Assembly: GCF_024628865.1 (NCBI RefSeq)
Contig: NZ_CP102384.1
Coordinates: 3,731,001 to 3,795,000, forward strand
Source of the DNA: Sphingopyxis sp. DBS4
Lineage (GTDB): Bacteria > Pseudomonadota > Alphaproteobacteria > Sphingomonadales > Sphingomonadaceae
DNA length: 64,000 nt
Direction: 5' to 3'
In this document: in pieces, positions 1 to 64,000 of the stretch
Layout of the letters: each line of letters opens with the position of its first letter
Numbering within the stretch: position 1 is the first letter of the stretch
Translations under genes and position numbers: made by a program
The notes under the pieces: generated by a model
Database searches by the model: none
What the model was told of the DNA's origin: nothing
The model's input: the letters and a program-made list of their open reading frames with translations, nothing else

Positions 1-316
1 TGATGCCCAGGCCGTTGCGCACGATCGGCAGCTCTTTCGAACCCGAATAGACGCGGCGGCCCGGCTTCGAGACGCGGGCCACGTGGCGGATCGCCGGCTG
101 GCCCTCGAAATATTTGAGTTCGATGCGGATGCCCTTGTGCTGGCCCTTCGCGCCCAGCGATTCCTCGCTGTAGCCGCGGATATAGCCTTCGCGCTGGAGC
201 ACATCGAGAACGCGGACGCGCAGGGTCGAGGCGGGGGTCAGGACGCTGTCCTTCTTCGCCTGCTGGCCGTTGCGGATGCGGGTGAGCATATCACCCAGGG
301 GATCGGTCATTGCCAT
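1..316 (-). CDS. rpsH: 30S ribosomal protein S8, partial (C-terminus off the left edge)
   Basis: S8 binds the central domain of 16S rRNA early in 30S assembly; in enteric bacteria it also represses the spc part of its operon. About 105 N-terminal codons of an expected 130 or so are present, opening with [17 protein letters not shown], the usual S8 start. The ATG at 316 is preferred over the one at 310 because AAGGGA sits eight bases before it. Only 12 bases separate it from rpsN, so it is the last visible gene of the minus-strand ribosomal operon. Confidence 0.95.
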
Positions 317-328
317 CTTGTCAGTCCC

Positions 329-634
329 TTACCAGCTCGACTTCACAACACCGGGGATCAGGCCCTTGTTGGCCAGATCGCGGAGCTGCACGCGGCACAG
401 CCGGAATTTGCGGTAGTAAGCGCGCGGGCGGCCCGTCAGCTCGCACCGGTTGCGGATGCGGGTCGGGTTACCGTTGCGGGGGATTTCCGCCATCTTGAGG
501 CGCGCGATCAGACGCTCGCCATCGTCGAGCGAGGTGTCGGCGGCCATCGCCTTCAGCTTCGCGTAACGGCCGGCATATTTCTTCACCAGCTTCTTGCGAC
601 GCTCGTTCTTGTTCGTCGAACTCAGTTTCGCCAT
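329..634 (-). CDS. rpsN: 30S ribosomal protein S14 (zinc-free type)
   Basis: S14 sits in the head of the 30S subunit near S3 and S10 and is needed for late assembly. The protein has 101 residues, the length of the long form that lacks the two CxxC zinc pairs. The conserved stretch [16 protein letters not shown] is present. It begins [13 protein letters not shown], lies 50 bases after rplE and 12 before rpsH, and is co-directional with the whole cluster. Confidence 0.97.
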
Positions 635-684
635 GACTTAAGTTCTCTTTCCTTCTTGAAAGAGCCTGCCTGGTCCCGGAGGGA

Positions 685-1263
685 TCAGGCGGCTTCCTTT
701 TCCTGCGCTTCGATCGGGAAGGGGAAGCCGAACAGCTTGAGCAGTTCGCGGGCTTCCTCGTCCGTGCGAGCGGTGGTGGTGACGATCACGTCCATGCCGC
801 GCACCTGGTCGATGCGGTCATAGTTGATCTCGGGGAAGATGATCTGTTCCTTGAGGCCCATGGCATAGTTGCCACGGCCGTCGAAGCTCGTCGCCGACAC
901 GCCGCGAAAGTCGCGGATGCGCGGCATCGCGATCGTGATCAGGCGATCGAGGAACTCGTACATGCGTTCGCGGCGCAGGGTGACCTTGCAACCGATCGGC
1001 ATGCCTTCGCGCAGCTTGAACTGGGCGATCGACTTCTTCGCCTTGGTCACGACAGGCTTCTGGCCCGCGATCAGTTCCATCTCGGCGGCCGCGCTCTCGA
1101 CCTTCTTCTTGTCCTGCGTGGCTTCGCCGACGCCCATGTTGAGCGTGATCTTCTCGATCTTCGGCACTTCCATCGCATTCTTGTAACCGAATTTCTCGGT
1201 CATCGCCTTGACGATCACATCGTCATAGCGCTTGCGCATGCGCGGGGTGTAATTGTCAGCCAT
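685..1263 (-). CDS. rplE: 50S ribosomal protein L5
   Basis: L5 binds 5S rRNA and forms part of the central protuberance of the 50S subunit. The 192-residue product carries the family blocks [14 protein letters not shown] and [17 protein letters not shown]. It is slightly longer than the usual 179-185 residues because of a short tail ending EAQEKEAA. Its start overlaps the end of rplX by eight bases, which implies coupled translation. Confidence 0.97.
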
Positions 1264-1573
1264 TGATCGTCTCCCCGGACTTCACGGCCACGCGGACCTT
1301 CTTGCCGTCCTTGGTTTCAAAGCGGACGCGCGTCGGCTTGCCGGTCTTGGGATCGGCGAGCGCGACCTTGCTCGCGAAGAGCGGCGCTTCCTTGCGCTCG
1401 AGGCCACCCTGCGGGTTCTGCTGGGTCGGCTTGCGGTGACGGGTGATGACGTTGACGCCCGCGACGACGACCTTGCCGTCCTTCGGCAGGCTCTGCGTCA
1501 CTTCGCCGGTCTTGCCCTTGTCCTTGCCGGACAGGACGACGACCGTGTCACCCTTCTTGATCTTGTTCGCCAT
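1256..1573 (-). CDS. rplX: 50S ribosomal protein L24
   Basis: L24 starts 50S assembly by binding the 5' end of 23S rRNA. The 105-residue protein begins [23 protein letters not shown], which contains the KOW motif typical of the family (residues 7-33). It is two bases downstream of rplN and overlaps rplE by eight bases, the standard spc order L14-L24-L5-S14-S8. Confidence 0.97.
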
Positions 1574-1575
1574 GA

Positions 1576-1944
1576 TTAGAGAACCTCCGGCGCCAGGCTG
1601 ATGATCTTCATATAGCCGCGGCCGCGCAGTTCGCGGACGACGGGGCCGAAGATGCGGGTGCCGATCGGCTCCTCATTCTTGTTGACCAGCACGGCGGCGT
1701 TGCTGTCGAAACGGATCACCGAGCCATCGGCACGGCGCACGTCCTTCGCGGTGCGGACGATGACGGCGCGATGCACGTCGCCCTTCTTCACCTTGCCGCG
1801 CGGCTGGGCTTCCTTGATCGACACGACGATCACGTCGCCAACGCCGGCAACACGGCGCTTCGAGCCGCCAAGCACCTTGATGCACTGGACGCGCTTCGCA
1901 CCGCTGTTGTCGGCGACTTCCAATTGTGACTGCATCTGAATCAT
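1576..1944 (-). CDS. rplN: 50S ribosomal protein L14
   Basis: L14 lies at the subunit interface and contacts 16S rRNA in the bridge region. The 122 residues match the family length exactly, opening [18 protein letters not shown] and ending [11 protein letters not shown]. It follows rpsQ by 58 bases, the boundary where the S10 and spc operons meet in enteric bacteria. No separate promoter is obvious there, so read-through from upstream is likely. Confidence 0.97.
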
Positions 1945-2002
1945 CGATGCACTTCCTTCTTCCTTGGCCTACCGGGGCACCCCGGCGGTTCCGTGAAACT
2001 CT

Positions 2003-2275
2003 TTACGCGATCTCGTCGGCCTTTTTCGCCTTGGTCGAGATTTCGACCTTGTCGAGAACCTTCCAGGTCTTCAGCTTCGAAATCGGCTTCGTTTCCTGGA
2101 TGCGGACGGTTTCGCCAGCCTTGATGGCGTTGTCCTCATCGTGGGCGTGATACTTTTTCGAACGGCGGATGATCTTGCCGTAGAGCGGGTGCTTGACCTT
2201 CCGCTCCACCTTCACCACGACGGTCTTGTCGCCCTTGTCGGACACCACCGTGCCGGTCAATATGCGCTTCGGCAT
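2003..2275 (-). CDS. rpsQ: 30S ribosomal protein S17
   Basis: S17 is a primary 16S rRNA binder in the 5' domain. The 90-residue protein has the OB-fold signature [18 protein letters not shown] near the N-terminus and the [19 protein letters not shown] block. It follows rpmC by 12 bases and ends the S10-type segment. Confidence 0.97.
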
Positions 2276-2287
2276 GGGTTGGTCTCC

Positions 2288-2491
2288 TTATTTGGCGGCC
2301 GAGCGCGCGCGCCCGGTCTGCTCGGTCTTGACGCGCGCGATGGTGCGACGCACTTCCTTGACCCGCGATGCCTTTTCCAGCTGGCCGGTGGCGGCCTGGA
2401 AACGGAGGTTGAACGCCTCGCGCTTCAGTTCGCCAAGCTGTTCGGCGAGCTGGTCGTCGGTCTTCTTGGTCAGATCTTCGGTCTTGGCCAT
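2288..2491 (-). CDS. rpmC: 50S ribosomal protein L29
   Basis: L29 lies beside the peptide exit tunnel next to L23, where trigger factor and SRP dock. The ATG at 2491 gives 67 residues ([19 protein letters not shown]), the normal size. A TTG three codons further upstream is less likely because GGAGG lies at the right distance from the ATG. Only five bases separate it from rplP. Confidence 0.95.
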
Positions 2492-2496
2492 GGCCC

Positions 2497-2928
2497 TCAA
2501 CCCTCCAGGTGCGAGGTGTCGCCGAGGCGGGCAACGACCTTCGTCTTGATCGGCAGCTTCATCGCCGCGCGTTCGAACGCCAGCGCGGCCACCGGGCCGG
2601 GGACGCCGTCGAGTTCGAACAGGATGCGGCCGGGCTTGACGCGGGCGGCCCAGAATTCAGGCGAGCCCTTGCCCTTGCCCATGCGGACTTCGGCGGGCTT
2701 CGACGACACGGGGACGTCGGGAAACACGCGAATCCAGAGGCGGCCCTGGCGCTTGATCGCGCGGCTGATCGCGCGGCGGGCCGCTTCGATCTGGCGCGCG
2801 GTGATGCGCTCGGGCTCCATCGCCTTCAGCCCGTAGGAGCCGAAGTTCAGGCTGGTGCCGCCCTTGGCGAGGCCATGGATGCGGCCCTTGAAAGCCTTGC
2901 GGAACTTGGTTTTTTTCGGTTGCAGCAT
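2497..2928 (-). CDS. rplP: 50S ribosomal protein L16
   Basis: L16 contacts the A-site tRNA region and is among the last proteins added to the 50S subunit. The 143 residues open [19 protein letters not shown] and include [18 protein letters not shown], both family hallmarks. It lies 11 bases downstream of rpsC in the conserved S3-L16-L29-S17 order. Confidence 0.97.
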
Positions 2929-2939
2929 GTCAGCAGTCC

Positions 2940-3647
2940 TTAGCGGCGATCGTCACGGGCCGGACGGACGCCGGTCGTCTGCGCGTCGAGCATCAGACGG
3001 TCGGTCGCCATCGGGTCATGACCCAGGATCTCGCCCTTGAAGATCCAGACCTTGATGCCGCAGACACCGTAAGCGGTGTGCGCTTCGGCCTCGGCATAGT
3101 CGACGTTGGCGCGCAGCGTGTGCAGCGGCACGCGGCCCTCGCGATACCATTCGGTGCGCGCGATTTCCGCGCCGCCGAGACGGCCGGCGCAGTTGATGCG
3201 GATGCCTTCGGCGCCGAGACGCATCGCCGACTGCACCGCGCGCTTCATCGCGCGGCGGAAGGCAACGCGGCGTTCGAGCTGATCGGCAATGCCCTGCGCG
3301 ACGAGCTTGGCGTCGACTTCGGGCTTGCGGATCTCGACGATGTTCAGCGACACGTCGCTGCCCGTCATCGCGCCGAGCTGCTTGCGCAGCTTTTCGATGT
3401 CGGCGCCCTTCTTGCCGATGATGACGCCCGGACGGGCGGCATAGATCGACACGCGGCACAGCTTTGCCGGACGCTCGATCACGACCTTCGAGATCGCGGC
3501 CTGCGGCAGGTGCTTGAACACGAACTTGCGGATCTTCAGATCCTCGACAAGCATGCGGCCATAGTCCTGGCCCTCGGCGAACCAGCGGCTGTCCCAGGTG
3601 CGGTTGACCTGCAGGCGCAGGCCGATCGGATTGCTCTTCTGGCCCAT
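2940..3647 (-). CDS. rpsC: 30S ribosomal protein S3
   Basis: S3 forms part of the mRNA entry channel and has intrinsic mRNA-unwinding ability together with S4 and S5. The 235 residues begin [22 protein letters not shown]. They contain the KH domain motif [17 protein letters not shown] (about residues 70-87), followed by the C-terminal domain with [14 protein letters not shown]. It lies one base after rplV. Confidence 0.97.
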
Positions 3648-3648
3648 C

Positions 3649-4029
3649 TTACGCCTCTTCTTCCTGTTCGCGGACGACGATGCGGATGCGGCTGAAAGGC
3701 TTGACGATCCGGGTCGACTTGCCGCGGCCGCGAGCGTGCCAGCGCTTCATCGAGATCGACTTGCCCACGCTCGCTTCCTTGACGACCAGCGCGTCAACGT
3801 CGAGGTTGTGGTTGTTCTCCGCGTTCGCCACGGCGCTGGCGAGAACCTTGCGCACGTCGACGGCCATCGCCTTCTTCGAGAAAGCGAGGACGTTCATCGC
3901 GTCTTCGACCTTGCGGCCGCGGATCAGCGCGGCAACGAGGTTCAGCTTCTGCGCCGAGCCGCGAATCTGCGTGCCGACCGAGAGCGCCTCATTGTCCGCA
4001 ACGCGGCGGGGGGACTTTTCCTTGCCCAT
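3649..4029 (-). CDS. rplV: 50S ribosomal protein L22
   Basis: L22 lines the nascent peptide tunnel; its beta-hairpin is the site of some macrolide-resistance changes in other bacteria. The 126 residues include the hairpin region [19 protein letters not shown]. The start codon overlaps the stop of rpsS by one base (TAATG), so translation is probably coupled. Confidence 0.97.
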
Positions 4030-4304
4030 TAGCGTTTGCCCTTCTTGTCGGCCGCGTGGCCGGGGAAGAAGCGCGTCGGCGCAAATTCACCCAGCTTCAT
4101 GCCGACCATGTCTTCATTGACCGACACCGGCACGAACTTGCGGCCGTTGTAGACGTTGAAGGTCAGCCCGACGAACTGCGGCAGGATGGTGGACCGGCGC
4201 GACCAGGTCTTGATCGGCGCAGAGCTGCCGCCGTCCTGGGCCGTTTCGGCTTTCTTGAGGAGATGAAGGTCGACGAACGGACCCTTCCAGACCGAGCGAG
4301 CCAT
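4029..4304 (-). CDS. rpsS: 30S ribosomal protein S19
   Basis: S19 is in the 30S head and forms a bridge to the 50S central protuberance. The 91-residue protein opens [18 protein letters not shown] and contains [19 protein letters not shown], both diagnostic. It starts three bases after rplB and overlaps rplV by one base. Confidence 0.97.
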
Positions 4305-4307
4305 GGC

Positions 4308-5144
4308 TTACCTCTTCTTCTTCGCGTGACGCGACCGGATGATCATCTTGTCGGTCGACTTGTTGTGGCGGGTACGGGCACCCTTGGTCGGCTTGCCCCA
4401 CGGGGTCACCGGATGACGGCCACCCGAGGTGCGGCCTTCACCACCGCCGTGCGGGTGATCGACCGGGTTCTTGGCAACGCCGCGAGTCAGCGGGCGCTTG
4501 CCGAGCCAGCGGCCGCGGCCCGCCTTGCCCAGATTGGTGTTCTGGTTGTCGGGGTTCGACACCGCGCCGACCGTGCCCATGCACTCGCCGCGAATGTAGC
4601 GCTGTTCGCCCGAACCGAGACGCACGATGACGAGGCCGCGGTCACGACCGACGACCTGCGCATAGGTGCCGGCCGAACGAGCGATCTGGCCGCCCTTGCC
4701 CGGCTTCATCTCGATATTGTGGACGATCGTGCCGACCGGCATCTGCGACAATTCCATCGCGTTGCCCGGCTTCACGTCGGTCTTCTTGCCCGCGACGATC
4801 GTGTCGCCGACACCGAGGCGCTGCGGCGCCAGGATGTAAGCGAGCTCGCCGTCCTCATATTTCACCAGCGCGATGAACGCGGTGCGGTTCGGGTCATATT
4901 CCAGACGCTCGACGGTGGCCGGCATGTCCCACTTGCGACGCTTGAAGTCGATGAAGCGGTACTTCTGCTTGTGGCCGCCGGCGATGCCGCGCGAGGTCAC
5001 ATGACCCTTGTTGTTGCGGCCGCCGGTTTTGCGCTTGCCTTCGGTCAGCGCCTTGACGGGCTTGCCCTTCCACAGCGACGACTTGTCGACGAGGATCAGG
5101 CCGCGCTGCGCGGGGCTGGTCGGGTTATAATGTTTGAGTGCCAT
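4308..5144 (-). CDS. rplB: 50S ribosomal protein L2
   Basis: L2 is one of the most conserved 50S proteins, required for subunit joining and near the peptidyl transferase centre. The 278 residues carry [20 protein letters not shown], including the histidine of the VDHPHGGG motif implicated in peptidyl transfer. The C-terminus is Lys/Arg-rich (RSRHAKKKR). It follows rplW by 22 bases. Confidence 0.98.
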
Positions 5145-5166
5145 TTTCTCTGCCTTCCCGAGCCGC

Positions 5167-5475
5167 TCAGACGCCCGTGGTGACGTCGATCGACTGGCCT
5201 TCGGCCAGGCGAACGATCGCCTTCTTCACGTCGCTGCGGGTGTAGGGCTTGCCCTTCCAGCGCTTGGTCTTGCCCTTGGTGACGAGCGTGTTGACGCCGA
5301 CGACCTTGACATCGAACAGCGCCTCGACGGCCGCCTTGATCGCGGGCTTGGTCGCGTCATTCGCGACCTTGAACACCACGGCGTTGTTTTCGCTGAGCAG
5401 CGTCGACTTTTCGGTGATCACCGGAGCGAGGATCACGTCATAATGACGCGCATCGACAGTTTTTGCCTTAGCCAT
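5167..5475 (-). CDS. rplW: 50S ribosomal protein L23
   Basis: L23 is at the exit of the peptide tunnel and is the main docking point for trigger factor and SRP. The 102 residues include [20 protein letters not shown] and [16 protein letters not shown], typical of the family. Its first eight bases overlap the end of rplD. Confidence 0.97.
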
Positions 5476-6094
5476 TGAAACGGGCCTCCAGCTTTTCGAC
5501 CGCCGCGCGGGTCAGGACCAGCGTGTCGGCACGGATGATGTCATAGACATTGGCGCCCGCAGCCGGCATCGCGTCGATGCCGATCAGGTTGGCCGATGCC
5601 ATCGCGAAGCTGGCGTGGACCGCGTCACCGTCGATGAACAGGGCGCGGTTGCCGAGGTCGAGCTTGCCGAGCTTGCCGGCGAGCGCCTTGGTCTTCGCGT
5701 CCTTGAGCTCGAGCGTGTCGAGAACGACGATCTTGCCGCCCTTCGCCTTGTCGCTCAGCGCCATCTTGAGGCCGAGTGCGCGAATCTTCTTGTTCAGCGA
5801 ATGGCCGAAGGTGCGAGCCCGGGGACCATGCGCCTTACCACCGCCGATGAAGATCGGCGCCTTGCGATCGCCGTGACGGGCGGTACCGCCACCCTTCTGG
5901 CGACCGAACTTCTTGCCGGTGCGGGCAACGTCGCTGCGCTCGCGGGCGGCGCGGGCGGGGCCACGGCGCTTTTCGAGCTGCCACGCGACGACGCGGTGCA
6001 GGATGTCGGCACGTGCGTCGACGCCGAAGACGTCGTCGTTAAGATCGATGTCGGCGCCAGCCTTGCCATCGAGGGTCTGAACCTTGACCTTCAT
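5468..6094 (-). CDS. rplD: 50S ribosomal protein L4
   Basis: L4 reaches into the 23S rRNA core and lines the exit tunnel. In E. coli it also represses the S10 operon by binding its leader RNA. The 208 residues contain [19 protein letters not shown] and [16 protein letters not shown], the tunnel-loop signature. It starts two bases after rplC. It is the first candidate regulator for the structured RNA between rpsJ and rplC, although that link is inference. Confidence 0.97.
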
Positions 6095-6096
6095 GA

Positions 6097-6870
6097 TCAG
6101 GACTCCTGTGCGCCGTCGGCGGCCGCGGTGTCGACGACGGTTTCTTCGACCGGCGTTTCGACCGGCGCGTCAGCCGGGGCATCGTTGGTGTTGGCCGCGC
6201 TCTTGATGCCCGCCGGATAGGGGGCCTCGGGATGACGCGGCAGCTTCACCGCATCGCGGACGAGCAGCCAGCCGCCCTTCGAGCCAGGGACCGAGCCCTT
6301 GACGAAGAGAAGACCGCGCTCGACGTCGGTGCGGACGATTTCGAGATTCTGCTGGGTGCGATTGCGCGCGCCCATGTGGCCGGCCATCTTCTTGTTCTTG
6401 AAGACGCGGCCCGGATCCTGACGGTTACCGGTCGAACCATGCGCACGGTGGCTGATCGAAACACCGTGGGTCGCGCGCATACCGCCGAAACCCCAGCGCT
6501 TCATCGCACCGGCAAAGCCCTTGCCCTGCGTCACGCCCTGGATGTCGACGATCTGGCCGGCGACGAAATGGTCGGCCGAAAGCTCGGCACCGACGTCGAG
6601 CGTCGCGTCGTCGGCGACGCGGAATTCGACGAGCTTCGCCTTGGGCTCGACCTCGGCCTTGCCATAGGCGCCACGCTGCGGCTTGGCGACGTTCTTCGCC
6701 TTGGCCGAACCGGCACCCAGTTGAACGGCCACATAGCCGTCGCGGTCCTTATCGCGCACGGAGACGACCTGGCAGCCTTCGAGGCTCAGGACGGTGACGG
6801 GCACGTGGCGGCCGTCGTCCTGAAACAGGCGGGTCATCCCCATTTTCTTCGCGATCACGCCAGTACGCAT
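6097..6870 (-). CDS. rplC: 50S ribosomal protein L3 with acidic C-terminal extension
   Basis: L3 is an assembly initiator whose central loop reaches the peptidyl transferase centre. The ATG at 6870 is chosen because GAGGAG lies seven bases before it; ATGs at 6876 and upstream are too close to that site. The product starts [16 protein letters not shown] and has the L3 loop [18 protein letters not shown]. At 257 residues it is about 45 longer than the E. coli protein, owing to a Pro/Ala/Glu/Asp-rich tail after residue 225 or so. It is preceded by a 280-base structured gap. Confidence 0.96.
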
Positions 6871-6876
6871 GATCAT

Positions 6877-7150
6877 ACTCCTCAACAGAGGCCGGGCGGA
6901 CCATTCCGCACGGCTTGCGGGAAGCCAGCAGGCAAAGCCCGACGACTACCCTCCCAGCCCGTGATTTCGATGCATCGCCCCGTCCGGGCTGAGGTGCCGC
7001 CATCCCGAAGGAGAAGCGGCGAGACGGGGGACGCAGCCCGGTCTGAAATGCTTCCGGTGGAAGCGACCGGCGGTATCCACCCTATCGTGATGCAGGCGCC
7101 GAAGCGTCCTGCCGATAGAGACCCCCGCTTTCGCGGGGGCTGCGTTGGCC
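6877..7150 (-). ncRNA. Candidate structured 5' leader RNA of rplC (between rpsJ and rplC)
   Basis: This 280-base gap contains no ORF that resembles a protein, yet folds readily when read in the transcribed (minus) direction. Helices seen by eye, in plus coordinates: 7144-7160 across the rpsJ stop; 7122-7128 with 7133-7139 closed by GAAA; 7113-7118 with 7082-7087 enclosing an eight-pair UUCG-capped hairpin (7092-7112); 7050-7055 with 7059-7064; 7034-7041 with 6984-6991 enclosing a second UUCG-capped arm (6996-7020); and 6893-6897 with 6937-6941 enclosing 6912-6926. In E. coli the rpsJ-rplC gap is only tens of bases. A regulatory leader or processing region is my inference. Confidence 0.55.
7122..7139 (-). 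terminator. GC hairpin with GAAA loop just after rpsJ (attenuator or processing hairpin)
   Basis: Seven perfect GC-only base pairs closed by a GAAA tetraloop lie 12 bases after the rpsJ stop on the transcribed strand. No U-tract follows, so it is not a canonical intrinsic terminator. It may stabilise the 3' end of an rpsJ transcript or be the first helix of the rplC leader. Confidence 0.4.
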
Positions 7151-7462
7151 TTAGGCCAACTTGATCTCGACGTTCACGCCCGCGGCGAGGTCGAGCTTCA
7201 TCAGCGCGTCGACCGTCTGCGGGGTGGGCTGCACGATGTCGAGCAGCCGCTTGTGGGTACGCACCTCGAACTGCTCGCGCGACTTCTTGTCGATGTGCGG
7301 ACCGCGGTTCACGGTGAATTTCTCGATGCGCGTCGGCAGCGGGATCGGGCCGCGAATGAGAGCGCCCGTGCGACGTGCCGTATCGGCAATGTCGGTGGTG
7401 GCCTGATCGAGCACGCGGTGATCAAAGGCCTTCAGGCGAATGCGAATATTCTGCGTTTCCAT
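7151..7462 (-). CDS. rpsJ: 30S ribosomal protein S10
   Basis: S10 is in the 30S head and also acts as NusE in transcription antitermination complexes. The 103 residues begin [20 protein letters not shown] and contain [26 protein letters not shown] spread over two conserved blocks. It follows tuf by 147 bases, an order (tuf-rpsJ) common in alphaproteobacteria, and is followed by the long structured gap. Confidence 0.97.
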
Positions 7463-7565
7463 GACTTATCCAGTCGAATCCCGTCTGACGATGCGAAAGA
7501 GCCGAAATGGCCTGTCCCGACTTCCTATTGGAAGCCGGAGCGGCCATCAAAAACCTTTAAGCTAC

Positions 7566-7598
7566 GAGCCGCGCGAATCGATCCGAATCGCGCGGCTC
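7566..7598 (-). terminator. Strong hairpin downstream of tuf
   Basis: An 11-bp perfect stem (GAGCCGCGCGA and its complement) with an 11-base loop lies 11 bases after the tuf stop on the transcribed strand. A short run of T follows only about 13 bases later. It could partly terminate tuf transcripts or stabilise their 3' ends, leaving rpsJ to be fed by read-through or by its own promoter. Confidence 0.45.
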
Positions 7599-7609
7599 GC
7601 GGCCCTATA

Positions 7610-8803
7610 TTACTTTGTGATCGTCGCGACAACCCCCGCGCCGACCGTGCGGCCGCCTTCGCGAATCGCGAAGCGCAGACCCGGGTCCATGGCGATCGGA
7701 GCGATCAGCTTGACCGACAGCTGGACGTTGTCGCCCGGCATGACCATCTCGGTGCCCTCGGGGAGGATAACCTCGCCGGTGACGTCGGTGGTGCGGAAGT
7801 AGAACTGCGGACGATAGTTGGCGAAGAACGGCGTGTGACGGCCGCCCTCGTCCTTCGACAGGACATAGACTTCCGAGGTGAACTCGGTGTGCGGCGTGAT
7901 CGAACCGGGCTTGGCCAGAACCTGACCGCGCTCGACTTCTTCACGGCCGACGCCGCGGATCAGCGCGCCGATGTTGTCGCCAGCCTGGCCCTGGTCGAGC
8001 AGCTTGCGGAACATTTCGACGCCGGTGACGGTCGTCTTCTTGGTGTCCTTGATGCCGACGATTTCGACTTCTTCACCAACCTTGACGATGCCGGTTTCGA
8101 CGCGACCGGTGACGACGGTGCCGCGGCCCGAGATCGAGAACACGTCTTCGATCGGCATCAGGAAGGGCTTGTCGAGCGGACGCTCGGGCTGCGGGATCCA
8201 GCTGTCGACGGCTTCCATCAGCTTCAGGATCGCGTCCTTGCCGATGTTGTCGTCGCGGCTTTCCAGCGCGGCGAGGGCCGAACCGGCGATGATCGGAATA
8301 TTGTCGCCGTCGAAGTCGCGCTTCGAAAGCTCTTCGCGGATTTCGAGTTCGACGAGCTCGAGCAGCTCGGGATCGTCGAGCTGGTCGACCTTGTTGAGGA
8401 AGACGACCATGGTCGGAACGCCGACCTGCTTCGCGAGCAGGATGTGCTCCTTGGTCTGCGGCATCGGGCCGTCAGCGGCCGACACGACGAGGATCGCACC
8501 GTCCATCTGCGCGGCGCCGGTGATCATGTTCTTCACATAGTCGGCGTGACCCGGGCAATCGACGTGCGCATAGTGGCGACCGTTGGTCTCATATTCGACG
8601 TGCGCGGTCGAAATGGTGATGCCGCGCTCGCGCTCTTCGGGCGCCTTGTCGATGTTCGCGAAGTCGACGGCCGCGTTGCCGGCGATGTTTTCCGCGAGCA
8701 CCTTGGTGATCGCTGCGGTCAGCGAGGTCTTGCCATGGTCGACGTGACCGATGGTGCCGATGTTGCAGTGCGGCTTCGTCCGCTCAAATTTAGCCTTGGC
8801 CAT
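7610..8803 (-). CDS. tuf: Translation elongation factor Tu
   Basis: EF-Tu delivers aminoacyl-tRNA to the ribosome at the cost of GTP. The 397 residues have the complete set of G motifs: GHVDHGKTS (residues 18-26), [11 protein letters not shown], and NKVDQLDD; the C-terminal beta-barrels follow, ending [10 protein letters not shown]. It lies 118 bases after fusA in the str cluster. No second tuf copy is visible in this window. Confidence 0.98.
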
Positions 8804-8921
8804 GATGGTATAACCTTCTTGTTCAGTGTTTGCGTTGATCAGTCGCGGACGAGCCTGCTGAATCAGGCGCCGCCCTTAGAGGGTCTTGCCGCGCGGCGCA
8901 AGTCCGCGCGGCTTCGATCCG

Positions 8922-11015
<2,094 letters not shown>

Positions 11016-11111
11016 GGTCTTTTCCTTGGATTTGGGGAGCGGCCGGTGGGGCCGCCCCCGATATAGGAAGAATATTTACGATTGCGAGACGCCGGGGCGT
11101 CCCGCTTTCCC

Positions 11112-11582
11112 TTACCAGCGGTAGTGGCTGAAGGCGCGGTTCGCTTCGGCCATGCGATGGGTGTCTTCGCGCTTCTTCACGGCGTTGCCGCGGTTGTTCG
11201 ACGCGTCGAGCAGCTCGCCCGACAGGCGCGCGGCCATCGTGGTTTCGCTGCGGTTGCGCGCCGCGGCGATCAGCCAGCGGATCGCCAGCGCCTGCGCGCG
11301 GTCGGGACGGACCTCGACCGGAACCTGATAGGTTGCACCGCCGACGCGGCGGCTGCGGACTTCGATGTTCGGGCGGATGTTCGCCAGCGCTTCGTGGAAC
11401 ACGCCGATCGGTTCCTTCTTGGCGCGGGCTTCGACCGATTCCAGGGCACCGTAAACGATGCTCTCGGCGACGGACTTCTTTCCGTCCAGCATGACGCTGT
11501 TCATGAATTTCGACAGCACGATATCCCCGAAACGGGGATCGGGCAGGATTTCGCGGCGCTCAGGACGACGACGACGAGCCAT
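11112..11582 (-). CDS. rpsG: 30S ribosomal protein S7
   Basis: S7 nucleates assembly of the 30S head and contacts E-site tRNA; in E. coli it represses the str operon by binding between rpsL and rpsG. The 156 residues open [20 protein letters not shown] and contain [15 protein letters not shown] and [21 protein letters not shown]. It is 73 bases downstream of rpsL. Confidence 0.97.
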
Positions 11583-11655
11583 GGGTAATTCCTTTTACAA
11601 CAGCATCCCGCCGCCAAAGCGTCGCGGGATGATCAAATAGCCGAAAAAGCGGACC

Positions 11656-12027
11656 TTACTTGGGTCGCTTCGCGCCGTATTTCGAACGGCTCTGCTTGCG
11701 GTCCTTCACACCCTGCGTATCGAGCACGCCGCGCAGGACGTGGTAACGCACACCGGGAAGGTCGCGGACACGACCGCCGCGGATCAGCACGACGCTGTGT
11801 TCCTGGAGGTTGTGGCCTTCGCCGGGGATATAGGTGATGACTTCGCGCTGGTTGGTCAGGCGGACCTTGGCAACCTTGCGGAGCGCCGAGTTCGGCTTTT
11901 TCGGGGTCGTCGTGTAGACACGGGTGCAAACGCCGCGCTTTTGCGGGTTTGCGTCCATCGCCGGAACCTTGGACTTCACCTTCTGGGGAGTCCGGCCCTT
12001 GCGGACCAGCTGGTTGATCGTGGGCAT
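11656..12027 (-). CDS. rpsL: 30S ribosomal protein S12 (natural Arg at position 88)
   Basis: S12 lies at the decoding site and controls accuracy and the response to streptomycin. The ATG at 12027, with AAGGTG before it, gives 123 residues ([19 protein letters not shown]); an upstream in-frame extension to 12234 has no S12 homology. The loop [11 protein letters not shown] keeps the usual Lys43. The second streptomycin-related loop reads GGRVRDLPG, so residue 88 is Arg where E. coli has Lys. It is the first gene of the str cluster. Confidence 0.97.
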
Positions 12028-12226
12028 GAATGCTTCACCTTTATGTGTCCGCCCATCAAAGCGAACGGTTACTGTACCGCGGTGGATGAAGCTCCGGCCG
12101 CTCACCCGCCGAAAATGGCGAAAAACGGCCGACCTGATAACAGCAAAAGACCCCGGCGGAATCGCATTGATCCTCCGGAGGCTCCATCCGCGCCAGCAAT
12201 GTTCAAGCGCTGTTGTAACTGAAAAA

Positions 12227-12240
12227 GGCGGCAAACCGCC
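12227..12240 (-). promoter_or_regulatory. Terminator-like hairpin at the very start of the str operon transcript
   Basis: On the minus strand GGCGG and CCGCC pair around a TTTG loop and are followed directly by five T (12222-12226), the form of a short intrinsic terminator. It begins about ten bases after the transcription start predicted from the promoter at 12258-12286. It could cause pausing or early termination, or protect the 5' end of the mRNA. The hairpin is seen; the role is inference. Confidence 0.45.
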
Positions 12241-12257
12241 CTTTTCGGTCGAGCGCG

Positions 12258-12286
12258 CCCCTAGCGGCGATTCCCCCGTCGGTCAA
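12258..12286 (-). promoter_or_regulatory. Probable str operon promoter
   Basis: On the minus strand TTGACC (12281-12286) and TAGGGG (12258-12263) are separated by exactly 17 bases. The same arrangement, TTGACT-N17-TAGGGG, occurs ahead of rho at 28554-28582, which supports it as a housekeeping promoter form in this genome. It leaves a leader of about 220 bases before rpsL. Confidence 0.65.
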
Positions 12287-12347
12287 GGGGCGAGGCTTCG
12301 CGGTCGGTAATATTGTTGCGCCGCCGCGTCCGCGCTATCCCCTTGCC

Positions 12348-12842
12348 ATGTCCGCGCCGCGCCACGCCAGCTTTGCCCCGCACGTCGCCCGCGATACGCG
12401 CCTGCTGATCCTCGGCAGCCTGCCCGGTGCGCGATCGCTCGCCGAACGGCAATATTATGCGCATCCGACCAATCAGTTCTGGCGCCTGCTCGGCGATGTC
12501 CTCGCCCGGCCGCTCGCGGCGATGCCCTATGCCGAGCGGCTGGCGGAGCTGCACGCGATGAAGGTCGGGCTGTGGGACGTGATCCGCAGCGCCGAACGGC
12601 GCACGAGCAGCGATTCGCTGATCCGCGAAGCCGAGCCGCACGACCTCGCCGCGCTGGTCGCCGATCTGCCCGCGCTCCGCATGATCGCGTTCAACGGCGG
12701 CAAGGCGGCGGCGATCGGCCGACGCCAACTGCCGCCGCTCGAAGGCATCGCGATCGTCGACCTGCCGTCGAGCAGCGCCGCGCACACGATCGGCCTTGCG
12801 GCGAAGCGTGATCGCTGGCTCGCGCTGCGCGCCACGCTTTAG
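12348..12842 (+). CDS. Hypoxanthine/uracil-DNA glycosylase-like protein (UDG superfamily, HDG type)
   Basis: Members of this family remove deaminated bases such as hypoxanthine from DNA. The 164 residues contain LILGSLPGARSLAERQYYAHP, matching the GSxPGxxSxxxxQYYAHPxNxFW signature of DNA-deoxyinosine glycosylases (residues 20-45). The C-terminal motif LPSSSAAHT resembles their LPSTSPA motif. It diverges from the str operon, and its stop overlaps the convergent autotransporter gene by three bases. The family call is solid; substrate preference is not provable from sequence. Confidence 0.85.
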   Translation: MSAPRHASFAPHVARDTRLLILGSLPGARSLAERQYYAHPTNQFWRLLGDVLARPLAAMPYAERLAELHAMKVGLWDVIRSAERRTSSDSLIREAEPHDLAALVADLPALRMIAFNGGKAAAIGRRQLPPLEGIAIVDLPSSSAAHTIGLAAKRDRWLALRATL

Positions 12843-15229
12843 AACCCCATCGCGAAGCGGAGCGCCGCGCCCTTATCGTCGGGCAGCGCCGCGATGTGAC
12901 CCGGATCCCGGCGCCACCATGTGTTGGCGATGATATCGCCGCCGAACAGCGACAGCGCGTAGCTCGCCTCGATCACCAGTTCGCGGCCGGTCGGCGCCAG
13001 ATTATAGGTGCGCCGCCCAAAGGTGGCGGCGCCGGTGTCGTAATCATAGGCGACGGGCAGCATCAGATCGAGGCCGCCATGGGTAACGCGCAGCGGCTGC
13101 GCGAAACGCAGCGCGGCGCGATCGCCGGTCCCGAACAGCCCCGCCTTGGCGATGTCGAACGAAAAGGCGGCCGAGCGGAGCGTGCCGCCGGCGATCAACC
13201 CGCCGCGATCGGGCCGCGTCCACATCTGGCGCCACGCCCCCGACAGGCTCCAGCCGCCGTCGAGATCGAGCCCGAGGCTGGCGTCGCCGACGAGGCTGGC
13301 CACGCCACCGGCGCCGAAAACGGGGCCAAGGCGCGCGCCGAGAAGGCTGTCCGATTCGCGGATCCAGCTTCCCCCCAGCATCGCGCGGACGCGGCCGAAG
13401 CGCCCGTCCCACGCCGCCCCCAGCCGCTGGTAGCGGCTGTCGCGGCCCGAACGATAGCGGAGCAGCGGATCGTCCTGCCAGCGCGATCCCGACACCCAGC
13501 CGTTTTCGGCGGTGAGGCTGAGCCTTTGTCCATGGCCGAGATCGCGGCGAAGCAGCAGCCCGGCGCCGGGGCTCGCCGCGAAGCCGAGACCCTCCTGAGC
13601 CGCGTCGCCGATCAGCATCGCGTGGTTCGATTCGCCGCGTTCGCCCGCAACCAAACCGCTGAGGCTGCGCCCCGCAGCAAAGCCGATCCGCGTCCGATCG
13701 TCCAGACGCGCAATCATCGATGCCGCGATCGTGCGCGCCTGCCGCGCATCGCGGTACGACAGCCCCGCCGGCGCATCGCTGCCGGGCGCGGTCAGGATCG
13801 AAAGCGCCAGCGCGTCCGACGCGGCGCTTTGTTGGCGCACGAGGCCGCCGATCGCGCCCGACAATTTGAAATCGGGGCGCCGGGGCATCAGCGACCGGCC
13901 GAAATCGACATTGAAGGCGCGGCCATATCCGTCGGTGACCAGTCCGACGGCGGTCGCCGCGCCCATGCCGCCCGCATCGCCCATCGGGCCGCCGAGCAGG
14001 CCGAGCGCGGTATCGAGCCGCACCGCGCTCGACGTTCCCGCTAGGGTCGTCGCGCCCATCGGCTGAAAGGCCCGCGCAATATCGAGAATGCCCTGCCCGA
14101 ACACGGCATCGTCGCCCGCCGCCCCCGCATCGCGTGCCGACTGGTAAAGCAATTGCACGATCTGCTGGCTGGTCAGATTGGGAAAGGCCTGCGCGATCAG
14201 CGCGACGGCGCCCGCGATCTGCGGCGCGGCAAAGCTGGTACCGCTGAGAACGAAGACGAAATTGCCCTCGGTCTCGAGCACGCCGTCCTTATAGGCGCAG
14301 CACACATCCTCGCCGAGTGCCGCGAGATAGGATCCGGCATAGCCGCCGGCGCGGTTGCTGAAGCTGGAGATCACGCCCTGGTCGTCGACCGATCCCGCGA
14401 TAATCACCAGTCCGCCGCCGGCATCGCGCAGGCCCTGCGCGAAAAGCTCGGGATTGTTCGGATCATTGCCGTTCGCGGTCGTGTCGCCTTCGTTGCCGGC
14501 CGAGAGGACGACGATGATCCCCGCCGCGGTCGCGCGCGCCACTGCGGCGCGCAGCGCCGCGCCGGGCGGGTCTTCGCCGCCCAGCGAGATGTTGACGACG
14601 CGCGCGCCGGCGCTGATCGCGCGGTCGAGCCCCGCCGCGATCGCGCTGTCGCCGAAACGGCAACCGCTTTCGTCGTCATCGGGATCCTCGGTCGCACAGC
14701 TTCCCGGCCGGTCGGCGCGCAGCACGAGCAGGCCGGCGTTGAAGGCGATGCCGAAGGTGCCGGCATCATTCTTGCCGCCGAGCAGCACCTGCGCAACGTT
14801 GGTTCCGTGCGTTCCCTCGGCATCGATGCCGCGCGATCCGGCGACGTCAGCCGAGGCGGGCGAAATGCGCCCGGCAAATTCGGGGCTGTTCTCGTCGATC
14901 CCGTCGTCGATCACCCCCGCCAATATGCCCTGCCCGGTCGCGCCCGCCTGATAGGCGGTGATCGCACCGTGGAAATTCACCCCGTCCGAGCGCCGCGTCT
15001 CGGCGGTGTTGAAATTGCCGGTCGGCGGCGGCGTGGGAGTCGGCGTGGGCGCCGGAGCAGGGGTAGGAGTCGGAGCGGGAGTAGGGGCAGGCGGCGGCGC
15101 AGGGGTCGGCGACGGCCGCGCTCCACCGCCGCCGCAACCGGCGAGCGACAGGGCAGCGACGCTCAGAAGCAGCGGCAGAGGTCGCCGGGCAATCTCCCGG
15201 ACCGAACGGCGCCGCACGCTCTCCATCAT
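12839..15229 (-). CDS. Lipidated subtilisin-family (S8) autotransporter serine protease
   Basis: A predicted surface protease of 796 residues. Residues 1-31 form a signal peptide ending in the lipobox LAGC (Cys32), followed by a Pro/Thr-rich linker to about residue 70. The S8 catalytic domain has Asp108 (VIDDGID), His141 (GTHGTNV), oxyanion Asn246 (SAGNEG) and Ser332 (GTSFAAP). From about residue 500 the sequence alternates as an outer membrane beta-barrel and ends in Phe, as autotransporters do. Neisserial NalP combines the same three features. GGGGAG precedes the ATG. Its targets are unknown. Confidence 0.88.
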   Translation of the reverse strand: MMESVRRRSVREIARRPLPLLLSVAALSLAGCGGGGARPSPTPAPPPAPTPAPTPTPAPAPTPTPTPPPTGNFNTAETRRSDGVNFHGAITAYQAGATGQGILAGVIDDGIDENSPEFAGRISPASADVAGSRGIDAEGTHGTNVAQVLLGGKNDAGTFGIAFNAGLLVLRADRPGSCATEDPDDDESGCRFGDSAIAAGLDRAISAGARVVNISLGGEDPPGAALRAAVARATAAGIIVVLSAGNEGDTTANGNDPNNPELFAQGLRDAGGGLVIIAGSVDDQGVISSFSNRAGGYAGSYLAALGEDVCCAYKDGVLETEGNFVFVLSGTSFAAPQIAGAVALIAQAFPNLTSQQIVQLLYQSARDAGAAGDDAVFGQGILDIARAFQPMGATTLAGTSSAVRLDTALGLLGGPMGDAGGMGAATAVGLVTDGYGRAFNVDFGRSLMPRRPDFKLSGAIGGLVRQQSAASDALALSILTAPGSDAPAGLSYRDARQARTIAASMIARLDDRTRIGFAAGRSLSGLVAGERGESNHAMLIGDAAQEGLGFAASPGAGLLLRRDLGHGQRLSLTAENGWVSGSRWQDDPLLRYRSGRDSRYQRLGAAWDGRFGRVRAMLGGSWIRESDSLLGARLGPVFGAGGVASLVGDASLGLDLDGGWSLSGAWRQMWTRPDRGGLIAGGTLRSAAFSFDIAKAGLFGTGDRAALRFAQPLRVTHGGLDLMLPVAYDYDTGAATFGRRTYNLAPTGRELVIEASYALSLFGGDIIANTWWRRDPGHIAALPDDKGAALRFAMGF

Positions 15230-15350
15230 CGCCCGTCTCCCCTATCCCCTCATGATCATAGCATTTTCCGGTTTAGACCCAAAGCCGTTGCCGCAAAGTA
15301 AAGCATCCGCCTTGCCGCCGCGCCGCCCGGCCCTTATGCGGCCGATCACC

Positions 15351-16028
15351 ATGACCGTGCCGATCGACCATATCGACAATTGGATCTTCGATCTCGACAA
15401 CACGCTTTATCCGCCGTCGGCGAAGCTGTTCGATCTGATCGACGCGCGCATGGGCGCTTTCATCATGCGGCTGCTCGATGTCGATGCGGTCGAGGCGCGG
15501 CGGGTACAGAAGCAGTATTTCCACGACCATGGCACGACGATGGCGGGGTTGATGCGGCATCACGGCGTCGATCCCGAGGCTTTTCTGGTCGGCGTCCACG
15601 ATATCGCGCTCGACCGGCTGACGATCGACACGCGGTTGCGCGCAGGCCTCGAACGGCTGCCGGGGCGAAGGCTGGTCTTCACCAATGCCGACGCCGACTA
15701 TGCCGCGCGCGTGCTCGAAGCGCGTGGGATCGCCGACCTGTTCGACGGCATCTGCGACATCCGCGTCACGCGCTACACGCCCAAGCCCGACGCGGGGGCC
15801 TATGCCGCGATGATCGACCATCTCGGCGTCGATCCCGCGAAGAGCCTGTTCGTCGAGGATATGGCGCGCAACCTGACCCCCGCCAAAGCGCTCGGCATGA
15901 CGACCGTCTGGCTGGACAATGGCAGCGAAAGCGGCCATCGCGACCACCTGACGGGCCATGTCGACTTTCACGTCAACGACATCGCCGATTGGCTCGACGA
16001 CCTTCCTTTACCTTGGGGACTTTCATGA
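15351..16028 (+). CDS. HAD-superfamily pyrimidine 5'-nucleotidase
   Basis: HAD phosphatase related to the SDT1/PPM1 nucleotidase group. Motif I is [11 protein letters not shown] (nucleophile Asp in DLDNT), motif II is LVFTNAD, the motif III lysine lies in TPKPDAGAY, and motif IV is FVEDMARNL. The 225-residue reading starts [13 protein letters not shown]; an ATG 15 bases upstream is also possible, and neither has a good ribosome site. Its stop overlaps the dapD start (ATGA), so the two are translated together. A metabolic link between them is not obvious. Confidence 0.85.
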
Positions 16029-16864
16029 CCGACCTGCAAACGACGATCGAAGCCGCCTGGGACGCGCGCGACACGCTTGGGCTGACGACGACCGGCGCGG
16101 TGCGCGAGGCGGTCGAAACCGCGATCGCCGGGCTCGACGACGGCAGCTTCCGCGTCGCCGAACGGGACGCGGGCGGTGCGTGGCAGGTCAACCAGTGGCT
16201 CAAGAAAGCAGTGCTGCTGTCGTTCCGCCTCAACGACATGGAGATCGTCGAGGGCGGGCCGGGCGGTGCGACCTGGTGGGACAAGGTGCCGTCAAAATTC
16301 GCCGGCTGGGGCGAGAACCGCTTTCGGGACGCGGGTTTCCGCGCGGTGCCCGGTTCGATCGTCCGCCGCGGCGCCTATATCAGCAAGGGCGCGGTGCTGA
16401 TGCCGAGCTTCGTCAACATCGGCGCCTATGTCGGCGAGGGGTCGATGGTCGATGCCTGGGCCACCGTAGGAAGCTGCGCGCAGATCGGCGCGGGCGTCCA
16501 TCTGTCGGGCGGCGCCGGAATCGGCGGCGTGCTCGAGCCATTGCAGGCGGGGCCGGTGGTGATCGAGGACGGCGCCTTCATCGGCGCGCGCGCCGAAGTC
16601 GCCGAAGGGGTGATCGTGCGCGAGGGCGCGGTGCTGTCGATGGGCGTCTATCTCGGTGCCTCGACCAAGATCGTCGACCGCGCGACCGGCGAGGTCTTCA
16701 TCGGCGAAGTGCCGCCCTATGCCGTCGTCGTCCCCGGATCGTTGCCGGGCAAGCCGCTCCCCGACGGGACGCCGGGCCCGTCGCTCTATTGCGCGGTGAT
16801 CGTCAAGCGCGTCGACGCGCAGACGCGTGCGAAGACCGGCATCAACGAACTGCTGCGCGACTGA
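16025..16864 (+). CDS. dapD: 2,3,4,5-tetrahydropyridine-2,6-dicarboxylate N-succinyltransferase
   Basis: DapD converts tetrahydrodipicolinate and succinyl-CoA to N-succinyl-2-amino-6-ketopimelate in the lysine/meso-diaminopimelate pathway, supplying peptidoglycan. The 279 residues have the N-terminal helical domain, then hexapeptide repeats of a left-handed beta-helix ([20 protein letters not shown] and [18 protein letters not shown]), and a C-terminal [12 protein letters not shown] block. The start lies within the stop of the HAD gene. An inverted repeat follows before the convergent gpmA. Confidence 0.96.
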
Positions 16865-16881
16865 CGTCGCACCAAACACCT

Positions 16882-16949
16882 CGTCATTGCGAGGAGTATC
16901 CAGCGCGTGACAAGCCGCTCTGGATTGCTTCGCTACGCTCGCAATGACG
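16882..16949. repeat. Sphingomonad-type intergenic palindrome (CGTCATTGCGAG family)
   Basis: A 12-bp perfect inverted repeat, CGTCATTGCGAG and CTCGCAATGACG, spans 68 bases between the convergent dapD and gpmA genes. The right arm carries GATTGCTTCGCTACGCTCG, a sequence form scattered through many proteobacterial genomes. It probably serves as a shared transcript end. Confidence 0.75.
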
Positions 16950-16956
16950 GAGTGAA

Positions 16957-17643
16957 TTACCGCTCGCTCAGATAATAGCGTTCGCGCGCCGTCAGGTCAT
17001 CGCTCAGGTCATAGACGATCGGCTGGCCGGTCGGGATCTCCAGCCCTGTGATGTCGGCATCCGAAATGCCCGACAGATGCTTGACCAGCGCGCGCAGGCT
17101 GTTGCCGTGCGCCGAGATCAGCACCGTCTTGCCGGCCTTGAGCTCGGGCGCGATCGCGCTTTCATAATAGGGCAGGACGCGGGCGATCGTGTCCTTGAGG
17201 CTCTCGGTCGACGGGATCGCGATGCCCGCGTAGCGCGGGTCCTTCGACAGATCGTAAGGCGAATCGGCGGCGAGCGGCGGGGGCGGGGTGTCGAAGCTGC
17301 GGCGCCAGATCTTCACTTGCTCGTCGCCGTGCTTCGCCGCGGTCTCGGCCTTGTCGAGCCCGGTGAGGCCGCCGTAATGCCGCTCGTTGAGGCGCCAGTC
17401 CTTGGTCACCGGCAGCCAGAGGCGGCCCATCGCCTCGAGCGCCAGATTCAGCGTCTTGATCGCGCGCGTCTGGACCGAGGCGAAGCCGACGTCGGGCGCG
17501 ATGCCCTTTGCCTTCATCAATTCGCCCGCCGCCCATGCCTCGGCCGCGCCCTTTTCGGTGACGTCGACATCCCACCAGCCGGTGAAGCGGTTTTCGAGAT
17601 TCCACTGCGACTGGCCGTGGCGGATGAGGATGAGCTGCGGCAT
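16957..17643 (-). CDS. gpmA: 2,3-bisphosphoglycerate-dependent phosphoglycerate mutase
   Basis: Interconverts 3- and 2-phosphoglycerate in glycolysis and gluconeogenesis. The 228 residues carry the RHG motif with catalytic His9 ([12 protein letters not shown]), [15 protein letters not shown], and the second active-site histidine in [10 protein letters not shown]. Length and motifs fit the dPGM family rather than broad-specificity phosphatases. It converges on dapD across a palindromic repeat. Confidence 0.95.
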
Positions 17644-17713
17644 GGTCTGTCCTTCGGCTGGAGGGGATTCGCCGCCCCCTTAGCGCGGGTTTTCGCCGAA
17701 CGCCAATCGCCCC

Positions 17714-17720
17714 CTTGAAA
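17714..17720 (+). promoter_or_regulatory. Possible heat-shock sigma (RpoH) -35 element
   Basis: CTTGAAA about 125 bases before the small heat shock gene matches the RpoH -35 consensus. No convincing -10 partner is seen, so this is only suggestive. Confidence 0.3.
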
Positions 17721-17747
17721 TGGTTTCATCCGTTACCAGATGGAGGG

Positions 17748-17847
17748 CATCCGGCCGCCGATACGGGGCCGGACGGCGATCGCGGCGCGTCGCATGATTC
17801 GGGCCGCGGTCCCTTTGCTTCGCTTTGACAGGAAGGAATGACCCATG
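17748..17847 (+). promoter_or_regulatory. ROSE-like RNA thermometer ahead of the small heat shock gene
   Basis: The last hairpin can pair CUUUGCU (17813-17819) with AGGAAGG (17830-17836), burying the ribosome site in a helix with one G-G mismatch at 17817/17832. GGUC (17808-17811) pairs with GACC (17840-17843) below it. The UUGCU-opposite-AGGAA arrangement is the signature of ROSE elements that melt at heat shock temperature. An upstream CCGGCC/GGCCGG hairpin (from about 17749) fits the multi-hairpin ROSE layout. The pairing is read by eye; thermosensing is inferred from the family. Confidence 0.7.
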
Positions 17848-18300
17848 CGTAACAGCTTCGACTGGACCCCCTATCGCCGTTCGACCGTCGGCTTCGACCG
17901 ACTGTTCGATTTCCTCGAATCGAGCGGTTCCGCGGACAATTATCCGCCCTTCGATATCGAGAAGATCGCCGACGACCATTTCCGCATCACGGTCGCGGTC
18001 GCGGGCTTCAAGAATGACGAGATCGACATCACCGCGCAGCAGAACATGCTGACCGTCAGCGGCCGCAAGGCGCCGGCGAAGGAAGGCGAGGGCCGCCAGC
18101 TCCTCTACAGCGGCATCGCGACGCGCGCGTTCGAGCGCCGCTTCCAGCTCGCCGACTTCGTGCGGGTCGACAAGGCCGATCTCGCCGACGGCCTGCTTAT
18201 CATCGACCTGGTGCGCGAAGTGCCCGAGGCGATGAAGCCGCACAAGATCGCGATCGGCGGCGTCACGCCGTCGGTGATCGAGGACAAGAAGGCCGCCTGA
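17845..18300 (+). CDS. Small heat shock protein, Hsp20/IbpA family
   Basis: A holdase chaperone that binds unfolding proteins during heat stress. The 151 residues contain the alpha-crystallin domain from about residue 35 to 130 (PPFDIEKIADDHFRITVAVAGF, then LADFVRVDKADLADGLLIIDL). The C-terminal tail has the short I-x-I-like element KIAI. GGAAGG lies eight bases before the ATG and is sequestered in the ROSE-like hairpin. A strong terminator follows. Single-gene unit. Confidence 0.93.
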   Translation: MRNSFDWTPYRRSTVGFDRLFDFLESSGSADNYPPFDIEKIADDHFRITVAVAGFKNDEIDITAQQNMLTVSGRKAPAKEGEGRQLLYSGIATRAFERRFQLADFVRVDKADLADGLLIIDLVREVPEAMKPHKIAIGGVTPSVIEDKKAA

Positions 18301-18331
18301 GCCTTTTGAGTCTTGCCCTTCGGGGCATCAG

Positions 18332-18370
18332 AACGGGGTCCGGCTCCCTCTCCCGGACCCCGTTTTCTTT
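18332..18370 (+). terminator. Intrinsic terminator of the small heat shock gene
   Basis: A perfect 12-bp stem, AACGGGGTCCGG (18332-18343) with its complement (18353-18364), is followed by TTCTTTT. It is placed 31 bases after the stop codon. Confidence 0.88.
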
Positions 18371-18420
18371 TGGCGATCGCGTAAAAATACGAGGGCCGGA
18401 TGGGTATCCGCTGCTTACGA

Positions 18421-18888
18421 TCAGAGCCGCCGGGTCATGAAGCGGCTAAACGGGTCCGGCCGATAGTCGGCGAAGGGCTCGCAATCCTCGAAACCGTGAC
18501 GCCGATAGAGCGCCAGCGCGGGTTCGAAGGCTGCGCCCGATCCGGTTTCGAGGCTGAGCCGCTCGGCGCCGCGCGCCCGCGCTTCGGCGATGATATGGCC
18601 GAGCATCCGCGCGGCGACGCCCTGACGAAGGAAAGCGTCGGCGGTGCGCATCGACTTGATTTCGCCATGCGCGCCATCCAGCATCTTGAGCGCGCCGCAA
18701 CCCGCCAGTATCCCCTCCTTGTGGATCGACCAGAAGGTCACGCCGCCCGCGCGCAGACCGTCGAAATCGAGGAAGTGACAGCTTCCGGCCGGCGAATTGG
18801 CTAGCATCCCCGCGAAATGCCGTTCCAGCAGCGCGCGGATCGGAGCGCCCGACAGATCATCCTCGACGATCCGCCAGGCATCGCTCAC
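18421..18888 (-). CDS. GNAT-family N-acetyltransferase
   Basis: Acetyl-CoA-dependent transferase of unknown substrate. The 155 residues show the GNAT core: [21 protein letters not shown] (acetyl-CoA binding loop of the Q/RxxGxG/A type), then [23 protein letters not shown], typical of the YjaB/YiaC-like group. The start overlaps the stop of the M14 peptidase gene by four bases (ATGA), so it is the last gene of a three-gene coupled operon with a peptidase and a lipoprotein. Confidence 0.85.
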
Positions 18889-19994
18889 AGCATCTGGTCG
18901 AGCGTCTGGAGACAGGCGTGCGCGAGCAGCTTCGAACGTTCGGGCGACCAGCCCTGCACCGGATCCGGCAGGTCGCGATTATCCTTGAACGGCATTTCGA
19001 GCGTCATCGACACCGCACCGAAACGCTCGGCAAGCTGAGTCGTCGACATGCTGAGATTCGCCTGGCCCGGCGCCGAAAATTCATAGCCGAGCTCGACCTG
19101 AAAATCGGGGGTATTCGCGGCAAGCGCGGTCTGAAACGCCCGATATTTTGCGGTCTGCGCATCCGTCAGTGACGGAATGCCTTCAAAACCCGCGAGGAAG
19201 ACCGCGGGGATCGCCTCGTCGCCATGGACGTCCATCGCCCAGTCGACGCCGCTTTCGTCCATAGCATTCCGCACGCACAGCACTTCGGGGCTGCGCTCGG
19301 CGGTCGGATTGTCCCATTCGCGGTTGAGGTTCACCCCGGCATAGTTGGTGCGCAGATGGCCGCGCCGCGACCCGTCGGGATTCATGTTCGGAACGATATG
19401 GAAACGGCATTTGCCCAGCAGCGACCGCGCATGAGGATCAGCGGGATCGGTGAGCTTTTCGAGCGCGCCTTCCATCCACCATTCGGCCATCGATTCGCCC
19501 GGATGCTGGCGCGCATAGAGCCAGACCTGCGTATCGCCGCTGCCCATTTCGAGGCAGTCGATCGGCTGGCCCTCCAGGCTGGTGCCGAGGCAGCGATAGG
19601 TCACCCCCTCGCATTCGGCGATCGTCGCGACCAGATCATGGTGGCGCTCCATCGAATAGGGTGCGAAATAGGCGATCCAGAGCAGCGGTCCTTCGGCGGT
19701 ATGGCGGACCGTCAGCGTGCCGGCATCATAGCTGGTGTCGAGGCGGAACCAATGCTCGCGGTCATAGCTCGCGGCGGCGGCATAGCCGGGCCAGCCGTCG
19801 GGATAGGCCGAGTTCGCCAGGCCGGTGATTGCCAGTTCCAGCGGGTCGCCGGCGCTGCAGGCGACGCGAAAGTGAAACCATTGATAGAAATCGGATTCGC
19901 GATCCTTGCGGATGGAAAGACGCGCCGAAGTGCCCTCGACGCTGTCCACGACGATATTGCCGCTGTCGAACGCGGCGTTGATGCTGATAGTCAT
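18885..19994 (-). CDS. M14 carboxypeptidase of the cytosolic carboxypeptidase (CCP-like) type
   Basis: A predicted zinc carboxypeptidase of 369 residues beginning [16 protein letters not shown]. The N-terminal beta-sandwich (to about residue 120, with FYQWFHFRV) is the domain that precedes the catalytic fold in CCP enzymes. The zinc ligands are in HPGES and in DVHGDE. The general-base Glu is in [10 protein letters not shown]. No signal peptide is visible, so it is cytoplasmic. It overlaps both neighbours by four bases. Eukaryotic relatives remove glutamate chains from proteins; the bacterial substrate is unknown. Confidence 0.85.
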
Positions 19995-20602
19995 GGGACG
20001 CTGATAGTGCGTCCCGATTCGCCGGGAAAGTCCTTGAATAGAGCTTCGGCCAATTTTGCGGCGGCGAGCGACGGCTGCGCGGCGGGCGCCTTCACCGGCA
20101 CCGCGGTCAGCGCGCGGCCTTCCCAGATCGCCTGTCCGGTCGCGGCATCGTCGATGCGTACCGACAACTGGAGATCGGCCATGCGCTTCGGCCCGCCGCC
20201 GAGATTGATCCCGAGCCCGAGTCCGACCCCCGATCCATAGCTGCCGGTCGAACCGCCGACCCCCACCGACACGGGCGAGCGGCGGGCAGCAGGCGGCGGC
20301 TCGCTGCGCTCGAACGCGATACGAACGAGCAAAGGCGCCTTTTCGTTGCTGCCCGCCGCGACGAGTCCCTGCCGCTGGAGCTGCTGATCGACCGCAGCAC
20401 GGTAGCTGTTCCATTCGAGCGAGGGCATAGCAGCCGCCGCGCCGTCGAGTGGCGCCGTCGCAACCGCGTAGCGCGTTCCCGGCGCCCAGCCGGGAACGGC
20501 GTTATGGAAGCGGGTGACTTCGACGGGCGGGACCGCAGTCGCGCAGCCGCCGAGCGCAAGCGCCGCTGCACCGAGCAGGGCGACGGAAAGATGACGCATC
20601 AT
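19991..20602 (-). CDS. DUF4136-type lipoprotein
   Basis: A lipoprotein of about 203 residues. The ATG at 20602 gives [20 protein letters not shown], a signal peptide ending in a lipobox (LGGC). The body includes an Ala/Pro stretch, a Gly-rich loop ([21 protein letters not shown]) and [14 protein letters not shown], in the style of DUF4136 envelope lipoproteins. A GTG at 20620 is an alternative start. The stop overlaps the M14 start, placing it first in the lipoprotein-peptidase-GNAT operon. Function unknown. Confidence 0.78.
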
Positions 20603-20671
20603 CTGCGCATCATGCGCCACAAAAAATGGCCTGGCAATGAACGGGATGCGGGTCGCGCCCCGTTCAAGGAA

Positions 20672-21346
20672 TCAACGATAGAAGATGTGATTGTCGATCG
20701 ACGCGATGCGCGTCTTGCGCCAGCCCGGCGAGACATAGCGCGCGTGGAAGAAAAGGGCGCCCGGCGCCTGGGTCTTCCAGCTTCCGTCGCGCGCGATCTG
20801 CGCGATGGCGACGGCGTTGTTCCACTGGGCCGCGTTGCGGATCGCCGGCATCTTGCCGCCGCGCACGAAGCTGAACTGGCTCGGCTGGTGGACGACGCCG
20901 CACAGGCTCTTGGGAAAGCGGCCCGACTTGGCGCGGTTGATCACGACATGCGCGACCGCGAGCTGGCCCGCCAGCGATTCGCCGCGCGATTCGAAATAGA
21001 CGGCACCGGCAAGGCAGCGGAGTTCGGGATCGATGTCGGCCGGACGGTCGGTCGCGGCGACGAGTTCGGCGAGCGAGTCGACATCCAGCGTCGGCTTCGG
21101 CTCGGCCGCGGACTCGTCCCTGCTTTCGGAAAGGGGATTTTGGGGAAGCGTCACGACCGGCTGTTCGCTTGTCGTCGCTGCATCCGCCGGGCCGCTCTGC
21201 GGCGCATCGGCGCCCGGCAGGGTGATGGCGGGAAGATTCGCGCTGGTCGCGAGATCGCTCGCGAAGCCCGGTTCGGCCAGCAGCAGCATCGCGGTGGCCG
21301 TCATGCCGACGGCAGCCACGCTGGCGGCGTTCAAAATGCGACTCAT
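20672..21346 (-). CDS. SleB-like cell wall hydrolase
   Basis: The C-terminal domain (from about residue 105) reads CLAGAVYFESRGESLAGQLA and VVINRAKSGRFPKSLCGVV, the Hydrolase_2/SleB fold with its YFESRGE glutamate. SleB proteins are known as spore-cortex lytic transglycosylases, but alphaproteobacteria carry periplasmic versions. Residues 1-30 look like a signal peptide, followed by a low-complexity region. The ATG at 21346 is preferred over a TTG at 21358. Likely role: peptidoglycan cleavage in the periplasm. Confidence 0.87.
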   Translation of the reverse strand: MSRILNAASVAAVGMTATAMLLLAEPGFASDLATSANLPAITLPGADAPQSGPADAATTSEQPVVTLPQNPLSESRDESAAEPKPTLDVDSLAELVAATDRPADIDPELRCLAGAVYFESRGESLAGQLAVAHVVINRAKSGRFPKSLCGVVHQPSQFSFVRGGKMPAIRNAAQWNNAVAIAQIARDGSWKTQAPGALFFHARYVSPGWRKTRIASIDNHIFYR

Positions 21347-21543
21347 ATAATCCGTCAAAAGGGCGGCTGATGGACCGAAACCTCAAGACAGGCGGGTGAG
21401 CACTATCTGGCTCTATGCCGCCTGCGGCCATCCTCCGACTGCGTGTCCGAACCGTTTTTCGGGGCCCTTGCCAAGGCAGGGCAACCCACGGAACGACCTA
21501 CGCGTTATGGAATGGGCGCCAGTTATTGTGCGCCGCAACAGAG

Positions 21544-21882
21544 TCAAGTTAACGCGGCCCACTCCGCGACGAGTTGTGGCGCATCTGCGATATCCAGTTC
21601 GACGATCCACAGGTCGGGATCGGCCTTTCGCCGCCGTTCCTGATAGTTTGCGCGGGCTTCACCATCTTTTGGGTCATCGGGGCCCACGGCCTGCCAGATA
21701 TGGTGTCCGTCCTGCGAAAAGCGGCGTTCAAGCAGCGGTCCGGGCTCGCCGCGATCGCTGCATTGGACGAGGATGATCCCCGAGGTTTCGTCCCCCCGCG
21801 CGAGGATCGCCGCGAAACCGCCGGCCGCTTCGGTGCGGCGGATGAGGAGGTCGACGAGAAAGCGACTCTTGAGCCGAGCCAC
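21544..21882 (-). CDS. DUF1491 family protein
   Basis: A small protein found in alphaproteobacteria, of unknown function. A GTG at 21882 gives 112 residues, beginning VARLKSRFLVDLLIRRTEAAG, the usual start of the family. The signature GFAAILARGDETSGIILVQ and the end LWIVELDIADAPQL are present. An ATG at 21924 would lie inside ptsN. It follows ptsN by 16 bases and is probably co-transcribed with hpf and ptsN. Confidence 0.78.
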   Translation of the reverse strand: MARLKSRFLVDLLIRRTEAAGGFAAILARGDETSGIILVQCSDRGEPGPLLERRFSQDGHHIWQAVGPDDPKDGEARANYQERRRKADPDLWIVELDIADAPQLVAEWAALT

Positions 21883-21898
21883 GGAAACGGTCGCGCGT

Positions 21899-22363
21899 CT
21901 AGGCCGCGTCGCGCGTTTCGGCATCGACGAGCATCGCATAGAGCGCCTCGTCGCTTTTCGCGCCGCGCAGCCGTTCGGCGATGCTGTCGTTGCGGAGCAT
22001 CCGCGAAACGCCCGCGAGCGCCTTCAGATGATCGGCGCCCGCGTCGAGCGGCGAGAGCAGCACGAACAGCAGGTCGACCGGCAGGCCGTCGACCGCCTGG
22101 AAATCGATCGGCCGGGCCAGTTGCAGGAACAGGCCGCGCACCCCGGTGAGGTCGGCCATCTTCGCGTGCGGCAAGGCAATGCCACGTCCGAAGCCGGTCG
22201 AGCCGAGGCGCTCGCGCTCGAGCAAGGCTTCGCTGACTTCGCCGGCGTCGAGGCCGAGCGAGCGCGCGGCAAGATCACCGACGAGCGGGAACAGCGCCTT
22301 TTTCGAATCGAGCTGGACATGCGCGCGCACGGTCGCGGGATAGAGAAGGGAAGATAGGTTCAT
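21899..22363 (-). CDS. ptsN: PTS IIA-like nitrogen regulatory protein
   Basis: EIIA-Ntr accepts phosphate from NPr in the regulatory nitrogen PTS and controls potassium and nitrogen-linked targets. The 154-residue reading starts MNLSSLLYPATVRAHVQ; the phospho-acceptor histidine is His66 in GRGIALPHAK. Gene order hpf-ptsN is the same as next to rpoN in many proteobacteria, although rpoN is not in this window. Confidence 0.93.
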   Translation of the reverse strand: MNLSSLLYPATVRAHVQLDSKKALFPLVGDLAARSLGLDAGEVSEALLERERLGSTGFGRGIALPHAKMADLTGVRGLFLQLARPIDFQAVDGLPVDLLFVLLSPLDAGADHLKALAGVSRMLRNDSIAERLRGAKSDEALYAMLVDAETRDAA

Positions 22364-22446
22364 CGCTTTGGTCAAATCATATCCGCCGGGCGCCGCCCGG
22401 TTCATCCTGTTGGCAAACGATCATGGGATCGGTCGTGTGGCAGGCC

Positions 22447-22492
22447 CCGCCATCCGGGTATCAATGGGCGCGGCCCTTAGGCCGGATGGCGG
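22447..22492 (-). terminator. 11-bp hairpin downstream of hpf
   Basis: CCGCCATCCGG (22447-22457) and its perfect complement (22482-22492) flank a 24-base loop in the 158-base gap between hpf and ptsN. There is no U-tract, so it is more likely a transcript-stability or attenuation structure than a full terminator. Confidence 0.35.
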
Positions 22493-22521
22493 AGAAAATC
22501 CAGTCCTATTGTCCGGAGCTT

Positions 22522-23103
22522 CTATCCCTGGCGCGGCTCGACCCAACCGATCGTGCCGTCGTCGCGGCGATAGACCATATTGTGCGACCCGGTCTTGCTG
22601 TTGACGAACAAGAGCGCGTTGGTGTTGCGAAGGTCGAGCATCATCACCGCGTCGGACACGCTGCTGGTCGGGATATCGACGCGCGTTTCGGCGATGATCG
22701 CCGGGGCGTCGCCGGCCTCATCCTCCTCGGCACCGCCGTCGAACACGACATAGCTCGCATTTTCCACGAAATCGTCGATCGACGCGGCGGATTGGCCGTT
22801 GAGGTTTCCGCGGTCCTTCAATCGTCGCATATAGCGTCGAAGCTGTTTTTCGATGCGCTCGGCGGCGGCCTCGAAGGCGACATGCGCGTCCTGCGCCTGG
22901 CCGTGCCCCTTGAGCACGAGCCCCTGCATCACATGCGCGACGATATCGCACTGGAAACTGTCGTGCGGCCCCTTGCCGAAGGTCGCGTGCGCGCCGAGCG
23001 CGCGGGAGAAATATTTGTCGGCAATCGCGTTCATCCGGTCCGACACATGCGCCTGGAGCGCTTCGCCGGTTTCGATCTGGTGTCCAGAGACGCGGATTTC
23101 CAT
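22522..23103 (-). CDS. hpf: Ribosome hibernation-promoting factor, long form
   Basis: Long HPF binds the 30S subunit and its C-terminal domain dimerises to form inactive 100S ribosomes. The 193-residue reading starts MEIRVSGHQIETGEALQAHV, with GAAGGAG before the ATG. The N-terminal S30AE domain runs to about residue 100. The C-terminal domain includes VSDAVMMLDLRNTNALLFVN and DDGTIGWVEPRQG, typical of the long form. Confidence 0.94.
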   Translation of the reverse strand: MEIRVSGHQIETGEALQAHVSDRMNAIADKYFSRALGAHATFGKGPHDSFQCDIVAHVMQGLVLKGHGQAQDAHVAFEAAAERIEKQLRRYMRRLKDRGNLNGQSAASIDDFVENASYVVFDGGAEEDEAGDAPAIIAETRVDIPTSSVSDAVMMLDLRNTNALLFVNSKTGSHNMVYRRDDGTIGWVEPRQG

Positions 23104-23146
23104 TTTTCTTCTCCTTCCAGAATCGCGGCGGCGGCCGGGGCCGCCG

Positions 23147-23845
23147 TCACGGACTATCGTGCCACAGCGGTCCTGTGAGCTTGGCAACGAATTCGGCATG
23201 GCGCGCCAGTTCGGCCGCGCTGGCGGCATGAGCGCGCGGTTCGCGAAAGGCGCGCGGCGGCGCGGCGACGCGAACGGGATCGGCGGCGGCATGCGCGGCC
23301 GGCGCGGTTTCCGCCGCCAGGCCGAGGCCGATCTGCCGCCCGCCGGTCATTTCGATATAAAGATGCGCGAGCAGTTCGGCGTCGAGCAGCGCGCCATGCT
23401 TGACGCGGTGGCTGCGGTCGATGCCGTAGCGCGTGCAGAGCGCGTCGAGGCTGTGCTTGGCGCCCGGATGGAGCTTGCGCGCCATCTGTACGGTGCAGCA
23501 CATGCGCGCCATGTCGAGCGCGGGACGTCCGGCGCGCGCGAGCTCGGCATTGATGAAGCCGAAGTCGAAAGCGGCATTGTGCGCGACCATCGGCGCGTCG
23601 CCGAGAAAGTCGATCAGCTCGTCGACGCGGGTCGCAAACAGCGGCTTGTCGGACAGGAACTGGATCGACAGGCCATGCACCGCCTCGGCCTCGGCCGGCA
23701 TGTCGCGTTCGGGATGAAAATAGGCGTGAAAGGTCCGGCCCGATTCGCGGCGGTCGATCAGTTCGATGCAGCCGATTTCGACCAACCTATGCCCCGCTCT
23801 GGGGTCGAGTCCCGTAGTTTCCGTATCGAAGATTATCTCACGCAT
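23147..23845 (-). CDS. dnaQ: DNA polymerase III epsilon subunit (proofreading 3'-5' exonuclease)
   Basis: The 232 residues have the DEDDh exonuclease set: Asp7 and Glu9 (DTETTGL), Asp94 (HNAAFDFGF), His150 and Asp155 (KHGALLDAELLA). An Ala/Arg-rich tail after residue 185 or so may carry the polymerase-binding segment. It lies in the dnaQ-coaE-aroE-maf run that flanks the chromosome origin in many alphaproteobacteria. Confidence 0.95.
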   Translation of the reverse strand: MREIIFDTETTGLDPRAGHRLVEIGCIELIDRRESGRTFHAYFHPERDMPAEAEAVHGLSIQFLSDKPLFATRVDELIDFLGDAPMVAHNAAFDFGFINAELARAGRPALDMARMCCTVQMARKLHPGAKHSLDALCTRYGIDRSHRVKHGALLDAELLAHLYIEMTGGRQIGLGLAAETAPAAHAAADPVRVAAPPRAFREPRAHAASAAELARHAEFVAKLTGPLWHDSP

Positions 23846-23864
23846 CTTCGAATCAATATTGCCC

Positions 23865-24488
23865 CTATCGGGCGCGGAAACAAGAGGCGATGGCGCGGAT
23901 TTGACGGTGCGTCTCGCTTTTGGGGCGGCCCGTTTCGATCACGAAATCGGCGCGCGCGCGCTTGACGCGGTCGGGCACCTGAAGGCGCCGGATCGCCTTC
24001 AGCTTGGCGGCGGTCATTCCGGGGCGGCGCATCACGCGCTTTCGCTGCATCCACGCCGGCGCGGAGACGACGGCGATCGCGCCGACGCGGCGCCAGCCGC
24101 CCTTTTCGAAGAGCAGCGGAATGTCGAGAACGATCAGGTCGCGGGCGCGGTGGCGCGCGAGAAAACGTTTCTGCGCCTTGCCGACCGCCGGATGAATGAT
24201 CGCCTCGAGCGCGGCGAGTTCGTGGGTGTTGCCGAGCACCCGCGCGCCGAGTTTCTGCCGGTCGACGCCGGCCGGCCCGGTGGTGCCGGGAAAGCGCGCC
24301 TCGATCGCGGCGACCAGGGCGCCGCCGGGCCCTTGCAGCCGATGCACTTCGGCATCGGCGTCGAAGACGGGGATGCCTTCGCGCTCGAACATCGTCGCCG
24401 CCGTCGACTTGCCCATGCCGATCGAGCCGGTGAGGCCGAGGATGAACGGACGGCGGAGCCGCGAGGCGGGGCGCGGGTGATGCGTCAT
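23865..24488 (-). CDS. coaE: Dephospho-CoA kinase
   Basis: Last step of coenzyme A synthesis, phosphorylating dephospho-CoA. The 207 residues contain the P-loop GSIGMGKST (21-29), DADAEVHRLQGPGG, and LDIPLLFEKGGWRRV, all diagnostic. Its start overlaps the stop of aroE by four bases (ATGA). Confidence 0.95.
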   Translation of the reverse strand: MTHHPRPASRLRRPFILGLTGSIGMGKSTAATMFEREGIPVFDADAEVHRLQGPGGALVAAIEARFPGTTGPAGVDRQKLGARVLGNTHELAALEAIIHPAVGKAQKRFLARHRARDLIVLDIPLLFEKGGWRRVGAIAVVSAPAWMQRKRVMRRPGMTAAKLKAIRRLQVPDRVKRARADFVIETGRPKSETHRQIRAIASCFRAR

Positions 24489-25297
24489 GCGGTCAGCAGC
24501 GCGCGCAATTCCTCGTCACGGCCCTCGGGGGGCGGCGCACCGAAGAACAGTTCGAAGGCGAGCGCGGCCTGACCGATCAGCATGTCGAGCCCATCGACGG
24601 TGTCGAGCCCGCGCGCCGCGGCGGCCTTCAAGAGGCCGGTCTGGAGCGGCGCGTAAACGAGGTCGTAGACGATGGCGTCGTCGGGAAGCGGCGCCAGGTC
24701 GAGGTCGAGCGGCGGCTGGCCGGTCATGCCGAGGCTGCTCGCATTGACGAGCAATGCGGCCGGCGGGAGCGATGCATCGAGCGGGGCGACATCGCCCTTC
24801 AGCCCGAAGGTCGCGAGCAGTCCCATCGCTTTCAGCGGCGAGCGGTTCAGGATCGTCACGGGGCCCACACCCGCGCGGGCGAGCGCGAACAGGACCGCCC
24901 GGGCGGCACCGCCCGCCCCGACGACCACGACCGGCGCGCCTTGAAGGTCGAGCTCGGCGAGCGGCGCATAAAAGCCCGCAGCGTCGGTATTGGTGCCGAT
25001 CAGCGCGCCGTCGGGCTGACGCACGATCGTGTTCATCGCGCCGATGGTGCCGCGGATATTGCCCGGATCATCCACGAGATCCATCACCGCGACCTTGTGC
25101 GGGATGGTCACGTTGCAGCCGCGCCAGCCGGCGTCGGCGCGGCGCTCGCCGATATAGGCGGCCAGATCGTCGGGCGTCACATGCCGGCGACGGTAATCGC
25201 CAGGAAGCCCGAGCGCCTTCAGCCAGAAACCGTGGATCAGCGGTGATTTCGACTGGGCGATCGGATCGCCGATCACTTCGGCATAGGGCGCGCTCAT
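24485..25297 (-). CDS. aroE: Shikimate dehydrogenase (NADP+)
   Basis: Reduces 3-dehydroshikimate to shikimate on the way to chorismate and aromatic amino acids. The 270-residue reading begins MSAPYAEVIGDPIAQSKSPL. Substrate-binding residues are in SKS (15-17); Lys68 (NVTIPHK) and Asp105 (NTDAAGF) are catalytic; the Rossmann loop is VVVGAGGAARA. It overlaps maf and coaE by four bases each. Confidence 0.95.
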   Translation of the reverse strand: MSAPYAEVIGDPIAQSKSPLIHGFWLKALGLPGDYRRRHVTPDDLAAYIGERRADAGWRGCNVTIPHKVAVMDLVDDPGNIRGTIGAMNTIVRQPDGALIGTNTDAAGFYAPLAELDLQGAPVVVVGAGGAARAVLFALARAGVGPVTILNRSPLKAMGLLATFGLKGDVAPLDASLPPAALLVNASSLGMTGQPPLDLDLAPLPDDAIVYDLVYAPLQTGLLKAAAARGLDTVDGLDMLIGQAALAFELFFGAPPPEGRDEELRALLTA

Positions 25298-25893
25298 TGC
25301 GGTGCGATTCCGGTGGCGCGCAGCCATGCCATCAGCGGCAGCATCGGCATACCGATGATCGTCCAGGGATCGCCCTCGACCCGGTCGAATAGTTGCACGC
25401 CCGCCCCCTCTATCTCATAGCAGCCGACGGTCCAGCGGATGCTGTCCCAGTGGCGCGCGACATAGTCGGCGATGAAGGCGTCCGACAAGGGGCGCATCCA
25501 CAGCTTTGCCTCACCCACCGCGCGCCAGATGGGCGCGCCGTCGCGCGCGGCGACCACGGCGCTGAACAAGCGGTGGCGCGTTCCGGCCATGCGGCGAAGA
25601 TGATCGGCGGCCTCTGCGGGGTCCGCGGGTTTCGTCAGCATCGACCCGTCACCCAGCGCCAGCGTGGTGTCGGCGCCGATCACGGTGACGCCGGGAAGCC
25701 GCGACGAAATCTTGACCGCCTTCGCTTCGGCGAGCGCGTCGGCGATATTGCGCGGCGTCTGCCCCGCCGCGAGCAGCGAAGTGGTCAGCGCCTCCTCGTC
25801 GACATGCGCCGCCGTCGTCTCGAAGCTGAGCCCGGCGGCACGGAGCATCGCGGCGCGGCCGCTGCTCTGCGAGGCGAGAAGAAGCTGGGTCAT
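25294..25893 (-). CDS. maf: Maf-like nucleoside triphosphate pyrophosphatase
   Basis: House-cleaning enzyme that hydrolyses non-canonical nucleotides (dTTP/UTP or m7GTP types, depending on subgroup). The 199 residues open MTQLLLASQSSGRAAML, close to the SxSPRR motif but with SGR in place of PRR. The motifs VIGADTTLALGD and CYEIEGAGVQLFDRVEGDPWTI follow. The exact substrate subgroup cannot be fixed by eye. Overlaps both neighbours by ATGA. Confidence 0.92.
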   Translation of the reverse strand: MTQLLLASQSSGRAAMLRAAGLSFETTAAHVDEEALTTSLLAAGQTPRNIADALAEAKAVKISSRLPGVTVIGADTTLALGDGSMLTKPADPAEAADHLRRMAGTRHRLFSAVVAARDGAPIWRAVGEAKLWMRPLSDAFIADYVARHWDSIRWTVGCYEIEGAGVQLFDRVEGDPWTIIGMPMLPLMAWLRATGIAPQ

Positions 25894-26702
25894 GCCGTGC
25901 CGCGATCCTCGACCAGCTTGATCACCGCGGCGGCGGTCTCCTCGATCGAGCGGCGCGTGACGTCGATTACCGGCCAGCCGTTGTCAGCGAACATGCGCCG
26001 GGCATAGGCGATCTCGGCCTTGACCCTTTCGTCGTCGACATAGGCGGTTTCGGGCGCCTGATTGAGCGAGAGAAGGCGGTTGCGCCGTACCTGCACCAGC
26101 CGGTCGAGCCCGGTGGTCAGTCCAACGACGAGCGGGCGCTTCAGATTGTAGAGCGCGTCGGGCGGCGGCGATTCGGGGACGATCGGGATGTTCGCGGTCT
26201 TGTAGCCGCGGTTGGCGAGATAGATGCTCGTCGGGGTTTTCGAGGTGCGCGATACCCCGGCGAGCAATATGTCGGCCTGCTCCCAATTCTCCCAGCCGAT
26301 GCCGTCGTCGTGCGCGACGGTGAACTGAATCGCCTCGACGCGTGCGAAATAGGCAGCATCGAGCACATGCTGGCGGCCGGGGCGCGCCTTCGCTTCCTGC
26401 CCCAGCATTCGCGACAGCGCATCAGTGACCGCGTCGAGCGCGGGGACGAGCGGCAGGTTCAGCGCCTCCGCGCGCCGTTCGAGGCTGGCGCGCAGCTCGC
26501 CGTTGACCAGGGTGAACAGGATCATGCCGGGGCTGGCCTGCACCTCGGCGATGATCCGGTCGAGATGCGATTCGGATCGCACCATCGGCCAGAAATGGCG
26601 GACGACCTCGACATCGTCGAACTGCGCGATCGCCGCCTTGGCGATATTTTCGAGCGTTTCGCCGGTGGAATCGGATATGAGGTGCAGGTGGAGCCGGTCC
26701 AT
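25890..26702 (-). CDS. Pyruvate, phosphate dikinase / PEP synthase regulatory protein (kinase/pyrophosphorylase)
   Basis: Bifunctional ADP-dependent kinase and phosphate-dependent pyrophosphorylase that switches PPDK or PEP synthase off and on. The 270 residues begin MDRLHLHLISDSTGETLENIAK and carry the P-loop-like GVSRTSKTPTSIYLANRGYK, the hallmark of the DUF299 family. It is the first gene of the coupled run ending in coaE, and lies beside the candidate origin, its start being 70 bases from the first DnaA box. Confidence 0.93.
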   Translation of the reverse strand: MDRLHLHLISDSTGETLENIAKAAIAQFDDVEVVRHFWPMVRSESHLDRIIAEVQASPGMILFTLVNGELRASLERRAEALNLPLVPALDAVTDALSRMLGQEAKARPGRQHVLDAAYFARVEAIQFTVAHDDGIGWENWEQADILLAGVSRTSKTPTSIYLANRGYKTANIPIVPESPPPDALYNLKRPLVVGLTTGLDRLVQVRRNRLLSLNQAPETAYVDDERVKAEIAYARRMFADNGWPVIDVTRRSIEETAAAVIKLVEDRGTA

Positions 26703-26749
26703 GGCCCATATTTCGCAGCGGCGAAGGAAAAGGCAAGCCGGGCTTTGCT

Positions 26750-27050
26750 CGCATCGCTCCCCGAACGGCCCTGTGGATAAGCCTCGGCATAACCGCCGGG
26801 ACAAGATCGGCACACGGGATTCATCCCCGACGTTGCCGATTCCGCTCCATCCCTTGTCCACAAGCGATGGAATTTATCCACAGGCTGTGAATTAGGAGGA
26901 AAGCCGCTGGCGACTCCGTGACGTTACCCGTGACGCGCAGAGTCAATATGTTGGCAAAAGCGACGCCCGCGCCTAAAGCCCCGCAATCCGCCGGCCAACA
27001 AACCACCACAATCATCTTTAAATATATATGAAGAGAGAAAGAGGGACCGC
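26750..27050. other. Candidate chromosomal replication origin (oriC)
   Basis: The 348-base gap between ppsR and hemE (26703-27050) has two perfect DnaA boxes of the TTATCCACA form (26772-26780 reversed, 26874-26882) and one with a single change (TTGTCCACA, 26854-26862). Four GANTC sites lie at 26818, 26838, 26912 and 26940. An AT-rich stretch (27011-27030, centred on TTTAAATATATATG) could be the unwinding element. The Caulobacter origin is next to hemE, and the flanking gene order here is the standard alphaproteobacterial origin neighbourhood. Strand-skew data would be decisive. Confidence 0.68.
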
Positions 27051-28076
27051 GTGAAGGCGTCGTCGAAGAGCTTGCTGGCAACGCTGCGCGGGGTGCGGCA
27101 GGAGCGGCCCGCACTGTGGCTGATGCGCCAGGCGGGGCGTTATCTCCCCGAATATCGCGCGCTCCGGGAAACCAAGGGGGGCTTCCTCGAACTCTGCTAC
27201 GACAGCGAGGCAGCGGCCGAGGTCACCTTGCAGCCGATCCGCCGCTTCGGCTTCGACGGCGCGATCCTCTTTTCCGACATTCTCGTCGTCCCGCACGCGC
27301 TCGGGCAGCATCTGTGGTTCGAGGCGGGCGAAGGTCCGCGGCTTGCGCCGCCGCTCGTCGATAGCGCGCTCGCAGCGCTTGAGGCGATGCCGCAGCGGCT
27401 CGACCCGGTGTATCGCACCGTCGCGCGCGTGGCGGGGGCACTGCCGCCCGAAACGAGCTTCCTCGGCTTTGCCGGCAGTCCGTGGACCGTCGCGACCTAT
27501 ATGGTGGCGGGGCAGGGGTCGAAGGACCAGGCCGCGGCGCGGCGCATGGCGTTCGGCGATCCGGCCGCGTTCGACGCGATCGTCGAGGCGATCGTCGATT
27601 TGAGCGTCACCTATCTTTCGGGGCAGATCGAGCAGGGCGTCGAGGCGGTCCAGCTTTTCGACAGCTGGGCGGGCAGCCTCAGCCCCGCGCAGTTCGAGCG
27701 CTGGGTCATCGCCCCCAATGCCGAGATCGTGCGCCGGCTGAAGGCGCTTCATCCCGACACGCCGGTCATTGGATTTCCGAAGGGGGCGGGCGGCAAGCTC
27801 GCATCCTATGCGAACGAGACCGGCGTCGATGCGATCGGACTCGACGAGACGGTCGATCCCGCCTGGGCCGATGCCGTGCTGCCGCCGCATCTGCCAGTGC
27901 AGGGCAATCTCGACCCGCTCGCGCTCGTCGCGGGGGGCGAGGTGCTCGACACCGCGATCGACCGCATCCTTGCGGCTTTCCCCGATCGCCCCCATATCTT
28001 CAATCTCGGCCATGGCATCGTGCCCGACACGCCCATAGCCCATGTCGAACATCTGATCCGGCGCGTCCGTGGGTAG
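27051..28076 (+). CDS. hemE: Uroporphyrinogen decarboxylase
   Basis: Decarboxylates uroporphyrinogen III to coproporphyrinogen III in haem synthesis. The 341 residues use a GTG start with AGAGGGA before it. Active-site residues are visible: Arg26 and Arg30 in RQAGRYLPEY, Asp76 in FSDILVVP, and the histidine in FNLGHGIVPDTP near the C-terminus. hemJ follows after nine bases, giving a small haem operon beside the origin. Confidence 0.97.
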   Translation: MKASSKSLLATLRGVRQERPALWLMRQAGRYLPEYRALRETKGGFLELCYDSEAAAEVTLQPIRRFGFDGAILFSDILVVPHALGQHLWFEAGEGPRLAPPLVDSALAALEAMPQRLDPVYRTVARVAGALPPETSFLGFAGSPWTVATYMVAGQGSKDQAAARRMAFGDPAAFDAIVEAIVDLSVTYLSGQIEQGVEAVQLFDSWAGSLSPAQFERWVIAPNAEIVRRLKALHPDTPVIGFPKGAGGKLASYANETGVDAIGLDETVDPAWADAVLPPHLPVQGNLDPLALVAGGEVLDTAIDRILAAFPDRPHIFNLGHGIVPDTPIAHVEHLIRRVRG

Positions 28077-28085
28077 GCGGGACTT

Positions 28086-28529
28086 ATGGCAGGTTTTCTG
28101 GGGGTAACGATGCTTTGGGTCAAAGCCGCGCATGTGATTTTCGTCATCTTCCTGATGGCGGGGCTGTTCATGATGCCGCGCTTCTTCGTCTATCATCACC
28201 AGTGCGCGGTCGGGTCGGACGAGGACAAGAAGTGGACCCTGCGCGAGGATCGCCTCCGCAAGATCATCCTCAACCCGTCGATCATCCTCGTCTGGGTGTT
28301 CGGGCTGATGCTCGCCTTCAACGGCGATGTTTGGCGCGAGGGCTGGTTCCACGCCAAATTGCTGCTCGTCATCCTGCTCTCGGGCTATCATGGCTGGCTG
28401 ATCGGCTATTTCAAGAAACTGCGCCGCGGCGAGCGCCCGCTGACCGAGAAAAAACTGCGCCTCCTCAACGAGGTGCCGGGGATCGCCGCGGCGATCATCG
28501 TCATACTGGTGGTCGTGCGACCGTTCTGA
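28086..28529 (+). CDS. hemJ: HemJ-type protoporphyrinogen IX oxidase
   Basis: Membrane enzyme that oxidises protoporphyrinogen IX to protoporphyrin IX in bacteria lacking HemY and HemG. The 147 residues have about four transmembrane helices. The conserved WVKAAHVIFVIFLMAGLF contains the N-terminal histidine (His16), and FHAKLLLVILLSGYHGWL carries two more. The adjacent hemE strongly supports the haem role. Confidence 0.92.
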   Translation: MAGFLGVTMLWVKAAHVIFVIFLMAGLFMMPRFFVYHHQCAVGSDEDKKWTLREDRLRKIILNPSIILVWVFGLMLAFNGDVWREGWFHAKLLLVILLSGYHGWLIGYFKKLRRGERPLTEKKLRLLNEVPGIAAAIIVILVVVRPF

Positions 28530-28553
28530 GCCGCCGCCCCGACGCAGCCGCGA

Positions 28554-28582
28554 TTGACTTGCGCAAAAGCGGGTTATAGGGG
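28554..28582 (+). promoter_or_regulatory. Probable rho promoter
   Basis: TTGACT (28554-28559) and TAGGGG (28577-28582) are spaced by 17 bases, the same form as the str promoter. A start near 28590 would give a leader of about 135 bases. Confidence 0.6.
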
Positions 28583-28589
28583 CCGATCA

Positions 28590-28724
28590 ATCCCGCTTTC
28601 CACGCGGACGGTGCTTCCCGCGCCGAAGCTATCGCAAACGGCCGTCCCCCGGCCGGATAGGCATCCCTGCGGATGCACTGAAAACAAAGATTATTTCTCC
28701 TGAATCTCATCCTGGAATCCATCC
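28590..28724 (+). promoter_or_regulatory. Structured leader of rho
   Basis: The leader contains two clean hairpins: CGGCCG around TCCC with CGGCCG (about 28640-28656), and GCATCC-CTGC-GGATGC (about 28661-28676), followed by an A-rich, unstructured run before the ATG. Rho regulates its own leader in E. coli; a similar role here is inference. Confidence 0.4.
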
Positions 28725-29981
28725 ATGCATCTTAAAGAACTCAAGACCAAATCGCCCGCCCAGCTCGTCGAAATGGCCGAGGAACTGGGCGTCGAGGGCG
28801 CCTCGACGCTGCGCAAGCAGGATCTGATGTTCTCGATCCTCAAGGAACTCGCCGAAGAGGGTGAGGAAATCATCGGATCGGGGACGATCGAAGTCCTGCC
28901 CGACAGCTTCGGCTTCCTCCGTTCCTCCGACGCCAATTATCTCGCCGGGCCCGACGACATCTATGTCTCGCCGAACCAGGTTCGCAAATATGGCCTGCGC
29001 ACCGGCGACACCGTCGAGGGCGAGATTCGTGCGCCGCGCGACGGCGAACGCTATTTCGCGCTGACCAGGCTGATCAGCGTCAATTTCGACGATCCCGAGG
29101 CGGTGCGCCACCGCGTCAATTTCGACAACCTCACCCCGCTCTATCCGAACCAGAAATTGTCGCTCGACACGGTCGATCCGACCGTGAAGGACAAGTCGGC
29201 GCGGGTCATCGACCTCGTCAGTCCGCAGGGCAAGGGCCAGCGCGCGCTGATCGTCGCGCCGCCGCGCACCGGCAAGACCGTGCTGCTGCAGAATATCGCC
29301 AAGGCGATCACCGACAATCATCCCGAGGTCTATCTGATCGTCCTCCTCGTCGATGAACGGCCCGAGGAAGTCACCGACATGCAGCGCAGCGTGAAGGGCG
29401 AGGTCGTCTCCTCGACCTTCGACGAGCCCGCGACGCGCCACGTCCAGGTCGCCGAAATGGTGATCGAAAAGGCGAAGCGCCTCGTCGAGCACAAGAAGGA
29501 TGTCGTCATCCTGCTCGACTCGATCACGCGTCTCGGCCGCGCCTACAACACCGTCGTGCCGTCGTCGGGCAAGGTGCTGACCGGCGGCGTCGATGCCAAC
29601 GCGCTCCAGCGCCCGAAGCGTTTCTTCGGCGCCGCGCGCAACATTGAGGAAGGCGGCTCGCTCTCGATCATCGCGACCGCGCTGATCGATACCGGCAGCC
29701 GCATGGACGAAGTGATCTTCGAAGAATTCAAGGGCACGGGTAACAGCGAAATCGTCCTCGACCGCAAGGTTGCCGACAAGCGCATCTTCCCGTCGCTCGA
29801 CGTGGGCAAGTCCGGCACCCGCAAGGAAGAATTGCTCGTCGAGAAGGGCAAGCTTTCGAAGATGTGGGTGCTCCGCCGCATCCTCATGCAGATGGGGACC
29901 GTCGATGCGATGGAATTCCTGCTCGACAAGATCAAGGACAGCAAGACGAACGAAGATTTCTTCGATTCGATGAACCAGTAA
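28725..29981 (+). CDS. rho: Transcription termination factor Rho
   Basis: Hexameric RNA helicase that ends untranslated transcripts. The 418 residues start [20 protein letters not shown] (N-terminal helical domain). The RNA-binding cold-shock-like domain [21 protein letters not shown] follows, then the ATPase core with P-loop APPRTGKT, Walker [11 protein letters not shown] and the Q/R loops. Its neighbours hemJ and mnmE/mnmG are conserved in this origin region. Confidence 0.98.
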
Positions 29982-29991
29982 GTCCGCGCGC

Positions 29992-30285
29992 GTGGCGGTG
30001 GTCGAACTTGCCTTGCTGCCGGTTCGACCGGGGTTCGAAGCTGCATTCGAGGCGGCCGTCGCCGAGGCGCGGCCGCTGATAGAGGCTTCGCCGGGTTTCC
30101 TCGGGCTCGAAATCCGTCCGCCGCTCGACGCCGGCCAACCCTATCTGCTGGTCGCGCACTGGCGCGCGGTCGCGGATCATCGCGAGGGGTTCCGGCGTTC
30201 GGACAGGTACGAGCGATGGCGCGCGCTGCTGCATCCCTTTTATGATCCGGTTCCCGCGGTCAGCTATTATGGAGAGCCGCTCTGA
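29992..30285 (+). CDS. Antibiotic biosynthesis monooxygenase (ABM) domain protein
   Basis: A 97-residue ferredoxin-like single-domain protein starting at a GTG ten bases after rho. It has the ABM pattern: PGFEAAFEAAVAEARPLIEASPG in the first helix region and YLLVAHWRAVADHREGFRRS before the last helix. Such proteins include small monooxygenases and haem-degrading enzymes, but many have no known reaction. Its stop overlaps the start of the first TerC gene, so rho-ABM-TerC-TerC may be one transcript. Confidence 0.75.
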   Translation: MAVVELALLPVRPGFEAAFEAAVAEARPLIEASPGFLGLEIRPPLDAGQPYLLVAHWRAVADHREGFRRSDRYERWRALLHPFYDPVPAVSYYGEPL

Positions 30286-30938
30286 TGGATTTTTCGGCGA
30301 TCTTCACCGTCTCGGGGCTCGTGCTGCTCGGGCAGATCATCATCGGCGACCTCACCATGGCAGGCGACAACGTGCTGATCATGGGGACGATCGCCGGACG
30401 GCTTCCCGAACGCGAACGCAAGCGGGTGCTGATGCTCGGCGTCGGCATGGCGCTCGTTTTCCTGGTCACTTTCGCGACGATCGCGACGCAGCTTCTCAAG
30501 ATCACCGGCCTCGTGTTCGCGGGCGGGCTGCTGCTGCTCTGGGTCGCCTATAATATGTATCGCGAGATACGGCCCGCGCCCGCCGCCGGTCCGGTCGACG
30601 ATCCCGAAACCCCGGAAATAGAGGGCGAACCGGCGAAGCAGACCTTTTTCAAGGCGGCGGTTTCGATTGCGATCGCCGACCTGTCGATGAGCATCGACAA
30701 CGTCCTGCTCGTCGCGTCGATCGCGCGGGAAAATCCGGCCTTGCTGTTCGTCGGCATGACCTTCACGGTGATCGTCATGGGGCTGGCCGCCAATTATGTC
30801 GCCAAGCTGCTGCAGCGTTATCACTGGATCGCCTGGGTCGGGCTGGTCGTGATCCTCTATGTGGCGCTGAAGATGATTTACGACGGCTGGGTCGATCCGG
30901 TGATCGGACTTGGCCATTTGTTCGGATGGGTGCGCTGA
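30285..30938 (+). CDS. TerC/YjbE-family integral membrane protein (first copy)
   Basis: TerC-family proteins are inner membrane proteins linked to metal (often manganese) export or tellurium resistance. The 217 residues have about seven transmembrane helices and the paired acidic motifs DLTMAGDNVL (residues 22-31) and IADLSMSIDNVLLVA in the second half. A hydrophilic loop of about 30 residues in the middle is acidic. A paralogue follows immediately, suggesting tandem duplication and perhaps a heteromeric transporter. Confidence 0.88.
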   Translation: MDFSAIFTVSGLVLLGQIIIGDLTMAGDNVLIMGTIAGRLPERERKRVLMLGVGMALVFLVTFATIATQLLKITGLVFAGGLLLLWVAYNMYREIRPAPAAGPVDDPETPEIEGEPAKQTFFKAAVSIAIADLSMSIDNVLLVASIARENPALLFVGMTFTVIVMGLAANYVAKLLQRYHWIAWVGLVVILYVALKMIYDGWVDPVIGLGHLFGWVR

Positions 30939-30939
30939 A

Positions 30940-31659
30940 ATGATCGTGGAATTGATGAATTTTGCTGCGGGTGCGGCGCCTTCGGCGGGAATATGGGACG
31001 CGATCGTCCATGATTTCTCGAACATCACCGAACCCGCGGCCTTTGCGGCCTTCATCCAGGTGCTGCTGATCGATCTTGTGCTCGCGGGCGACAATGCGAT
31101 CGTCGTCGGAGCGCTCGCTGCGGGCCTGCCCGCCGATCAGCGCCGCAAGGTGATCCTGATCGGCGTCGGTGCTGCGCTTGTCCTGCGCATCGGCTTCGCG
31201 CTCGTCGTTCAGCAGTTGCTCGGCATCGTCGGGCTGGTGCTCGCGGGCGGGCTGCTGCTGCTCTGGGTCGCGTGGCGCATGTGGCGCGACCTGCGCGGCG
31301 GGCACGGCGAATCGGCGGGCTCGCCCGAGGTCGAGGGCGACGAGGATTCAGGTCTGAAGCCCGCCAAGAGCTTTGTCGCCGCAGCGTGGGGCGTCGCGGT
31401 CGCCGACGTCTCGATGAGTCTCGACAATGTCCTCGCGGTCGCCGGCGCGGCGCGCGAGCATCCGGGCATCCTGATCGTCGGGCTGATCTTCGCGGTCGCG
31501 ATGATGGGCGTCGCGGCGAATATCATCGCCAAATATATCGAGCGCTATCGCTGGATCGCCTGGGTCGGCCTCGCGGTGATCGTCTATGTGGCGGGCAAGA
31601 TGATCTGGGAGGGTTGGCACGACGTCCATCCGCATTTCATGAGCTTTATCGGCGGCTGA
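30940..31659 (+). CDS. TerC/YjbE-family integral membrane protein (second copy)
   Basis: Paralogue of the preceding gene, separated from it by one base. The 239 residues open MIVELMNFAAGAAPSAGIWD, longer at the N-terminus than the first copy. It carries DLVLAGDNAIVV and VADVSMSLDNVLAVAG in place of the equivalent motifs. Helix positions and the YRWIAWVGLAVIVYVAGKMI end match the first copy. An earlier in-frame ATG at 30910 lies inside the first copy and is unlikely. Ion specificity unknown. Confidence 0.86.
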   Translation: MIVELMNFAAGAAPSAGIWDAIVHDFSNITEPAAFAAFIQVLLIDLVLAGDNAIVVGALAAGLPADQRRKVILIGVGAALVLRIGFALVVQQLLGIVGLVLAGGLLLLWVAWRMWRDLRGGHGESAGSPEVEGDEDSGLKPAKSFVAAAWGVAVADVSMSLDNVLAVAGAAREHPGILIVGLIFAVAMMGVAANIIAKYIERYRWIAWVGLAVIVYVAGKMIWEGWHDVHPHFMSFIGG

Positions 31660-31668
31660 TCGGGCGCT

Positions 31669-32142
31669 GTGCTGGACAGCGTCTCTATCGCGCCGCATGA
31701 CGGCTCCATGGCAGATGATGCGATGGTACCGATTGCCCGGATATTGGCGCGAGGCGAGGCGCTGACCGTCGCAGCGATGCTCGATGCCGCCGGGATCATC
31801 GTTCATGTCGGCGGTGAATATTATACGAGCGTTTCGCCCGACATCATTGCGATCGGCGGTTTCCGGCTGACCGTGCCGGCATGGCAATATGAGGATGCCT
31901 CAGAGATCCTTGCCGAGATGCTGGCGGTTCCCGAGAGCCAGCCCGGCGGCCATATGCGGCGCGCGGTCGGACGCCTGGCGCTGGCGACTATGGGGTCGGT
32001 CGCCGTCGTTCTTACCCCTTGTGCCGCGCTCTTCGGGATGAAGGCCTTGATCGCCGTCCTCATCTCACCGGCGATGCTGCTCCAGCTTCCGGTCAATCCG
32101 CTGGGCCGGGGCGATTATTATCTGAGCCCCCGGACCGGTTGA
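31669..32142 (+). CDS. Hypothetical membrane protein with DUF2007-like N-terminus
   Basis: A 157-residue protein from a GTG at 31669, or 144 residues from the ATG at 31708 (MADDAMVPIARILARGEAL). The soluble half, with ARILARGEALTVAAMLDAAGI and a YTSVSPDIIAIGGFRLTVP block, resembles DUF2007 domains. Two hydrophobic helices follow (about residues 104-140). It is co-directional with the TerC pair. I do not recognise a function. Confidence 0.55.
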   Translation: MLDSVSIAPHDGSMADDAMVPIARILARGEALTVAAMLDAAGIIVHVGGEYYTSVSPDIIAIGGFRLTVPAWQYEDASEILAEMLAVPESQPGGHMRRAVGRLALATMGSVAVVLTPCAALFGMKALIAVLISPAMLLQLPVNPLGRGDYYLSPRTG

Positions 32143-32167
32143 ACTCTCGACCCAGAGACCCGATCTG

Positions 32168-32575
32168 ATGGTCATGTCCCAGCTCCACATGACCCGCGTC
32201 GCCGTGGGATGCCCCGACTATCCCTCGCTCGCCGCGCGGATTTCCGCGCGCAGCGAGACAGGGGAGGTTCGCTTCACGACGCGGTTCAAGCCGAAGCGCG
32301 CCGACGAGCTGATCGGCGGCAAGCTGCATTTCATCGTCCGCCATACGCTCGTCGGCCGGGTCGAGATATTGCGCTTCGACGATCGCGACGACGGGCGGAT
32401 CGACATCGTCTGCAAAGGGCTGCTCGAACGCATCCACCCGCAGCCGAAGCGCGCGCATCAGGGCTGGCGCTATCTGACCGACGCCGATGCCCCGAAGGGG
32501 ATCGATGACGACGACGGGATCGCCGACCTGCCGCCCGAACTCTATCGTGAGCTGGCCGAATTGAGCTTGATCTAA
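32168..32575 (+). CDS. DUF1489 family protein
   Basis: An alphaproteobacterial family of unknown function. The 135 residues include the signature FKPKRADELIGGKLHFIV, VEILRFDDRDDGRIDIVC and AHQGWRYLTDADAPKGI. It converges with the next gene, the two stops overlapping by four bases. Nothing in the sequence indicates an enzyme or a DNA-binding domain. Confidence 0.82.
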   Translation: MVMSQLHMTRVAVGCPDYPSLAARISARSETGEVRFTTRFKPKRADELIGGKLHFIVRHTLVGRVEILRFDDRDDGRIDIVCKGLLERIHPQPKRAHQGWRYLTDADAPKGIDDDDGIADLPPELYRELAELSLI

Positions 32576-34149
32576 AGCGCCGCGCGGAAACTGTTCGCGC
32601 GCGCCATCGCCCAATAGCGAGCGCTCGACACCGAATCGGGATCGGCGAGCAGCACCCCGCGATCGTAGAATTTATAGATGCGGTCGATCGAATCCGAGCG
32701 TGCCGAATTGAGCCGTTCGTGGAGGTGGTGCGGCCGGATCGCCCACGGATTGTCGAGCCCCATCGCGCAGCTCAGGTCCCATAGCGCCGACACCGTCGCG
32801 GCCTGGAAACGGCGCACGCGCTCGGCCTTGTCCTCGACCACCAGTCCGCGCTGGCGCCCGGGATCCTGCGTCGCGATGCCGGTCGGGCATTTGTCGGTGT
32901 GGCATTTGAGCGATTGGACGCAGCCGAGCGTGAACATGAAGGCGCGCGCGGCGTTCGACCAGTCGGCGCCGAGCGCGCAGTTGGTCGCAAGCCCCGCCCC
33001 CGAATGCACCTTGCCCGACGCGGCGAGCTTTATCTCTTCCTTGAGCCCGCAGCCGACGAGCGCGTTGCGCACGAAGATCAGCCCTTCGCGGAGCGGCATC
33101 CCGACGCGGTTGGAAAATTCGACCGGCGCCGCGCCGGTCCCGCCCTCGGCGCCGTCGACGACGATGTAATCGAGGCGGATTCCGGTTTCGATCATCGCCT
33201 TCATGACGGCATAGATTTCGTGCGGCTGGCCGACGCAGAGCTTGATGCCGACAGGTTTGCCGCCCGAAAGCTCGCGCAGCTTCGCGGCCCATTCGATCAT
33301 CTCGATCGGGGTCGCGAAGGCCGAATGCGCGGCGGGGGAAATACAATCCTGCCCTTCGGGGACGCCGCGCGTCGCCGCGATCTCGGCGCTGACCTTGGGG
33401 CCGGGCAACACCCCGCCATGCCCCGGTTTCGCGCCCTGACTGAGCTTGATCTCGATCATCCTGACCTGCTCGCTCTGTGCGCGGTCGCGAAAGCGCGCGG
33501 GGTCGAAGCGGCCGGCCTCGTCGCGGCAGCCGAAATAGCCGCTGCCGAGCTCCCACACGATATCGCCGCCATATTTGGCGTGATAGGGGCTGAAGCCGCC
33601 TTCGCCCGTGTCGTGGTAGAAATTGCCGAGCTTGGCGCCGAGGTTGAGCGCCTCGATCGCATTGGCGCCTAGTGAGCCGAAGCTCATCGCCGAGATGTTG
33701 AGCAGCGCGGCGTCATAGGGCCGCGAACATTGCGCGCCACCGACCGTCACCCGCTGCGTGCGGTCATGGTCGTGCTTCGGCGCGATGCTGTGGCTCATCC
33801 ACTCATATTCGTCCGAATAGACGTCGAGTTCGGTGCCGAAAGGATGCGCGTCGAGATCGCCCTTGGCCCGCGCATAGACAAGGTCGCGCTCGGTGCGCGC
33901 GAAGGGGCGGCCCTCGAGCGGGCTTTCGACGATATAGGAATAGAGAAAGGGTCGCAGCGCTTCGAACAGCCAGCGGATGCGCGCGATCAGCGGATAGTTG
34001 CGGCGCAGGCTGTGCTTGCGCTGCACCGCGTCATAGAGGGCGAGAAGGAGAAGCGGCACCCAGGCCACCAGCGTCCAGCGCGCGGGCGGCCACCAGGCCG
34101 CCGCGGCGGCGAGCGCGATCAGGACGGGAAAGGCGATCCAGCGGAGCAT
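32572..34149 (-). CDS. FMN-binding glutamate synthase-family protein, membrane-anchored
   Basis: The body (about residues 100-520) matches the glutamate synthase central/FMN domain: NISAMSFGSLGANAIEALN, GEGGFSPYHAKYGGDIVWE, KPGHGGVLPGPKV, VVDGAEGGTGAAPVEF, and the 3Fe-4S cluster motif CHTDKCPTGIATQDP. No amidotransferase domain is present. Two hydrophobic helices lie at residues 4-18 and 26-42, so it is probably anchored. Stand-alone proteins of this kind are common, but their electron donor and physiological substrate are uncertain. Confidence 0.88.
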   Translation of the reverse strand: MLRWIAFPVLIALAAAAAWWPPARWTLVAWVPLLLLALYDAVQRKHSLRRNYPLIARIRWLFEALRPFLYSYIVESPLEGRPFARTERDLVYARAKGDLDAHPFGTELDVYSDEYEWMSHSIAPKHDHDRTQRVTVGGAQCSRPYDAALLNISAMSFGSLGANAIEALNLGAKLGNFYHDTGEGGFSPYHAKYGGDIVWELGSGYFGCRDEAGRFDPARFRDRAQSEQVRMIEIKLSQGAKPGHGGVLPGPKVSAEIAATRGVPEGQDCISPAAHSAFATPIEMIEWAAKLRELSGGKPVGIKLCVGQPHEIYAVMKAMIETGIRLDYIVVDGAEGGTGAAPVEFSNRVGMPLREGLIFVRNALVGCGLKEEIKLAASGKVHSGAGLATNCALGADWSNAARAFMFTLGCVQSLKCHTDKCPTGIATQDPGRQRGLVVEDKAERVRRFQAATVSALWDLSCAMGLDNPWAIRPHHLHERLNSARSDSIDRIYKFYDRGVLLADPDSVSSARYWAMARANSFRAAL

Positions 34150-34162
34150 CGGCGTATAGGAA

Positions 34163-34561
34163 TCAGCCGGCCTGCGCCGCGAGCATCGCCGCCATCTTTT
34201 CCCACACCTTGTTGATCGCCTTGAGCGGTCGGACCATCACTTTGAAATCTTTTATCTTTCCTTCGCGATTCCAGCGGATGATGTCGACGCCGTTGATCTG
34301 GATGCCGTCGAGTTCGGTCTGGAACTCCAGCATCGCCTGATCGCCTTCGACGATCTCGCGCAGATAGCGGAAATCGTCGCCGCCGAGCGCATGGCTCGCC
34401 GCGTGGAGATAGGCGAAGACCTTGTCGCGCCCTTCCTGCGGTGTGTGTACGACGGGCGAGTGAAACACCGCATCCTTGGCGAGCAGGGCCTTCAGCGCCT
34501 CGGGATCGCCGCCACCCGCCATATAGGCGTGCCAGGCGGCGAGACCCTCATGCGCGCTCAT
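34163..34561 (-). CDS. NTF2-like / SnoaL-type protein
   Basis: A 132-residue cone-fold protein of the NTF2 superfamily: GGDPEALKALLAKDAVFHSPV at the start and an INGVDIIRWNREGKIKDFKVM strand pair near the end, both typical. Such proteins can be small isomerases, hydrolases or binding proteins. Its start overlaps the stop of the dienelactone hydrolase-like gene (ATGA), so the two are co-expressed. Substrate unknown. Confidence 0.8.
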   Translation of the reverse strand: MSAHEGLAAWHAYMAGGGDPEALKALLAKDAVFHSPVVHTPQEGRDKVFAYLHAASHALGGDDFRYLREIVEGDQAMLEFQTELDGIQINGVDIIRWNREGKIKDFKVMVRPLKAINKVWEKMAAMLAAQAG

Positions 34562-35265
34562 GCGAGCTGCTCGGCGAAGAAGGCGCGGGTGCGGCCGTCG
34601 GCGAGTTGTGCCGCTTCCTCGTTGCGCCGATTGCCATGGGTTGCGGCGAACCCATGGTCGAGCCCGTCATAGTCGTAGAGCGTGACCTTCGGGTTCGGGT
34701 CGAGGCCTTCGTGCATCTTCGCCTGCGCTTCGGGGCTGACGAAATGATCGCTCGTCGGGATATGGAGCACGAGCGGATGCGCAATCGCATGGCTTTCACC
34801 CAGCATCTGGTCGATCATCACCCCATAATAGCCGACCGATGCGTCGATGTCGGTGCGCGCCGCGGTCATATAGGCGAGCTTGCCGCCGAGGCAGAAGCCG
34901 ACCGCGCCGACCTTGTTCGCGCCCTGACCGCGGGCCCAACGGATGACAGCCTCGATGTCCTTCACGCCCTTGTCGGCATCGAACTGGCCGAAATAGCCAA
35001 GCGCCTCGTTCATTTCGGTCTCGATATCGGGGTCGAGCTCGATGCCGGGGGCAAAGCGCCAGAAGATATCGGGTGCAACCGCCAGATAGCCCTGTGCCGC
35101 CCAATCGTCGCATTTCTCGCGAATTCCGGCATTCACGCCGAAGATTTCGGGAATGACGATGATCGCGCGCGACGAATCGGCGTCGGGGCGCGCGACATAG
35201 GCGGGAATCGCGCCTTCGCCGTCGAGCGCGGCGATGGTGGTGTTCGTCGGGGAAGGGGCGGACAT
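34558..35265 (-). CDS. Dienelactone hydrolase family protein
   Basis: Alpha/beta hydrolase of 235 residues from the ATG at 35265, with AGGAGAG in front. The catalytic Cys125 lies in GFCLGGK, His is in LDHGFAATHG, and an acidic residue in the HIPTSDHFV region completes the triad typical of DLH enzymes. The family hydrolyses dienelactones in chloroaromatic pathways, but most genomic members lack that context, as here. Coupled to the NTF2-like gene. Confidence 0.87.
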   Translation of the reverse strand: MSAPSPTNTTIAALDGEGAIPAYVARPDADSSRAIIVIPEIFGVNAGIREKCDDWAAQGYLAVAPDIFWRFAPGIELDPDIETEMNEALGYFGQFDADKGVKDIEAVIRWARGQGANKVGAVGFCLGGKLAYMTAARTDIDASVGYYGVMIDQMLGESHAIAHPLVLHIPTSDHFVSPEAQAKMHEGLDPNPKVTLYDYDGLDHGFAATHGNRRNEEAAQLADGRTRAFFAEQLA

Positions 35266-35360
35266 CGGGGAGCTCTCCTGTCTCTTGCTTCTTGGCGGGG
35301 AAAGCGCGAAGCTAGCGGGCCAACGGGCGCGGCTCAAGCGCCGAAGGGGAAGGCCAAGCG

Positions 35361-35653
35361 ATGAAGTTCAATATCGAGATCGATTGCACGCCCGAAGAGG
35401 CGCGTCGGCTGTTCGGGCTTCCCGACCTCGAGCCGCTCCACGACATCTATCTGTCGCGGGTCAAGGAACTGATGGCGAAGGGGATCACCCCCGACATGGT
35501 GCAGACGATGGTCAAGAGCTGGGTGCCGATGGGCGAAAGCGGGCTGGGACTGGTCCAGTCGCTGCTCGGCCAATTCGGCGGCGGATTGATGGGCGGTGCG
35601 TCGAAAGCGTCCGACAAGGGCGACGACGACAAATCCGCCAAGGGACGCAAGAG

Positions 35654-35657
<4 letters not shown>
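35361..35657 (+). CDS. Small conserved protein (DUF6489-like)
   Basis: A 98-residue protein beginning MKFNIEIDCTPEEARRLFGL, followed by MAKGITPDMVQTMVKSWVPMG and a Gly-rich then Lys/Asp-rich tail. It resembles a small family seen beside mnmE in sphingomonads (DUF6489, from memory). It has no transmembrane segment. Its stop overlaps the apparent CTG start of mnmE, so the two are probably translated in a coupled way. Confidence 0.65.
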
Positions 35658-36985
<1,328 letters not shown>

Positions 36986-37001
36986 TGTTCCACGTGGAAC
37001 A
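36986..37001. promoter_or_regulatory. parS centromere site 1
   Basis: TGTTCCACGTGGAACA, a perfect 16-base palindrome matching the ParB recognition sequence. It begins on the base right after the mnmE stop codon and lies 3.9 kb from parB. Confidence 0.92.
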
Positions 37002-37037
37002 AGCTTCATCGCGAGGCTGGGCGAAGCCCCGTTTTTT

Positions 37038-37103
37038 TCACACAAAGACACAAAGAGGGCGCGACCGTGCGATAGGGCGCGCCCTCTTTGTGTCTTTGTG
37101 TGA
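37038..37103. repeat. Long perfect palindrome A (26-bp arms) between mnmE and mnmG
   Basis: Arms 37038-37063 and 37078-37103 are perfectly complementary, with a 14-base loop. The arm is built of 8-base purine-rich units (CACAAAGA repeated) and ends in the outer form ATCTCACACAAAG. Same family as the elements at 37126, 39163, 39344 and 63646. Probably a dispersed REP- or MITE-like element; the RNA or DNA form would be a very stable hairpin. Confidence 0.85.
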
Positions 37104-37125
37104 GATTGTTGGGATTCCGGAAGAA

Positions 37126-37211
37126 ATTATCTCACGCAAAGGCGCGAAGGCGCAAAGATGAGGACCGTGTTCTTCGCGCCTTCGCGCCTTCGCGCCTTTG
37201 CGTGAGATAAT
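37126..37211. repeat. Long perfect palindrome B (28-bp arms) between mnmE and mnmG
   Basis: Arms 37126-37153 and 37184-37211 are perfect complements with a 30-base loop. The arms contain the 8-base unit CGCGAAGG/CGCAAAGG. The right arm has one extra unit relative to the left before the loop, as if a unit had been duplicated. The outer end ATTATCTCACGCAAAGG matches palindrome A. Confidence 0.85.
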
Positions 37212-37254
37212 ATTGGGCGCTACGCGCCGATGGATTTGGAGGCGGCTTTGGGTT

Positions 37255-39141
37255 ATGGGCGCCGCGATCATGCAGAATGAAACGAAATCCGATGTTATCG
37301 TCGTCGGCGGTGGACATGCCGGGACCGAGGCGGCCGCAGCGGCGGCGCGGCTTGGTGCACGCGTCGCGCTCGTCAGTTTCGATCCCGCGCTGATCGGCAC
37401 GATGTCGTGCAATCCCGCGATCGGCGGACTCGGCAAGGGTCACTTGATGCGAGAGGTCGATGCGCTCGACGGCTGGATGGCGCGCGCCGCCGATGCCGCG
37501 GCGATCCATTACCGGATGCTCAACGCGTCGAAGGGCGCGGCGGTGCAGGGGCCGCGCATTCAGGCCGACCGCAAACTCTATCGCGAAGCGATCCAGACCT
37601 TGCTCGCGGCAGAGGAAGGGATTCGCGTCATCGCGGGCGAAGCTGCCGCGCTGATGCTGTCGCCGAACGGCGCACGCATCAAGGGACTCGAGCTTGGCGA
37701 CGGCACGCGCCTGGCGGCCGAGGCAGTGGTGCTTGCGACGGGAACGTTTCTTGGCGGGCGGCTCTTCCGTGGCGAAGAGCGAATGGAAGGCGGCCGCATC
37801 GGCGAGGCCGGTGCCCATCGTCTCGCCGAGCAGCTTCGCGCCGCTGACTTGCCGATGGCGCGGCTCAAGACCGGGACGCCGCCCCGCCTCGACGGGCGGA
37901 CGATCAATTGGGCGCGGCTTGAGGAGCAGCCGTCGGACAGCGCCGAAGGGGCGAACTGGACCTGTTCCACGTGGAACAGCGCTCGAAGTGTGCCGCAGAT
38001 ATTCTGCGCGATTACGCGCACCAACCCCGCGGCGCACGCGATCATCGCCGCGAATCTCGACCGCTCGCCGCTGTTCACCGGCGCGATCGGCGCCGCCGGG
38101 CCGCGCTATTGCCCGTCGATCGAGGACAAAATCCATCGCTTCGCCGACCGCGACGGACATCAGGTGTTTCTGGAGCCCGAAGGACTCGATTCGCCGCTCG
38201 TCTATCCCAACGGCGTTTCGACCTCGCTTCCCGCCGATGTCCAGCTCGCGATGCTGCGCACGATGGCAGGGCTGGAAAAGGTCGAGATGACGGTGCCCGG
38301 TTATGCGGTCGAATATGACCATATCGATCCGCGTGCGCTCGATCGGGGGCTGCAGGTCCGCGCCATCGGTGGGCTATACTGCGCGGGGCAGATCAACGGC
38401 ACGACCGGCTATGAGGAGGCCGCCGCGCAGGGGTTGGTCGCGGGCGCCAATGCGGCGCTCGGCGTTCAGGGCCGTGTGCCGATGATCCTAGACCGCTCTG
38501 AATCCTATATCGGGGTGATGATCGACGATCTGGTGTTGCAGGGCGTGACCGAGCCCTATCGAATGCTTACTGCGCGTGCGGAGTATCGCCTGCGCCTGCG
38601 CGCCGACAATGCTGCGACGCGGCTGACCCCGAAAGGGATCGCGCTGGGGCTCGTGCGGCCCGCGACGGCGGCGCTTTTCGAGGCGCGAATGGCCGAGCGG
38701 GCGGAGGCGCAGGCCCTGCTCGCGGCGCCGGTGGCATCGGCGGACTATGCCGCGATCGGCCTCGCGATTCCGGGCGATGGGGTCGCACGGCGGCGTATCG
38801 ACCTGTTGCGTTTTCCGGACGTCACGCTCGAATCGCTCAAGGCTCTTGCGCCCGAACTCGCTGCGATCGACGCGGCGATCCTGTCGGAACTGGCCGAAGA
38901 TGCGCATTATGCGCCCTATATTGCGCGGCAGGATGCCGAACTGCGCGCGCTCGCGGCGAACGAGGCGATCGTGCTCGATCCGGCGCTCGATTACGGCGCG
39001 ATCGGCGGGCTGTCGCGCGAGATGGTCGAGCGGCTCTCGAAGGCCCGGCCCGAGACATTGGGACAGGCGGCGCGGATCGACGGGGTGACCCCGGCGGCGC
39101 TGACCGCGATCATGGTGCATGGGCGGCGGCGCGCGGCATAG
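37255..39141 (+). CDS. mnmG: tRNA uridine-5-carboxymethylaminomethyl modification enzyme MnmG
   Basis: FAD enzyme that works with MnmE on tRNA wobble uridine. The dinucleotide fold [19 protein letters not shown] is near the N-terminus, then [24 protein letters not shown] and [21 protein letters not shown]. The ATG at 37255 has GGAGG 12 bases upstream; the ATG at 37270 (MQNETKSD) is also possible. A parS site lies inside the gene and encodes CSTWNS in a poorly conserved loop. The product is about 628 residues, normal for the family. Confidence 0.96.
37963..37978. promoter_or_regulatory. parS centromere site 2, inside mnmG
   Basis: TGTTCCACGTGGAACA, identical to site 1, read through as coding sequence in mnmG. 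Protein families show this loop to be variable, so the DNA site can be kept without harming the enzyme. Confidence 0.92.
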
Positions 39142-39162
39142 CCGTTTCCAGGGTTTTGATTG

Positions 39163-39305
39163 TCTCACACAAAGACACGAAGAGGGACGGTCGGGCTCGC
39201 GGCGATTGGTGAAGGCATCGCGCGAAGCGCCCTACTTGATAAAGGCCGGTCAATATCTTCGCGAAGGTGAAAGTCAGAGCGGCATCTTTGTGTCCTTGTG
39301 TGAGA
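39163..39305. repeat. Imperfect palindrome C between mnmG and rsmG
   Basis: TCTCACACAAAGACACGAAG (from 39163) pairs, with two mismatches, with the stretch ending GTGTGAGA at 39305. The interior is about 100 bases. It shares the outer end and 8-base units of palindromes A and B but has diverged and carries a longer loop. Confidence 0.7.
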
Positions 39306-39343
39306 TATTTTGGAACCGGCTTTTGGGGCTGGGGCATGTCTTT

Positions 39344-39384
39344 GCGCCTTTGCGTGAATCTATAAAAATGCCACGCAAAGGCGC
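39344..39384. repeat. Short palindrome of the same family before rsmG
   Basis: GCGCCTTTGCGTG (39344-39356) and its perfect complement CACGCAAAGGCGC (39372-39384), with a 15-base loop. It lacks the outer ATCTCAC end and looks like a truncated family member, about 50 bases before the rsmG start. Confidence 0.75.
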
Positions 39385-39436
39385 GAAGAAGAAAGAGAGC
39401 TGGCCCGCTTTCGCGGGATTCGATCGGATGAGAGGG

Positions 39437-40093
39437 ATGATGGTGAACGAGGTGTTGTCGAGCGAGGAGCAGGCGCGGGGTTGGATCGGCCACGCCTTGG
39501 CCCCGACCGCGCGGCAATGGGATCAGCTCGATCGCTTTGCCGCGATGCTCATCGCGGAGAATGAGCGACAGAATCTGATCGCGGCCTCGACGATCCCGAG
39601 TCTGTGGGTGCGCCATATCGCGGACAGCGCGCAATTGCTGGCGCTCGATGCGAAGCGCGATGGGCTCTGGATTGACCTGGGGAGCGGACCGGGATTGCCC
39701 GGACTGGTGGTGGCGATTCTGAGCCCGCGGCCGATGCTGCTCATTGAATCGCGGCGGCGGCGGTGTGAGTTTTTGCGCGGGGTCGCGGCCGACCTCGATC
39801 TGACGCATGTCGAGGTAGTCGAAGCGCCGCTCGAACGCGTCGAGACGCAGCCGGCGGCAACGATCAGCGCTCGCGCTTTCGCGCCGCTCGATCGGCTGAT
39901 TGCCTTGTCCACGCGTTTTTCCACCGAATCGACGCGCTGGCTGCTGCCAAAGGGACGAAACGCGGTTAAGGAACTGGCATTGTTGCCGCAGCCATGGCAG
40001 AGAATGTTTCACGTGGAACAGAGCCGCACCGATGCGGAGAGCAGGATTTTGGTCGGCGAAGGTCGCATCGGCGCAGAGCAAAGAGGGAAATGA
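39437..40093 (+). CDS. rsmG: 16S rRNA (guanine527-N7)-methyltransferase
   Basis: Methylates G527 of 16S rRNA with S-adenosylmethionine; loss gives low-level streptomycin resistance in several bacteria. About 218 residues; the SAM motif is LWIDLGSGPGLPGLVVAI, and ENERQNLIAASTIPSLWVRHIADS matches the family. ATGs at 39428, 39437 and 39440 all follow an AGAGGG or nearby site; the middle one is taken. parS site 3 lies in its 3' end, encoding MFHVEQ. Its stop overlaps the parA start. Confidence 0.95.
   Translation: MMVNEVLSSEEQARGWIGHALAPTARQWDQLDRFAAMLIAENERQNLIAASTIPSLWVRHIADSAQLLALDAKRDGLWIDLGSGPGLPGLVVAILSPRPMLLIESRRRRCEFLRGVAADLDLTHVEVVEAPLERVETQPAATISARAFAPLDRLIALSTRFSTESTRWLLPKGRNAVKELALLPQPWQRMFHVEQSRTDAESRILVGEGRIGAEQRGK
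40005..40020. promoter_or_regulatory. parS centromere site 3, inside the 3' end of rsmG
   Basis: TGTTTCACGTGGAACA, one base different from sites 1 and 2 and equal to the general bacterial parS consensus in its left half. It lies 70 bases before the parA start. Confidence 0.9.
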
Positions 40094-40875
40094 TGATCCG
40101 CATTGCCGTGGCGAACCAGAAGGGGGGGGTCGGCAAGACGACGACCGCGATCAATCTGGCGACCGCGCTCGCGGCGACCGGGTGGCGGACGCTGATCATC
40201 GACCTTGATCCGCAGGGCAACGCCTCGACCGGGCTCGGCATCACGCAGGCGCAGCGCGAATTTTCGAGCTACGATCTGCTGCGTGCCGAGGCGACGGTCG
40301 CCGAATGCGCGGTGCCGACCGCGGTGCCGCGGCTCGACATCGTTCCCGCTACCGTTGACCTGTCGGGCGCCGAGATCGAGCTTATCGAGTTCGCCGATCG
40401 CCTGCATCGTCTGCAACAGGCGCTGTCGGGCGCCGAAGCGGGGCAGTGGGATATCTGCCTGATCGACTGTCCGCCGTCGCTCGGCATGCTGACGCTCAAT
40501 GCGCTGATCGCGGCCGAATCCTTGCTCGTGCCGCTCCAATGCGAATTTTTCGCGCTCGAGGGGCTCAGCCAGTTGCTGACGACGGTCGAGCGCGTGCGCG
40601 GGCGCTTCAATCCGCAATTGTTCATTCTCGGGGTCGCGCTCACCATGTTCGATCGCCGTAACCGGTTGACCGACCAGGTATCGGACGATGTTCGCGAGGT
40701 GCTGGGCCCGGTGGTGTTCGAGACGGTGATCCCGCGCAATGTCCGCCTGTCCGAAGCGCCGAGCCATGGGTTGCCGGCGCTGATCTATGACCATCGCTGC
40801 GCCGGGTCGGCGGCCTATATCGCGCTCGCGCGCGAGCTGATCGACCGCCTGCCCGATATTCGCAAGGCCGCTTAA
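40090..40875 (+). CDS. parA: Chromosome partitioning ATPase ParA
   Basis: Binds DNA non-specifically as an ATP dimer and pulls ParB-parS complexes apart. The 261 residues begin MMIRIAVANQKGGVGKTTTA with the deviant Walker A motif (Lys11 and Lys16), then IIDLDPQGN and ICLIDCPPSLGMLTLNAL. It is a short, HTH-less chromosomal type. The first ATG lies in the rsmG stop (AATGA). parB follows with no gap. Confidence 0.96.
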   Translation: MMIRIAVANQKGGVGKTTTAINLATALAATGWRTLIIDLDPQGNASTGLGITQAQREFSSYDLLRAEATVAECAVPTAVPRLDIVPATVDLSGAEIELIEFADRLHRLQQALSGAEAGQWDICLIDCPPSLGMLTLNALIAAESLLVPLQCEFFALEGLSQLLTTVERVRGRFNPQLFILGVALTMFDRRNRLTDQVSDDVREVLGPVVFETVIPRNVRLSEAPSHGLPALIYDHRCAGSAAYIALARELIDRLPDIRKAA

Positions 40876-41832
40876 ATGTCTGATAATGAAAAGGAAATAG
40901 GCGGGCAGGCGCCACGAAAGCGGCCCTCGGGCCTGGGACGCGGGCTGAACGCGCTGTTCGGCGATGCGGCGGTCGAGGCGCCGGTGCTCGCTTCGCCCGG
41001 CGCGGCGGCGAAGGCGGCGCCGGTGGCGGGCGACGCGGTCCAGCATGTGGCGGTCGCGTCGATTCGCCCGCTGCCGAACCAGCCGCGCCGCCATTTCGAC
41101 GAAGCGGCGATCGCCGAGCTCGCCGATTCGATCGGCGCGCGCGGGTTGTTGCAGCCGATCATCATTCGCCACGCCCCGGATGGACATGGCTATCAGCTCG
41201 TTGCCGGCGAACGCCGCTGGCGGGCGGCGCAGCGCGCGGGGCTGCATCAGGTTCCCGCGCTCGTTCGCGAGCTTGACGACGCTGCGACCTATGAGATTGC
41301 GCTGGTCGAGAATATTCAGCGCCAGGATCTCAATGCGATCGAGGAAGCGGCCGCCTATCGCCGCCTGATCGACGATTTCGGCCACAGCCAGGAAGCGCTG
41401 GCGAAGCTGGTCGGCAAGTCGCGCAGCCATGTCGCGAATCTGATGCGTCTGCTCGATCTGCCGCAAGGGGTGCAGGATCTGGTCGGTGACGGCGCGCTGT
41501 CGATGGGCCACGCCCGCGCGCTGATCGGCGCCGACGGGGCCGAGGAGATCGCGCGCCGGATCGTCAAGGAGGGCCTGTCGGTCCGCGCGGTCGAGGCGCT
41601 GGTGCGCGAAGGCAAGGGCGGAGGCTGCAACAGGGCGCCGCTCGAATATAAGAGCCTCGACGGCGGCCGCGATCCCGACATCGTCGCGGTCGAGCGCCAT
41701 CTGTCCGAACTGCTGGGGATTGGCGTCGCGATCCACTATGCCGGCGGCGGCAAGGGGGCGCTGACGCTCAAATTCGCGTCGCTCGACCAGCTCGACATGA
41801 TCTGCCAGCGGCTGAGCGGCGAGGGCATCTGA
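40876..41832 (+). CDS. parB: Chromosome partitioning protein ParB (CTPase)
   Basis: Loads at parS, then slides as a CTP-bound clamp. The 318 residues have the N-terminal ParA-stimulating segment GLGRGLNALFGD (19-30), the CTP-binding motif GERRWRA (111-117), the HTH with SQEALAKLVGKSRSHVANLM and a C-terminal dimerisation domain. Three parS sites upstream, within 4 kb, match its expected target. Confidence 0.96.
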   Translation: MSDNEKEIGGQAPRKRPSGLGRGLNALFGDAAVEAPVLASPGAAAKAAPVAGDAVQHVAVASIRPLPNQPRRHFDEAAIAELADSIGARGLLQPIIIRHAPDGHGYQLVAGERRWRAAQRAGLHQVPALVRELDDAATYEIALVENIQRQDLNAIEEAAAYRRLIDDFGHSQEALAKLVGKSRSHVANLMRLLDLPQGVQDLVGDGALSMGHARALIGADGAEEIARRIVKEGLSVRAVEALVREGKGGGCNRAPLEYKSLDGGRDPDIVAVERHLSELLGIGVAIHYAGGGKGALTLKFASLDQLDMICQRLSGEGI

Positions 41833-42100
41833 CACCGGCCGATTCGCGCGATCCTTTTTTCGCTGCGCGCTTAATCTGTCCCGCGGCGGGCCGTTAACAG
41901 GCCGAAGGCGATCTCCACGATCGACCCAATCATGGCTCAAGGCCTTGTTTTCGCTCGCTTGCTTCGTGCAATGCGGGCTATTCGTATATGCGCTGTTAAC
42001 CATGCTTGTTGCGCAAAGCCTGAACGGGTGACCCGCTAAAGGGGTCGGCGAATGGGGTGGGATTTCCATTCGATTTTCGACTGTTCAAGGGACCAAATCT
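41833..42100. other. Gap between parB and the DUF4402 gene
   Basis: A 268-base region with a run of six T near 41855 following CGCGCGATC (a weak terminator shape) and GTTAACCAT at 41995, which is like half of a CtrA site. No ORF or strong hairpin is seen. The promoter of the DUF4402 gene should be in the second half. Confidence 0.45.
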
Positions 42101-42595
42101 ATGCGCACCACTGGAATGAAGCGCGCCCTCGTCGGCGCCGCGATTGCTGCTTTTGCGATGAACGCCTCGGCGGCGCACGCCGCGACGGCCACGGCGACGG
42201 CCAAGGCCAAGATTCTCGCGCCGCTGACGATCGCCAACAGCACCGACCTCGATTTCGCGACGATCGTCAGCGGCACCGCCGCTTCGACCGTCACGGTTTC
42301 GACCGCCGGCGCCGTGAGCTGCGGCAGCGGCCTGACCTGCATCGGCACGACCTCGGCCGCGGGCTTCAACCTCGGCGGCACGACCGGCCAGGCCGTCACC
42401 ATCAGCGTTCCGTCGACGGTGTCGCTGAGCTCGGGCGCCAACAGCATGACAGCTACGCTGACCTCGTCGGCGACCTCGATGACGCTCGCCGCGTCGGGCA
42501 ACAGCTTCTCGGTCGGCGGCGCACTCAGCGTCGGCGCCAACCAGGCGGCGGGCAGCTATGTCGGGACGTTCACCGTCACCGCCAACTACCAGTAA
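42101..42595 (+). CDS. DUF4402 domain secreted protein (pilin-like)
   Basis: A 164-residue exported protein: signal peptide to about residue 27 (ASAAHA-ATA), then a Thr/Ser/Ala/Gly-rich beta-sandwich with AKILAPLTIANSTDLDFATIVSG at the front and NQAAGSYVGTFTVTANYQ at the end. The final G-x-Y-x-G-x-[FY]-x-V-T-x-x-Y pattern is like that of DUF4402 and spore coat U/pilin subunits, which supply a strand to the next subunit or the chaperone. It sits just upstream of a chaperone and an usher-like gene. A strong terminator follows. Confidence 0.8.
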   Translation: MRTTGMKRALVGAAIAAFAMNASAAHAATATATAKAKILAPLTIANSTDLDFATIVSGTAASTVTVSTAGAVSCGSGLTCIGTTSAAGFNLGGTTGQAVTISVPSTVSLSSGANSMTATLTSSATSMTLAASGNSFSVGGALSVGANQAAGSYVGTFTVTANYQ

Positions 42596-42640
42596 TCGGG
42601 TGGGGGCCGGCGAGCCTTGAGGGCTCGCCAGCCGACAAAA

Positions 42641-42674
42641 GGGCTTCGGAGCGCCGGTCTCCGGAGCCCTTTTT
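42641..42674 (+). terminator. Intrinsic terminator after the DUF4402 gene
   Basis: An 11-bp stem (42641-42651 with 42659-42669, one G-T pair) is followed by TTTTT. It would make the subunit transcript separate from, or more abundant than, the chaperone/usher transcript, as in many pilus operons. Confidence 0.87.
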
Positions 42675-42699
42675 GTGCGCGCGGCCCCGGTCCGGCCAG

Positions 42700-42732
42700 C
42701 CATCATGGTTAGCGAAATATCAACCATGATGG
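42700..42732. promoter_or_regulatory. Operator-like perfect palindrome ahead of the chaperone gene
   Basis: CCATCATGGTT (42700-42710) and AACCATGATGG (42722-42732) are perfect 11-base complements around an 11-base spacer, in the 206-base gap after the terminator and 69 bases before the chaperone start. It is less GC-rich than typical hairpins here and has no T-run. It could be a regulator site; the factor is unknown. Confidence 0.5.
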
Positions 42733-42801
42733 CGCAACAGGGATGCGACCAACCAAAGGAGCGGCGGCCGCCGCTCCGTAACGATTGTGGGGATCGTGTC
42801 T

Positions 42802-43632
42802 ATGTTGCGCTTTATCAAGGGCTTTTGCCTGTTCTCGGCGGCTGCGCTCGGCACCGCTGCGCCGCCCGCTTTGGCTGGGGGCGACCTGCTCGTCGCGCCG
42901 ACGCGGGTCATTCTCGACGGATCGCGCGGCACCGAAGTGGTGCTCAACAATATCGGCAGCGAACCCGCGACCTATCGCATCAGCCTGGAAATCAAGCGGA
43001 TGACGGCCGCGGGCGGGCTCGACGAGATCGACGAGACCGATGTGACGCCCGCCGAGCGCGCCGCGCTCGACATGATCGCCTTCAGCCCGCGCCGCGTGAC
43101 GCTGCCGCCGAACCAGCCGCAGGTGATCCGAGTCGGGGTGCGCCTGCCCGAAGGGCTCGCGCCGGGCGAATATCGCGCCCACATGCTGTTCCGCGCGGTG
43201 CCCGACGCGGCGCCCGCGGTCGCGGCCGATTCCGCGAGGCCCGCGCCGGCCGGCGTGTCGATCGCGCTGACACCGATCTATGGCATCACCATCCCGATCA
43301 TCGTCCGCGTCGGCGACCTCGGCGCGACCGCGACGATCGGCGACGCCCGGGTCGGTGCGACGAAGGATGGGCCGGCGTTCGAGTTCGACCTGGCGCGGAG
43401 CGGCGACCGTTCGGTCTATGGCGATATCGAGGTGACGCGGGCGGGGGTCGCGGAACCGCTGCTGCTCGCGCGGGGAATCGCGGTCTATCCCGAGGTCGGC
43501 GAACGCAGGGTGTCGCTGCGCGTTCCGCCCGAACTCGCCGCTAAGCTCAAGGGGCCGGTGCATATCCGCTACAGCGAGGATCGCGACATCGGCGGCGGCA
43601 CGATCGCCGAGGCCGACCGGGTAGTGAAATAG
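42802..43632 (+). CDS. PapD-like periplasmic pilus chaperone
   Basis: A 276-residue exported protein with a signal peptide to about residue 25 (PALA-GGD). The first Ig-like domain has LLVAPTRVILDGSRGTEVVLNN and FSPRRVTLPPNQPQVIRVGVR, the G1 donor-strand region seen in PapD-type chaperones. The second domain follows from about residue 150. The GTG at 42787 is an alternative start. Paired with the usher-like gene 33 bases downstream, it should hold pilin-like subunits in the periplasm. Confidence 0.82.
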   Translation: MLRFIKGFCLFSAAALGTAAPPALAGGDLLVAPTRVILDGSRGTEVVLNNIGSEPATYRISLEIKRMTAAGGLDEIDETDVTPAERAALDMIAFSPRRVTLPPNQPQVIRVGVRLPEGLAPGEYRAHMLFRAVPDAAPAVAADSARPAPAGVSIALTPIYGITIPIIVRVGDLGATATIGDARVGATKDGPAFEFDLARSGDRSVYGDIEVTRAGVAEPLLLARGIAVYPEVGERRVSLRVPPELAAKLKGPVHIRYSEDRDIGGGTIAEADRVVK

Positions 43633-43665
43633 GGCAGGGATTCGCGCGAAGACCGCGGGCGGGCG

Positions 43666-46440
43666 ATGCTCCGCGCGGCGCTCCTGCGATGGCTTCCGGT
43701 GCTTGCCGCCGGGTTGACGCTGGTCGGGCTTGCCCCGGCCGGTGCGGCGGCTTTTGAAGAAAAGCCCGTCTCCGTCACCGCCGACGATTGGCGGCCGAAC
43801 GAGGACGACCGCTGGCTGTTCGACCTGCGCTCGGGCCAGTATCGGCTCGGCGACGGGGTGCGCGGGTATCAGACGCCGCAGGGGATTTGCGTCGACCTGG
43901 GCGATATGGTGCTCGCGCTCGACCTCGCGGTGCGCGTCGACAGGAAGTTGCGCCGCGCAACCGGCTGGGTGTTCGACGAGCGCCGCACCTTGCTTATCGA
44001 CCGCGAGGTGGGGCAGGTGCGCGTCGGCAGCCAGAGCTACACGATCGGCGCGACCGCGATCCGCGACACGTCGGCGGGCTGGTGCGTCGATCTGGACCGG
44101 CTCAACCAATGGCTCGGCGTGCCGATCACCGCCGACCTGTCAAACGCGGTGCTGCGGATCGACGCCAAGGAAAAGCTGCCCTTTCAGCTCGCGGCCGAGC
44201 GGCGTGCGCGCGCGGCGGGGCTGCGTCCGCAAGCGTCGTTCGACCTTGCGAGCCTGCCGCAGGCGACGCGACCCTATCAGGCGTGGGCGACGCCGTCGGT
44301 CGACGTCGTCGCCTCGGCGGGAGCGGTGTCGGACCGGAAGGGCGGCTCCTATGCGCAGGCGCGCTACGAGATTTTCGCCGCGGGTGAAGCGCTCGGGCAG
44401 AGTTTCGACGCGCGGCTGTCGTCGGACGACAAGGGCGTTCCCGACAGTTTGCGGATGCGCCTCTATCGCACCGATCCCGAGGGGCGGCTGCTCGGCCCGC
44501 TGCACGCGACGCATTATGCGGTCGGCGACGTCAGTCTGCTGTCGACGGGACTGGTCGCGCAGAGCGCGCCCGGGCGCGGCGCAGTGATCACCAACCGTCC
44601 GGTCGAGCGCCCCGACAGCTTCGACAAGACGAGCTTTCGCGGCGACCTCCCTGCCGGGTGGGATGCCGAACTCTATCGCAACGGGCAATTGCTCGCCTTC
44701 ACGAGTCCGAACGGCGACGGCCGCTACGAGTTCCTCGACGTCCCGCTGCAATATGGCGCGAACCGCTTCGAGATCGTGCTATACGGGCCGCAAGGCCAGA
44801 TCAGGCGCGAAATCAGGCAGTTGCAGGTCGGGATCGACTCGATTCCGCCGCAGCAGACCTGGTACTGGGCGGGCGTCGCGCAGGAAGATACCGACCTGAT
44901 CGAATTCGCCCGGCACGGCGGTGCGTTCCGGCGCGGCTGGCGCGGCACCGCCGGGATCGAGCGGGGGCTCGATACGCGCACCTCGATCGCGGCCTATTTT
45001 CACAGCCTGATGATCGAGAACATCCGCCGCACTTATGGCGAGGCGGCGGTGCGCCGCTCGATCGGCCCGTCGCTGCTCGAGGTCGCGGGAAGCTACTCCG
45101 ATGACGGGGGGAAAGCGCTGCGCGCAAGCTGGCTTGCGGCGTTCGGCGAAACCAATGTCCGCGCCGATGCGATGCGCGGTTGGGACGGCTTCGTTTCCGA
45201 CCGCTTCGTCGGCGGAATTACCGGGCTTTATTCGCTCTCGGTCGATCAGGCGGTCAAGCTCGGGCGGACGGTGGTGCCGCTGCATGTCGACCTCGCGCAA
45301 ATCGACCGTGCCTCTGGCGCGTCGAACCTGCAGGCATCGGGCCGCACGTCACTGAGCTTCCGCGCGCTGACCTTCACCGGACAGATCGACTGGAGTCACA
45401 CGAAAGCGCCCGGCGGGTCCGACCCACCCGACAATCTGACCGCGACCTTGCTCGCCAACGCCCGGATCGGGCGCGTCCGCCTGCGCGGCGAGGCGCGCTT
45501 CGCCTTGTCGGGGCAGGAGGCCGACACGCGGTTTGCCGTCGTCGGCGAATGGGCGGGGAAGGGTGACGCCGAATGGCGCGCCGAGTTCGGCTATGACCAG
45601 GGGCTCGCGCGTGGCCGCGCGGGGCTAGGATATACGCGCCGTTTCAAGACGTTGCAGCTTAGCGGTTTCGGCGAAGTAGCGACCGATGGCTCGGTCGCGG
45701 CGTCGCTGTCGCTCGCCTTCAGCTTCGGGCCGAAGCCCGCGGGCGGCGGCTGGCGTATATCGAGCGAGAAACTCGGCGGGCGCGGCCAGGTGAGCGCCGA
45801 AATTTTCATGGACGACAATGGCGACGGCATCCGCCAGCCGGGCGAGGCGGCGCTGAAGGGTGTGCCGCTGACTGCCGGCAACGCGCTGGTCGAAACATCG
45901 ACCGACGCGAGCGGTCGGGCGACGATCGACGGGCTCGAACCCTTTCGCCCGGTGATGATCGGCATCGACGCGGGCAGCCTGCCCGATCCCTATGTCCAGC
46001 CCGCGCTGCCCGGCGTCGTCGTCACGCCGCGTCCCGGGGTCGCGACGCGCGTCCTGCTGCCGATGACCGCGGCGGGCGAGATCGAGGGGGTGATGATCCG
46101 CGCCGGCGGCAATCCGATCGAAGGGCTCGCGCTCGAACTCGTCGATGCCGAGGGGCGCGTGCGCGCGACGACGCTGACCGAGTTCGACGGCTATTATCTT
46201 TTCGAAAGCGTGGCTTACGGTCGCTACACGGTCCGTCCGGCAAAGGCGTCCGCGACGGCGTTGCGTCTCGATCCCGCGCTGGCGATCGGTGCCGCGCCCG
46301 GCAAGGCGGCGCCGCGCGTCAAGCTTGGCACCGTGGCGCTGAGGCCGATCGAGCGGGCGCTGGCGGCCGGGGCGACGGCGTCCGGCGAAGGCAACAGCGC
46401 CCGCGGTCCGCCGGCGGAGGACACCGGCGGGCCGTCGTGA
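43666..46440 (+). CDS. Usher-like outer membrane protein with C-terminal Cna-B/CarboxypepD-type repeats
   Basis: A 924-residue exported protein with a signal peptide to about residue 29. It lacks the classical PapC N-terminus. Residues about 50-190 form an unusual domain with VFDERRTLLIDREVGQVRV. The middle (200-700) is a long beta-rich region with DAELYRNGQLLAFTSPNGDGRY, the plug-like segment of ushers. The C-terminus has two beta-sandwich repeats (one with IFMDDNGDGIRQPGE, the other with LVDAEGRVRATTL). Best read as a divergent usher that serves the DUF4402 subunit. Confidence 0.65.
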   Translation: MLRAALLRWLPVLAAGLTLVGLAPAGAAAFEEKPVSVTADDWRPNEDDRWLFDLRSGQYRLGDGVRGYQTPQGICVDLGDMVLALDLAVRVDRKLRRATGWVFDERRTLLIDREVGQVRVGSQSYTIGATAIRDTSAGWCVDLDRLNQWLGVPITADLSNAVLRIDAKEKLPFQLAAERRARAAGLRPQASFDLASLPQATRPYQAWATPSVDVVASAGAVSDRKGGSYAQARYEIFAAGEALGQSFDARLSSDDKGVPDSLRMRLYRTDPEGRLLGPLHATHYAVGDVSLLSTGLVAQSAPGRGAVITNRPVERPDSFDKTSFRGDLPAGWDAELYRNGQLLAFTSPNGDGRYEFLDVPLQYGANRFEIVLYGPQGQIRREIRQLQVGIDSIPPQQTWYWAGVAQEDTDLIEFARHGGAFRRGWRGTAGIERGLDTRTSIAAYFHSLMIENIRRTYGEAAVRRSIGPSLLEVAGSYSDDGGKALRASWLAAFGETNVRADAMRGWDGFVSDRFVGGITGLYSLSVDQAVKLGRTVVPLHVDLAQIDRASGASNLQASGRTSLSFRALTFTGQIDWSHTKAPGGSDPPDNLTATLLANARIGRVRLRGEARFALSGQEADTRFAVVGEWAGKGDAEWRAEFGYDQGLARGRAGLGYTRRFKTLQLSGFGEVATDGSVAASLSLAFSFGPKPAGGGWRISSEKLGGRGQVSAEIFMDDNGDGIRQPGEAALKGVPLTAGNALVETSTDASGRATIDGLEPFRPVMIGIDAGSLPDPYVQPALPGVVVTPRPGVATRVLLPMTAAGEIEGVMIRAGGNPIEGLALELVDAEGRVRATTLTEFDGYYLFESVAYGRYTVRPAKASATALRLDPALAIGAAPGKAAPRVKLGTVALRPIERALAAGATASGEGNSARGPPAEDTGGPS

Positions 46441-46447
46441 CCGCGTC

Positions 46448-46810
46448 CTAGCAGCGGCCGCCGCGGCCGATTTCGCGCCCGATCAGCGCGCCTGCCGCGC
46501 CGCCGATGATCGTCCCCGGCGTGCGGTCGCCGTAGCGGTCGACTTCGCGGCCGAGGAGCGCGCCGGCGGCCCCGCCGACGATCAGCCCGGTCGTCCCGCT
46601 GCCGCGGCGGCAATAAGAGCGGTCGCGATAATGGCTGCGCCGATAGTCGCGGCGATAATCCCGCCGATAATCGCGATAGCGATCATGGTCGCGGTCGCGA
46701 TAGCTGTAATGGCGGTGATGCCGGTCGCGGGCGTCGGCCTCGGCCGGCAGGGCGGCGACGGCGCTGACGCCGATCAGCGCGGTGAGCGCCAGTTTCTTCA
46801 TCCAGATCAT
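46448..46810 (-). CDS. Glycine-zipper surface protein
   Basis: A 120-residue exported protein: signal peptide to about residue 26, then an Arg/Tyr/Asp/His-rich low-complexity stretch (28-66), then two copies of a glycine zipper (GLIVGGAAGALLGREVDRYG and TIIGGAAGALIGREI). This two-zipper plan is that of the 17-kDa surface antigen/OmpA-like lipoprotein group, though there is no lipobox here. It converges with the usher-like gene. A start at the second Met (46801) is possible. Confidence 0.8.
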   Translation of the reverse strand: MIWMKKLALTALIGVSAVAALPAEADARDRHHRHYSYRDRDHDRYRDYRRDYRRDYRRSHYRDRSYCRRGSGTTGLIVGGAAGALLGREVDRYGDRTPGTIIGGAAGALIGREIGRGGRC

Positions 46811-46937
46811 GGTTCGTTCCAACTGTTTCGGTCCCGATGCCATCCTAGGATGCGAAGCTGGCGCCCCGCTGAACCGGCGGCCCGTCTCGCTCGGTTCGAC
46901 CTTCGCGGTGGGCGTTTCGTCGCGCCGAGCCGCGCGA

Positions 46938-47552
46938 TCAGGCGGCGAGGCGCTGCACGCCCGACGCCGTGTCGAGCGCCTGGCCGCGCCGGATCGCCGG
47001 CCGTTCGTTGCAGCGCGCGATATAGGCGTCGATCGCATCGCTCTCGGGAAAGACGCTGCGGCCGAAGGCGAGCGCGCTGGCGACGAGAAAATCGGCGGCC
47101 GAATAGGCATCGCCGAGCAGATAGGGACCGCGGGTGAGCGCGGTTTCGACGCGGTGCAGCACGGCGTCATAGGCACGCCGCTTGAGCGGCGAGGCGTCGA
47201 GTTCGCCCGCGAATCCCGCGAACATCGCGGGTTCGAGCTCGGCCGCATACCAGGCGAGCCAGGTCAGATAGGCGCCGCGGCGGGCATCGCCGGGCTGCGG
47301 TGCGAGACCCTTTTCGGCGAAACCGTCGCAGAGATAGAGGACAATCGCGACCGATTCGGCGAGAAGCTGGCCGTCATGCTCGATCGCCGGAACCCGCTTG
47401 TCGGGATGCGGATTGGCGGGATCGCCCTTACCCTCTCCGGTCATCGGGCGGAAGATCGACACCGGATGGATCGCATAGGGCTCGCCGAGTTCTTCGAGCA
47501 GGCCGATGATGCGCGTCGAGCGGCTTTGCGGCGCGTGATAGAGAGTGATCAT
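46938..47552 (-). CDS. Glutathione S-transferase family protein
   Basis: A 204-residue GST with the N-terminal thioredoxin fold (MITLYHAPQSRSTRIIGLLEELG, then RVPAIEHDGQLLAESVAIVLYL, the glutathione-binding PAIxxDGxxLxES element). An all-helical C-terminal domain follows (YLLGDAYSAADFLVASAL). AGGAG precedes the ATG. It is divergently transcribed from a WYL regulator with a palindrome in between, so the regulator probably controls it. Confidence 0.9.
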   Translation of the reverse strand: MITLYHAPQSRSTRIIGLLEELGEPYAIHPVSIFRPMTGEGKGDPANPHPDKRVPAIEHDGQLLAESVAIVLYLCDGFAEKGLAPQPGDARRGAYLTWLAWYAAELEPAMFAGFAGELDASPLKRRAYDAVLHRVETALTRGPYLLGDAYSAADFLVASALAFGRSVFPESDAIDAYIARCNERPAIRRGQALDTASGVQRLAA

Positions 47553-47620
47553 CGAAAATCTCCTTTGAAGATGGCGGCCGGGCTTGCCGTCCGCCGCGCA
47601 GCATCTGTAGGACAGGTCTA

Positions 47621-47638
47621 CTGACAGCATATTGTCAG
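47621..47638. promoter_or_regulatory. Operator-like palindrome between GST and the WYL regulator
   Basis: CTGACA-GCATAT-TGTCAG, a perfect dyad of six-base arms and six-base spacer, 24 bases before the regulator start. A good candidate site for the HTH protein encoded alongside. Confidence 0.6.
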
Positions 47639-47661
47639 CAGGAAATGGGGAGGTCCGAATC

Positions 47662-48357
47662 GTGCGGCGAGCCGACCGGCTGTTCCAGATCATCCAGTTG
47701 CTGCGCCGCTCGTCGCGCCCGGTCACCGCGCGCGAAATGGCGGGAGAGCTCGAGGTGTCGGTGCGCACCGTCTATCGCGACGTCGCCGACCTGATCGGTC
47801 AGCGCGTGCCGATCCAGGGCGAGGCCGGGTTCGGCTATGTTCTCGGCGCGGGATATGACATGCCGCCGCTGATGCTGACCGCCGACGAGATCGAGGCGGC
47901 GGTGCTCGGCGCGCAATGGGTCGCGGGGCGCGGCGATCCGGCGCTCGCCAACGCCGCGCGCGACCTGATCGCCAAGATTGCCGCCGCGATACCCGACGAG
48001 CTGCGCCCGATTCTGGCCGAACCGACGACGGGCACCGGTCGGCCGCACGCTCAGCTCGCCGACGGCATCGACATCGCCCGCACGCGGCGGTGGATCCGCG
48101 AAGGGCGCAAGATCCGGCTTGCCTATCGCGACGAAAGCGGGGCGGCGAGCGAGCGGGTGATCTGGCCGATCGTCATCGGCTATTTCAACGACCGGCGGAC
48201 GCTGGCCGCCTGGTGCGAGCTGCGCGGCGATTTCCGGCATTTCCGCGCCGATCGCGTCGCCGCCGCAACTTTCCTCGACGATCGCCACGGCGAACGGCCC
48301 GCGGCGCTGCGCCAGCGCTGGATGCGGACGATCCGCCGAAAGGCCGGCGACATCTGA
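47662..48357 (+). CDS. YafY-type transcriptional regulator (HTH_11 plus WYL domain)
   Basis: A 231-residue regulator. The GTG at 47662 is chosen because GGGGAGG lies eight bases before it; the upstream TTG at 47632 overlaps the palindrome. The winged HTH (ADRLFQIIQLLRRSSRPVTAREMAGELEVSVRTVYRDV, in parts) is followed by the WYL fold, with KIRLAYRDESGAASERVIWP and ELRGDFRHFRADRV. WYL domains sense small ligands or nucleic acids. It diverges from the GST gene. Confidence 0.87.
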   Translation: MRRADRLFQIIQLLRRSSRPVTAREMAGELEVSVRTVYRDVADLIGQRVPIQGEAGFGYVLGAGYDMPPLMLTADEIEAAVLGAQWVAGRGDPALANAARDLIAKIAAAIPDELRPILAEPTTGTGRPHAQLADGIDIARTRRWIREGRKIRLAYRDESGAASERVIWPIVIGYFNDRRTLAAWCELRGDFRHFRADRVAAATFLDDRHGERPAALRQRWMRTIRRKAGDI

Positions 48358-48391
48358 ATTTCCGGGCTGCCGGGGCGACTTCTCCTTCGGA

Positions 48392-48406
48392 TTAACCACT
48401 TCTTAG
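48392..48406 (+). promoter_or_regulatory. CtrA-like site ahead of the FAD oxidoreductase gene
   Basis: TTAA-N7-TTAG (TTAACCACTTCTTAG) matches the CtrA consensus TTAA-N7-TTAA with one change, and lies 48 bases before the proposed GTG start. A 15-base match with one mismatch can arise by chance. Confidence 0.3.
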
Positions 48407-48453
48407 CCATGTTTGGGCACAGCGATGGAACTTGCCTGTGGGGGACTATTCCA

Positions 48454-49989
48454 GTGACCAATGCCCAAATGTCGAACAACCGGCCGACGAGCGCCGACGT
48501 TGCCATTGTCGGTGCCGGCCCGGCGGGGCTGACCGCCGCCTATCTGCTGACCAGGCAGGGGTACAAGGTGACGGTGATCGAAAAAGATCCTGTCTATGTC
48601 GGCGGCATCAGCCGCACCGTCGAACATGAGGGCTTCCGCTTCGACATCGGCGGCCACCGCTTTTTCTCGAAAAGCCAGGAAGTCGTCGATCTGTGGAACG
48701 AGATATTGCCCGACGATTTCATCCAGCGCCCGCGGATGAGCCGCATTTATTATGAGGGCAAATTCTACTCCTATCCGCTGCGCGCGTTCGAGGCGCTGTG
48801 GAACCTCGGCATCATCCGCTCGACCCTGTGCATGGCAAGCTATGCCAAGGCCAAGCTGCTGCCGAACCGCCGGGTACGCAGTTTCGAGGACTGGACGATC
48901 AACCAGTTCGGGCGGAAACTCTATTCGATCTTCTTCAAGACCTATACCGAAAAGGTGTGGGGGATGCCGTGCGACGAAATGTCGGCCGACTGGGCGGCGC
49001 AACGCATCAAGGGGCTCTCGCTCGGCGCCGCGGTGCTCGACGGGCTGAAGCGCAGCCTCGGGCTCAACAAGGCGCCGAACGACGGCATGGCGACCAAGAC
49101 CCTGCTCGAAACCTTCCGCTATCCGCGGCTCGGGCCGGGGATGATGTGGGAGGCGGCGCGCGACAAGGTCGTGGCGGGCGGCAACCATGTGCTGATGGGA
49201 CATGGTTTCAAGCAGCTCACGCAGGATCAGGTCAGCGGCCGCTGGCGGCTGACCGCGAACGGGCCCGACGGCGATGTCGTGATCGACGCCGCGCATGTAA
49301 TCAGCTCGGCACCGATGCGCGAACTCGCGGCGCGCATCCATCCGCTGCCCGCCTGTGCGCTCACCGCGGCGCCGAAACTCAATTATCGCGACTTCCTGAC
49401 CGTCGCGCTCAAGATCCGCTCGGAGGATCTGTTTCCCGACAACTGGATCTATATCCACGACAGCAAGGTGCAGGTCGGCCGGGTGCAGAATTTCCGCAGC
49501 TGGTCGCCCGAAATGGTGCCCGATCCGGCGATCGCCTGCGTCGGCCTCGAATATTTCTGCTTCGAGGGCGACGGGCTCTGGTCATCGAGCGACGCGGATC
49601 TGGTCGCGCTGGCGACGAAGGAAATGGCGATCCTCGGCCTCTGCGATCCGAACGATGTCGTCGGCGGCGCGGTGGTGCGGCAGGAAAAGGCCTATCCGGT
49701 CTATGACGACGATTATGCCGCGCATGTCGCGACGATGCGCGGGGAACTCGAAACGCGCTATCCGAGCCTGCACATGGTCGGGCGCAACGGGATGCACCGC
49801 TACAACAACCAGGATCATGCGATGATGACCGCGATGCTGACGGTGCGCAACATCGTCGCCGGCCAGCGGATCTATGACATTTGGGGTGTCAACGAGGACG
49901 CCGAATATCACGAAAGCGGCAGCGAGGGCGAGCAGGCGGCGCTTGCGTCGGTTCGCGAGGTTCCTACCCGCGTCGCCAAGGCGGCCTGA
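48454..49989 (+). CDS. FAD-dependent oxidoreductase, UDP-galactopyranose mutase/amine oxidase-like
   Basis: A 511-residue flavoprotein. The GTG at 48454 has GGGGGA in front. The Rossmann motif [17 protein letters not shown] spans about 17-33, followed by [26 protein letters not shown], the signature of the NAD(P)-binding amine-oxidase/UGM-like group. Late motifs [20 protein letters not shown] bind the flavin end. It forms an operon with a GtrA protein and a GT-C-like membrane protein, which suggests a role in polyprenyl-linked sugar or cell-surface glycan metabolism. Substrate unknown. Confidence 0.82.
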
Positions 49990-49992
49990 GCC

Positions 49993-50448
49993 ATGGCCGA
50001 GGGCGTCGAAGCGATGCGGAACCCCGTCATCCGCCTGATCGACCTGGTTCGACGCGGCGAAGCGCGCTGGCTGAACTATCTGCTCGCCAGCGGCCTGGCG
50101 CTCGGCAGCGATGCCGGGCTGTTCCTGCTGCTGATGGGCGCCGGGCTGACGCCGATGATCGCGTCTGCGATCGGCTATTGCGCCGGCATCCTTGTCCACT
50201 GGCTCGTTTCGAGCCGGCTCGTTTTCGCCGACGGCGCGGCGGCGCGCGGCACCGGGGAGCGGCATCGGCAGAAACTGCTGTTCATCGGATCGGCGCTGAT
50301 CGGGCTGGCGCTTACGACCGCGATCGTCGGTGTCGGCACCGCGCTCGGGCTCGATCCGCGGCTGGCGAAGCTGGCGGCGATCGTCGTCAGTTTCCAGGCG
50401 ACCTATCTGCTGCGCCGCCACATCGTTTTCCGGGCCGCCGTGGCATGA
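49993..50448 (+). CDS. GtrA family membrane protein
   Basis: GtrA-like proteins have four transmembrane helices and are thought to flip or present polyprenyl-phosphate sugars. The 151 residues show four hydrophobic segments (about 30-48, 54-72, 94-115, 122-140), with LNYLLASGLALGSDAGLFLLL and ASAIGYCAGILVHWLVSSRLVF in the family pattern. It is three bases after the oxidoreductase and overlaps the next gene by ATGA. Confidence 0.88.
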   Translation: MAEGVEAMRNPVIRLIDLVRRGEARWLNYLLASGLALGSDAGLFLLLMGAGLTPMIASAIGYCAGILVHWLVSSRLVFADGAAARGTGERHRQKLLFIGSALIGLALTTAIVGVGTALGLDPRLAKLAAIVVSFQATYLLRRHIVFRAAVA

Positions 50449-52277
50449 CCGACGCGGCGCCGCCCGCATCCAAGGCGGCGGACAAAGGCTTCAGCTCCTG
50501 GCTGACGCCGGTCCGGATCGCGCTGATCGTCTGGGCGGCGATGAGTCTGATCGCGATCGTTGCGCGCTGGCATGCGATCGCGACGCTCGAACTCAGCGAC
50601 ACCGACGATGCGATGCGAATGGCGCAGGTCCGCGACCTGCTTGCCGGACAGGGCTGGTGGGATCTCACCCAATATCGCGTCAATCCCGCTGGCGGCGGCG
50701 TGCTGATGCACTGGTCGCGCATCGTCGACGCGCCGCTGGCATTCGGAATTCTGCTTTTGAAGCCGCTGCTCGGCCAGCCGCTGGCCGAGCAGGTGGTGAT
50801 GACCCTGTGGCCGCCGCTGCTCGGCGCGGCGCTCAGTGTCGCGTGCGTGCGCGGCTATCGGCATTTGTCCGACCGCCGGATTGCCTATGTCGTGCCGCTC
50901 TATCTCGTCGCGGCCGCTTTCATCGTGATCCAGCTTCGCCCGCTCAGGGTCGATCATCATGGCTGGCAGATTTTCTTCGCGATGCTGATCATGGGACAGG
51001 CGCTGCGGCCCGCGAGCGGCCGCGCGGGAGTGATCGCCGGGTTGAGCGCCGCGGCGCTGCTCGCCATCTCGATCGAGGGGTTGCCCATCGCCGCGCTCTT
51101 CGCGGCGCTCGCCGCGCTGCGCTGGGCGCTGCATGCGCGCGCCGACGATCGGGCGCGGCTCGCCGGCTATATGGGCGGGCTCGCGGGGGGGGCGGCTTTC
51201 TTCCAGTTTCTGACGCGCGGCCCCGCCGGGCTCGCGGGCCATTGGTGCGATTCGTTGTCGGCGCCCTATATCGCCGCCTTTGCGGTTGCCGCCGCCGCGA
51301 TTTTCGCGATCGGCCGGGCCGCTCCGGCGCGGCGCTCGATCCGCTTCGCCGCGCTCGGCGGCGCGGCGGCGCTCGCCGCCGGAACGCTGGTGGCGGTCGA
51401 GCCGCTGTGCGCCGCGGGGCCGTTCGCGACGCTCGACCCGATCGTCGTCCAATATTGGTATCGCAACGTTCTCGAAGGCCAGCCGGTGTGGGCCTCGTCG
51501 GCGACCACCATGCTGCTCGTCATCGCCCCGTCGCTCGTCGGCCTGGTCGGGTCATGGCTTGCGTGGCGGTCCTGCGAGCGCGCCGACGACCGGCGGAACT
51601 GGGCGACCGTCATCGCCGCGCTGTTCGCCGCAGCGGCGCTGTCGCTGCTTGTGCTGCGCGCCGCGGGCACCGCGCAACTGTTCGCGCTGCCAGGCTCTGC
51701 CTGGCTGGGGCTGCGCATCTGGACGCGCGCGCGGTCGATCACCGCCCCGGTGCCGCGCGTTGCCGTGTCGGCGGCGGCGGCGCTGACGCTGCCGCTGCTG
51801 GGCGGCATAGCGGTCGTGGCGATCGCCGGCCTCGCCTTTCCGGCGGTCAAGGCCGACCGGAAAGAGATCCAGAAAAGCGTCGCGGAGCGGACCTGCATCG
51901 ATCCCGCGACCGTCGCTGCGCTCGACCGCCTGCCCGCGACGGTGCTGCTGACCCCGATCGATCTCGGCGCGCCTTTGATCTTCTGGACGCATCATTCGGT
52001 GGTGGCGACGCCGCATCACCGCAACCGCGAGGCGATGGCGGATACGCTGCGCATATTCATCGGCGATCCGGCAAAGGCCGAGGCGCTGGTGCGCAAGCAG
52101 AAGGCGACGCTGATCGTCTATTGCCCAGGCGCCGACGATTTTTCGCAATATCGCCGCGTGAGCAAGGCGTCGCTCGCGGCGCGCCTCTATGCCGGAACGC
52201 CGCCCGGCTGGCTCGAACGCGTGGCCTTGCCCGGCGACAGCGGCCTTGCGGTGTGGCGGGTCAGGCCGGTGGATTGA
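50445..52277 (+). CDS. Multi-spanning membrane protein, GT-C/STT3-like
   Basis: A 610-residue inner membrane protein with roughly 11-13 predicted helices and a soluble C-terminal domain (about 470-610). The first periplasmic loop reads LELSDTDDAMRMAQVRDLLAGQGWW, with the acidic pair expected for lipid-linked-sugar GT-C glycosyltransferases. The later HHGWQIFFAML also fits. With GtrA and the UGM-like enzyme it makes a plausible glycan-transfer module. Catalysis is not proven. Confidence 0.7.
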   Translation: MTDAAPPASKAADKGFSSWLTPVRIALIVWAAMSLIAIVARWHAIATLELSDTDDAMRMAQVRDLLAGQGWWDLTQYRVNPAGGGVLMHWSRIVDAPLAFGILLLKPLLGQPLAEQVVMTLWPPLLGAALSVACVRGYRHLSDRRIAYVVPLYLVAAAFIVIQLRPLRVDHHGWQIFFAMLIMGQALRPASGRAGVIAGLSAAALLAISIEGLPIAALFAALAALRWALHARADDRARLAGYMGGLAGGAAFFQFLTRGPAGLAGHWCDSLSAPYIAAFAVAAAAIFAIGRAAPARRSIRFAALGGAAALAAGTLVAVEPLCAAGPFATLDPIVVQYWYRNVLEGQPVWASSATTMLLVIAPSLVGLVGSWLAWRSCERADDRRNWATVIAALFAAAALSLLVLRAAGTAQLFALPGSAWLGLRIWTRARSITAPVPRVAVSAAAALTLPLLGGIAVVAIAGLAFPAVKADRKEIQKSVAERTCIDPATVAALDRLPATVLLTPIDLGAPLIFWTHHSVVATPHHRNREAMADTLRIFIGDPAKAEALVRKQKATLIVYCPGADDFSQYRRVSKASLAARLYAGTPPGWLERVALPGDSGLAVWRVRPVD

Positions 52278-52766
52278 TCAGGCGGGGGTGAAGCGCAGCG
52301 CGGCGCCGTTCATGCAATAGCGTTTGCCGGTCGGTTTCGGCCCGTCGTCGAAGACATGACCGAGGTGCCCGCCGCAGCGGCGGCAATGGACTTCGGTGCG
52401 CGCCACGCCGATCTCATGGTCGGTCGAGGTCGCCACCGCACCTTTCAGCGGCGCCCAGAAACTCGGCCAACCGGTGCCGCTCTCGAACTTGGTCTTGCTC
52501 GAATAGAGCGGCAGCGCGCAGCCGGCGCAGGCGAAAATCCCGGCGCGATGCTCGTTGTTGAGCGGGTTGGTGAAAGCGCGCTCGGTCGCCGCCTGGCGCA
52601 GCACCTTATATTGCATCGCGGTCAGCCGCTTTTGCCATTCGGCGTCGGACAATCGCCAGCCGGGTTCGGCGAGCGGGCGCTTGCCGGGCTTGGCGAACAG
52701 CATCGGCGCGGCGATCATCGCGCCGCCGAGTGCGAGACCGGAAAGAAGATAGCGGCGTTCGATCAT
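52278..52766 (-). CDS. msrB: Peptide-methionine (R)-S-oxide reductase with Tat-type signal
   Basis: Repairs methionine-R-sulfoxide in proteins. The 162 residues have zinc ligands Cys80/Cys83 (CAGC) and Cys128/Cys131 (CRRC), ESGTGWPSFW at 95-104, and the catalytic Cys151 in RYCMNG. The ATG at 52766 is supported by GAGGA eight bases before it. The N-terminus MIERRYLLSGLALGGAMIAAP is a twin-arginine-like signal, so it is likely exported. Its stop abuts the stop of the convergent GT-C gene. Confidence 0.93.
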   Translation of the reverse strand: MIERRYLLSGLALGGAMIAAPMLFAKPGKRPLAEPGWRLSDAEWQKRLTAMQYKVLRQAATERAFTNPLNNEHRAGIFACAGCALPLYSSKTKFESGTGWPSFWAPLKGAVATSTDHEIGVARTEVHCRRCGGHLGHVFDDGPKPTGKRYCMNGAALRFTPA

Positions 52767-52836
52767 GTCGGGCGTCCTCATGCCCTCTTGTTCGCACCGA
52801 ATCTGCGCCCGGTTACGGTCCCAAGTCAATATCGCG

Positions 52837-54093
52837 TCAATATTGCTCCAGCTCGACCTGCATGTGGCGATAGCCGTGGACGAAACAGGCGTTGACGCGC
52901 TCGGGCTCGGCCAGCACGTTCACGCGCAGGCGCCGCTTCTGCATTTCGGAGATCAGCGTCGTGAGCTGCAGCTCGGCGACGCGCGCGCCGACGCAACGGT
53001 GGATGCCATAGCCGAAGGCGAGGTGGCGGCGAGCATTCTCGCGGTCGACGATGATCCGGTCGCCATCGGGGAAAATCTCCTCGTCGCGGTTTGCCGACGC
53101 ATACCAGAGGGCGAGCTTGTCGCGCTTCCTGATCTGGTGGCCGAACAGTTCGGTATCCTCGAGCGCGGTGCGCCGCATGTGCGCGAGAGGGGTCTGCCAG
53201 CGGATGATCTCGTGCATCGCGTTGACCGCGAGGTCGGGATCGTGGTTCGCCTCCAGCTTCGCGCGCTCCTCGGGGAAGCAGTGGAGGCCATAGGCATAGG
53301 CCGACATCGAATTGCGCGTCGTGTCGTTGCCGCCGACGATGAGCAGGATGAGATTCCCCATGAACTCATTCTCGCTCATATGCTTCATCGCGTCGGACTG
53401 GAGCATGATCGAAATCAGGTCATGGGTGCCGGGGTTCTGCGCCTTGCGATCCCACAATTGCTTGAAGGCGCCGCCCATCTCGAACGCGGTGGCGAGGCGG
53501 GCGTGGCGCTCCTCGACGGTGTTGAAGCTTTCGATGTCGCCGAGCGCGTCGGACCAGCGGGTCAGATTGTGGCGGTCCTCCCACGGAAAATCGAAGAGGA
53601 TCGCGAGCATGTCGGTGGTCAGCTCGATCGACACTTTCTCGACCCAGTCGAAGGGCTTGCCGACCGGCAGCGTGTCGATCAGCGCCGCGGTGCGCGCTTG
53701 CGTGTCGGCGCGCATCCGCTCGATCTCGGACGGGCCGAAGGCGGGGGCGACGGTGCGGCGCTGCGCGGTATGCTGCGGCGGGTCCATCGCGATGAACATC
53801 GGCATCGGCACATCGCCTTCCTGCAGATGCTCGATCCCGTCGCCGGCGACGGTGATCCCGCCATATTCCCAGCTCGACGAGAATATCTTGGGCAGCGCCT
53901 CGATATGCTGGATCGGCTTGTAGGTCGTCACCGACCAATAGGGGCCGAATTTCGAATCCTCGCAATAATGGATCGGCGATTCGGCGCGGAGCTGCCGCAT
54001 CGGTTCCTGCCAGCGATCCTCGCGCCACAATTCGGCGCGGCTGACGTCGAGGGGATCGGCGATGTCGGGGTCTTGGCGAATCACGGTAGCCAT
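52837..54093 (-). CDS. Cytochrome P450, CYP153-like (probable terminal alkane/fatty-chain hydroxylase)
   Basis: A 418-residue soluble P450. The haem-ligand Cys367 is in FGYGIHRCVG, the oxygen-binding threonine in VGGNDTTRN (254-261), and the ExxR motif is EIIR (295-298). The stretches FGPYWSVTTYKPI, MFIAMDPPQHTAQRRTV and IRWQTPLAHMRRTALED are very close to CYP153 alkane hydroxylases. GAGGAG precedes the ATG. No ferredoxin or reductase gene is adjacent, so redox partners must come from elsewhere. Confidence 0.85.
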   Translation of the reverse strand: MATVIRQDPDIADPLDVSRAELWREDRWQEPMRQLRAESPIHYCEDSKFGPYWSVTTYKPIQHIEALPKIFSSSWEYGGITVAGDGIEHLQEGDVPMPMFIAMDPPQHTAQRRTVAPAFGPSEIERMRADTQARTAALIDTLPVGKPFDWVEKVSIELTTDMLAILFDFPWEDRHNLTRWSDALGDIESFNTVEERHARLATAFEMGGAFKQLWDRKAQNPGTHDLISIMLQSDAMKHMSENEFMGNLILLIVGGNDTTRNSMSAYAYGLHCFPEERAKLEANHDPDLAVNAMHEIIRWQTPLAHMRRTALEDTELFGHQIRKRDKLALWYASANRDEEIFPDGDRIIVDRENARRHLAFGYGIHRCVGARVAELQLTTLISEMQKRRLRVNVLAEPERVNACFVHGYRHMQVELEQY

Positions 54094-54137
54094 GGGAGCA
54101 CTCCTCTCGGGGCCGTCTCGTGCGGCCGATTCCGTTG

Positions 54138-54166
54138 CAGAATGCCACTATTTACAGCTTTGTCAA
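54138..54166 (-). promoter_or_regulatory. Possible P450 promoter
   Basis: On the minus strand, TTGACA (54161-54166, perfect -35) is followed after 17 bases by ATTCTG. It lies 45 bases upstream of the P450 start. The weak -10 keeps confidence low. Confidence 0.4.
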
Positions 54167-54212
54167 TGCGGGGCCTCGTCGGCTTTGGAGTGAAGACGAC
54201 ATCCCCCATCTT

Positions 54213-54288
54213 CGTCACCCCGGACTTGATCCGGAATCCATTCTCTCGGCGCTGCGTGAATGGACCCCGGATCAAGTCCGGGGTGACG
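54213..54288. repeat. Sphingomonad-type palindrome (CACCCCGGACTTGATCCGG family)
   Basis: Arms 54213-54234 and 54267-54288 are perfect 22-base complements. A second seven-base pair lies inside (TCCATTC with GAATGGA). It lies in the 248-base gap between the P450 and the ABC permease; the rest of the gap holds only the P450 promoter. Repeats of this form are abundant in sphingomonads. Confidence 0.82.
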
Positions 54289-54341
54289 ATGCTGCTTATG
54301 TCCGCAATCGGTTGCTAGCCGCCTTCGCCGATCCCAGATGC

Positions 54342-55574
54342 TCAGGCCCGCTTCCGCTTCCAGAATTTCCAGCCGCTGCCGCCGCTCAGCACGCCTGCGC
54401 GAAAGAGGCGAACCGACAGATAGACCACCAGCGCGACCCAGATCGCTTGCCAGCCGAGCGCGAGCAGGTGGATGCCGTGGCCTTCGTCGGTCGCGGCCCG
54501 CGCCGCCATCGCGAAGGGCGAGGAGAAGGGGAATATCTGCGCGAAGGTCGCGAGGCGCGAGCCCGGCGCGCTCGCTGCGGCGGCCGACAGGCTGAACATG
54601 CCGACCTGAAAGATGGTGATCGGCAGGCTGAGCATCTGAATCTCGCGCACCGTCCCCGCCTGCGCTCCGACGCCGAGGAACACCGCGCCCAAAAGCAGGA
54701 AGGCCATGACGAAATAGGCAAAGCCGACCCCGATGAAGAACGGCCAGCCGCTCGCCGGGGCGACCGCGAGTGCGGCGGCGGGCTTGCCCGCGGCGGCGAT
54801 GGCGGCGGGATCGAGCAGGGTCGCCGCGACGAAACCGCCGACGAGCGCAACGACGAGCCAGAAGGCGATGAACAGGATCGCGACGCCGAGAAAACCGAGC
54901 AGCTTGCCGAGGAACACGCTTTCGAGCGGCACCGCGGCGGCGAGAATCTCGATCACCTTGTTGCCTTTCTCCTCGGCGAGCGAACTCACCGTCTGGCCGG
55001 CGAGCAGCAGGGTGACGAGGAAGATGATGAACACCGCGCCGAATCCCAGCGACTGCTGCGCCGCGATGCTTGTCCCGCCGCGAGTGAGCGCCTCGAAATG
55101 CGGCGTGATCGGCGGTGGCGCGCCGGCGGCGCGGCCACGCACCGCGTCGCCCGCGATCAGTGCGAGATAGCGGCCGGCGCTGCTTCCCGCCTCGCGCTCG
55201 ACGATATGCGGCGCGGTCAGCGGGCCGCTCATTACCGCATAAGTGTCGCTGCCTTTCTCGCGCGCCACCGCGACGGGATCGAGCGCCGCGCTCGCGAGAC
55301 GGACTTCGAGCGTCGCCGGTTCGCGCGGCATCGCGGCGCGCAGATTCTTGTCGGCGGCGCGCAGCGCCTCGACGTCGGCGGCATCGGCGATGACGACGAT
55401 GCGGCCCGCGCCGCGCGCGCTGTCGGCGAGCTGCGAGGCCCCCATGCCCCCCGCCAGCGCCATGCCGACCATGAACAAAGGCGCGAGCAGGAAGAGCAGG
55501 AAGGTCGGCGTCGCGACGATCGCCAGAAAGTCGCGGCGCGCGATGACGAGCAGATTGCGAAGGAAAGGAGTCAT
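54342..55574 (-). CDS. ABC transporter permease, NatB-like (ABC-2 type)
   Basis: A 410-residue membrane protein: one helix at about 20-42, a large extracytoplasmic domain (45-180), then five to six helices with LGFGAVFIIFLVTLLLAGQTV and EEKGNKVIEILAAAVPLESV, the conserved EEK-x-x-x-x-E-I-L cytoplasmic segment of NatB/YhaP permeases. Its start overlaps the ATPase stop (ATGA). These exporters move sodium or small toxic compounds; the substrate cannot be told here. Confidence 0.87.
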   Translation of the reverse strand: MTPFLRNLLVIARRDFLAIVATPTFLLFLLAPLFMVGMALAGGMGASQLADSARGAGRIVVIADAADVEALRAADKNLRAAMPREPATLEVRLASAALDPVAVAREKGSDTYAVMSGPLTAPHIVEREAGSSAGRYLALIAGDAVRGRAAGAPPPITPHFEALTRGGTSIAAQQSLGFGAVFIIFLVTLLLAGQTVSSLAEEKGNKVIEILAAAVPLESVFLGKLLGFLGVAILFIAFWLVVALVGGFVAATLLDPAAIAAAGKPAAALAVAPASGWPFFIGVGFAYFVMAFLLLGAVFLGVGAQAGTVREIQMLSLPITIFQVGMFSLSAAAASAPGSRLATFAQIFPFSSPFAMAARAATDEGHGIHLLALGWQAIWVALVVYLSVRLFRAGVLSGGSGWKFWKRKRA

Positions 55575-56521
55575 GCCGCGTCCTCCTCGATCGCGCCTTC
55601 TTCGGGGTCGCCGTCGAAACTGGCGTCGACCTGGCGGACGATGTGGACGAAAGCGTCGTGCAGCGCCGGACGCGCGATCGACAGGCCCGCGACGCCGTGG
55701 CCGCCGGCGGTGATGCGCGCGAGCAAAGGCTCGACCGCGCTGTCCTCGATCGCGAAATGCCAGGCTTCGCCGCGGCGTTCGGCGCCGGCGGGAAGCAGCG
55801 CGGCGACCGTGTCGCTGCCGTCGCGCGGGGTATAGCGCACCTGCATCGGCAGCAGCGCGCGCGCGTCGTCGACCGTTCCCTCGAAGCGGCGGGCCGAACG
55901 CGCGATGATCGCCAGCCGGTCGCAGAGGCGCTCGGCATGGGCCATGACATGGGTCGAAAAGAGGATCGTCGCGCCGCGCCCCTGTTCGCGCCGGACGAGC
56001 GTTTCGAGCCGCTCCTGATTGACCGGGTCGAGCCCCGAAAAAGGCTCGTCGAGAACGATCAGGTCGGGTGCATGAACGATCGATCCGATGAGCTGAACCA
56101 TCTGCGCCATGCCCTTCGACATCTTGCGGATTTTCTCGTCGATCACGCGCTCGAGCCCGAGTTCGGTCATGAAGGTCGCGGCGCGCCGCCGCCCTTCGGA
56201 CCAGTCGAGCCCGCGCAGCGCGCCCATGAAGGCGATCGCCTCGCGCGCCTTCATCCCGGGATAAAGCCCGCGCTCCTCGGGAAGATAGCCGATGCGGTGG
56301 CGCACCGCCTGCGGCCGGTGGCCGCCGAGCAGCCGGCTCGTTCCCTCGTCGGGATCGACGATACCCAGCATCATGCGCAGGCTGGTCGTCTTGCCCGCGC
56401 CATTGGGGCCGAGCACGCCGTAAATGCATCCCGCGGGAACTTGCAGCGACACATGGTCGACTGCCTTGAAGCTGTCGAAATATTTGGTGAGGCCGGTCGC
56501 CTCGACGCTATACTCGGTCAA
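55571..56521 (-). CDS. ABC transporter ATPase, NatA-like
   Basis: Partner of the permease. A TTG start at 56521 with AGGGA seven bases ahead gives 316 residues (TEYSVEATGLTKYFDSFKAVD); GTG at 56545 is an alternative. Walker A is GPNGAGKTT, the signature LSxGQ position reads MSKGMAQMVQL, and Walker B is LIVLDEPFSGLDPVN. A C-terminal ferredoxin-like domain follows, as in NatA/CcmA-type ATPases. It diverges from queG. Confidence 0.9.
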   Translation of the reverse strand: MTEYSVEATGLTKYFDSFKAVDHVSLQVPAGCIYGVLGPNGAGKTTSLRMMLGIVDPDEGTSRLLGGHRPQAVRHRIGYLPEERGLYPGMKAREAIAFMGALRGLDWSEGRRRAATFMTELGLERVIDEKIRKMSKGMAQMVQLIGSIVHAPDLIVLDEPFSGLDPVNQERLETLVRREQGRGATILFSTHVMAHAERLCDRLAIIARSARRFEGTVDDARALLPMQVRYTPRDGSDTVAALLPAGAERRGEAWHFAIEDSAVEPLLARITAGGHGVAGLSIARPALHDAFVHIVRQVDASFDGDPEEGAIEEDAA

Positions 56522-56589
56522 ATGCTGGTCCCTGACATGCGGTTTCACCGGACTATGGCACGAAGGCGACGGTCGCGTATAGAGCGCCA

Positions 56590-57654
56590 ATGGTTGCCGA
56601 AGCCTTGCCCCCCCTTGACGACACGCTGGAGGAGCGATTGGAAGCCGTGGCGCGCGAGCATGGCTTTGCGGCGTTCGGGATCGCGCGCGCCGACGCCGCC
56701 CCTGAAACCGCGGCGCGGCTGAACCAGTGGCTTACTGAGGGGTGCCACGGCGACATGATCTGGATGGAAAGTCGCGCCGCGCAGCGCGGGTCGCCGCAGG
56801 GGTTGTGGCCCGAGGTCCGCTCGGTGATCGCGCTCGGCATGAGCTATGCGCCCGCGCAGGATCCGCTAGCGCTGGCGGGCGTCCCCGATCGCGGCCGCAT
56901 TTCGGTCTATGCGCAGGGCGCCGATTATCATGACGTCGTCAAGCGGTCGCTGAAGGCGGTCGCGCGCTGGCTCGTCGCCGAGGCGCCGGGGGCCGAGGTC
57001 AAGGTGTTCGTCGACACCGCGCCGGTGATGGAAAAGCCGCTCGCCGCCGCCGCCGGGCTCGGCTGGCAGGGCAAGCACAGCAATATGGTCAGCCGCGAAC
57101 ATGGCAGCTGGCTGTTCCTGGGGGCAATCTACACGACGCTCGACCTCGTGCCGTCGGCCGGTGCGCGCGATCGTTGCGGCAGTTGCACCGCGTGCCAGGA
57201 CGCCTGCCCGACGCAGGCCTTTCCCGCGCCCTACCGCGTCGATGCGCGGCGCTGCATCTCCTATCTCACCATCGAGCATGACGGACCGATCCCGGTCGAG
57301 CTGCGCCGCGCGATCGGCAATCGCATCTATGGCTGCGACGATTGCCTTGCGGTCTGCCCGTGGAACAAGTTCGCCGATACCGCCGCGCGCCACCGCGCCT
57401 TCCTGCCGCGCGCCGAACTGGCGGCGCCGTCGCTCGCCGACCTGCTCGCGCTCGACGATGCGGGCTTTCGTCAGGTGTTTGCAGGGTCGCCGATCAAGCG
57501 CATCGGCCGCAACCGCATGGTGCGCAACGCGGCGATCGCGGCGGGAAACAGCGGCGATAGGACGTTTGCCCGGCGGCTGGAAGAACTGACCGGCGACGAA
57601 TCGCCGATGGTCGCCGACGCGGCGGCATGGGCGCTCGCCGAACTGACGCCATGA
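56590..57654 (+). CDS. queG: Epoxyqueuosine reductase
   Basis: Last step of queuosine synthesis at tRNA wobble position 34, using cobalamin and two 4Fe-4S clusters. The 354 residues contain the cluster motifs [16 protein letters not shown] and [11 protein letters not shown], and the N-terminal [10 protein letters not shown] and [13 protein letters not shown] segments. The HEAT-like C-terminus ends LAELTP. A convergent lipoprotein gene lies downstream. Confidence 0.95.
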
Positions 57655-57663
57655 CGCAGTCCC

Positions 57664-58041
57664 CTATCGCCGCAACGCCGTGATGCAGCTGTCGACATTG
57701 GCGTCGCGCCCATCGGGGGTGCGCGCGTCGACATAGGTGGCGACCGGCTCGGCGCCCTGCTTTGGCGCGTAATAATAGATATCGAGGATGCAGGGCGACC
57801 CGGCGAATTGCAGCTTGCGGCCCATGCCTTCCTTGACGTCGAGCCGCGGCTTGCCGAACAGCGACAGCGCGGCACTGGCGTCATGCCCGACCAGGCTGTT
57901 GTTCTGGGTGATGCGCGGCGCCGTCGGCGGCGGCGCGGGCCGCGCGGTGGGCTGGGCCGGGCGCGGCACGGCGGTCGCAGCGCAGCCGCCAAGCGTGGCG
58001 GCGAGCATCGCGACGGCGATCAGCCTGATATGTCTCGTCAT
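57664..58041 (-). CDS. Small lipoprotein of unknown function
   Basis: A 125-residue protein with signal peptide and lipobox (MLAATLGGC, Cys20) and a Pro/Ala-rich linker (23-42). A small domain with NNSLVGHDASAALSLFGKP and GRKLQFAGSPCILDIYYYAP follows, of the SmpA/OmlA-like or DUF-type beta fold. Its start overlaps the stop of the EI24 gene (ATGA), so the two are expressed together. No family is recognised with confidence. Confidence 0.72.
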   Translation of the reverse strand: MTRHIRLIAVAMLAATLGGCAATAVPRPAQPTARPAPPPTAPRITQNNSLVGHDASAALSLFGKPRLDVKEGMGRKLQFAGSPCILDIYYYAPKQGAEPVATYVDARTPDGRDANVDSCITALRR

Positions 58042-58715
58042 TCTTCCCCATCCCGCAGATGCAACAGATGAACGGCCATAGCTGCGCCGACGATGGGGGC
58101 CAACAGATTGGCGACGGGCACCAGAAAGCTTGCGGCGGACAGTGCGCCGAGCGACCAGCGCGTGGCGCGACCGAGACGCGGCCGATTCGGGTGGCGCGCG
58201 AGAATCATCGCTTCGAGATCGCGGCCGAGCAGCGCCGCATTGAGGACGAAGGCGAGCAGAGGCGCGCCGACCGCGGTGAACAGCAGGGATATATAGAGCG
58301 GCAGCGCGACCAGGTTCACCGCGATCAGCCGGCCGACCGAGGCGAGGCCGAGGCGCAGGCTCCGGGCGAAGCTGACCGGTACCGCGCGCGCCGCGGCGGC
58401 GGGATAGTGGCGCCCCTCGACATCGGCGACGATGCCGTCGGCGAACAGGCCGACGACAAGGATCGCGACCGCGCGGAACAGCAACCAGCTTGCCGCGATC
58501 AACAGCAGCACGACGAGCACGCCCGCCATGTCGAGCGTGGCGCCGTCGAGCCAATTCCAATGATCGAGCGCCCAGCGCGCGGCGAAGAAGATCGCACCGC
58601 CGGTGACGACGAAAATCAGCAGCGTCAGCGCGAGGCTGGCCGCCAGCACTCGCAACACGCGCGGATGCGGCAGGTCACGGAGCGCGAGTAGCAGGGCGTG
58701 GACGGCGCGGGCCAT
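58038..58715 (-). CDS. EI24/CysZ-like integral membrane protein
   Basis: A 225-residue protein with about five hydrophobic helices, starting MARAVHALLLALRDLPHPRVLRVL, typical of EI24 domain proteins. The latter half has LAAPIVGAAMAV-like helices and the ends of CysZ relatives. CysZ proteins take up sulfate; other EI24 members have no known role. No sulfate genes are near. It shares a four-base overlap with the lipoprotein. Confidence 0.78.
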   Translation of the reverse strand: MARAVHALLLALRDLPHPRVLRVLAASLALTLLIFVVTGGAIFFAARWALDHWNWLDGATLDMAGVLVVLLLIAASWLLFRAVAILVVGLFADGIVADVEGRHYPAAAARAVPVSFARSLRLGLASVGRLIAVNLVALPLYISLLFTAVGAPLLAFVLNAALLGRDLEAMILARHPNRPRLGRATRWSLGALSAASFLVPVANLLAPIVGAAMAVHLLHLRDGEE

Positions 58716-58823
58716 GCGCCGGGGATGGCGCGGCGACAGGCCACGCGTCAAGCGTCGCGCTTGCCTTGGCGTTCCGCGCCCCGTAAAGGCGCGCGCAGCT
58801 TTCCCTACAGAACAGGAATTTTC

Positions 58824-59822
58824 ATGGCCGCCACCGCCCGTTTCGATGTCGTTGCGATTGGCAACGCGATCGTCGACGTGATTGCCCGCGCCGACGACGC
58901 GCTGATCGAGGCCGAGGGGCTGGCCAAAGGGTCGATGCGGCTGATCGACGCCGGGGAAGCGGCGCGGCTCTATGCGGCGATGGGCCCCGCGGTCGAGATG
59001 TCGGGCGGCTCGGCGGCGAACACCCTCGCCGGGATGGCGGCGCTCGGCCGGCGCTGCGCCTTCATCGGCCAGGTCGCCGACGACCAGCTCGGCCAGGTCT
59101 TCACCCACGACCTGACGTCGCTGGGCGTCGCCTTCGAGACGCCGCCGCTCGCCGAAGGCGACCCAACCGCGCGCTGCCTGATCTTCGTCACGCCCGACGG
59201 GCAGCGGACGATGAACACCTTTCTCGGCGCGTCGCAGAATCTGGGCCGCGAATCGCTCGCCCCGGCGCTGATCGCCGATGCCGACATCCTTTATCTCGAA
59301 GGCTATTTGTGGAATGCCGACGCTTCGCGCGCGGCAATGGCCGAAGCGATCGGGCTGGCGCGTGCGGCGGGCCGCCGCGTCGCTTTCACCCTGTCCGACA
59401 CCTTCGTCATCGCGGCGCACGGCGAGGATTTCCGGCGCATGATCGCGGCGCGCGAAATCGACATCCTGTTCGCGAACGAGGCGGAACTGCTCGAACTCGC
59501 GCAGGAGGCGGATTTCGAGACCGCGCTGGCGAGCGTCGCGGCCGGTGTGCCGCTGCTCGTCGTGACGCGCAGCGAAAAGGGCGCCGTCGCGGTGACGAAC
59601 GGCGAGCGCACCGCGGTTACGGCCGAGCCGATCGATCATGTCGTCGACACCACCGGCGCGGGCGACCTGTTCGCCGCCGGTTTCCTGTCGGGACAGGCGC
59701 AGGGACGCAGCATCGCCGACTGCCTGACGATGGGCGCGGTCTGCGCGCGCGAGATCATCGCACAGGTCGGCCCGCGTGCGCAAACCGACCTCGAGGCGAA
59801 AATCGCCGAACGGCTGAGCTGA
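58824..59822 (+). CDS. PfkB-family carbohydrate kinase, adenosine kinase-like
   Basis: A 332-residue sugar/nucleoside kinase. AGGA precedes the ATG. The N-terminal fingerprint GNAIVDVIARADDALIEAEGL and GGSAANTLAGMAALGRR, plus the C-terminal DTTGAGDLFAAGFL (near residues 274-287), fit the PfkB fold; the overall form fits bacterial adenosine kinases used in purine salvage. Substrate is inferred from similarity in style only. Confidence 0.85.
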   Translation: MAATARFDVVAIGNAIVDVIARADDALIEAEGLAKGSMRLIDAGEAARLYAAMGPAVEMSGGSAANTLAGMAALGRRCAFIGQVADDQLGQVFTHDLTSLGVAFETPPLAEGDPTARCLIFVTPDGQRTMNTFLGASQNLGRESLAPALIADADILYLEGYLWNADASRAAMAEAIGLARAAGRRVAFTLSDTFVIAAHGEDFRRMIAAREIDILFANEAELLELAQEADFETALASVAAGVPLLVVTRSEKGAVAVTNGERTAVTAEPIDHVVDTTGAGDLFAAGFLSGQAQGRSIADCLTMGAVCAREIIAQVGPRAQTDLEAKIAERLS

Positions 59823-59845
59823 TCCTCCGCATATCATGATCATGT

Positions 59846-59923
59846 TCCCCGCGAAGGCGGGGGTCCATCTCCGGTTGGTGCAAGATGGAACCGGCCGGAG
59901 ATGGGTCCCCGCCTTCGCGGGGA
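59846..59923. repeat. Sphingomonad-type palindrome (CCCCGCGAAGGCGGGG family)
   Basis: Arms 59846-59874 and 59895-59923 (29 bases each) pair with two mismatches, separating convergent genes for the kinase and the flippase. Probably serves as a two-way transcript end. Such repeats are common in sphingomonad genomes. Confidence 0.82.
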
Positions 59924-59943
59924 CACAGCCGAAGAAGTGACCA

Positions 59944-61488
59944 TCAGGCGGCGGGTTCCGCCGCCTCCGGATGTTTGCGGAACAGTGCGCGGTCGGCGGG
60001 GCCAAAGCCGCGCGTCCAGATCAGCCAGGCGTAAATGCCGAGGATGACGGGAACGCCGACGAGCAACTCGGCCCATTCGGGAAGCTTTGTCGCTCCCCAG
60101 CCGAGCACCGCGGCGCCCGCCGTCGCCCAGACGAGCGCCCAGCGCAGGCTGTTCACCGGCGCGCCGAGGACATGCGCGAGCAGCCGCGCCTTGACCAGCG
60201 AGGCGAAACCGAGCGCGAGCATCAGCGCCAGCGCGACCGCCGCGGCATAAGTGATCGGGTCGAGCCCCATCGACCGCGCGACGAGGATCAGCGCGACGCT
60301 GAGCACCGCCTGCAGCGCGAGCGTCGCGAGGCTGATGAGCAGGTTGCGGTGGCGCGCGACATAGACGAGCGCGGCTTCGCTGACCACGGCGGTCGCCGCG
60401 ACGACCTCGGCCGCGAGCAGGAAGGCGAGCGCCCCCGCGCCGCCGACGAACTGCGGACCGACGAGGCCCATTACCGCCTCGCCCGGAATGCCGAGCGCAA
60501 GCGCGATCCCCGCCTGCGCGGCGATGATCCAGAAACCCACCTGGCTGACCTGCGCGGCGACGGCGGCGAATTTATGCTCGGCGAGGTTGCGCGTGATCAC
60601 CGGGCCGAGGATCGGTTCGAAACTGGTCTTGAGCTTTTGCGGCAGCGACGCGACCTGTTGCGCCATATAATAGATGCCGTAGATCGTCGGCGAAGTGAAC
60701 TGGCCGAGGATGAACAGGTCGAGACGGCGCGTCCCCCATTCGATCGCGTCGGCGGCGGCGAGCGGCGCGTTGCGGCGCGCGACCATGATCAGGTGCGACG
60801 GCTGCGGCCGCCAGACGCCGGGACCGCCATAGTGGCGGATCATCGGGATCAGCGCAGTCAGAAAGGCACCGACCATCGCCGCCGCATAGGAGAGCATCAG
60901 CCCGTCGCGCGGCGATACGAACCAGAAACCGGCGGCAGCGATGCTGATCACCCACGGCTCGACGATGGCCCGCGCGCGCACCGTCGCGCCGATGTCGAAA
61001 CGATAGGCGCAGGCGGCGAGCGCGACGTCGGTGCCCGCGATCGCGAAGACGAGCAGCGCCATCCAGCGATCGGTGCTGTCGATGTCCCCCGCCGGAAACA
61101 TGATCTGCGGCAGCAACAGCAGGATTGCTGATCCGATCGCCGAGGCGAGGAAGGCGACGAACATGCCGTCCCACACGACGTGGCGATGATCGGCCCCCTC
61201 GGCGCTCAATTGCTCGGCAAGACCGCGCTTGAGGCCGAGCGTCGCAAGCTGCGCGACGAGCTCGATGACGAGCACCGCAAAGGCGAAGCGCCCGACCGCT
61301 TCGGGTCCGTACCAGCGCCCCGCGAAATAGAGAAAGGGCAGGCGCGCGACGAGGCGCATGATGAAGCCGAGGAAATTGGTGCGCCCGCCCTTGGCGAGCG
61401 CGGCGGTGTCGGCGTCGGCCTGCTCCGGGGGCAGCGCAGACTCGGCGGATGCGGGGCTGCGCGCGGCTGCGCTGTCCGTCTGGCTCAA
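59944..61488 (-). CDS. Polysaccharide/lipid-linked oligosaccharide flippase-like protein (MOP superfamily)
   Basis: A 514-residue membrane protein with about 12-14 helices in the plan of Wzx-like exporters: FLGFIMRLVARLPFLYFAGRWYG at the start, then WGTRRLDLFILGQFTSPTIYGIYYMAQQVA and a central VGFWIIAAQAGIALAL. The first 35 residues are a soluble Ala/Ser/Asp-rich stretch. It would flip lipid-linked sugars for exopolysaccharide or LPS, but no transferase genes lie next to it. Confidence 0.83.
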   Translation of the reverse strand: MSQTDSAAARSPASAESALPPEQADADTAALAKGGRTNFLGFIMRLVARLPFLYFAGRWYGPEAVGRFAFAVLVIELVAQLATLGLKRGLAEQLSAEGADHRHVVWDGMFVAFLASAIGSAILLLLPQIMFPAGDIDSTDRWMALLVFAIAGTDVALAACAYRFDIGATVRARAIVEPWVISIAAAGFWFVSPRDGLMLSYAAAMVGAFLTALIPMIRHYGGPGVWRPQPSHLIMVARRNAPLAAADAIEWGTRRLDLFILGQFTSPTIYGIYYMAQQVASLPQKLKTSFEPILGPVITRNLAEHKFAAVAAQVSQVGFWIIAAQAGIALALGIPGEAVMGLVGPQFVGGAGALAFLLAAEVVAATAVVSEAALVYVARHRNLLISLATLALQAVLSVALILVARSMGLDPITYAAAVALALMLALGFASLVKARLLAHVLGAPVNSLRWALVWATAGAAVLGWGATKLPEWAELLVGVPVILGIYAWLIWTRGFGPADRALFRKHPEAAEPAA

Positions 61489-61564
61489 GCCCTGCGCCCC
61501 TTCTGCTGTTCCCCGTCCATCAGTCTAGCGCGGGTGGGGGAGGCAGGCAATTGCGATAGGCTGG

Positions 61565-62557
61565 TCATCGCCCCTCGGATCGGAGCGGGCGGCTGAGCAG
61601 AGCCTGAATGGCCTCGCCCGCGCGAATCTCGCCAGCAACGAGCCGCGCGACCGCGTCGGTGATCGGCATCTCGATCCCGTCGGCGCGGGCGGCGGCGGCG
61701 ATCACCGGGGCGCTGAACGCGCCTTCGGCGACGGTGCGGCGGTCGGCCATCAGTGCGGCCGCCTCGGCGCCGCGCCCGAGCCCTTGCCCCAGCGCGAAAT
61801 TGCGCGAGTTGGACGAGGTGCAGGTGAGCACGAGGTCGCCGAGCCCGGCCAGCCCCGCGAGCGTTTCGGCCTCGGCGCCGCGCGCCAGGCCGAAGCGCGT
61901 CATCTCGGCGAAGCCGCGGCTGATCAGCGCCGCGCGCGCGTTGAGCCCCAGCCCGGCGCCGTCGACGATGCCGCAGGCGATCGCGAGGATATTCTTGACC
62001 GCGCCGCCGATCTCGGCGCCGATCATGTCGGTCGACACGTAAGGGCGGAAATGCGGGCGGGCGAGCGCCTGCGCCAGCGCTTCGGCGGTCGCGGCGTCCG
62101 CGGCGGCGAGGGTGATCGCGGTGGGCAGGCCGGCGGCGACTTCGTGCGCGAAGGTCGGACCCGACAGCACCGCCAGCGGTCGGCCGGGACAGATATCGCG
62201 CGCGATGTCGATCGGGAAAGCGAAGCTCCCCGCCTCCATGCCCTTGCTGCAAAAGATCAGCGGCGCATCGCCGGCGGGCAGGTCGGCCAGCACCGCGCGC
62301 AGAAAGGGCACCGGGACGACGACGAGCAGCGCGTCGCATGCCGCAAGATCCGCGAGCGCGCCGGTCGCGGCGAGCGAAGGCGACAGCTTGGCGTCGGGCA
62401 GGAAAAGCGGGTTACGATGTTCGGCATTGATCGCCGCGACCACCTCTTCCTCGCGCGCCCAGAGGCGCACCGGCGCGCCCTCGGCGGCCAGCAGTTGCGC
62501 GAGCGCGGTGCCCCAGGCGCCGCCGCCGACCACCCCGAAACGATGATATGACGTCAT
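61565..62557 (-). CDS. gpsA: Glycerol-3-phosphate dehydrogenase (NAD(P)+)
   Basis: Makes sn-glycerol-3-phosphate from dihydroxyacetone phosphate for phospholipids. The 330 residues have the Rossmann motif [15 protein letters not shown] (residues 9-23), the conserved CSKGME and [21 protein letters not shown], and [24 protein letters not shown] with the catalytic lysine. Its start overlaps the tsaD stop (ATGA). Confidence 0.96.
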
Positions 62558-63588
62558 GCTTTCACTCCGGCGCCACGCACCGCCTCGGCTTCGGGGTCGA
62601 GCGGCCAGCGCGGTCTCGCCGCGGTGTCGAGCGGGTCGGTCAGCCCCGCCGCGAAACGCTCGGCGCCCGCCCAGGCGATCATCGCGCCATTGTCGGTGCA
62701 GAGCCACAGCGGCGGCGCGACGAAGGGCTTGTCGAAGTGCGCGGCGAGATCGGTCAGCGCGCCGCGAATCGCGCCGTTCGCAGCCACCCCGCCCGCGACG
62801 ACGAAAGCCGTGGCATCGGGGCAGGCGGCGAGCGCGATGCGGCTGCGATCGACGAGGCAGTCGACCACCGCCTGCTGGAAGGAGGCGGCGAGGTCGGCGA
62901 CGCCATGCTCGCCCGAAGCGGCGGCCCGCGCGACCGCGCTCTTCAGCCCGGCGAAGGAGAAATGCGGCTCGGCGCTGCCGACGAGTGGGCGCGGGAGCGG
63001 CACCGCACGCGGATCGCCGTCCTTGGCGACGCGCTCGACCGCCGGGCCGCCGGGATAGCCGAGGCCCAGCAGCTTCGCGGTCTTGTCGAAGGCTTCGCCT
63101 GCGGCGTCGTCGATCGTCGTCGCAAGGCGGCGATAGGCGCCGACGCCCTCGACGCGCAGCAATTGGCAATGACCGCCCGAGACGAGCAGCAGCAGATAGG
63201 GAAATTGCAGATCGGGGTCGGCGAGTCGCGGGCTCAGCGCATGACCTTCGAGATGGTTGACCGCGATCAGCGGCTTGCCCGCCGCATGCGCGAGCGCCTT
63301 GCCCGTAACGAGCCCGACCATCACCCCGCCGATCAGCCCCGGCCCCGCGGTCGCGGCCACCGCGTCGACATCGGCGAGCGACATGCCCGCATCGGCAAGC
63401 ACGCCCTCGACGAGCGGCGCGAGCCGGTCGACATGCGCGCGCGCCGCGATTTCCGGAACGACGCCGCCATAGGGCTGATGTTCGGCCTCCTGCCCTGCGA
63501 CGCGGTGCGCGAGAATGCGCCGTTCGCTGTCGACGAGCGCCGCTGCGGTTTCGTCGCAGCTCGATTCGAGGCCGAGGATGAGAGGCAT
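62554..63588 (-). CDS. tsaD: tRNA N6-adenosine threonylcarbamoyltransferase TsaD
   Basis: Transfers threonylcarbamoyl to A37 of ANN-decoding tRNAs. The ATG at 63588 gives 344 residues ([20 protein letters not shown]). The metal-binding histidines lie in HLEGHALSP, and the ATP-binding region is [14 protein letters not shown]. An ATG 15 bases upstream at 63603 is possible. gpsA follows with a four-base overlap; hemC is divergent, a common tsaD-hemC arrangement. Confidence 0.96.
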
Positions 63589-63913
63589 ATAGGATGCGCC
63601 CATACAGGCGCGCAGGGGCGGGGGGCAAGCGGCGGTGTCGGAGGAGATTCGCGCAGAGACCGCAGAGATTTTGTTCGCGCGGAGACGCGGAGACGCGGAG
63701 AAGAAAGAATATCGGGCCGACAGGCCTCTTGCCCAAGGACGTCGCGTTTCGGAGCCGCGTCGGAGATGGAAGGCCGCTTCGCGGTGGAGCGCGGCCTTCT
63801 CCGCGTCTCGGCGTCTCCGCGTGAACTACCTTTCTTTCTTCTCTGCGCGCTCTGCGGCATCTGCGCGAATCCCTCTTCTTCCCTTTGTCCCTGCAAAGCC
63901 CTAGCAGGCGCGC
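63589..63913. other. Divergent gap between tsaD and hemC
   Basis: A 325-base gap almost filled by a large imperfect palindrome (63646-63871). Promoters for the two genes should lie at its ends but are not recognisable. No ORF of coding character is present. Confidence 0.55.
63646..63871. repeat. Large imperfect palindrome of the 8-base-unit family between tsaD and hemC
   Basis: GATTCGCGCAGA (63646-63657) pairs with TCTGCGCGAATC (63860-63871). CCGCAGAG pairs with CTCTGCGG inside. A long arm (63674-63703, made of repeated CGCGGAGA units) pairs imperfectly with 63796-63825. It has the same architecture as palindromes A-C in the mnmG region, with a different outer end. Size and form suggest a MITE- or REP-like element. 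Confidence 0.72.
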
Positions 63914-64000
63914 ATGGCCTCGATCCCGCTTCCCACCCCCGCAAACCCGCTCCGCATCGGCACCCGCGCCTCGCCGCTGGCGATGGCACAGGCGCATCTG
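63914..64000 (+). CDS. hemC: Porphobilinogen deaminase, N-terminal fragment (runs off the right edge)
   Basis: The first 29 codons, MASIPLPTPANPLRIGTRAS followed by PLAMAQAHL, match the start of hydroxymethylbilane synthase, where RIGTRxSPLAxxQA is the conserved opening. HemC joins four porphobilinogens into hydroxymethylbilane for haem. It is the second haem locus in the window; the rest of the gene is outside. Confidence 0.88.
   Translation, partial: MASIPLPTPANPLRIGTRASPLAMAQAHL

Follow-up and report, generated by a model that had tools for sequence, protein, structure and literature searches.

A candidate ribosomal protein leader with a predicted pseudoknot between rpsJ and rplC in the Sphingomonadaceae

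In E. coli, the S10 leader is a structured RNA bound by ribosomal protein L4 that acts on both transcription termination and translation (PMC10931766). The same source describes the L4 site as conserved in enterobacteria, Haemophilus and Vibrio and not in Pseudomonas, a narrow distribution that leaves open how the S10 operon is balanced in most bacteria. Two further candidates are described by Eckert and Weinberg 2020 (PMC7247131): an L4 r-leader in Archaeoglobi, with rplC, rplD, rplW and rplB as regulated genes, which the authors rate as borderline, and an L2 r-leader in Alphaproteobacteria, whose regulated genes start at rplB. For Peptostreptococcaceae, the rpsJ motif RLC-47-1 is put forward as a candidate ribosomal leader, located in the 5' UTR of S10 (PMC11109978). 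Regulatory sites may also lie between the genes of an operon, and for E. coli intercistronic ribosomal protein (r-protein) sites are described between S12 and S7 and, for S8, between L24 and L5 (PMC2704228). Among the matches listed by our search of the open PMC literature, there was no report of an rplC leader in sphingomonads.

The window analysed here is a stretch of 64,000 nt from Sphingopyxis sp. DBS4. Its minus strand carries tuf, rpsJ, a gap of 280 nt, rplC and then more ORFs in operon order. The two genes that flank the gap we take to be rpsJ and rplC from their family and the operon order, and the names of tuf and the other operon ORFs are likewise our assumption. An earlier note on this DNA had counted 280 non-coding bases between rpsJ and rplC, and the coordinates confirm it, the gap running from 6871 to 7150 between the rpsJ stop codon (7151-7153) and the rplC ATG (6868-6870). 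The same note called the S10 cluster otherwise tightly packed, which is true from rplC down to about position 2500, where ORFs are spaced by 22 bases or fewer, but not upstream, where the tuf-rpsJ gap is also long at 147 nt. In folding stability, the transcribed strand of the 280-nt gap exceeds every one of 200 dinucleotide shuffles (z -3.91), in keeping with the structured RNA that the note had suspected, which also proved to be conserved and single-copy.

Some other features of the locus were seen in passing. The tuf-rpsJ gap (7463-7609 in the window) spans 40-390 nt in 120 loci; in the window it contains, on the minus strand, a strong inverted repeat with a T-run about a dozen bases on, a somewhat terminator-like arrangement after tuf. 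At 7122-7165, inspection by eye places the rpsJ stop codon in the loop of a small hairpin within the genus, with arms that seem to covary; next comes another GC hairpin that lacks a clear T-run, and whose stem has look-alikes elsewhere in many same-genus genomes. The L3 protein has an acidic, low-complexity C-terminal tail (encoded at the 6097-6170 end of the gene), which is presumably longer than that of E. coli L3.

A DNA search of 99 genomes gave matches in 58, all from the same genus and several of them to a short repeated stem only, and none in the 39 genomes from other families of the order. Within the genus, 54 gap loci were recovered from 53 of the 60 genomes searched (the window's own included). 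The gap is 203-323 nt long in all 54, with invariant base runs in the rplC-proximal half and a variable part nearer rpsJ; neither of the two outcomes that the earlier note held to count against a leader, namely that conservation is lacking or that close relatives have a short gap, was seen. Twenty-eight same-genus sequences were then made into a covariance model of 129 positions, with E-values that are rough. It matched 134 of 199 genomes of the family, from 64 of 96 genera, with one copy each. All 134 matches lie between rpsJ and rplC, in gaps of 158-383 nt, and an independent pattern scan of genome contigs yielded at least 119 loci, 119 of 119 between rpsJ and rplC on their strand (Sphingopyxis, Sphingomonas, Novosphingobium, Erythrobacter and Croceicoccus are among the matches listed). 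A consistent place just ahead of r-protein genes is what would be expected of an r-protein leader.

Beyond the family, the picture is different. Searching the order with the model returned 58 of 147 genomes, 57 of them in the same family; the one match outside it, in genome G337, is marginal (E 0.051) and lies near neither S10 nor L3. A second marginal match in this search, at G137:C1:273519-273618, had an E-value of 0.0864. In the class search, 6 of 240 genomes reached E <= 0.1, namely two from the family, one being that of the window itself, and four weak matches (E 0.0038-0.096) with neither rpsJ nor rplC in the fetched locus; as this search missed a known member (G188), its negatives are not proof. 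The length of the rpsJ-rplC gap was also read directly. In the order's other families it is 4-11 nt (nine of nine genomes), and in the rest of the class 4-75 nt (28 of 28 genomes, the best 28 of 55 non-family genomes by S10 similarity). The conservation that the earlier note had envisaged for Sphingomonadales at large is thus found within one family, and the short gap in the nine other-family genomes indicates that the RNA belongs to that family rather than to the whole order.

Thirty non-matching genomes were examined, of which 29 gave an S10 locus (none was obtained for G040) and 20 are in the same family. Among these 20, the gap is 239-341 nt in 11 and 37-107 nt in nine. With filters off, ten of the 11 long-gap genomes match the model at E < 0.05, the other (L211) reaching only E 0.8, while the nine short-gap genomes gave no model match. 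The 209 long-gap loci used below, which exclude the repeat-fetched L056-L060, L087 and L088, were fetched mostly because they match and so are not a random sample. Genome G041 yielded two different versions of the locus, on contigs C22 and C33 (L018 and L038); its stated contamination is 3%, and it may be a mixture.

Comparison of these sequences predicts an irregular hairpin (P0), an H-type pseudoknot with an inserted hairpin, and then a hairpin (H3) that abuts CUCUG and the Shine-Dalgarno (SD) sequence (table 1). The 5' side of P0 includes AUACC, which is nearly invariant and unpaired. The loop of stem S2 contains the 3' strand of stem S1, so that the two interlock, and among relatives S2 is found in the compensated forms AACCC/GGGUU and GGCCC/GGGCC. 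A conserved upstream ORF was considered and rejected: the 209 gap lengths are spread over the residues modulo 3 (78, 68 and 63), and an ATG in the pseudoknot loop is, by eye, not kept within the genus.

Table 1. Predicted elements of the RNA and its flanking genes, in the order of transcription (window coordinates).
Feature	Position	Strand	Basis or remark
rpsJ (ribosomal protein S10/NusE; presumed), directly upstream of the RNA	7151..7462	-	translation
P0, first irregular hairpin	7029..7078	-	outer helix co-change; H0 pairs
P0 outer helix, GGAU/GUCC	7078-7075 with 7032-7029	-	same-branch co-change
P0 inner pairs	7072-7071 with 7035-7034	-	P0 also has a small internal loop
H0, variable upper stem of P0	7070-7065 with 7043-7038	-	4 pairs at E < 0.05
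S1, pseudoknot stem (CCCGUC with GACGGG)	7028-7023 with 6984-6979 (span 6979..7028)	-	co-change
H1, inserted hairpin in the first pseudoknot loop	7020-7016 with 7000-6996 (span 6996..7020)	-	3 pairs at E < 0.05
S2, pseudoknot stem (CAGCCC with GGGCUG, extended)	6993-6986 with 6960-6953 (span 6953..6993)	-	co-change
Variable hairpin between pseudoknot and H3	6917..6952	-	no T-run in the window; an intrinsic terminator takes this place in 17 of 209 relatives
H3 hairpin, loop AUGG	6891..6914	-	stem-length scan against shuffles
CUCUG (6890-6886), then Shine-Dalgarno AGGAG (6882-6878)	6878..6890	-	can pair weakly together
rplC (ribosomal protein L3; presumed), first gene downstream of the RNA	6097..6870	-	translation

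Four tree-aware tests, which differ in strength, were applied to these helices. The first used a covariance-model alignment of 100 sequences, in which the outer helix, H0, H1 and S2, but not S1, had guided the fit. An R-scape-like test (our own script, not R-scape itself) found seven pairs at E < 0.05, all in H0 (4) or H1 (3); the best S2 pair had an E-value of 1.46 and nothing in S1 was significant. For the second, the same 100 sequences were aligned with MAFFT free of any structure, and the R-scape-like test put none of the pairs at E < 0.05. Single-pair same-branch tests on this alignment gave p = 0.0003 for each of two outer P0 pairs, p = 0.0007 each for pair 8-44 and one H0 pair, and p = 0.0017 for one S2 pair, with no support for S1 as a kept pair and little for H1, which varies in length and is misaligned. 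The third, an R-scape-like test of a sequence-anchored alignment of 201 loci (eight of the 209 failed to parse), again gave no pair at E < 0.05.

The fourth test counted co-changes on the same branch in the sequence-anchored alignment, using an independent tree built from the S10 and L3 proteins, with p = 0.0005 as the floor set by 2000 draws. The P0 outer helix showed 23 co-changes against 3.9 expected, 21 of which keep the pair (p = 0.0005), and S1 showed 12 against 3.3 expected, 10 keeping the pair (p = 0.0005). Within S1, the pair 7024-6983 occurs as U-A, C-G and A-U; both sides change on nine branches, against 1.6 expected, and all nine keep the pair. For S2 there were 83 co-changes against 39.3 expected, 38 of which keep the pair (p = 0.0005), some S2 rows being visibly mis-anchored; the S1/S2 pair count left out 13 of the 209 loci. 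S1 was not significant in the R-scape-like and MAFFT tests, in whose alignments it hardly varies. Support for S1 and S2 thus comes from the same-branch test on the S10+L3 tree, neither being significant in the R-scape-like tests, and we regard the pseudoknot predicted from these comparisons as having good support without being settled. A secondary structure that is conserved and shows covariation, as looked for in r-protein leaders, was found in the covariance-model and S10+L3-tree tests. Across the named pairs, G-U cells outnumber A-C cells by 428 to 30 (178 to 30 without three mostly G-U pairs), which argues that the fold is that of the RNA of the transcribed strand.

The covariation that the earlier note had asked for was therefore seen in the P0 outer helix, S1 and S2, but not in the eight-pair long-range helix that it had put forward, 7034-7041 with 6984-6991 (CCGGGCUG with CAGCCCGG). 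This helix showed 15 same-branch changes against 15.3 expected (p = 0.57) and drew no support from any of the four tests, the closest approach being one pair at p = 0.054. Both of its strands take part in other, covarying helices, so the fold is better explained by the pseudoknot. The helix had also suggested that CAGCCC might alternate between a partner upstream and one downstream; complementarity of the upstream strand is not maintained, so this switch was dropped as well. The UUCG and GAAA loops to which the note drew attention are present in the window but, judged by eye (H1 across the family, the hairpins nearer rpsJ within the genus), are not kept across the family.

At the rplC end of the gap, GCCUCUG or a close variant lies ahead of the SD in all 209 long-gap loci, with CUCUG itself in 201. 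The stem of H3, taken to end exactly at GCCUCUG, has at least eight pairs in 180 of 209 loci compared with 506 of 4180 shuffles, and its most common length is nine pairs compared with five in shuffles; the basis for H3 is this stem-length scan, the tree-aware tests having covered the other helices. All nine short-gap family members carry GCCUCUG too, preceded by a stem of 4-10 pairs that is eight or more pairs long in two of them. In these members, the motif goes beyond what shuffled sequence gives, and the hairpin, for most, does not. GCCUCUG is absent in the nine genomes of other families. Four of the nine short-gap members (L221, L224, L226 and L228) have ACGCGGAGCGA in common, by eye the apparent loop of a different hairpin before H3, and this hairpin is possibly an alternative sensor domain. 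In modelled folds, the SD is unpaired with a probability of 0.37 in 68 loci, against 0.50 with shuffled upstream sequence, a difference that comes largely from CCUCU, pairing with which accounts for 0.42 (102 loci); the SD would thus be partly occluded, to a modest degree.

A scan for intrinsic terminators flagged 24 of 209 long-gap loci and 38 of 2090 shuffles. The 17 of 209 in which the terminator directly follows S2 were kept by eye, and those lying elsewhere (L052, L089, L149, L153, L156, L165 and L191) were dropped. L184 and L190 look terminator-like by eye and were not flagged. There is no intrinsic terminator in the window.

We propose that this RNA is probably an autogenous, cis-acting r-protein leader within the S10 operon, with rplC and the genes that follow under its control and S10 beyond its reach. 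Starting from the conservation, fold, strand, gene context and family restriction established by sequence comparison, we infer regulation, ligand and direction of effect as follows. The gap would be transcribed with the mRNA; of 199 loci measured, nine have only 13-19 nt between the rpsJ stop and the start of the RNA, so that in these it should lie on the rpsJ transcript, with too little room for a promoter. P0 and the pseudoknot would form a sensor domain, and H3, CUCUG and the SD an output region before rplC. A downstream-encoded r-protein, when free of rRNA, would bind the sensor and lower the expression of rplC and later genes, acting on translation initiation in the window and, in some relatives, via the terminator after the pseudoknot. 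S10/NusE, encoded upstream, would escape this feedback. Weighing against the proposal are the modest occlusion of the SD, the lack of a terminator in the window and of sequence resemblance to rRNA (below), and the occurrence of GCCUCUG in nine family members that have no sensor.

Precedent makes L4 the first candidate for the ligand, an analogy that we hold tentatively and at somewhat less than even chances; L3, suggested by position, is possible but a weaker candidate. The RNA shares no 9-mer and no significant local alignment with the 6.1-kb rRNA stretch of its own genome (Smith-Waterman score 9.5 against a shuffled mean of 10.2), and this lack of sequence resemblance means that no mimicry of rRNA names a ligand. 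A supposed likeness of GAUACCGCC to 23S helix 89 was discarded, since the corresponding stretch in the same genome reads otherwise.

Other explanations fit less well. The RNA could conceivably be a constitutive element that senses nothing and sets relative output through processing, through the stability of the mRNA, or as a partial terminator and translation standby site. This would suit the hairpins in the gap, among them the GC-rich one just after rpsJ in the genus, and the GCCUCUG-SD end that stands alone in nine family members, but a stability hairpin needs no nearly invariant pseudoknot, and S1 and S2 co-change on the tree, so we consider it unlikely. Less probable still is an RNA that regulates rplC onward in response to a signal other than an r-protein, such as a metabolite, an ion, a tRNA or another factor. 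A riboswitch that answers to a given metabolite is often found ahead of several genes, whereas this RNA has one copy per genome, before the ribosomal operon in all 134 matches, although such a compact pseudoknot, with a nearly invariant, unpaired AUACC, is also what one might expect of a small-molecule aptamer. A promoter, for which there is room in the gap of most members, or some other DNA element whose hairpins are incidental is very improbable given the excess of G-U over A-C cells, the 13-19 nt spacer in nine of 199 loci and the co-change on the tree.

Returning to the autogenous leader, the S10+L3 tree bears on how it may have arisen. On this tree, which is weakly supported at several nodes, the leaderless genomes fall outside, eight of the nine short-gap members diverge early within the family, and the remainder consists of pseudoknot bearers, among which the short-gap L213 is nested and may represent a loss. 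This branching order suggests an output region that predates the pseudoknot, and the occurrence of GCCUCUG without the putative sensor in nine family members points to a role of its own. A more specific version, which we hold to be rather doubtful, is a two-part regulator assembled stepwise within the family (GCCUCUG-SD, then sensor) that splits the S10 operon, with S10/NusE escaping, and that answers to uL3; we know of no bacterial leader answering to uL3.

The RNA described here provides a candidate leader in an alphaproteobacterial family, present in most of its sampled genomes, and its predicted fold is specified closely enough to be tested with compensatory mutants. The way it is distributed points to an ordered series of no leader, output region only, full pseudoknot, and pseudoknot plus terminator, a series that lets one study how an RNA regulator is built.

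In comparison with known systems, the RNA matches no catalogued family: it reaches threshold with no Rfam model, and its position is not that of the E. coli S10 leader. The Rfam search that the earlier note had recommended gave no match at the gathering score in the window with Rfam 15, two sub-threshold matches only in the gap region (E 0.29 and 2.4), and one only in nine relatives (E 0.3). Like the E. coli S10 leader, it is a structured RNA on an S10 operon, but, as the note had correctly pointed out, the E. coli leader precedes rpsJ while the sphingomonad RNA follows it, and here the predicted fold is a pseudoknot (cf. PMC10931766); an intrinsic terminator, expected in a leader of the E. 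coli type, is found in 17 of 209 relatives and not in the window. From its description, RLC-47-1 is also in the S10 region, and differs in taxon and in its place ahead of the S10 gene (PMC11109978). The Alphaproteobacteria L2 candidate comes from the same class and operon region, and is set apart by its description in that it precedes rplB, whereas our RNA precedes rplC. The Archaeoglobi L4 candidate, likened by description, would share the regulated genes from rplC onward and differs in being archaeal (PMC7247131). The E. coli intercistronic sites, as they are described, likewise lie inside an r-protein operon, in other operons and with other ligands (PMC2704228).
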